This document shows, piece after piece, positions 1-25,385 of a DNA stretch of 25,385 bases. A program made the position numbers and the translations under genes. This DNA is from a virus: positions 1 to 25,385 of IMG/VR virus record IMGVR_UViG_3300008448_000571. One strand, written 5' to 3'. Below the pieces are notes generated by a model, which was given only the letters and a program-made list of their open reading frames with translations, had not been told where the DNA came from and made no database searches. How positions within the stretch are numbered: position 1 is the first letter of the stretch; each line of letters starts with the position of its first letter.

Positions 1-68
1 AGGTAGTAAACAAGATCCTTGCCATCTTGCAAATACTTGTTTGTCGTATCTTCGGTTATTGTAAACAT
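1..68 (-). CDS. Partial gene leaving the window, unknown product
   Basis: An ATG at 68 opens a frame that stays open to the window edge, giving 22 residues that begin MFTITEDTTNKYLQDG. It is preceded by AAAAAAAGGAAGCAA, a close relative of the AAAGGAAG ribosome-binding motif used by the other genes of this block. It starts 13 bases after the stop of the 359-aa gene, so it is probably co-transcribed with it. The visible N-terminus is too short to recognise a family. If the upstream cassette is for nucleotide or base modification, the missing part of this gene would be informative. Confidence 0.6.
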   Translation of the reverse strand, partial: MFTITEDTTNKYLQDGKDLVYY

Positions 69-81
69 TTGCTTCCTTTTT

Positions 82-1161
82 TTACACGATTGACAATTTG
101 TCTTCGAGCCTGATTATGTGCTTTACATAAGAATGATGCTTCGGGTAATCATCAATCATTGAGTTGTTATTGACTTGCCATGCTTCTAAATGCTCATAAC
201 CTTTAGGAACATAACAACCAACATACCTAACGTAGTCGCAGCAAACATCCTCAAGTGAGTAGGCTTTGCCTAGACCTCTTTCTTGATCATCTTCTGCGTA
301 CGGAGAATTCAAATGCGAAACAACGTAATCCATTGCTCCGTCTAGGAATGCCCGCTTGTTCTTGAATCCTTCTCCATCAAAAAGTAGTTCAAGAGCTTCA
401 ACGGCATTGCTTCCGTAATTGACCCTAGAATAACGATCAATGTAGTGCGGCATGTATTCTGCAATGTCCATAACCCACGCGGTCATCACAAAGTGGAATT
501 GCTTCAATCCTCTCGCCTTATGCCATTCGTTTACCCAATCAACGGTCTTAGCGACGCTCAGGCCGCCACCAGACTGCTGCAAGTAGCGAAGTGTGTCTAC
601 AACCAAATCGGTCATAAACTCGCCAATGTAAAGCTCAGAGCCTCGTTTGTAGTCTCCTTCTGGTTTAGGAAACGGAGGAATTTGGTTACCAATTGACGTG
701 AAGATTGGTCGGCCAAGTCTCATTTCGTCAAGAACGAACTTGCGCATGTCTTCGTGGTCATTTGCATTCAGCGCCATGTCGGCTAGGATTGAATTCCTAA
801 AACCATGATCCCATGAAAATGATGCACCTGATCCAGTGACTCGGTGAATCAAGAATAACCAAAGCCAATCTTCTTCTGAGTACACCTCATGGATTCCGTC
901 AAACTTACGATCGATCTGCCATCTTTTTGGATTTTCAGATCCACACCAAATCTGCTGGATTGCATTACTAAAACCTGCGTATTTTCTTTCGACTACGTCA
1001 TAGATGGTTATGTAGTGCATCAATGGATCTGGTACGTGAAGATCTTCCGAGGTATCCCTGCCATTCTGCGATGAGACGTTTAGGTGCTGAAGAGTCACGG
1101 CTCGGTCATAGTATTGCTTGAAGTCTTCCCAATACTTGGTTTCAATTATTTTTCCAGACAC
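82..1161 (-). CDS. 359-aa protein, possible thymine-hypermodification (glycosylase-like helical) enzyme
   Basis: The frame is open from 1419, but everything upstream of about 1161 lies over the 3' end of the SGNH-like gene and reads as unlike protein. I start it at GTG 1161, which has AAAGGAA nine bases upstream and gives MSGKIIETKYWEDF. The protein is largely helical and soluble, with no signal peptide. Visible motifs are EEDWLWLF (97-104), RVTGSGASF (107-115) followed by DHGFRNS (118-124), and SLEDVCCDYVRY (302-313). The TGSGASF/DHGFRN region and the final acidic-cysteine helix remind me of the DNA-glycosylase-like enzymes predicted to act on hypermodified thymines (alpha-glutamyl/putrescinyl thymine pyrophosphorylase clades). 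That resemblance is from memory and unverified. The neighbours are a dNMP-kinase-like P-loop protein and an SGNH-like protein, with start-stop overlaps between all three. The product could also be an unrelated phage-specific helical protein. Confidence 0.6.
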   Translation of the reverse strand: MSGKIIETKYWEDFKQYYDRAVTLQHLNVSSQNGRDTSEDLHVPDPLMHYITIYDVVERKYAGFSNAIQQIWCGSENPKRWQIDRKFDGIHEVYSEEDWLWLFLIHRVTGSGASFSWDHGFRNSILADMALNANDHEDMRKFVLDEMRLGRPIFTSIGNQIPPFPKPEGDYKRGSELYIGEFMTDLVVDTLRYLQQSGGGLSVAKTVDWVNEWHKARGLKQFHFVMTAWVMDIAEYMPHYIDRYSRVNYGSNAVEALELLFDGEGFKNKRAFLDGAMDYVVSHLNSPYAEDDQERGLGKAYSLEDVCCDYVRYVGCYVPKGYEHLEAWQVNNNSMIDDYPKHHSYVKHIIRLEDKLSIV

Positions 1162-2158
1162 TGGCCACGTTCCTTTCCAAATCCCATTCGTAAAATTCTG
1201 GTGAAAGGTGGACAGATCTAGGCTTCTCCATGTAAGTATCTGCATACTCTTCTGGATCCATAGAATACCAAGACGCCGGCCATTTCTTAACCGAATCGAA
1301 GTAGGTGTGTAGTTTACTAGAAAGCAATGATCTGATTTCGTTCCTAGTTTCCCAATCGCCAAAAAACGGTGTTCCTTTATAGAAACCAGTCTTCGGCAGT
1401 TTCCTACCTTCAAACTCAATCGGGTAAGGATCGGTTATTTCCACTTCTAGGACGCGACCGAACTTTAGCAATGGACTTATTTGGCTTTCTAGCCGGATCA
1501 TCAAATCATCAATTGCCTTGAATCTGTCTGGCAATCTGGCTAGGTGGTGACGAATGTCAATGTTCCCTGCTTGAATCACAAGCTTTTCAATTTGATCGAT
1601 TCCAGCTTCGTCTAGCATTTCTTCAATGCCTCGGTTCAGTAAGCCGTGTAATGTCAAACCATCGTTTCGTAGCACTATGGTATTGGTTTGGTATCTAGCA
1701 ACTGAATGAGAGTCACCAAGAACTATCCTGCGCGGATTCTTGACAATGTCTTTGTGAGTAATAACTTTTGCATTGTCTTGGATCTTCTGGATCTCATGCC
1801 AATCAGAGTCTGACATGTTGAATTCTGACTTCTCTGCTCTAGGCTTTAGAAGTCCAACCAAATCAGGCATAGGTCTTTCAAGTGAAACAATGTTTTCCCA
1901 GCCCTTGCGAATCATTAGCTGTAAACGCTCGACGTGCTCAGGAAGCCATCCGCCGTTTAGGTTATAGGCATCTTTGAATTCCATGCCGTGAGAAATAGCC
2001 CAGACATCGGCAGATTCGATCTTGTCAAGATCTCCAAATGCTAGTTCAACTTCATTGCCAGAATCTTCAAGCATGCACTTTTGAGTGCGTGGCCACGAAG
2101 ACCTGTGAGAGTAGATCCTCTTGGTGTAGGAGGTCAGCACATCATCGATGATCATCAT
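1142..2158 (-). CDS. SGNH/GDSL-hydrolase-like protein
   Basis: This 338-aa protein has a C-terminal half with the block pattern of SGNH hydrolases. RIVLGDSHS (144-152) would carry the nucleophilic Ser150, AGNIDIRHH (197-205) would supply the oxyanion-hole Asn199, and SVHLSPEFY (315-323) would supply the catalytic His317. The Asp normally three residues before that His is not there (Arg314 instead), so the triad may be a dyad or this block may be misread. Residues 1-140 form a separate N-terminal part that I do not recognise. There is no signal peptide, so it should act in the cytoplasm, unlike secreted cell-wall esterases. Its ATG overlaps the kinase stop as ATGA, and its 3' end overlaps the next gene by 20 bases, which implies translational coupling. 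A role in editing or removing an acyl group during nucleotide or base modification is speculation. Confidence 0.6.
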   Translation of the reverse strand: MMIIDDVLTSYTKRIYSHRSSWPRTQKCMLEDSGNEVELAFGDLDKIESADVWAISHGMEFKDAYNLNGGWLPEHVERLQLMIRKGWENIVSLERPMPDLVGLLKPRAEKSEFNMSDSDWHEIQKIQDNAKVITHKDIVKNPRRIVLGDSHSVARYQTNTIVLRNDGLTLHGLLNRGIEEMLDEAGIDQIEKLVIQAGNIDIRHHLARLPDRFKAIDDLMIRLESQISPLLKFGRVLEVEITDPYPIEFEGRKLPKTGFYKGTPFFGDWETRNEIRSLLSSKLHTYFDSVKKWPASWYSMDPEEYADTYMEKPRSVHLSPEFYEWDLERNVASVWKNN

Positions 2159-2667
2159 TTTGCACCTAGAATCGCTAGACCAACTAATTCTCGAGCAACA
2201 TACTTCAACGTCGGAAGTGTGGCTTGCTTGATAACGTGGTATTCGTTTTCTTTTGCGTAGTTTGCATAGAAGTTGTAAACCTGTTCGACGTGCTTATCTT
2301 GAAGATAGTCTTCACCGCGATCAGCAAGACGCCTTTTGACCTCTTCTAGGCTTGGCATCATTATTACTTTGATAGCACCTAGATCATCTAGAAGCTTTTC
2401 GATCTTGTCTTTCCATTCGCCTTCGACCTTTGATTCAGATCTGTAAAGTGGACCGTAAATCATTTCGCCGACGTGCCACCTATCTGACACCATGAAATCT
2501 TCTTCGACGTCGAGTAGAGGCAAGTAGTATTCTTCTTCGACAGTGTCGCGAATCGGACCGCAATGCCAAGAGATCACATTGAAACGATCTGGAATTTCCT
2601 CTTTGATCATTTCAATAAACGTAGATTTGCCTGCGCCATCTACTCCTTCAACGATGATGATTGGCAT
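2155..2667 (-). CDS. P-loop nucleotide kinase, thymidylate-kinase-like
   Basis: At 170 aa it is slightly shorter than bacterial thymidylate kinases (about 200-210). The Walker A motif is GVDGAGKST (8-16). SDRWHVGEMIYG (61-72) matches the DR(Y/F/W) substrate-binding motif of dTMP kinases. RLADRGEDYLQ (113-123) is placed like the LID segment. The family transfers phosphate from ATP to a (deoxy)nucleoside monophosphate. In phages with modified bases, related P-loop proteins either charge a modified dNMP or phosphorylate 5-hydroxymethyluracil in DNA. The sequence alone does not separate these roles. The start codon shares one base with the stop of the 58-aa gene (TAATG), and the stop overlaps the SGNH-like gene (ATGA), so the three form one coupled unit. 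Confidence 0.8.
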   Translation of the reverse strand: MPIIIVEGVDGAGKSTFIEMIKEEIPDRFNVISWHCGPIRDTVEEEYYLPLLDVEEDFMVSDRWHVGEMIYGPLYRSESKVEGEWKDKIEKLLDDLGAIKVIMMPSLEEVKRRLADRGEDYLQDKHVEQVYNFYANYAKENEYHVIKQATLPTLKYVARELVGLAILGAK

Positions 2668-2843
2668 TAGGAATCCAACGATTCAAAGTACGACTTCAGA
2701 ACTCTAGCTTCTACCTCTGTCAGAGAAACATCTGACATGGTTTTGCCATGAACTTTGATCTGAATAAATAAGTTTTCGGATTCGTCAATCTCAACTGATC
2801 CGACTGCTTCTATTCCTGATTTCTCGATTTTCATTTCAAACAT
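2667..2843 (-). CDS. Small 58-aa protein, unknown
   Basis: This short gene reads MFEMKIEKSGIEAVGSV and ends ESLDS. Its start at ATG 2843 is preceded by AAGAAAGGAAG and an eight-base spacer, the same start signal as its neighbours. ATG 2834 is possible but has no such signal. It overlaps the stop of the 93-aa gene by eight bases and its TAA overlaps the kinase ATG (TAATG), so it fills what would otherwise be a 168-base gap exactly. The product is acidic, with a predicted strand-rich N-terminal half and a helical C-terminal half. I do not recognise the family. Confidence 0.75.
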   Translation of the reverse strand: MFEMKIEKSGIEAVGSVEIDESENLFIQIKVHGKTMSDVSLTEVEARVLKSYFESLDS

Positions 2844-3117
2844 TTACTGCTTCCTTTCTTGCGTTTTCTAATCTTGCACAAATTAGTGCGTCTTGTTCCT
2901 TTTGAGTAGTGTTGAAGTATAGTTCGAAAAGATCTTTTGATCTTTCAACGTCTACCATTATGCCAGTGTGCTTTTTGCAGTTACAGACTAATCTGTATTT
3001 TCCGCCGTAAGCGTTTCCATTAGCAAGAAATTGCATGTAGTGATTTACATACTCATCGAAAACTTCACGAGTAATGCCATCGTGCTTTTCGTTCATGATT
3101 AGTGAATACTTTGCCAT
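2836..3117 (-). CDS. Hypothetical protein, 93 aa
   Basis: The frame opens further upstream (3183), but the extension covers the 33-aa gene and lacks a ribosome-binding site. ATG 3117 (MAKYSLIMNEKHDG) has AAGAAAGGAAG six bases upstream and is the start I chose. The sequence holds a CNCKKH cluster near residues 46-51 that could bind a metal, but no second cysteine pair is evident. The C-terminal third is charged and probably helical. It sits second in the short operon that starts at the extended -10 promoter at 3277-3285, 13 bases after the 33-aa gene. I do not recognise the family and assign no function. Confidence 0.7.
   Translation of the reverse strand: MAKYSLIMNEKHDGITREVFDEYVNHYMQFLANGNAYGGKYRLVCNCKKHTGIMVDVERSKDLFELYFNTTQKEQDALICARLENARKEAVNV
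2850..2860 (-). repeat. Start-associated sequence before the 58-aa gene
   Basis: AAGAAAGGAAG on the minus strand, ending seven bases before ATG 2843. It is identical to the copies at 3122, 3239 and 5645. It contains the Shine-Dalgarno core AAAGGA, but the identity extends beyond what ribosome binding needs. Confidence 0.75.
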
Positions 3118-3121
3118 TTTT

Positions 3122-3132
3122 CTTCCTTTCTT
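3122..3132 (-). repeat. Start-associated sequence before the 93-aa gene
   Basis: Exact copy of AAGAAAGGAAG on the minus strand, four bases upstream of ATG 3117. It partly overlaps the stop codon of the 33-aa gene. It decides the start of the 93-aa gene over the longer open frame. Confidence 0.75.
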
Positions 3133-3232
3133 ACTTACCAAAACGACGTGCGATTGTCTTGTACTCTGTAGAACCTTTACCATAGCGCTGAGCCATGCGG
3201 TTTAGGTATCCCTGAATCTCTTTTTCTGACAT
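3131..3232 (-). CDS. Micro-protein, 33 aa, first gene of the left operon
   Basis: ATG 3232 to TAA 3131 encodes a basic, probably helical peptide that begins MSEKEIQGYLNRMAQRYGKG and ends RRFGK. It is preceded by an exact AAGAAAGGAAG signal with a six-base spacer. It is the first open frame after the extended -10 promoter at 3277-3285, about 40 bases downstream of the likely transcription start. Its stop codon lies within the start signal of the next gene, the usual tight packing of this region. Size, position and charge would suit a small regulator or host-takeover peptide, but nothing in the sequence proves it. Confidence 0.65.
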   Translation of the reverse strand: MSEKEIQGYLNRMAQRYGKGSTEYKTIARRFGK

Positions 3233-3238
3233 TTGAAT

Positions 3239-3249
3239 CTTCCTTTCTT
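3239..3249 (-). repeat. Start-associated sequence before the 33-aa gene
   Basis: Exact copy of AAGAAAGGAAG on the minus strand, six bases upstream of ATG 3232, between the promoter and the first gene of the operon. Confidence 0.75.
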
Positions 3250-3276
3250 ACCGAGACCTCTTGGCCTCATAGATCC

Positions 3277-3285
3277 ATTATACCA
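3277..3285 (-). promoter_or_regulatory. Promoter with extended -10 (TGGTATAAT)
   Basis: The minus strand reads TGGTATAAT here, a perfect -10 hexamer with the TGn extension. No good -35 hexamer is found at 16-18 bases, which an extended -10 tolerates. It lies in the only clear gap of the left region (3233-3302). It points at the 33-aa gene and would drive the block down to the left edge. A TTGTACAA palindrome sits nine bases upstream of the -10, where a regulator could control it. Confidence 0.7.
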
Positions 3286-3291
3286 CACATT

Positions 3292-3299
3292 TTGTACAA
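3292..3299. promoter_or_regulatory. TTGTACAA palindrome, candidate operator
   Basis: Perfect eight-base palindrome between the -10 and the -35 position of the 3277 promoter. The same palindrome occurs only twice more that I can find, at 5721 and 6704, both next to gene starts in the left region. Confidence 0.45.
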
Positions 3300-3302
3300 T
3301 TA

Positions 3303-3647
3303 CTACCCATTTGGCATCTTTTTTTCAAAGATTTTCCGGCCATAATTATCATCGAAAAGGTACCAATTCCCTAGCATAAAGTCATAAACCGGCGAGGTCA
3401 GAGGATCTTCCCAGGATTCTAGCTTCCAGCCAAACCATTTGGCTTGCTCTGCAAGGCCGCTGGAGGACTCTATAAGGCCATTCATAACCGAGCACATAAC
3501 AACCACATTGGACGGTTTTTCGCGCGTCTTCGAGCCACCCATGCCTCGATTGGCACGGTGATTTGGCACTAGGGTATCATCAGAGATTCCGCAATGGTAG
3601 CAATGTTTGTCCCTGGCCAGGAACTTGTCAAACTGTTTCTTATTCAT
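3303..3647 (-). CDS. HNH endonuclease
   Basis: This 114-aa protein has the layout of the short HNH proteins common in actinophages. CYHCG (16-20) is the first half of a zinc knuckle. PNHRANRGMGGS (28-39) carries the catalytic His30. PSNVVVMC (45-52) and MNGLIES (55-61) complete the HNH core, with N56 where the metal-ligand His or Asn lies. The family makes nicks or double-strand breaks in DNA. In HK97-like and some other phages such proteins assist terminase, but here the gene is in the replication and recombination region, far from terminase. It overlaps the upstream 78-aa gene by eight bases and is the last gene before the promoter gap. Confidence 0.8.
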   Translation of the reverse strand: MNKKQFDKFLARDKHCYHCGISDDTLVPNHRANRGMGGSKTREKPSNVVVMCSVMNGLIESSSGLAEQAKWFGWKLESWEDPLTSPVYDFMLGNWYLFDDNYGRKIFEKKMPNG

Positions 3648-3876
3648 CTTCCCATGGATCTGTTATTCTGGCAGGTATTTCTAAGCCTCCGATTGGTTGG
3701 AAGCCCATTGATCTCTCGGTTTGGCTGTTATCTGAAATGATAAGAGACACATCGTCTTGATCTTCTTGATGACTCCGGCAGGCGTGATTGCGGCGCCACT
3801 CACGAACGATCTTGATGGCATCTTCTCCATCGACCTTCATGCTGGCACCGCAAGAGCACGTCTCCGAAATCTTCAT
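3640..3876 (-). CDS. Small putative zinc-binding protein, 78 aa
   Basis: The N-terminal half has paired Cys/His positions: CSC (7-9), then HAC (31-33) and H36, spaced like a single zinc-binding site of CxC...HxC type. The C-terminal half is acidic and probably disordered, ending ITDPWEDE. The start overlaps the stop of the coiled-coil gene by one base (TAATG), and the stop overlaps the HNH gene by eight bases. Small Cys/His proteins of this kind often sit between recombination and HNH genes in actinophages. I know of no proven function. Confidence 0.65.
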   Translation of the reverse strand: MKISETCSCGASMKVDGEDAIKIVREWRRNHACRSHQEDQDDVSLIISDNSQTERSMGFQPIGGLEIPARITDPWEDE

Positions 3877-4229
3877 TAGATGTGTGAATTCCTGTACGTT
3901 AGCTCGACCATCCTAGCCTGCGTCTGAACAGACATCTGAGCTTGTTCAAGAAGGCGAAGCTTGGTCTTGACTCTGTTGAATTCGGCTTTGGCCAATTGCT
4001 CTTGAAGTCTAGCATCTGCAGACTCTAGTTTGGCCTGAGCTTGTCTCTCAGCCACGTTACCGGTTGAGTTGATTAGCGATTTTGCCTCAATTGTTTCTGC
4101 ATTGATAGAGGCATCGGCTAACTTGATTTCACAGTCATAAAGAACAGAGATTCCGCGCGAGGCTTCGTCTCTGATCTCTATGAGCTCACGAATAATCGAA
4201 TCGGGTGTTTTGATTTCGCTATTCAACAT
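3876..4229 (-). CDS. Coiled-coil protein, unknown function
   Basis: This protein of about 117 aa is almost entirely helical, rich in Ala, Glu, Lys and Arg, with heptad-like runs from about residue 50 to the C-terminus. The frame is open from ATG 4259. I prefer ATG 4229 (MLNSEIKTPDSIIREL) because it reduces the overlap with the upstream gene to 11 bases and has GGAAG at a workable distance, whereas 4259 has none. Similar short coiled-coil proteins lie between the annealing protein and HNH genes of other actinophages, without an established role. It is translationally coupled to the 78-aa gene through TAATG. Confidence 0.65.
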   Translation of the reverse strand: MLNSEIKTPDSIIRELIEIRDEASRGISVLYDCEIKLADASINAETIEAKSLINSTGNVAERQAQAKLESADARLQEQLAKAEFNRVKTKLRLLEQAQMSVQTQARMVELTYRNSHI

Positions 4230-4725
4230 CGATGTTGCTTCCAGCCACTGCGATCTCATCTAGGATCTTTTTTGCAGCACCAGCTTTGTTAGCCTCGACC
4301 CAGAGTTTCCTAGCGTCAGATTTGCTCTTGATACCCTTGATCCTAGCTGCATCGAACTTCTCTACAGGTTTAGCCGATCGTTCTACTTTTTCCATTTCTT
4401 CTCGGCTAGCTCTTTTGTTTCCTGAGAAGTTAGCATTAGCAAGAGCTCGGCCGATCGATGAAGTTTCACAATTCTCGAGCGCTGACGTTTTATTCGCCAT
4501 GCCAGCACCGTCGATCTCAAAAGCCATTCCAGTTGCTTTAGGAAGCCCATTGGCTTGATCTTCTCTGTCAAAATAAATACTCGCTTTCACTACCCAGGTA
4601 GACACTTGCCTATCCTGATCTGTTGTTAGGTTTTCGGTGATGATTCGCCCGTCTGGGTGAACCTCATAGAATCGTTTGATTCTTTGTTCTACGGTTTCAT
4701 AGTCATCTAGATTGAAATGTGCCAT
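4219..4725 (-). CDS. Putative single-strand annealing / ssDNA-binding recombination protein
   Basis: The protein is about 168 aa from MAHFNLDDYETV. ATG 4731 (MKMAHF) overlaps the exonuclease stop as ATGA, but the AAAGGA signal is only three bases from it and nine from ATG 4725, so I prefer 4725. A strand-rich N-terminal region (about 40-75) leads to ALENCETSSIGRALAN (82-97). A Thr/Ser-Ile-Gly-Arg-Ala-Leu block of this kind is typical of phage proteins related to the Rad52/Erf/Sak annealing group. The C-terminal 60 residues are Lys- and Ala-rich and could contact DNA. It follows a YqaJ-type exonuclease immediately, the arrangement of lambda Exo/Beta-like recombination pairs. The exact annealase family is not settled by eye. 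Confidence 0.65.
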   Translation of the reverse strand: MAHFNLDDYETVEQRIKRFYEVHPDGRIITENLTTDQDRQVSTWVVKASIYFDREDQANGLPKATGMAFEIDGAGMANKTSALENCETSSIGRALANANFSGNKRASREEMEKVERSAKPVEKFDAARIKGIKSKSDARKLWVEANKAGAAKKILDEIAVAGSNIDVE

Positions 4726-4727
4726 CT

Positions 4728-5636
4728 TCATGCTTCCTTTCTGCTATTGATCAGAAACGGAAATCCTCCGCTTCTTGATGTTCTTGTCAAGACCCATTCG
4801 CCATCAACGAGTCCTTTTCTTGCGTTTCCCATTTCCTTCATTACACGAGCCTTCAAAGCATTTGCTTCATTGGTTGCTTCTTCGGCTTTGGATTGTGCAT
4901 TGAAGTAGTGGACGCCAAGATCTCCAAGTTCAACTTCTAGATCGGTTTCGATCTCAGGGTGTTGTGTTCTTAGAGTCTCTAGCGTTGACTTAGATCCATC
5001 AAAATCTGGTTCGGTATTTGTTTTGATTAGTTCTAAGAACTTTTCGACCTGCTCAAGAGCAGCTTCCTGGCTGAACTCATTCGCATCCAATTCGTATTCG
5101 CGATACTTATTGCCATGGAATAGAACGGCCACCCAAGCTTTTTTGATGTTGAAAGTTTGCATGTACCACTGAACTTGTGTTTCGTAGTATCTAGGAACTC
5201 CGTCTTTCCAGTCGTCTTCGTACATTGCAGTCTTGATCTCAAGAACTCCAAGTTCACCGGACTCAGTCTCAAATAAGGCATCTGGGTTAGTGATCTGATA
5301 AGCTCGATCAGGATGTGCCCATGTTCCTACTCGTCTGTGGATCTTTAGTTCTGGGTGATTACTCTCAAACTTGTCAATGATGACTGGTTCAAGTAAGTTA
5401 CCCCACTCCATTGATTCGTTGACATCGATCTCGCCAGATGCTTTACCTGTTTTCTGGCACCATAATGTATACGGACTTGTCCATTTGTTGAACCCACAAA
5501 TCGTGGCTACTTCAGAACCACCGATTCCGGTCTTACGTAGATCAAGCCACTCCTGAGAACCATTCTCAAGATCAGCAAGAAACACCGCACCGGTTTTCTT
5601 TTCTATGGATTTACGTGTTAGATTGGCATTAGCCAT
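4728..5636 (-). CDS. YqaJ-type (lambda exonuclease family) DNA exonuclease
   Basis: This 302-aa protein has the motifs of the YqaJ/lambda-exo PD-(D/E)xK nuclease family. GIGGSEVA (38-45) precedes the fold, and EWGNLLEP (77-84) carries the helix Glu. NPDALF (117-122) supplies the metal-binding Asp119, GVLEIKTA (130-137) supplies Glu133 and Lys135, and QVQWYM (154-159) closes the active site. The family digests one strand of double-stranded DNA from ends, leaving tails for an annealing protein, which is encoded next (ATGA overlap). Residues about 240-285 look like a coiled coil. The start ATG 5636 follows AAGAAAGGAAG with an eight-base spacer and lies inside the 3' end of the GIY-YIG-like frame. 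Confidence 0.85.
   Translation of the reverse strand: MANANLTRKSIEKKTGAVFLADLENGSQEWLDLRKTGIGGSEVATICGFNKWTSPYTLWCQKTGKASGEIDVNESMEWGNLLEPVIIDKFESNHPELKIHRRVGTWAHPDRAYQITNPDALFETESGELGVLEIKTAMYEDDWKDGVPRYYETQVQWYMQTFNIKKAWVAVLFHGNKYREYELDANEFSQEAALEQVEKFLELIKTNTEPDFDGSKSTLETLRTQHPEIETDLEVELGDLGVHYFNAQSKAEEATNEANALKARVMKEMGNARKGLVDGEWVLTRTSRSGGFPFLINSRKEA
4733..4742 (-). repeat. Start-associated sequence before the annealing protein gene
   Basis: AGAAAGGAAG on the minus strand, ten of the eleven bases of the repeat (the outermost A is C). It supports ATG 4725 over ATG 4731 by spacing. Confidence 0.65.
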
Positions 5637-6100
5637 CGCTTTAACTTCCTTTCTTCGGTGGCTATTAGCCCCCGTCTGGTTTCTACTGGTCGGGGGCTTC
5701 TCAGCTTTCCGATAGAACTATTGTACAACTTGTGTGTGACAATCCTGGCTTTTGGATGGTAGATTTCCATCGATTGTCTGAAAGATCTTCTGATCAGTCT
5801 TTTGACCTTATTATTAGGCACGTCAGATGAGAAGGTTTCCGTGTAACCTCTTGGAAGATCTGACTTAGTCAATAGGTTCCTAGACTTCTGATGGCTTCGG
5901 ATGGCCTGCAAGACCACTTGCTCGGATCGTTTGATCACTCTGCCATCTTCTGAAAACATAAAGCTGTTGATGATCCATTTGCTTCCATAGCGCTTTTGGA
6001 CCGTGGATAGATTATTGGTTATTCCAACCTTTTTGACCCGGATGCTAGGATTTTCAAGGAAATAAAGGTATCCAGGCTTTGACGGGTTGAATGAATTCAT
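5618..6100 (-). CDS. GIY-YIG-superfamily nuclease-like protein
   Basis: This 160-aa protein has an N-terminal half resembling the GIY-YIG variant of the T5orf172/MUG113 type. GYLYF (10-14) stands for the GIY strand, KKVGITNN (23-30) for the YIG strand, and an Arg follows at about 37. A downstream Glu is available at SEQVVLQAI (59-67), and GYTETF (85-90) resembles the late Glu-containing motif of MUG113-type proteins. Family members cut DNA or RNA, but several of this branch are untested. The start overlaps the sigma-like stop by one base. The last 35 or so residues, rich in Arg and Pro, are encoded over a TTGTACAA site, a GC-rich hairpin and the exonuclease ribosome-binding site, and overlap the exonuclease by 19 bases. 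Confidence 0.65.
   Translation of the reverse strand: MNSFNPSKPGYLYFLENPSIRVKKVGITNNLSTVQKRYGSKWIINSFMFSEDGRVIKRSEQVVLQAIRSHQKSRNLLTKSDLPRGYTETFSSDVPNNKVKRLIRRSFRQSMEIYHPKARIVTHKLYNSSIGKLRSPRPVETRRGLIATEERKLKRWLMPI
5645..5655 (-). repeat. Start-associated sequence before the exonuclease gene
   Basis: Exact copy of AAGAAAGGAAG on the minus strand, eight bases upstream of ATG 5636, inside the 3' end of the GIY-YIG-like frame. Confidence 0.75.
5667..5698 (-). other. GC-rich hairpin ahead of the exonuclease gene
   Basis: AGCCCCCG pairs with CGGGGGCT over eight base pairs around a 16-base loop. It lies within the last codons of the GIY-YIG-like frame, about 30 bases before the exonuclease start. 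No T-run follows on the minus strand, so it is not a standard intrinsic terminator. It could pause transcription, protect the mRNA, or be a relic of an older gene boundary. Confidence 0.55.
5721..5728. promoter_or_regulatory. TTGTACAA palindrome, candidate operator or promoter element
   Basis: Second copy of the palindrome, about 85 bases before the exonuclease start and inside the GIY-YIG-like frame. The minus strand also reads TACAAT here, a possible -10, but no convincing -35 is present. Confidence 0.35.
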
Positions 6101-6696
6101 TACTTATTGTCCAAGATCATCTGGATCTGGCGTAGTGCCTTTCTGACTCTTTTCCTAGCTCCAGGAGCAGAAACTCCATCAAGCATTGCAATGTCTCTAA
6201 ATGTGTATTCCTGTTCGTATTTCCAGATCAGGACTTTTTGCATGTCCACATCTAGTTTTTGGAATGCTAGCTTTACGTCCAAGACAGCAGTTTTTGCGTC
6301 GTCAAGGCTTGGATCCCAATGGTCTATTGGCGCACCGGTATTTGGGTCAACCTTCAACCCTTGGTTGAATGATGAATTGAACATGGCTACCAAAGATCTC
6401 TCAATCTGTTGAATCGAGTATCTTGAGTAGTAATCCAAAGGAGTGCCTGAGCGTTCTTGCTGCTCGGCGGTACAGAACGAATTAGCTTTACGCCGCAATG
6501 CGGTGATCAGCTTCAAAGTCCCATCGACTTCAGATCGGTATCTGATGACGGTATCTTGGTTCTCGTATAGCCAAAGCACTAACAAGCTTTCAAGATCTTC
6601 AAAGTCGACTAGTGACCACTTAGAAGAAAGCCGCCTAGCCAAGTTTCTTGCAATGTTTATTTCGCCCTGCAAGATCGGGCCTGAACTTACTATCAT
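6100..6696 (-). CDS. Sigma-70-family-like transcription factor
   Basis: This 198-aa protein has the two-part layout of small sigma factors. Residues about 13-78 form a helical region-2-like segment with an acidic patch (DFEDLESLL, 31-39) and conserved aromatics. Residues about 143-193 form a region-4-like helix-turn-helix: YTFRDIAMLDGVSAPGARKR (164-183) has the spacing of sigma region 4.2. The linker holds DPNTGAPIDHWDP, likely loop. Phage-coded sigma-like factors redirect host RNA polymerase to middle or late promoters. It is the first gene after the late terminator. No Shine-Dalgarno sequence precedes ATG 6696, but TACAAT ends six bases before it, which fits a leaderless transcript. A strict DNA-binding role without polymerase binding cannot be excluded. 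Confidence 0.7.
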   Translation of the reverse strand: MIVSSGPILQGEINIARNLARRLSSKWSLVDFEDLESLLVLWLYENQDTVIRYRSEVDGTLKLITALRRKANSFCTAEQQERSGTPLDYYSRYSIQQIERSLVAMFNSSFNQGLKVDPNTGAPIDHWDPSLDDAKTAVLDVKLAFQKLDVDMQKVLIWKYEQEYTFRDIAMLDGVSAPGARKRVRKALRQIQMILDNK

Positions 6697-6702
6697 GGGT
6701 CA

Positions 6703-6712
6703 ATTGTACAAT
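6703..6712 (-). promoter_or_regulatory. Palindrome ATTGTACAAT with putative -10 of a leaderless promoter
   Basis: The third TTGTACAA copy, here extended to a perfect ten-base palindrome. On the minus strand TACAAT (6708-6703) lies six bases before the sigma-like ATG, so a transcript from it would begin at or next to the start codon. No good -35 is visible at normal spacing. A regulator bound here would cover the start site, which fits autoregulation. Confidence 0.4.
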
Positions 6713-6753
6713 ACAACTGCTACAATGTAGGATCCAGAGCTTCAATCTCGGGG

Positions 6754-6783
6754 TAAAAGAAAAGACCCTTACCGAAGTAAGGG
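6754..6783 (-). terminator. Intrinsic terminator of the late operon
   Basis: On the minus strand CCCTTAC and GTAAGGG form a perfect seven-base-pair stem (6766-6783) closed by a TTCG tetraloop, followed at once by TCTTTTCTTTT. It lies 19 bases after the holin stop and about 60 bases before the sigma-like gene, so it separates the structural and lysis operon from the left region. The plus strand has no T-run after the stem, so termination should act only on minus-strand transcripts. Confidence 0.92.
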
Positions 6784-6801
6784 CCTAATCCTAGGAACCG
6801 G

Positions 6802-7116
6802 TTAACCTTTAGGGTCTTCTTCAATTCCTGCTTCGTAAATAACGTCTTCAGTTAGTTCGGGCGTTTCTTCAAACAATGGCTCGTCTTTTTTAGCAGTCTT
6901 GTATGCTTCTTCAATTGAAGCACCAATACCAAAAGCGTCATCGTTAGGATCCAATGACCTAACTAGTGGGCCTAATGCACCAGCAATTATTGCCGATACT
7001 GTTATTGTCGCAGGATCTTCAATTCCAGCAAGTAGCAATGCACCGATAGCCGCTAATGCTGATCTGGCATACGACCAAATAGCTTTCTTGATGTGGTTCC
7101 ATGTTTCTGGTTTCAC
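6802..7116 (-). CDS. Holin
   Basis: This 104-aa protein has two hydrophobic segments near the N-terminus, about residues 17-31 (SARSALAAIGALLLAG region) and 37-53 (ATITVSAIIAGALGPLV region). They are joined by a short GIEDP turn, and an acidic hydrophilic tail follows. This is the topology of the two-helix actinophage holins of the r1t type, which open the cytoplasmic membrane at a set time. It overlaps the M23 endopeptidase stop by four bases and is the last gene before the late terminator, the expected end of a lysis cassette. The long acidic tail (62-104) is more extended than in minimal holins and may be cytoplasmic. Confidence 0.75.
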   Translation of the reverse strand: MKPETWNHIKKAIWSYARSALAAIGALLLAGIEDPATITVSAIIAGALGPLVRSLDPNDDAFGIGASIEEAYKTAKKDEPLFEETPELTEDVIYEAGIEEDPKG

Positions 7117-7595
7117 TTTAGTTTCTCCAATGCAATCTGAGTTTTTATGTAGCTCGTTGGCTCTGTGTAGCGAGTTCCATTACTGGTATAAATGTAGTGT
7201 TTACCGCGCTGGATCTCAAAGTGTAGATGCGGACCAGTTGACTCGCCAGTGTTTCCAAGCTTACCAATAGTCTTGCCCTCAAGAACCTTTTCGCCCACTT
7301 TGACTTTGATTGATCCTTTGAGCAAATGCATGTAGCTAGATGTGATCCACTCACCATCGACTCGGTGCCTGATCTTTACAATGTAACCGCCACCGGCAGG
7401 TTCACCATTAGCGAACTTCAATCGGCTAGGACCTGCAAAAATGACAGTTCCTTGCTCGATTGCTTTTACAGGAGTTCCAAGCTTTCCAGCATAGTCGACT
7501 CCGTTGTGGTGCTTTCTGGTCTTTTCAATAGGGTGAATTCTCCAGCCGTAAGGCGAAGAAATCTTTGGCATTGGCTTATCAAATGGGAATCTCAC
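7113..7595 (-). CDS. M23-family peptidoglycan endopeptidase (endolysin)
   Basis: This 160-aa single-domain M23 (lysostaphin/LytM) zinc metallopeptidase shows the full active-site set. SSPYGWRIHP (13-22) is the entry strand. HHNGVDY (29-35) carries the zinc ligands His30 and Asp34, SSYMHL (86-91) carries His90, and GPHLHFE (121-127) supplies His123 and His125. The family cuts peptide cross-links in peptidoglycan. There is no signal peptide, so it needs the holin encoded next (four-base overlap). No wall-binding domain is fused to it, and the preceding gene encodes a LysM-like protein with a four-base overlap. A tail-associated role is possible, but the position beside a holin and before the terminator argues for lysis. 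Confidence 0.87.
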   Translation of the reverse strand: MRFPFDKPMPKISSPYGWRIHPIEKTRKHHNGVDYAGKLGTPVKAIEQGTVIFAGPSRLKFANGEPAGGGYIVKIRHRVDGEWITSSYMHLLKGSIKVKVGEKVLEGKTIGKLGNTGESTGPHLHFEIQRGKHYIYTSNGTRYTEPTSYIKTQIALEKLK

Positions 7596-7864
7596 AGTTT
7601 GATCTCCATACCTTCACGGATCTGTCGACCCTTATTGGTTTCGTATAGTTGTTTGGCGTATTCATGCTTTGTCATGCCTTTTGGGGCAAAACGAGCGGCC
7701 ACAGCGGCCCAGGTGTCATCTTCAGAAGCCACATAGGTATTTCTATTACCCAAGACCTCCGTCGTCACCACGGCCGCGTGGGCATCAAACTGGTCTACGT
7801 CATCAACAATGACCCATTGTGATTCTTCAAATGTTACCATTGGCTTGCTTTTCCTTCGTCCCAT
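7592..7864 (-). CDS. LysM-like small protein
   Basis: This 90-aa protein has a C-terminal segment of about residues 49-90, with DDTWAAVAARF followed by AKQLYETNKGRQIREGMEIKL. That is the pattern of a LysM peptidoglycan-binding domain: a D(T/S)xxxIA start, a helix with an Asn, and a final hydrophobic strand. The Asn-Lys and GMEI positions fit well. Residues 1-48 show no known domain and no signal peptide. It overlaps the M23 gene by four bases. A wall-binding partner for the single-domain endopeptidase, or a tail-tip protein that touches the wall, are both reasonable. ATG 7864 lies in AACCGCATGG with AGGAAAA upstream. Confidence 0.65.
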   Translation of the reverse strand: MGRRKSKPMVTFEESQWVIVDDVDQFDAHAAVVTTEVLGNRNTYVASEDDTWAAVAARFAPKGMTKHEYAKQLYETNKGRQIREGMEIKL

Positions 7865-7878
7865 GCGGTTTTCCTAAC

Positions 7879-8735
<857 letters not shown>

Positions 8736-8736
<1 letters not shown>

Positions 8737-9077
8737 TAGCTACCTTCTGGTCGTACTACTTCTGGGCTGATTAGGCAGTTACCGCCAACTAGGCGGATCA
8801 CCGGCTCATCGCTAACATGGATTAGTTCTAAACCGTAAACGTATTCTTTAGCAGTTAGCAACGACGTTTGAGCTGCGGTCAGAACTAGTGAAACGGTTGC
8901 CGTCTCAAAGTCAATTTCTGGTTCAGTTTCAAGAACTAGATCGGTATTTGGTTTTAGCCTAATCTGAAATAGAGCTGAGTAACCGGTAAGATCAACAGGC
9001 TCATTATCGACTAGAACCTCGAATTGGCGTATAAAAGTTGCCCCGGCGTCAATCCGAAGGGTATAGACCGTGCTCAT
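8736..9077 (-). CDS. Small beta-rich tail or baseplate protein, 113 aa
   Basis: The sequence alternates hydrophobic and polar residues throughout, as in an Ig-like or BppU N-terminal-like beta sandwich. It has [14 protein letters not shown] near the start, [14 protein letters not shown] (about 27-40), and a final [11 protein letters not shown]. This DLTGY pattern recurs in phage proteins that link fibres to the tail tip. It lies between a membrane-anchored small protein and the collagen-like fibre, so it could be the fibre's attachment domain carried as a separate chain. AGGAG precedes ATG 9077. The family assignment is tentative. Confidence 0.55.
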
Positions 9078-9084
9078 TAGTCTC

Positions 9085-9312
9085 CTAAACTAGAGTGTTT
9101 ACAATTACAACAATCAGGGCAGTTAGTCCCGCACTCGCGGCTGCAGTTATCCACGCAGTTTGCCATCTTGCCTTCTCCAGATCTCTGATGCGATACTCAT
9201 GATCTTTGATGTTTCGCTCAGTCCAGTCAACGTGATTAGGAAGGCGCTCATTTAGTATTGTAACTTCACGAATTAGAGTTTGCGCCCATACTGGTATTTG
9301 TTCCTCAGCCAT
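9085..9312 (-). CDS. Small coiled-coil protein with C-terminal membrane helix (XhlA-like topology)
   Basis: This 75-aa protein has a charged helical middle, about 15-50, with heptad spacing (NERLPNHVDWTERNIKDHEYRIRDLEK region). A single C-terminal hydrophobic helix follows at 52-73 (WITAAASAGLTALIVVIV). This layout resembles XhlA-type phage proteins that work with a holin, and also small membrane proteins seen among tail genes of aquatic phages. It lies six genes before the terminator and not next to the holin. Both lysis and tail roles remain open. Its start shares a base with the stop of the upstream 117-aa gene. Confidence 0.55.
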   Translation of the reverse strand: MAEEQIPVWAQTLIREVTILNERLPNHVDWTERNIKDHEYRIRDLEKARWQTAWITAAASAGLTALIVVIVNTLV

Positions 9313-9665
9313 TATGCTTCAATCTGAATAACTTCAGTCCACTCGCCCGTGCGCTCATTCCAGTAGTAAGCGCCGTTAGCTGGCACATCAACAGGAGCTT
9401 GCCATTGATAGGTTTCTTTATTTAGCAACCAGCTATCAAAAGGCTTAGGTGCAATAAAAGCATCCCCATCTTCGTCATAGGTAAAGCCGATTCCAGCGTA
9501 GTTCTTGCGAATGTTTCCGTTATAGGATGTGCGCTTACAAGCTAGTCCGCGAAAGTTGCTATACCAAACTTCTGGCTCTAGCCCTTCAATTAGTTCATTT
9601 TCATCGATTCCAACTATGACTTCGATAACGATGTTATTTTCATCTAAAAATGCGTAGTGTGCCAT
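9312..9665 (-). CDS. Hypothetical tail-region protein, 117 aa
   Basis: The protein begins MAHYAFLDENNIVIEVIVGIDEN and contains a FTYDEDGDAFIAPKPFDSW segment (about 61-79) and a C-terminal YYWNERTGEWTEV. Short proteins with this start and the 'Y...D.F..P.P..SW' core are frequent near tail fibre genes of marine and freshwater phages, and are generally thought to be virion components. I know of no experimental function. It lies directly after the glycine-rich fibre gene, with GAAAGG upstream of ATG 9665. Confidence 0.55.
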   Translation of the reverse strand: MAHYAFLDENNIVIEVIVGIDENELIEGLEPEVWYSNFRGLACKRTSYNGNIRKNYAGIGFTYDEDGDAFIAPKPFDSWLLNKETYQWQAPVDVPANGAYYWNERTGEWTEVIQIEA

Positions 9666-9683
9666 TTTAGTTATTGCCTTTCA

Positions 9684-10565
9684 TTACGAGATTGTAAAGG
9701 TGCCTGTTCCAGCAGTAATCGAAGTTACTTTGAAGCCTCCAGATGTTGTTGTTGTACTAGTCAAGCCACCTGAAAAGTTTAGGACAAAAAGCTCTGGGTA
9801 TTTAAGAATTACAACTCCAGAACCACCTGCAGCACCTGACTGAGTGCTGTCTTGTCTTTGGCCACCACCGCCACCGCCGCCAGTATTTGCTGTTCCTGCT
9901 ACTGCTGGGTTATACCTACCAGCACCGCCACCACCGCCACCAGCACCACCAGCACCAGCGCTATTCCAAGCACCACCACCGCCACCGCCAGCACGAGTAA
10001 TAGAAGTTCCAGTTATAGATGAAGCCGTTCCAGCACCACCGCTACCGCCATTGTTGCCACCGCCGCCATTACCTACAGCCGAAGCACCACCGCCACCGCC
10101 AGCGCCACCAAAATCCCCTACTTGTCCATTTCCACCATTGTTTCCTTGGCTCGGTGAGGTTGATGGGGTGTTTCCAGCGCCACCGACTTTTCCGTCATTT
10201 GAACCGCCACCGCCACCTGAGCCACCAGCTTGACCAGCCTCGCCTTGATTTCCACCTCTACCGCCTCCAGCGCTTGTATAGGTGTGAAACGTAGTATTTG
10301 CGCCGTTAGTGCTAGTGGCACCACCCGCTCCAATTGACACTGTAAAAGTATCGGCAGGATTTAGGTTAAGGCTAGTAAAGCTTCTGTATCCACCAGCGCC
10401 ACCAGCACCACCGCCACCACCACCGGGGCAGTTGCTACCGCCACCGCCACCGCCAATTACAAGAGCGTCAAAAATAACTGGGACAGAGCTAGGGTATCCA
10501 ACAAGCATACTGTTGTATTTTCTATTATTTCTCACGCCTGCGTTTTTTAGGCTTTGGTTAGCCAT
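9684..10565 (-). CDS. Glycine-rich tail fibre / adhesin-like protein
   Basis: This 293-aa protein has a short N-terminal region (about 1-35) followed by a very Gly-rich domain to about residue 240. That domain has runs of five to seven Gly interrupted by NGG, GAGG and SGGAG units, and a conserved edge FTSLNLNPADTFTVSIGAGG (64-83). Such domains form polyglycine-helix sandwiches in phage receptor-binding adhesins and in the glycine-rich domain family of fibre proteins. GVVILKYPE closes the domain, as usual, and a small beta-rich tail follows (about 255-293). With the collagen-like protein it likely forms the host-recognition equipment. The repeat DNA produces long antisense open frames that I discount. 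ATG 10565 has AGGAG upstream. Confidence 0.8.
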   Translation of the reverse strand: MANQSLKNAGVRNNRKYNSMLVGYPSSVPVIFDALVIGGGGGGSNCPGGGGGGAGGAGGYRSFTSLNLNPADTFTVSIGAGGATSTNGANTTFHTYTSAGGGRGGNQGEAGQAGGSGGGGGSNDGKVGGAGNTPSTSPSQGNNGGNGQVGDFGGAGGGGGASAVGNGGGGNNGGSGGAGTASSITGTSITRAGGGGGGAWNSAGAGGAGGGGGGAGRYNPAVAGTANTGGGGGGGQRQDSTQSGAAGGSGVVILKYPELFVLNFSGGLTSTTTTSGGFKVTSITAGTGTFTIS

Positions 10566-10574
10566 GAGTTACTC

Positions 10575-10907
10575 CTAAAGGTCTATTTCGCTACCGAACA
10601 AAGAAAAGGACAGGGTTGCTGAACTTCCGTAAACTGTTACTACGTCGGTTGATGCAAGAGTCAAGCCCAAAGTTAAGGTTGTTGAATCTCCGCCACCAAC
10701 AGTTATGTCATAAGCTACATAGTGCTGATCTGCCAGAGTTGCGGCAGCAGGTCGCACTGCTAATCTATAGCTAGCGTTTGCACCACCCCTGTTAGCAATT
10801 ACTAAAGTAGAAACAATTGTTTCCTTTAGGCTTGGGACTGTGTAAAGAGTTGTGTTTGTTGTCGCGCTTGGTGCTACTTGCCCAAGAACTTTGTATCGTG
10901 TTGCCAT
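10575..10907 (-). CDS. Small virion-associated beta protein, 110 aa
   Basis: The protein begins MATRYKVLGQVAPSATTNTTLYTVP and continues with strands that predict an all-beta fold (TIVSTLVIANRGG..YRLAVRP..). This opening, with a 'TLYTVP' segment and 'ANRG' turn, is common in small structural proteins of aquatic phages encoded next to fibre genes. There is no catalytic motif, signal peptide or membrane segment. Its place between the 253-aa minor tail protein and the Gly-rich fibre supports a tail-tip or fibre-associated role. GGGAG in the preceding gene's end serves as ribosome-binding site. Confidence 0.6.
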   Translation of the reverse strand: MATRYKVLGQVAPSATTNTTLYTVPSLKETIVSTLVIANRGGANASYRLAVRPAAATLADQHYVAYDITVGGGDSTTLTLGLTLASTDVVTVYGSSATLSFSLFGSEIDL

Positions 10908-10911
10908 GTTT

Positions 10912-11673
10912 TTATGCTCCCATCAATAGAAATGTTGCGTTGGTTCCGCCACCTGTATCTGGAGCGGGTGCCCATCTCAAGGTCGTTCCATCTGACTTGA
11001 GAATCTCGTTTTCCAATCCAATTGGAATTCTTGTAGGTCTACCATCTTCGCCCCCAGCGATTAGGTCTCCTTCAGTAGTAATTGGGTTTGCAAAGCTTAC
11101 CCAGGCTTCGCCGTTCCAAAACTCGTGGGCTAGATCGGTAAAGTTGAAACCAAATGTTTGAAATGGAACTGGATCAGCCGGTCTGGTTGCCGTTGTCCAA
11201 ACTCCGACTCGCTCACTGACAAATGTCCTCCAGTCAGTAAGCATTTCGGTAGTAATTGCCAAAGTCGATGGTGGAATAACCAAAGTTGCCAAGTGTAACT
11301 GATAGATCCCTACATCTGTCTGGACGAGACTTGGTGCAACTGGATCAGATGGCGCAGGCGTCCCCTGAACAAGTTTTGCCTGAATCGTATTTAGGCTTGG
11401 ATCTAATTCTACAACTACAAGATCAATTCTTGAGTTCAAACCGGCAGATGGCACGGTCAACTCTAACTGCGCAGTGTTGATGTAGTAATGACCACGAATG
11501 AACGCTTGACCTGGTTCAACTAGGATTGAAAGAGTCGATCCCTCGGCAGAGACAGATAGTTCTGTTCCGACTGGGTTACCCTTAATTCCAGTCTCCTGGA
11601 AGTTCCTTGCCCACTGGGAAAATTGACTTTCCGTTGTGTCAATGTTCTCAAATGGGAACGACTGCTGTGCCAT
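10912..11673 (-). CDS. Minor tail / baseplate protein, 253 aa
   Basis: The N-terminal two thirds (MAQQSFPFENIDTTESQFSQWAR to about 165) is the fold seen in many actinophage minor tail proteins encoded after the Gp37-like gene. It has STLSILVEPGQAFIRGHYY and NSRIDLVVVELD as the recognisable strands. The C-terminal part holds FWNGEAWVSF and DLIAGGEDGRPTRIPIG, a short motif also used in fibre tips ahead of variable ends, then a Gly-rich end. It probably sits at the tail tip and supports the fibres encoded downstream. AGGAGAATAAA precedes ATG 11673. Confidence 0.7.
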   Translation of the reverse strand: MAQQSFPFENIDTTESQFSQWARNFQETGIKGNPVGTELSVSAEGSTLSILVEPGQAFIRGHYYINTAQLELTVPSAGLNSRIDLVVVELDPSLNTIQAKLVQGTPAPSDPVAPSLVQTDVGIYQLHLATLVIPPSTLAITTEMLTDWRTFVSERVGVWTTATRPADPVPFQTFGFNFTDLAHEFWNGEAWVSFANPITTEGDLIAGGEDGRPTRIPIGLENEILKSDGTTLRWAPAPDTGGGTNATFLLMGA

Positions 11674-11674
11674 T

Positions 11675-13258
11675 TTATTCTCCTATTTCGTAGGTTCCAG
11701 CTATGTGAAAACTGTCTTGAGTTACAAGTGTTATTGGTGAAGTACTTGTAAACGGTTGGTCTTGGACACCTGAAGATACCTTATCTGCAAAGTTTAGTTG
11801 CAAAACATCGTCGCCAGCAAAAACGTGTCCACTTATCTGGAATTCGTTACCGGTTGAAAAATCGTGCAAGCAACCATCTCTGAACTGATAAGCTGCTCGA
11901 GCTGGGTACGGAAGTGTCAGATAATACTGACCAGTTCCAAAGCTGGTAATGTTGTCAAAGTCGACCAAGATACTAAAGTGGACCATGTTACCAAACCTAT
12001 TGAATGAGCTAAAAATAGCTGGCCCAGAAAAAGTTGGTTGAGTTCCGCTGGTTCCGCCTTCTGCCTGATACTCGGTATTGACTCCGTATCCGGTAGAAGA
12101 TCTTTCAAGGTTTGAGATTCTGGATTCTTGTTTTGACTGGTTGGCAAGTAACCTAGCTTCATAGTCAATTCCGACAGGAGTCCCAACTGTTGCATTGATT
12201 CTAACTCCATCTGATGCAATACTTATTCCGATTTCAGTTACAACAGCTACAGATTCAATTTGATTAGCAACGACTGTAACCTTGTCACCTAAAAACCAGT
12301 CTTGACCATACTTCATGTTTATGTCATCCGATGGTGATACACTCATCTCGACAACAGTTTTACCCTCGTCGACTAATGCCTCAAGTCCGGTCTGTTCAAG
12401 ATCATCGTCTTCGTTAGTATTTCTAGAATCCTTGAAGACTTCAATCCTTCTTCCCCAGGTTTCCTCAGCTTCTAGTGAATCTACTGTGGATACCTCTAAG
12501 AACTTACGTTGCTCGGCTTCACCTTGGCCACCGACAATCGCCCTGGTGATCTTTGCAATTCCGTAAGCGTATTCGGTCTTAGAAAGCTGCTGGTTTTCAA
12601 GGTCTAGACGAATAAATGCACTTCGATCTTCTGGTTCGTAAACGACGAATTCAAGTTCATCTGATACTTGCCTAATTGTAAATCCAAGCTGACCGACCTG
12701 AGCTAAGTTGTAAAACAGTTCTTGAAGCTTGTCAAATCTTGCAGCTCCATAAACGATTTCGCCTCGCTCATCGTCGGGCTCAATTGTAAGATACGCGATT
12801 TGTCTTGACTCAGGCGCTAATAAACCAGTATTTGCCGCTAAGTATTCTTTGATAACCGATTCGGCTGGACCAGATCTAGTATCGTGTGCATCTACCTGAT
12901 CTGATAGGTCATCTGTTGTAGGAGTTGGATACGCCAATCTCTCTGCCAAAATTAGCGAGTCATCTGCGCCAACGATTATCCAGTCACCAGATGGGTTGTC
13001 GGAAGTCTGCTCGAGCTTCGCAGACAGTGTTGGTCCTGAAATAATAACTTCGTCGCTTGGTCCAGTTACAATCAAACCATAACCAGGAAGCCTAAGGAAC
13101 TCACCTAGGTAGTGACCGTAAGGAAGTTTCAATTCCCACATGCCGACATTGTTGAATCTAGTTACAAATGTTGCACCAACAAGATCTTCGGCAACAATCT
13201 GCCCAATACGCTCAAAGCTAGGATCTCTAACTTCTACAGTTAGCTCGCTTACAAGCAT
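11675..13258 (-). CDS. Gp37-like minor tail protein with C-terminal beta domain
   Basis: This 527-aa protein has residues 1 to about 375 matching the ReqiPepy6 Gp37-like minor tail family of actinophages: an N-terminal TRFNNVGMWELKLP segment (33-46), 'GLIVTGP' and a central region typical of tail-hub proteins. The linker SKQESRISNLERS is a short coiled coil. From about 400 to 527 a separate beta-rich domain follows, with FGNMVHFSILVDF, FGTGQYYLTLPYPA and a final FHIAGTYEIGE. That is a jelly-roll-like module widespread in aquatic phage tail proteins and a candidate for glycan binding. It follows the Dit-like gene with a one-base overlap (TAATG). Confidence 0.78.
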   Translation of the reverse strand: MLVSELTVEVRDPSFERIGQIVAEDLVGATFVTRFNNVGMWELKLPYGHYLGEFLRLPGYGLIVTGPSDEVIISGPTLSAKLEQTSDNPSGDWIIVGADDSLILAERLAYPTPTTDDLSDQVDAHDTRSGPAESVIKEYLAANTGLLAPESRQIAYLTIEPDDERGEIVYGAARFDKLQELFYNLAQVGQLGFTIRQVSDELEFVVYEPEDRSAFIRLDLENQQLSKTEYAYGIAKITRAIVGGQGEAEQRKFLEVSTVDSLEAEETWGRRIEVFKDSRNTNEDDDLEQTGLEALVDEGKTVVEMSVSPSDDINMKYGQDWFLGDKVTVVANQIESVAVVTEIGISIASDGVRINATVGTPVGIDYEARLLANQSKQESRISNLERSSTGYGVNTEYQAEGGTSGTQPTFSGPAIFSSFNRFGNMVHFSILVDFDNITSFGTGQYYLTLPYPARAAYQFRDGCLHDFSTGNEFQISGHVFAGDDVLQLNFADKVSSGVQDQPFTSTSPITLVTQDSFHIAGTYEIGE

Positions 13259-14109
13259 TAGTGTACTACCTCAAATCTAGGCTTATAGAAGAATCCTACA
13301 CGAGTTTCTTCTGAGGTGTCGTCACCAGTTACTATGATTTCACTTTCGCCTGGCGGAATCGGGAACAACTTAGGAGCAGGACCGAGTAGGTTGTATAAGT
13401 TATCGCCGGATTCATTGTAAACTTTTCCGGTTGCTGTTTCAATTATGACAATCTCGTCTGCAGCAATTTCACTTGGAATTGAAAAGCTCTGAGTTCCGTT
13501 TGAAATAAATAGGTTTGTGATTGGACCTAGGATCCTCCACTTTGCAAAGCTTTGAACGTCGCCAATGTTATTGACTTCAATTTCGCCAAGAACCTGACCG
13601 GATGAAACCTTCAACTTTGTAAGTTGCGGTAATAGCCCTCTGCCGGTCGGCTCTTCACCAATAATGAATGAAACTTCGGTTGCCTTTTCCCAGTATGGAG
13701 TCGGTGCCTGAAAGGATAGAACCCATCGGTTCCAAATCTGACCAGCAGTGGATCCCCACTGCCCTTCAGCTCCTCCAACGTAGTAAACCTGCATTTGCAA
13801 GCTTTCACCACTTGAATAGTTTGCACTGAGTACTGTAGGGCCTAAATTGTTCTGCAAGATCCTTGACAGCCTACGAAGCTTTTCCTGAACGTCTGATCTG
13901 TCTGTTCCAAGCGTTGTAACAACTAAATCAATGTCGCGGATGCCCTTTTTTTGGTGTCTAAATACTCCACCATCTCCAGCGCTTTCCTCAATACGAACCT
14001 GAGAAGGCGCCATGTTGAAACCTGAGAAATCTGGGTTTAGAACATAGTTATCATAATCAAATGCAATTGTATCGCCATTTGCACCTGTCAAAGAATAGTT
14101 GATGGTCAT
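13258..14109 (-). CDS. Distal tail protein (Dit-like)
   Basis: This 283-aa protein lies immediately after the tape measure gene with a four-base overlap. It has the usual layout of siphoviral tail-tip proteins. The N-terminal half resembles the tail-tube fold, with VFRHQKKGIRDIDLVVTTLG and LRRLSRILQNNLGPTVLSA, a pattern typical of actinophage Dit-like proteins. APTPYWEKATEVSF (about 130-143) is the junction to a C-terminal beta-sandwich. Dit proteins form the hexameric hub that ends the tail tube and carries the Tal/Gp37-like and fibre proteins. No enzymatic motif is present. Confidence 0.78.
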   Translation of the reverse strand: MTINYSLTGANGDTIAFDYDNYVLNPDFSGFNMAPSQVRIEESAGDGGVFRHQKKGIRDIDLVVTTLGTDRSDVQEKLRRLSRILQNNLGPTVLSANYSSGESLQMQVYYVGGAEGQWGSTAGQIWNRWVLSFQAPTPYWEKATEVSFIIGEEPTGRGLLPQLTKLKVSSGQVLGEIEVNNIGDVQSFAKWRILGPITNLFISNGTQSFSIPSEIAADEIVIIETATGKVYNESGDNLYNLLGPAPKLFPIPPGESEIIVTGDDTSEETRVGFFYKPRFEVVH

Positions 14110-16652
14110 ACTGCCAACATCCTTGCTCGTTTGATAGCCTGTGCCAAAGCAGCTTCGCTATTTACTGACTTGTTTTCGGCCGCATTGTAAATCAAAGTAA
14201 ATCTATTGTCTTCTGCACTATAACCAGTATTTAGCTTTTGAGTAGGAGCCTTAGTCGGGGTTTTAGTTGGAGCTTTAGTTGTCGCTGCTGGAGCATTTGC
14301 ATTTGCTTTTGCTGCAGCCGCATTTGATGCAGAGATTGAAGCTGCCTCGGCCTTCAAGGAATTCACTGCTGCAACTGCATTTGCAATCATAGCTTCAAGT
14401 TCAGCTGCAAAAGCCGCTGCTATGTTAGCCATCATTTGCTCGATTGACATTTTTTGTGCCACTAATCCATCTACGACAGATTGTGCGAATGTGATGCCTT
14501 CTTCATAAAGAACATCGCCAACAGAAGTAGCCAATTCAAGAGCTGATTTGTTCGCCATGTCAGAAAGCACATTTAGCTCATCTACGGCTTGCTGTCCGCC
14601 TTCGATAATGGATGCGGCAAAGTCTGTTGCTCCGGCTTCAATGATTTGCTTGTAAAGATCCTTATTTAGACCCATCTGAATTAGCTGCTTAGAAAGCGCA
14701 GCTAGCTCTTCGGTCTTTGCAATGCGATCCTTTAGATACTGGATTGCACTCTGAGCAGTTGTTTGCTCATCGATCTTTACCTCAGCACCAAACTTCTGTG
14801 TAATGTCAGAAATAAACTGAAGACGTTCTTGGATCCTATCGGCAAGTTCTTCTTGAGCAGCTTCTAGTCTGCCGTTTACATCTTGAAGTTCTTTTTCTAG
14901 TGCTAAAAGCTGTATTCTGTAACTTTTTACAAGAGCCTTAGCCTGTCTACCGGCTGCCTTTGTAAGAGTACCGTCACTAACCGATTTAGTAATCCAACCG
15001 GTAATTCGCTTCATTGTAGACTTGATAGAAGCTTCTCCGCCAAGAAGACCCTTTTCAAGGCCTTTCATAATGTCTTTACCGAAGCCCTTCATCACCTTTG
15101 ATGGTGATGCAATTCCAAAGATCTTCTTGAAACCATCGATTGCTCTTTTACCAATGTCTGAAAAGAACTGACCAATGTTGGCCGCGGCGCCAGTTATTCC
15201 ATCAATCAAACCTTGAATGATGTTTTTGCCTGCGTCAAATAACCATTTGCCGGCGTCTGAAAGGAATGAACCAATTTTGCCTGGAAGATCTGCAAAAAAC
15301 TTGAAGATGTTTTTGCCGATGTCACCAACACCTTTGGCAACCGCAGTTCCAGCCTTTACAAACCAGTCAATTAGTCCTGCAACTGCTCCAACTACAGCTC
15401 CGATTACGGTTGCAAGGAACTGAATAACCGGAATAGCTACAGCCACAAATACCTTGATTAGGAAGCTGACAACTGGAAGCAAAGCCTTGATCAGCGAGAT
15501 CAATGGAGGAAGGATTGCAACAATAATCGGCAAGAATGCTTCGACTAGTTCCATAACAATAGGAATCAATGGAAGCAACGCGCTGACTAGCTCCATGAAG
15601 ATTGGGAACAGTTGTTCGGCTACAGGCATGAGCTGTTCAATAACTGCTACAAATACCGGCAAGATCTCTGCTGCAAGTTCTCCAATGAAGCCAATAAGAT
15701 CTGCAAAGATAGGAGCTAGCGGCAACAATGAGGTTATTAGTTGCGGAAGAATTGTGGCTAGTGAGGTAATTGCCGGAGCAAGAGCTGCAAGGACCTGAGT
15801 CATTACCGGTCCAAGTGCCTCAATAACAGGAACCGCAGCTTTTACTAATTCACCAAATGCAGGAGCTAAAGCAGCTCCGGCAGTGATCTTTAGGTTCTCA
15901 AACTGTGCTGCAAGGATCCTTTGTGAGTTGGCTAGACCATCGCTAGTCCTGGCAAAGTCACCTTGCTGAGTTGCAGTCTGCTCAAAAATAAGCGCATTAG
16001 CTGCAAGAATCTTGTTCTGCGGAGTAAGTGCCTGCTTTGTAGTATTTACAATGCCAAGCTCAAGCGCCTTTGCTCTCAGAGTTGCATCATCAAGTAATAC
16101 ACCGAATCGGCGCAAAGGTTCTGCTTCACCACGAAGTCCAGAACCAATTGCCATGATAGCTTCGTCAACACTAACGTTGTTGAACGATGCGATGTCTGTT
16201 GCAAGTGAAACCAAGTCCTTAGAGAACTTTACATTCTCTTCGCCGGCTAATCCAGCAGCTTGACCGTAGATACCAAACTGCCTTGCGGCACTAAGAATCT
16301 GAGTCTGTGACTGACCAAGTGCATTTGCACCGGTTTTAGCAAACTCTTCAATTCCTGCTGACGCAGATCCAAATACTTCACCAACGGCGGCAAGCGATTC
16401 TTCAAAGTCGGAAGCGGCTCCAACGGCATTCTTAGCAAATACACCTAGTGCTACTGTTGCACCGGCAAGACCAACTTTTAGAGCTGTTTTGATCTTAGAA
16501 CCAAAGCCGTTGCCTATTCCTTTGGCAAGTGTATTACCGCCTAAAGTTCCTGCATTTGCAAGATCTCCAGAAAGCTGCTTGTTTAGGCTTTTGGCCACTC
16601 CGTCAATGCGCGGTACTACTTGAACATAGGCTTCAGCAATACGACTAGCCAT
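14106..16652 (-). CDS. Tape measure protein
   Basis: At 848 aa this is the longest gene in the window and sits directly after the chaperone pair (eight-base overlap). The N-terminal third contains the conserved tape-measure segment SVDEAIMAIGSGLRGEAEPLRRFG and the QALTPQNKILAA block. The middle (roughly 255-435) is a long run of hydrophobic helices with repeated LLPLxPI-type units, which in this family can insert in the host membrane during DNA entry. The C-terminal part has a coiled coil (about 575-620) and an Ala/Thr/Pro/Lys-rich linker before a short conserved tail. No lysozyme or peptidase domain is visible. At about 1.5 angstrom per residue it would predict a tail near 125 nm. AAGGAG precedes ATG 16652. 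Confidence 0.92.
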   Translation of the reverse strand: MASRIAEAYVQVVPRIDGVAKSLNKQLSGDLANAGTLGGNTLAKGIGNGFGSKIKTALKVGLAGATVALGVFAKNAVGAASDFEESLAAVGEVFGSASAGIEEFAKTGANALGQSQTQILSAARQFGIYGQAAGLAGEENVKFSKDLVSLATDIASFNNVSVDEAIMAIGSGLRGEAEPLRRFGVLLDDATLRAKALELGIVNTTKQALTPQNKILAANALIFEQTATQQGDFARTSDGLANSQRILAAQFENLKITAGAALAPAFGELVKAAVPVIEALGPVMTQVLAALAPAITSLATILPQLITSLLPLAPIFADLIGFIGELAAEILPVFVAVIEQLMPVAEQLFPIFMELVSALLPLIPIVMELVEAFLPIIVAILPPLISLIKALLPVVSFLIKVFVAVAIPVIQFLATVIGAVVGAVAGLIDWFVKAGTAVAKGVGDIGKNIFKFFADLPGKIGSFLSDAGKWLFDAGKNIIQGLIDGITGAAANIGQFFSDIGKRAIDGFKKIFGIASPSKVMKGFGKDIMKGLEKGLLGGEASIKSTMKRITGWITKSVSDGTLTKAAGRQAKALVKSYRIQLLALEKELQDVNGRLEAAQEELADRIQERLQFISDITQKFGAEVKIDEQTTAQSAIQYLKDRIAKTEELAALSKQLIQMGLNKDLYKQIIEAGATDFAASIIEGGQQAVDELNVLSDMANKSALELATSVGDVLYEEGITFAQSVVDGLVAQKMSIEQMMANIAAAFAAELEAMIANAVAAVNSLKAEAASISASNAAAAKANANAPAATTKAPTKTPTKAPTQKLNTGYSAEDNRFTLIYNAAENKSVNSEAALAQAIKRARMLAV

Positions 16653-17273
16653 CGTTCTCCTTAGGGTTCATGTAGTTCAAAGCTTCAATGACCTTATCGC
16701 GTGGCAGCGGTTCTTGGTTACCGATCTTTTTCTTCGGTTTCTTCCAAGGAGTTGGATAAGGTTTAGGTTTGTTTTTGCTATTTACTGCAGCAAGAAGATC
16801 ATAAACGTGCGAAAGCACAATCCATTCCTGTGATACAGGATACTCCCAACCAGAGACAGCAGCTTGAAGATGTGAATCGGTTAGTGAAAATAGTCTTGAT
16901 GCTAACCTGATGGCTTCGCCCCAGGTTACTTCTCTTCCAATAGACAGATAACTTAGACCAAATTGTGATCTAAAATCAAAAGCTATTTCTGACGCATGCT
17001 CCTCGATTAGCTCTCGGAGCCAGAAGATTCCCCCAGTGCTGCGCCCTGTGTCCATCCTTCTAGCCACTTTGAGAATTCTGTGGTGGTCATTGCATCAATT
17101 GCTTCTAGCGCAGGAGATCCTTCGCCAACCATTGTTTCAATAATCTGAAACGCCTGACCGGTTTCGTCTTTTTCCTTGCGCGCTTTTCTAATTGCTCCAA
17201 CTGGAACATCTGCGAAAAGTGGAATACTGTACTTCTTGCCTTTGTGAGTAAACTCATACATTTGAGCGGCCAT
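16645..17273 (-). CDS. Tail assembly chaperone, long form made by -1 frameshift
   Basis: The long product joins 17273-17031 with 17031-16645, giving about 209 aa. The first 81 residues are those of the short form. After the slip the frame reads GIFWLRELIEEHASEIAFDFRSQFGLSYLS and runs to PKENDG. The downstream frame has no usable start of its own: GTG 17067 lies inside the first gene with no ribosome-binding site. This is the gpG/gpGT arrangement of long-tailed phages, where the short and long forms assist tape measure folding and tube assembly. The post-shift sequence has the helical and FDFRSQFG features of actinophage chaperones, with a Lys/Pro-rich segment near the C-terminus. The gene sits between the major tail protein and tape measure, as expected. 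Confidence 0.88.
17007..17273 (-). CDS. Tail assembly chaperone, short form
   Basis: This 88-aa protein, MAAQMYEFTHKGKKYSIPLFADVPVGAIRK to SSGSES, is the unshifted product of the chaperone gene. The N-terminal strand-rich start and following helical part are typical of the small chaperone encoded after the major tail protein in actinophages. The C-terminal seven residues follow the slip site and are lost in the long form. TTAGGAAATC precedes ATG 17273. The ratio of short to long form normally matters for tail length control and assembly. Confidence 0.87.
   Translation of the reverse strand: MAAQMYEFTHKGKKYSIPLFADVPVGAIRKARKEKDETGQAFQIIETMVGEGSPALEAIDAMTTTEFSKWLEGWTQGAALGESSGSES
17028..17034 (-). 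promoter_or_regulatory. -1 ribosomal frameshift site GGGGGAA
   Basis: The zero frame reads CTG GGG GAA and the -1 frame continues GGA ATC TTC. Slipping on the G-run lets the Gly tRNA re-pair perfectly with GGG. It is the only slip-prone heptamer in the 61-base overlap of the two chaperone frames. Predicted junction: AALG followed by GIFW. Confidence 0.82.
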
Positions 17274-17306
17274 GATTTCCTAACTTAGCGGTCGAGTGGT
17301 TTAGAG

Positions 17307-17343
17307 CCTAGAGGAGGAGTGACCGCTCAACTCCTCCCCTAGG
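17307..17343 (-). other. Long hairpin after the major tail protein gene
   Basis: A 14-base-pair stem (17307-17320 with 17330-17343, one G-U pair) closes a nine-base loop, starting seven bases after the tail protein stop codon. No T-run follows, so it may only partly terminate or may protect the 3' end of the message. A competing GCGGTC/GACCGC pairing (17288-17293 with 17321-17326) could form an alternative structure. Confidence 0.75.
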
Positions 17344-17349
17344 CAGTCT

Positions 17350-17880
17350 TTATGAACCTTCGTACTCGCTAAAGAAGATGTCCACGGTACGGTCGTCAGA
17401 AGCGTAAGCGGTTACAGTAACACCGTATCCAACTGCTTCACCGTTCTGGATCTGCTGTGCCTCAAGAGAAAGCACCTCACCAGAAGGAATGTAGTGACGA
17501 ATTACCTTGACACCGTCAACGACGTCGATAACGAATGACTTGCGTCCTCCAGTTAGAGCAGGAGAGAAAGAGATCTTTCCGTCTACTGGTGCAGTTCCAA
17601 AGTAAGTCTCTAGAACATCTTCGTTGGTCTCCATTAGCATGAAGGTGTAGGTCACGGTCGCCTCAGTGACGATCTCGCGAACTAGATCTGCGTTTTGCCA
17701 CGCACGAATCTGGTTAGTGGTTCGGTCGGTCGCAAATTCAACGCCGTCCGCTGATACATAGCCAAGCTCAGTGAAACCTGTTAGGGTGTCAGTTGAGCTA
17801 GCTGGAGCTGTTGCAGTAGTTGCACCGACATAAACTTTACCGGTGATACCAACAACAACGTTTTCGGCAGATAGTGCCAT
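17350..17880 (-). CDS. Major tail tube protein
   Basis: This 176-aa protein lies between the tail terminator and the chaperones. The sequence is beta-rich: VVGITGKVYVGATTATAPAS at the start, GYVSADGVEFATDRTTNQIRAWQN (about 40-63) as the typical tube-protein loop and strand, and a C-terminal FSPALTGGRKSFVIDVVDG. This matches the actinophage major tail protein type, whose hexameric rings form the tail tube. There is no C-terminal Ig-like extension. Expression is likely high: the ribosome-binding site AAGGAG is one of the best in the window, and hairpins flank the gene on both sides. Confidence 0.9.
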   Translation of the reverse strand: MALSAENVVVGITGKVYVGATTATAPASSTDTLTGFTELGYVSADGVEFATDRTTNQIRAWQNADLVREIVTEATVTYTFMLMETNEDVLETYFGTAPVDGKISFSPALTGGRKSFVIDVVDGVKVIRHYIPSGEVLSLEAQQIQNGEAVGYGVTVTAYASDDRTVDIFFSEYEGS

Positions 17881-17900
17881 AGTTGTTTCTCCTTACGTAA

Positions 17901-17938
17901 GGGTTCGCCCGAGTGGGCTGTTTTCTGCGGTGCAGAAA
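17901..17938 (-). other. Tandem hairpins before the major tail protein gene
   Basis: Two stems lie between the tail terminator stop and the tail protein start: TTTCTGC/GCAGAAA with a three-base loop (17922-17938), and GCCC/GGGC (17907-17918), which competes with a GGG-TTCG-CCC hairpin (17901-17910). They end just before the AAGGAG signal. They could be a processing or pausing element that separates expression of the two genes. Confidence 0.6.
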
Positions 17939-17939
17939 C

Positions 17940-18341
17940 TTATAGGGTTGTGCCTTTAGTAATGACTTCTAGAGTCATGTACCTGACTTCTTCTTGGCTC
18001 TCTTCGTCAACTCTTACAGGTGACAAGATAACTTCAACAAGCTTGATGTACTCGCCGGTTAGTGTTCTAACTAATGCTCCGACAAGTCTTGAAAGATCAG
18101 ATGCATCTTCATAAGTAGTTGCATAGACTGTTAGACCAATTCGCTCCATCTTCCTGACGTCGTCAAGTTGTGGTCCGCCATCGGTTCTAATTGTAATGAT
18201 TCTATTTGGGTATGGATTGGTCTTTGGTCCAGGTTTCTTTGTGGCAATAAAGACGTTGTTAGTGTACGACTCTGTCCTTGCATCGATAGCAGCTCGTAAA
18301 CCGGCTACTAGGATTTTTTCTACATCTGGAAAAATAACCAT
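17940..18341 (-). CDS. Tail terminator protein
   Basis: This 133-aa protein begins MVIFPDVEKILVAGLRAAIDARTESYTNNVFI and continues RIITIRTDGGPQLDDVRKMERIGLTVYA, followed by a helix (DASDLSRLVGALVRTL) and a final strand pair. This alpha/beta order is that of tail terminator (gpU/gp17-like) proteins of actinophages, which cap the finished tail and bind the neck. It is the last neck gene before the major tail protein, which is the usual place. Its start shares one base with the stop of the gp10-like gene. Confidence 0.78.
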   Translation of the reverse strand: MVIFPDVEKILVAGLRAAIDARTESYTNNVFIATKKPGPKTNPYPNRIITIRTDGGPQLDDVRKMERIGLTVYATTYEDASDLSRLVGALVRTLTGEYIKLVEVILSPVRVDEESQEEVRYMTLEVITKGTTL

Positions 18342-18586
18342 TAGAGATTCGCCTCACCCATCGCTCTAGCTAAACCGCCAGTCCTACGCTCATTTGCGAA
18401 CGAACTTAGAACCATTGAGATTACACGCTTTTGGCGTCGTTCATAATCTACGACAACCTGAACATCGCCAGCTCGTGATGCAATCTTATCTGCGTAACCC
18501 TTCATTGCGTTACCCATTTCTTTGGATTTCATCAACTTTAGGATTCCATCGCTATCTAGCTTTATTCCAACGCGTGCTCTAGCCAA
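18341..18586 (-). CDS. Small neck protein, HK97 gp10-like
   Basis: This 81-aa basic protein begins MARARVGIKLDSDGILKLMKSKEM and ends RRTGGLARAMGEANL. Short proteins with an N-terminal strand, a helix of the 'GILKLMKS' type and a basic 'R..R.VISMV' segment occupy this slot in actinophages and belong to the tail-completion or gp10-like group. The expected position between stopper and tail terminator supports the call more than the sequence itself. It overlaps the upstream gene by eight bases and the downstream gene by one. Confidence 0.65.
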   Translation of the reverse strand: MARARVGIKLDSDGILKLMKSKEMGNAMKGYADKIASRAGDVQVVVDYERRQKRVISMVLSSFANERRTGGLARAMGEANL

Positions 18587-18917
18587 GTCTTTGCCTAACT
18601 GGGATCATTTGACCGCCATCCAAACCTGCAAATGGTGGAATCCACTTTTGTGAAGTTCCATCCATGACCCATTCGGTACCCCTGATGATCAGAACATCTT
18701 CATCTTCAATAACAACATTGCGAGGAAGGTAAACCGAGATCTTTGCATCGACTGCATCTCTAGATGCGTCTACCGGGGCAGAAGATCCATCAACAGCTAA
18801 CAATGCGTCTTTGACGGTAATTGTTTCGTATGTGAAGGTTGGGTTTCCCCATTCATCGTGACCGGCAAGGCTTTTACGCCTTACCTGTATCGTTTCGCCG
18901 CCACGGATGAAACTCAT
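18579..18917 (-). CDS. Head-closure (stopper) protein
   Basis: This 112-aa beta-rich protein includes ETIQVRRKSLAGHDEWGNPTFTYETITV and DAKISVYLPRNVVIEDEDVLIIRGTEWVMDG. The 'DE.GNP..' turn and 'YLP....I...D...I.G..W.V.G' strands are characteristic of SPP1 gp16-like head-closure proteins, which plug the connector after packaging. It lies directly after the adaptor (four-base overlap) and before the gp10-like gene, the normal order. Confidence 0.75.
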   Translation of the reverse strand: MSFIRGGETIQVRRKSLAGHDEWGNPTFTYETITVKDALLAVDGSSAPVDASRDAVDAKISVYLPRNVVIEDEDVLIIRGTEWVMDGTSQKWIPPFAGLDGGQMIPVRQRLG

Positions 18918-19339
18918 AGTAGACTTTTCTCAATCCAAATAAGATCTTCGGAAGTTCCAGAAACTGCATTGAAGCCTTGATTCACTTCGTAAGCTTTTCC
19001 AGTTCTGTTTGGTGCAAGCATTGAGGTTTCTTCTGGAGTCATCCAGATGTCTTGTCCAGCAGATCCATAGTTGCGAGCTTGACCAAATGGACCAGTCTGC
19101 TGCTGCCAATAAGTAAGACCTTCTGGGTTTCTTAGTAGTCTGGAAACCATTCGACAGACTACCATTGTGACAGTGCCTAACGGCAGTTCTTCGTCATCAA
19201 TTCTGTCTTGAATCTTTGGATACTCTGAAAGGATTACAGCTTCGGCATCCGAGATCAAAGCCTCGATCAGATTTGTATCAGTAGGTGCATCTGAACCGAC
19301 CCAACGATCGATTACATCTTGAGGAGTTGCCCAGCTCAT
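18914..19339 (-). CDS. Head-tail adaptor (connector) protein
   Basis: The protein is about 141 aa from MSWATPQDVIDRWVG. A longer frame opens at TTG 19366, but that codon lies at the foot of a hairpin and lacks a ribosome-binding site, while ATG 19339 has GAAAGG five bases upstream. The sequence is mostly helical, with LIEALISDAEAVILSEYPKIQDRI and TMVVCRMVSRLLRNPEGLTY. This is the standard pattern of HK97 gp6/SPP1 gp15-like adaptors, which bind below the portal ring. ISDAEAVI and the NPEG helix end are family hallmarks in actinophages. It follows the capsid gene, separated by a hairpin. Confidence 0.82.
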   Translation of the reverse strand: MSWATPQDVIDRWVGSDAPTDTNLIEALISDAEAVILSEYPKIQDRIDDEELPLGTVTMVVCRMVSRLLRNPEGLTYWQQQTGPFGQARNYGSAGQDIWMTPEETSMLAPNRTGKAYEVNQGFNAVSGTSEDLIWIEKSLL

Positions 19340-19366
19340 TTGTGCCTTTCGATTATTTGCTTCCAA

Positions 19367-19392
19367 GAAGGGGCGACATTTGCCGCCCCTTC
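19367..19392 (-). terminator. Hairpin after the major capsid gene, weak or partial terminator
   Basis: GAAGGGGCG pairs perfectly with CGCCCCTTC (nine base pairs, eight-base loop), starting 22 bases after the capsid stop. On the minus strand only TTGG follows, not a full T-run. It could attenuate transcription into the neck genes or stabilise capsid mRNA, giving more capsid than neck protein. Confidence 0.7.
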
Positions 19393-19414
19393 AAGAAAGC
19401 GATTGAGATTGCTA

Positions 19415-20269
19415 TTAGCTAGCAGCCTCGGTTAGCGCGATGAACGCTGCGTCGTCAGATACGCGGAAACCAACTTCGATCTCAGCAAGAACTGCGAACA
19501 TGTTCTGCTGGAATAGGTTGATGGTTGTGTCTCCAACTTCAAGAGTTGCCTGGTCAGAGATCTTGATGACTACGTCATCTACAGTTCCCCAAACAGCCTG
19601 TGACCAGTCACCGGTGTAACCAAGTACGCCGTTTGAAGCCTTGTAAGCTGCACGTGACTTGAATACTGGACGGCCAAGAACAGAACCGATTGTTCCCTCA
19701 CCCTGAAGGTTGCTGATGAACAATGGACGGTCCTGAAGGTCCTTTAGACCTAGAAGGGTTGCTTCTCCCTGTGGAGAGATAACAAATCCGTTCATGTCGT
19801 ATCCTTCTGCACCAACTGCAGATAGGGCAGCAATCAAACCATCGTAGTCAAGGGTCTGAGTGTCAACGGCTGCTAGAGTGTCGAAGTCAGATCCAGGAGC
19901 GGTGCCGTGGAATACTGTGCTGTCGAACTTCTTAGCAAGAGCGTTTGGCAAGCGTGATGCCAAAGCTGTGTAAAGAGCTGGAAGGTCGCGACGGAACTCG
20001 TTTGAGAATGTCTCGATTACAGCAAGCTTGTAAGGACGAAGAATCTTGGTCGAAGCAGTTCCGTTAGAAACAGGCTTTGACTCGGTCTCTCCAACCCAAG
20101 CAGCAGTAGGCTCTCCGGTGATGATGTTTACTGCGGTACCATTTCCTGGTAGCTCGATTCTACGTGCTGCGCGCTGCACAACAGAAGTCTCGAGAACCTT
20201 GCTCATGATCTCGCTTGATACTGCCTCAGGAAGAACAATGCTTCCAGAGGATCTATTGATGTCGGCCAT
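19415..20269 (-). CDS. Major capsid protein, HK97 fold
   Basis: This 284-aa protein is of the short HK97-fold type with no delta domain, consistent with the separate scaffold encoded upstream. The N-terminal arm has SGSIVLPEAVSSEIMSKVLETSVVQRAARR. AAWVGETESKPVSNG (about 56-70) is the E-loop region. SNEFRRDLPALYTALASRLPNALAKKFD (about 89-116) is the spine helix, and a Pro/Gly-rich A-domain follows. These are standard for actinophage capsid proteins. GAAAGG lies upstream of ATG 20269. The gene is followed by a hairpin that may limit read-through into the less abundant neck genes. Confidence 0.93.
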   Translation of the reverse strand: MADINRSSGSIVLPEAVSSEIMSKVLETSVVQRAARRIELPGNGTAVNIITGEPTAAWVGETESKPVSNGTASTKILRPYKLAVIETFSNEFRRDLPALYTALASRLPNALAKKFDSTVFHGTAPGSDFDTLAAVDTQTLDYDGLIAALSAVGAEGYDMNGFVISPQGEATLLGLKDLQDRPLFISNLQGEGTIGSVLGRPVFKSRAAYKASNGVLGYTGDWSQAVWGTVDDVVIKISDQATLEVGDTTINLFQQNMFAVLAEIEVGFRVSDDAAFIALTEAAS

Positions 20270-20286
20270 TTAGGTCAACCTTTCGT

Positions 20287-20772
20287 TTATAGTAGGTCTG
20301 ACAATGCAGATGCAAACTGATCAGCCGTAGAAGCTCCACTAGATGATGGTTTGCCCTGATTGATGTCAGGTTTGATTTGTGTTTTTGACTGATTCGCAAT
20401 GAGCGACAACAGTTTCTCAGCAGAGCTTTCAAGCTCTTCTCGAGTCGATCCGTTCAAAAGATCAAGAGCGTCAGCAGGTATACCCTTCTCATTGGCAACC
20501 TCAAAACGCATTAGTTGGCTAGCGGCTTGAGAAGCCTCCGCTTTTGCCTGAGCAAGTTCCTCAGCGAGTCTTTCTTGGACTGGCTTCAGACTTTGTTCGT
20601 AGTCACGCCATTTAGCAGCAGCTTCGACGTCAGCCTTTGCAGACTTAGCTCGATTCTCCCACTTGCGTGCTTCAGCCTTCCAGTCGGTTTCCGCTGCATC
20701 GCCCTGCGGCTCTGCTGCTTCTGTTGCCTGTACTGTCGGCTCGGATTCAGTGATTGTGTTTTCTTCACTCAT
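20287..20772 (-). CDS. Scaffolding protein
   Basis: This 161-aa protein is acidic at the N-terminus (SEENTITESEPTVQATEAAEPQGDAAETDWKAEARKWENRAK). It has a long coiled coil at about 35-90, a short region KGIPADALDLLNG (about 95-107), and a Ser/Gly-rich end with STADQFASALSDLL. That C-terminal amphipathic helix is typical of scaffolds that contact capsid protein. Scaffolds guide procapsid assembly and leave before or during packaging. No protease gene is seen nearby, so release is probably without cleavage. AGGAGAAAAACGCA precedes ATG 20772. Confidence 0.88.
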   Translation of the reverse strand: MSEENTITESEPTVQATEAAEPQGDAAETDWKAEARKWENRAKSAKADVEAAAKWRDYEQSLKPVQERLAEELAQAKAEASQAASQLMRFEVANEKGIPADALDLLNGSTREELESSAEKLLSLIANQSKTQIKPDINQGKPSSSGASTADQFASALSDLL

Positions 20773-20797
20773 TGCGTTTTTCTCCTATGCAGGATTT

Positions 20798-20831
20798 CAG
20801 CCATGCGGCTGGTTCTGACCCGATGTCAGAA
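20798..20831 (-). other. Two tandem hairpins between MuF and scaffold genes
   Basis: TTCTGAC/GTCAGAA (20813-20819 with 20825-20831) starts three bases after the MuF stop. CAGCC/GGCTG (20798-20802 with 20807-20811) with an ATGC loop follows. There is no T-run. They mark the transition from low-copy portal/MuF genes to the high-copy scaffold and capsid genes. Confidence 0.6.
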
Positions 20832-20833
20832 GT

Positions 20834-21637
20834 TTATGGTAATCCAGTTTGTTTACGAACTTCCTTTAGGATGTTTTTTGTCGTCAATGACAACTCTGGA
20901 TAAGATCTTCTAAAAGCTGTTGTGGCTGCGCGTCCACCGGTTGGCAAACCATCGGCTGCAAGTTGTCTGTCGAAAGCTCTACGAGCTTCCTGCTGTCTTG
21001 CAAGTAATTCTGATCTACCGGTTTCATACTGTCTTTCAGCTTCGTCGTACCAAGGTTCGCGAAGTGGAGTTTGACCAGTAAAGATCGGCAAAGATGTGCA
21101 TCTACAGTAATTGTGATACTTGTTGTAGTACTGATCATCCTGGACTTCTGCTACAGCTGCCATAGTCCTGCAAAATACGCAAGCACTTGCAGAAGGCACA
21201 CGCTGGTACTTAGTTCCATCTGGATCAGTTACAATGTTGAACTGAATCGTTTCACGGTCTCCAGCATTTACAACTCGTTGCATTGAACCAGCAATCATGC
21301 TTGTCACCGCTGAAAAAGATGAACCTTTTTTTGCCTGTGCAGTTCCATAAGCAACAGCCGACTGAATTACTGGATCTACATCCACATCTACAGGAGTTGC
21401 TTCGTAAACTGTAGTAACTTGCCTTGCTCTTACTCGACTTTGATCATAGTAATTTACTGCTAATGCAGAAGCTAGACTTGAGTATGTAGCTGCGACCGGT
21501 GAGAGTATTTGACCAGCTTCATAAGCAAAGACACTGAATGGCTCGTTTTCAAGAAGTCTCAAAGCTCCAACAGTGTCTGCAATTGCAATCGTTGTTAGAT
21601 TATCAAGATTCCTACGATGCTCAGTTAGCAAAGTCAT
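20834..21637 (-). CDS. MuF-like minor capsid protein
   Basis: This 267-aa protein has an N-terminal helical region that in this family contacts the portal. The C-terminal half contains the MuF core: ACVFCRTMA (152-160), then KYHNYCRCTSLPIF (173-186), giving Cys153, Cys156, His175, Cys178 and Cys180, a likely zinc site. MuF-type proteins are minor capsid components made in few copies and often injected or needed for assembly. No toxin domain is fused after the MuF core. The remaining C-terminus is a charged helix. The start shares one base with the portal stop. Confidence 0.87.
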   Translation of the reverse strand: MTLLTEHRRNLDNLTTIAIADTVGALRLLENEPFSVFAYEAGQILSPVAATYSSLASALAVNYYDQSRVRARQVTTVYEATPVDVDVDPVIQSAVAYGTAQAKKGSSFSAVTSMIAGSMQRVVNAGDRETIQFNIVTDPDGTKYQRVPSASACVFCRTMAAVAEVQDDQYYNKYHNYCRCTSLPIFTGQTPLREPWYDEAERQYETGRSELLARQQEARRAFDRQLAADGLPTGGRAATTAFRRSYPELSLTTKNILKEVRKQTGLP

Positions 21638-23292
21638 TAGGCTATAACGATCTCGCTAAATCTAACATTCACAACGTTCTCAGTTTCAACGCCATTTTCA
21701 AATAGTCGTACTTGAACCGCTGGATCTTCTTCAGTTCCTTGAATCGCAAACTGTGAACCAGGTACACCTAGAGTTCCACCAATCATGATGTGCTCAACGC
21801 GTCCAGTCCTACCATCTACTAGATCAACGATGTCTCCGGTTCTGACTCCTTGGAATTCGTCTACAGTATCAGGTCGGCCGCTTTCTGCTGGCGCAGCTTG
21901 ACCGTTCTCTGTTCTGCGAGATGCAAGATCTGCAACTTCTGGGTTCTGGGTTGCTGCTTGAGCTGCTGCTGCAAGGTTTCCAATTAGTGAACTCGCCTGA
22001 GCCACTCGCTTTTCAATCTTTAGTTGCTGCTTGTCAGAGTCCGACAGACCAATTCTATTGTAGGTAATTTCAGAATCTGGTAGCAAAACACCTGCAGCAA
22101 TCAGCTTGACGGCTTCGTCTGCTGCAGCTGCTCTGGTTGGAGTAGAAGCATCGCGCCAGATTGGGCGGATGTCCATTGCCTCTTCAGGAATTTCACCATC
22201 GCGAACTAGCAATGATAGTCGTGCAACTTCGGACCAAGTTCTTCCAAACTGGCGCTGACGTCTTTCAGCTCTCTTGACTAGTCTAGCTTCCATCTGACGA
22301 ATAGCATCAGCAGAAGCTGGGTTATCAGTCTGGAATCCAAGATAATTAGTTGGAATTGCAGTTTCTGCTGCAAGCATTTGTGCGTAAGCTCTGATCTGAT
22401 CGAAGTATGGACGAGTGTCATTCGCGTTGAACTGACCAACTTGTGGCATTACGCCTTCGGCCTCGTTGTAAGGAATACCAAGGACTCGACCCTGGTAAAC
22501 TGACCAAGCGTTTAGAGGTTTTCCATCTGCATCTAGGAACGTGTCTTCTGAAGCACCTAAGATGTATCTCTGAGGAGCTGAGTAGAACTCGCGGGCAACT
22601 TCTGCGCCGACAAGTGTTCTCATTGCACTGTCAGTGTAACTTCGAACCGCCCTGGTGATCTCTGATCGGCCATAAGGATCACCGCTACGAGGATTGTTAG
22701 GTAGTTGAGCAACCAGAACTCTTCCAAGGTTGTGGATGTCGCGGTCAACGTCAACCCATTGCTTGTTTGCGTATTCCAGGTAAATGTTCTGATCTGGTAG
22801 GTACAAAGTACCTGACATTGCCTTACCATTTGCGTCTCTGTCTACTAGAAGAGCTGCAGAAAGCCTGCGAGTACGAAGATCATAAAGTGAAGTCATCTTC
22901 TTCGGTGATTCAATCGTGATTAGTGGATCAGCTTCGCCATCCATACCACGCCCGACTGTAACGAAACCAGTTCCAAAGATAAGTGCATCCTTGTGGCCTA
23001 GGCTCGACTCAAGATCAAGTTCGTTAGCCCTAAAGATGTCATTTACGCCTAAATTCTCAGGAGCAAGAAAGCCTTCTAGGTCTAGTCTCTCTTCGAGTAC
23101 GTCGACGGCAGTTCCGGCCCAACCGACAACTGTTTCAATAGCTGTCAACTGAGGAGGAATCGAGATTCGAAGATCTTTTAGCTTGTTCTTGCCTTCGTAG
23201 TATCTTTCTACAAGGTAGTTCTTGCCATCGTGCCCTTGAAGCTTCTTTATTAAGTGCTCGATTAGACCGATTTCATCCGGCGTTAGCGTCAT
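21637..23292 (-). CDS. Portal protein
   Basis: This 551-aa protein belongs to the SPP1 gp6-like portal family of actinophages. Recognisable segments are LVERYYEGKNKLKDLRISIPPQ (27-48), the ETVVGWAGTAVDVLEERLDLEGF block (53-75), the clip and stem region 'LAAETAIPTNYLGFQTDNPASADAIRQMEARLVKRAERRQ', and a C-terminal Ala/Gln-rich helix (about 430-460) before a beta-rich end. Portals form the dodecameric ring through which DNA enters and to which the neck binds. The gene overlaps TerL by four bases and MuF by one. The extra C-terminal beta segment (about 475-551: VDEFQGVRTGDIVDLVDGRTG) is longer than in minimal portals. Confidence 0.92.
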   Translation of the reverse strand: MTLTPDEIGLIEHLIKKLQGHDGKNYLVERYYEGKNKLKDLRISIPPQLTAIETVVGWAGTAVDVLEERLDLEGFLAPENLGVNDIFRANELDLESSLGHKDALIFGTGFVTVGRGMDGEADPLITIESPKKMTSLYDLRTRRLSAALLVDRDANGKAMSGTLYLPDQNIYLEYANKQWVDVDRDIHNLGRVLVAQLPNNPRSGDPYGRSEITRAVRSYTDSAMRTLVGAEVAREFYSAPQRYILGASEDTFLDADGKPLNAWSVYQGRVLGIPYNEAEGVMPQVGQFNANDTRPYFDQIRAYAQMLAAETAIPTNYLGFQTDNPASADAIRQMEARLVKRAERRQRQFGRTWSEVARLSLLVRDGEIPEEAMDIRPIWRDASTPTRAAAADEAVKLIAAGVLLPDSEITYNRIGLSDSDKQQLKIEKRVAQASSLIGNLAAAAQAATQNPEVADLASRRTENGQAAPAESGRPDTVDEFQGVRTGDIVDLVDGRTGRVEHIMIGGTLGVPGSQFAIQGTEEDPAVQVRLFENGVETENVVNVRFSEIVIA

Positions 23293-24806
23293 AGAATTGT
23301 CGCCCTTCGGTTATTCGTTTTGCGGTCTTTCATTTGGTTTCGTGCTCCATTGGCTAAGATTGCACAGGCAAGAAGGTCCACCTTACGAGGTGAGGCTCTC
23401 TTCTCTTTCCTGAAGCTTCCTGATTCTGTTGCCACTGCGTTCAATACGTGCCTGGTCAGAGTCGGACTCTTTCCATCATGACCAATCTCTTTGGCTACCA
23501 AGTCCGCAATAAATTGCTGAGACATTGGTGCCATACGATGGTTTGTGGGCGGGATTCTTTCCACTCGATGCCGCCACTTCTTTGACCACTCTAATACATC
23601 AGGTTCGTAAAAGCTTGGATCTGCCCATAACATTTTTACGTCATACTGATCAAAAAGTTTCTGAATTGCTGCGTTTACTTCAAACCTGTCCACGGTCCAT
23701 TCAGGATCATTTGGATCTGGCTCCCAAACTGCATGGACTTTCAAGATTCCTGTTTCGACATCACAGATGACAATACCTGTTGCGTCACCAGAAACCGAAC
23801 CATCAAAGCCAGCTGTAACTGTTGCACCAAGTTTGACTTCGTTGTCTCTTTCGGCTTCTGACCAAAAGTGAGGGCTAATGAAGTCTTCACCGGCAAGTCG
23901 AACCCATTGATTCAATCTGAACCTCTGAAATCCTGCAAAACCAGCAGATCCTGCAGATGCGATTGCGGCTTCGAAATCGTCTTTGTCAAGAAGGCCTTCG
24001 GCAAGGTTTGGGTTTGCCTTTTTCCAGATTTCTGGGTCAGTCGGATCTGCGTCATTTGCAGCTTCCCACCACCAAAAACCAAACTGGGGATCTTCGATCT
24101 CTCCAGCCGAAACTCGTTTGCCGTGCTCGTATAGTCTACCAAGTAATGTGTCGGTATTTCCACCAGCTGTTGTAATTCCAAGAACCAAGGATTCTGGTCG
24201 GTCACCGGAACCAGTAACCAAAGCATCCCAGAGTTCGTCGCCTCGCTTATTCGTGTGAGAACTAGGCCAAGCGTGTAACTCATCGGCAATTACCAACGAT
24301 GGTCCAAGACCATGAGCTGCCGAAGCGTCTGCCGATAGTGCTTTGTAAACACTTCCACGAGATGGCATCTCAAGAGCGTCTCGGTAAACCTTGATGACTC
24401 TACTCAGAGTCGGATTGTTGAGGACTTGCTGTCTAGCTTCACCAAATACGATCTTAGCTTGAGCGCGATCCGACGCTGCTGAGTAAACCTGTGCACCTGC
24501 TGGCCCAAAGACCAAATGCTCCAATGCAATTGTCGTTCCGAGAAGCGATTTGCCGTTTTTCCTAGGAAGGCCCACGATCGCTCGGCGGTATCGTAGTAAA
24601 CCGTCTTCAGTTTCTTCGAAAATCCTGTCAACAAGCCAATCCTGCCATTCAGTAAAATCTAGCGGTTCACCGACCTTGAAACCACGGCTGACCCGAAGAA
24701 GCTTTTCAGCAAAGTCAGAAACATGGCGACCACGAGTCCGACTACTAAGTGATGGAACCGACCAAGTTGGCGCCCAGTCTGGATTACCCTGCTCTAGTGA
24801 CGTCAC
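23289..24806 (-). CDS. terL: Terminase large subunit
   Basis: This 505-aa protein is of the Terminase_1/HK97 gp2-like type. The ATPase domain has Walker A GLPRKNGKS (79-87), Walker B LVIADE (171-176) and the coupling ITTAGG segment (211-216). The nuclease domain has AGFDGSVSGDATG (332-344) with metal-binding Asp335 and Asp341, WADPS (395-399) with Asp396, and a late Asp477. The protein pumps DNA into the procapsid through the portal and cuts it. Its ATG overlaps the TerS end by 23 bases and its stop overlaps the portal start (ATGA), so all three are coupled. Confidence 0.95.
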   Translation of the reverse strand: MTSLEQGNPDWAPTWSVPSLSSRTRGRHVSDFAEKLLRVSRGFKVGEPLDFTEWQDWLVDRIFEETEDGLLRYRRAIVGLPRKNGKSLLGTTIALEHLVFGPAGAQVYSAASDRAQAKIVFGEARQQVLNNPTLSRVIKVYRDALEMPSRGSVYKALSADASAAHGLGPSLVIADELHAWPSSHTNKRGDELWDALVTGSGDRPESLVLGITTAGGNTDTLLGRLYEHGKRVSAGEIEDPQFGFWWWEAANDADPTDPEIWKKANPNLAEGLLDKDDFEAAIASAGSAGFAGFQRFRLNQWVRLAGEDFISPHFWSEAERDNEVKLGATVTAGFDGSVSGDATGIVICDVETGILKVHAVWEPDPNDPEWTVDRFEVNAAIQKLFDQYDVKMLWADPSFYEPDVLEWSKKWRHRVERIPPTNHRMAPMSQQFIADLVAKEIGHDGKSPTLTRHVLNAVATESGSFRKEKRASPRKVDLLACAILANGARNQMKDRKTNNRRATIL

Positions 24807-25287
24807 GTCGCTGCGCTAACTCGTCAAGTTCATCACGAACCCGGACTTCAGCAAGTCCTAGTCTAGATCTGTCCGACGGAGAGAAGCCGATGGCAGCCAA
24901 CCAGCTTGTGATCTGGGCTCGCAACTCTTTTAGCTGAGTGACCCAAGGAGTGGTAACCGGTGATCCGTTTGCATGGACATAAACCCTAGGGAATTCGCCA
25001 GACTCGATACCTTGACGAAGCTTCTCAGATTCATCATAAGCATGGCAAAGCATCGACACTAAAGTCCTATCAGATTCGACTGCAAGCCACTGACGGCCAG
25101 CATGCCAAACGTGATGCCAGAGCTCAAGACCTGCAGGCCCTAAGGTCTCAGGTGCGTCTGGTGAAGATCCTCCTTCGAGGCCTTCTCCGATACCAGGACC
25201 ATCTGGAAGATCTCTTCCGGTTCCTGCTAATCTGTGTCGTTCAACCGGCTTACCCGGTCGTCCTGTTGGTCTACCTGTTGTGGCCAT
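24784..25287 (-). CDS. terS: Terminase small subunit
   Basis: I start this 167-aa protein at ATG 25287 (MATTGRPTGRPGKPVERHR), which has GAGAGAGG upstream. Frame-open ATGs at 25305, 25320 and 25380 lack a better signal. The basic N-terminal GRPTGRPGKP is the start typical of P27-like small terminases of actinophages. WHHVWHAGRQWLAVESDRTLVSMLCHAYDESEKLR (about 57-92) and the following oligomerisation helices through 'IGFSPSDRSRLG' match the family. It binds the packaging site and positions TerL. The SDRSRLGLAEVR motif near the C-terminus is a family hallmark. Confidence 0.87.
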   Translation of the reverse strand: MATTGRPTGRPGKPVERHRLAGTGRDLPDGPGIGEGLEGGSSPDAPETLGPAGLELWHHVWHAGRQWLAVESDRTLVSMLCHAYDESEKLRQGIESGEFPRVYVHANGSPVTTPWVTQLKELRAQITSWLAAIGFSPSDRSRLGLAEVRVRDELDELAQRRDVTRAG

Positions 25288-25324
25288 GCGGCACCTCTCT
25301 CCCATGCGGGAATTCACCATGCGG
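25284..25324 (-). repeat. Three CCGCATGG copies at the terS start
   Basis: CCGCATGG (minus strand) occurs at 25284-25291, 25302-25309 and 25317-25324, spaced 18 and 15 bases, so each places an ATG in the terS frame. The first contains the chosen start codon. Three more copies lie at 3193, 7861 and 20801. The cluster could be a terminase recognition site or a leftover of repeated start sites. Confidence 0.55.
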
Positions 25325-25385
25325 TTGTTGCTATCAAAACTATTCGGGATACCCTGTTTGGCTTTTGACCTCACATGCACCAGCT

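Follow-up and report, generated by a model that had tools for sequence, protein, structure and literature searches.

Gene layout at the edge of the window

Three genes locked together at one end of a viral DNA record raise the question of what a phage would do with a P-loop kinase, an SGNH-like enzyme and a helical protein encoded side by side, and on which base such a set would act. The window, meaning the whole stretch of DNA analyzed here, is a viral record of 25,385 bp with structural genes of siphovirus type and a terminase whose nearest relatives are actinophage-type terminases. The genes of interest lie on the minus strand. A P-loop kinase of the thymidylate-kinase type (P0003, positions 2155 to 2667, 170 aa, P-loop GVDGAGKST) is followed by an SGNH-fold protein (P0002, 1142 to 2158, 338 aa, GDSH motif), a helical protein of 359 aa (P0001, 82 to 1161, GTG start, motif HRVTGSGASFSWDHGFRN) and the first 23 codons of a truncated fourth gene (1 to 69). 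The kinase and SGNH genes overlap by 4 bp (ATGA) and the SGNH and 359-aa genes by 20 bp, which agrees with the preliminary description of three genes tied by start-stop overlaps and a fourth running off the edge. The GTG start of the 359-aa ORF is consistent with the starts of its homologues, while the fourth ORF starts at base 69, has AAGGAAG ahead of its start and continues past the window edge.

Relatives and composition of the cassette

Searches with the single P0001 sequence returned no relatives by tblastn against the cultured phages of INPHARED (to E 10), by exact peptides in IMG/VR, or by sequence in Pfam, PHROGs and the PDB. A weak Pfam match to UPF1_1B that came up during this search was discarded as chance. 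Using a degenerate DNA pattern for HR[VIM]TGSGASF, we found at least 119 loci in IMG/VR, essentially all of which encode P0001 homologues (tblastn, E 5e-14 to 6e-156). A scan of a genome collection added three further loci, located in bacterial bins. Because a homologue of the 338-aa protein adjoins the P0001 homologue in most of these loci, the arrangement of the two genes is not due to chance. In two loci (L038 and L045), they are even fused in a single polypeptide.

ORF calling and clustering revealed a stable core transcribed in one direction, composed of the SGNH gene, the P0001 gene, a gene for a 295-aa pyridoxal phosphate (PLP) enzyme and a thymidylate-synthase (TS)-family gene. Among the 30 well-flanked loci (at least 3 kb on either side), the PLP gene was found in all 30, the TS-family gene in 29 and the SGNH gene in 28, with all three present in 27. 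At least three gene orders were observed across lineages. The closest relatives of the window have the order SGNH-P1-PLP-KIN-HMase (P1, P0001 homologue; KIN, P-loop kinase; HMase, hydroxymethylase), and two T4-like marine groups have HMase-P1-PLP-SGNH and HMase-dCMPdeaminase-SGNH-PLP-P1. Genes for a dCMP deaminase and a dUTPase_2 are neighbors of the cassette, a MazG-like gene is a further neighbor linked to nucleotide metabolism, and UDP-glucose dehydrogenase and epimerase genes adjoin the cassette in many marine loci. A second helical protein, a distant P0001 paralogue of 318-329 aa, was seen in seven loci only.

The preliminary description had placed the genes in a thymine hypermodification context and named partner genes to look for. 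The hypermodification context holds: the gene after the 359-aa gene is probably a PLP gene related to M6 gp52 (see below), and nearly every well-flanked relative has a TS-family gene. Of the partners sought in relatives, the PLP gene and a TS-like hydroxymethylase were found, the latter being of dCMP type. No radical SAM gene lay close to the cassette, and none was present in 14 of 16 large records, a search in which the M6 gene was detected as a control.

The 359-aa helical protein

The AlphaFold2 model of P0001 (pLDDT 86.2, pTM 0.86) was compared by Foldseek with the predicted viral structures of BFVD. The top match, A0A6J5L8T5, is annotated as 'Amino acid:DNA transferase domain-containing' (E 4e-19, TM 0.81, 31% identity). 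All of the first five matches had E values of 1.5e-4 or lower. The top one was followed by a pair of proteins annotated as uncharacterised, a further AADT-domain protein (E 7e-5) and the 5-hmdU DNA kinase of SP10 (E 1.5e-4, prob 1.0), so that every named one is of the AADT or 5-hmdU DNA kinase type. Lower matches were other HMUDK_hel and aGPT-Pplase1 proteins, including those of W-14 and Lucky3, and, more faintly, endonuclease III. The model had no Foldseek match among the solved structures of the PDB. The preliminary description had suggested a likeness to glycosylase-like pyrophosphorylases, and the modeled fold points to the same aGPT-Pplase / AADT / 5-hmdU-DNA-kinase type.

At the sequence level, 43 positions are invariant among 26 diverse members of the P0001 family, including HR.TGSGASF, AGF.N and ED..CD..R. 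The family fell below the Pfam cut-offs of PF18723 and PF18724, without a match from single sequences or whole records. HHalign gave P 0.029 for P0001 against HMUDK_hel and P 0.015 for HMUDK_hel against AADT, as compared with 0.09-0.6 for unrelated pairs; the first value is suggestive and was not used as proof. Since sequence methods place the protein in neither PF18723 nor PF18724, we name it by its modeled fold: P0001 is AADT / HMUDK-like, of the aGPT-Pplase type, and we assign it to neither Pfam family.

These matches bear on whether DNA is modified at all. The genes could instead form an operon for nucleotide metabolism, with some other function for the helical protein, as the dUTPase, deaminase, MazG-like and kinase neighbors might suggest, given that the activities of the cassette members are predictions. 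However, the only proteins above noise in the P0001 fold search were DNA-hypermodification enzymes, and the PLP partner belongs to an M6 family. We regard such an operon as highly improbable, and DNA hypermodification as a well-supported role for the cassette.

The fourth gene and the PLP enzyme family

The first 12 residues encoded by the fourth gene (MFTITEDTTNKY) are identical at 9 of 12 positions to the N-terminus of the 295-aa PLP family, from which all of the best 20 matches came, and the gene occupies the position of the PLP gene in relatives. The 295-aa family has the GxK lysine of PLP fold-type-II enzymes (G53 and K55, invariant) and an STG loop, and matches cysteine synthases (E 4.5e-4). 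Over its length, it also aligns specifically with M6 gp52, and the two have a distinctive C-terminal PFP..YD.KAW...FWN block in common (HHalign prob 98.2, E 5.8e-14); control comparisons with the SGNH and P0001 profiles gave P 0.42 and P 0.15, respectively. The fourth gene, of which 23 residues are visible in the window, thus probably encodes a member of the M6 gp52 family of fold-type-II PLP enzymes. In phage M6, gp52 reportedly takes part in a pathway where radical SAM and PLP enzymes process an amino acid attached to thymidine.

The SGNH-fold protein

The AlphaFold2 model of P0002 (pLDDT 93.7) matched 2hsj, 3mil, 3dt6 and other SGNH esterases in the PDB (Foldseek prob 1.0, E ~1e-3, target TM ~0.5). 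The protein is an SGNH three-layer fold according to this model, in line with its first assignment as SGNH-hydrolase-like. The GDSH motif, D201, R203 and H205 do not vary within the family, and H317 is almost fully conserved. Block III reads G[NS]xD where the canonical form is GxND, and the Asp expected three residues before H317 (canonical DxxH) is absent. No signal peptide was evident on inspection of the ORF. We consider P0002 a putative hydrolase or acyltransferase, and we agree with the preliminary description that such an enzyme would be unusual in a hypermodification set.

A parallel for this enzyme is found in the T4-like Aeromonas phages 44RR, 31 and AS4, in which an SGNH domain with 35-36% identity to P0002 is fused to a helical region. 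In 44RR and AS4, the fused region matches HMUDK_hel weakly (E 0.003-0.004). Unlike the cassette, these phages have no PLP partner and no match to the P0001 profile, with which a search of the genomes of 44RR, M6 and W-14 was empty.

These phages lend some credit to another explanation, namely that cytosine is modified without any amino acid. The 359-aa protein would then only phosphorylate or pyrophosphorylate 5-hydroxymethylcytosine (5-hmC), the SGNH and PLP enzymes would have a different adduct or small molecules as substrates, and glycosylation would be the final step. The SGNH fusion of 44RR and AS4 exists without a PLP gene, the SGNH gene of Aeromonas phage 25 follows a UDP-galactopyranose mutase gene and a 358-aa gene, and the UDP-glucose dehydrogenase and epimerase genes next to many marine cassettes would fit a sugar. 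Yet these sugar genes accompany only part of the marine loci whereas no well-flanked locus lacks the PLP gene, and M6 gp52, to which the PLP family is most closely related in function, is reported to serve an amino-acid pathway. This explanation therefore seems unlikely to us.

The P-loop kinase

The assignment of P0003 to the thymidylate-kinase type with a P-loop stands. The protein scored 27.7 bits against Pfam Thymidylate_kin (curated cut-off 27) and matched phrog_761 (E 9e-18), and 26 positions, including the P-loop, are at least 90% conserved in its family. Its initial reading as a kinase of 5-hydroxymethyluracil in DNA fared less well. A P-loop is absent from M6 gp55, which matches the 5-hmdU-DNA-kinase profile; among the neighboring M6 candidate genes tested, a P-loop was found in the terminase small subunit only. 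In close relatives of the window, the P-loop gene lies between the PLP and hydroxymethylase genes, directly before the latter, a placement that fits a kinase of the nucleotide pool. T4 gp1 is a dNMP kinase of this pool. A similar role is more likely for P0003 than that of a DNA kinase, and the protein is probably a dNMP/5-hmdCMP kinase, with the substrate suggested by its sequence family and gene context.

The hydroxymethylase partner and the target base

In dimeric TS-family enzymes, residue 177 (Escherichia coli TS numbering) sets the substrate, with Asn for dUMP and Asp for dCMP (PMC8670742). We examined 93 TS-family partners of the cassette, 76 from cassette loci and 17 from whole records, a few of these 17 repeating loci already counted. 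All 93 had Asp at this position, none having the Asn of dUMP enzymes; together with the catalytic Cys seen in relatives, this marks a dCMP-type enzyme. By comparison, Asn occupies the position in the dUMP hydroxymethylase of M6 and in a true TS from a Microbacterium phage. Among solved structures, the best relative of the marine form was T4 dCMP hydroxymethylase (E 2e-73) and that of the gene in close relatives of the window was the CMP 5-hydroxymethylase MilA (E 8e-20). The partners fall into about five lineages, mostly with 17-32% identity between them and with the same cassette partners; hence, the core is linked to a cytosine-type hydroxymethylase even though these enzymes differ greatly from one another. 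A single TS-family gene was present in 25 of 28 whole records, the other three being fragments of less than 12 kb.

Given Asp177, the cytidylate relatives, the single TS-family gene and the neighboring dCMP deaminase and dUTPase_2 genes, the target base is most likely cytosine. As the hydroxymethylase of the window's own phage would lie beyond the window edge, we infer the base for this phage from relatives with 60-65% identity. Of note, dCMP deaminase feeds thymidine pathways too.

The preliminary description had favored thymine as the target, with a dUMP hydroxymethylase supplying the 5-hydroxymethyluracil on which the cassette would act and the P-loop protein as the DNA kinase. The helical and PLP enzymes are indeed of types found in M6 thymidine hypermodification, and the kinase does match thymidylate kinases. 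Against this, the dCMP-type Asp is found in every partner examined, near-complete records contain no other TS-family gene, the best solved relatives are cytidylate hydroxymethylases, and M6 gp55, which matches the kinase profile, lacks a P-loop. Thymine is thus an improbable target.

Comparison with known systems

In phage M6, we take the pathway genes to be gp58 (TS-like hydroxymethylase), gp55 (5-hmdU DNA kinase), gp51 (AADT), gp52 (PLP) and gp53 (radical SAM). The cassette resembles this thymidine pathway by a helical enzyme with the same type of fold, a shared PLP family and an accompanying TS-family hydroxymethylase. It differs by the Asp177 of its hydroxymethylase (Asn in M6), the added SGNH enzyme and the absence of a nearby radical SAM gene, and the C-C rearrangement of M6 is therefore not expected. 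M6 employs two helical enzymes and most cassette loci show one, which leaves either the kinase or the transferase step unaccounted for.

With the T4 hmC system (gp42, gp1 and the dCTPase/dUTPase gp56), the cassette shares a gp42-like hydroxymethylase in marine relatives, a dCMP deaminase, dUTPase-type neighbors and, in close relatives, a P-loop kinase adjoining the hydroxymethylase. Unlike T4, no T4 glucosyltransferase was found among the annotated cassette genes, and an aminoacylation-type module appears to take its place. The 5-hmC carbamoyltransferase cassettes described by MetaGPA (PMC8670742) also come from uncultured phages, contain an Asp177 TS-family gene and decorate the hydroxyl of 5-hmC; dCMP deaminase and phosphoribosyl-ATP-pyrophosphohydrolase neighbors are common to both. 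The decorating enzymes are different, with no carbamoyltransferase among the annotated neighbors of the present cassette.

Proposed pathway and significance

Overall, we think it likely that the genes in the window make up the left portion of a phage cassette for DNA hypermodification, which would most likely act on 5-hmC by the following steps. Gene order, folds, family links, the Asp177 signature and co-occurrence are computational results, and on these we base predictions of the catalytic steps, the amino acid, the SGNH reaction and a hydroxymethylase in this phage. A dCMP-type hydroxymethylase, past the window edge and seen in relatives, would produce 5-hmdCTP together with the dCTPase/dUTPase-like, dCMP-deaminase and P-loop kinase enzymes, and this nucleotide would be incorporated in phage DNA as in T4. 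The 359-aa protein may then activate the hydroxymethyl group in DNA, add an amino acid, or both, by comparison with the 5-hmdU DNA kinase and AADT of M6. The PLP enzyme would process this amino acid, with decarboxylation as the probable reaction, leading to an aminoalkyl-type cytosine. The SGNH enzyme, through its physical link to the 359-aa protein, could carry out acyl hydrolysis or transfer on an intermediate or on the final adduct, and the modified genome would be protected from nucleases. A bolder proposal is that these loci define a widespread class of uncultured phages with amino-acid-derived hypermodified cytosine, in which an AADT-like enzyme decorates 5-hmC, the M6-type PLP enzyme trims the adduct and the transferase-coupled SGNH enzyme finishes it; here, we judge the case for and against to be evenly balanced.

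Amino-acid-derived side chains occur on thymidine, and thymine decorations shield phage DNA from bacterial defences. To our knowledge, the phage decorations on 5-hmC are sugars and carbamoyl groups, and we know of no amino-acid-type chemistry on cytosine, although an earlier description may exist in the primary hypermodification literature. The cassette is present in more than 100 fragments of uncultured phages, whose cytidylate hydroxymethylases form about five divergent lineages, and our analysis offers a function prediction for large families without a Pfam model. If the proposed pathway is true, the aminoacylation module would be portable between bases, a new DNA nucleoside and a new restriction resistance would be predicted in these phages, and the cassette would provide enzymes for installing amines on cytosine.

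TS-family genes in other phages

Stenotrophomonas phage AXL_3 gp28 (L004:8935-9744) carries the dCMP-type Asp at position 177 (E. coli TS numbering) despite its annotation as a thymidylate synthase, and shares 53% identity with the cassette hydroxymethylases. On these sequence features, this cultured phage may modify cytosine. Microbacterium phage Triscuit groups a kinase gene, a MazG-like gene, two TS-family genes and a dCMP deaminase gene (L006:8001-12350), with Asp at position 177 of one TS-family protein and Asn in the other; the cluster looks like another pyrimidine modification locus.

A possible second helical enzyme and PLP domains

A second protein of 318-329 aa (L016:4485-5444; equivalents in L030, L031, L036, L071, L085 and L089) usually adjoins the homologue of P0001, the 359-aa helical protein of the window. 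It had no Pfam family, and its weak similarity to the P0001 profile, at E about 4e-5 and an HHalign P of 1e-4, is consistent with a possible second helical enzyme. PLP domains like that of gp52, from the thymidine hypermodification pathway of Pseudomonas phage M6, were found in genes annotated as DNA methylases, adjoining the methylase domain in a Microcystis phage (L200:5992-6702) and fused to it in an Erythrobacter phage (L201:2326-4764).

Other genes of the window

The window also encodes a sigma-factor-like protein (6100-6696) and an endonuclease-like protein (5618-6100, phrog_681) that, like the HNH endonuclease at 3303-3647, is a possible homing enzyme. A collagen-like Gly-x-y protein (7879-8736) and a very glycine-rich protein (9684-10565) lie among the tail genes.

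Sugar-nucleotide genes and SGNH fusions

In marine T4-like loci (e.g., L087, L115 and L119), the cassette is directly followed by UDP-glucose dehydrogenase and NAD-dependent epimerase genes, suggesting sugar-nucleotide synthesis tied to modification or to surface structures. In Aeromonas phage 25, a UDP-galactopyranose mutase gene and an unassigned 358-aa gene (L198:3767-5948) directly precede the SGNH gene. The cultured Aeromonas phages 44RR and AS4 encode SGNH-helical fusions of 795-805 aa, annotated as hypothetical (L002:5992-8379 and L199:5923-8340), which offer laboratory access to the SGNH function.
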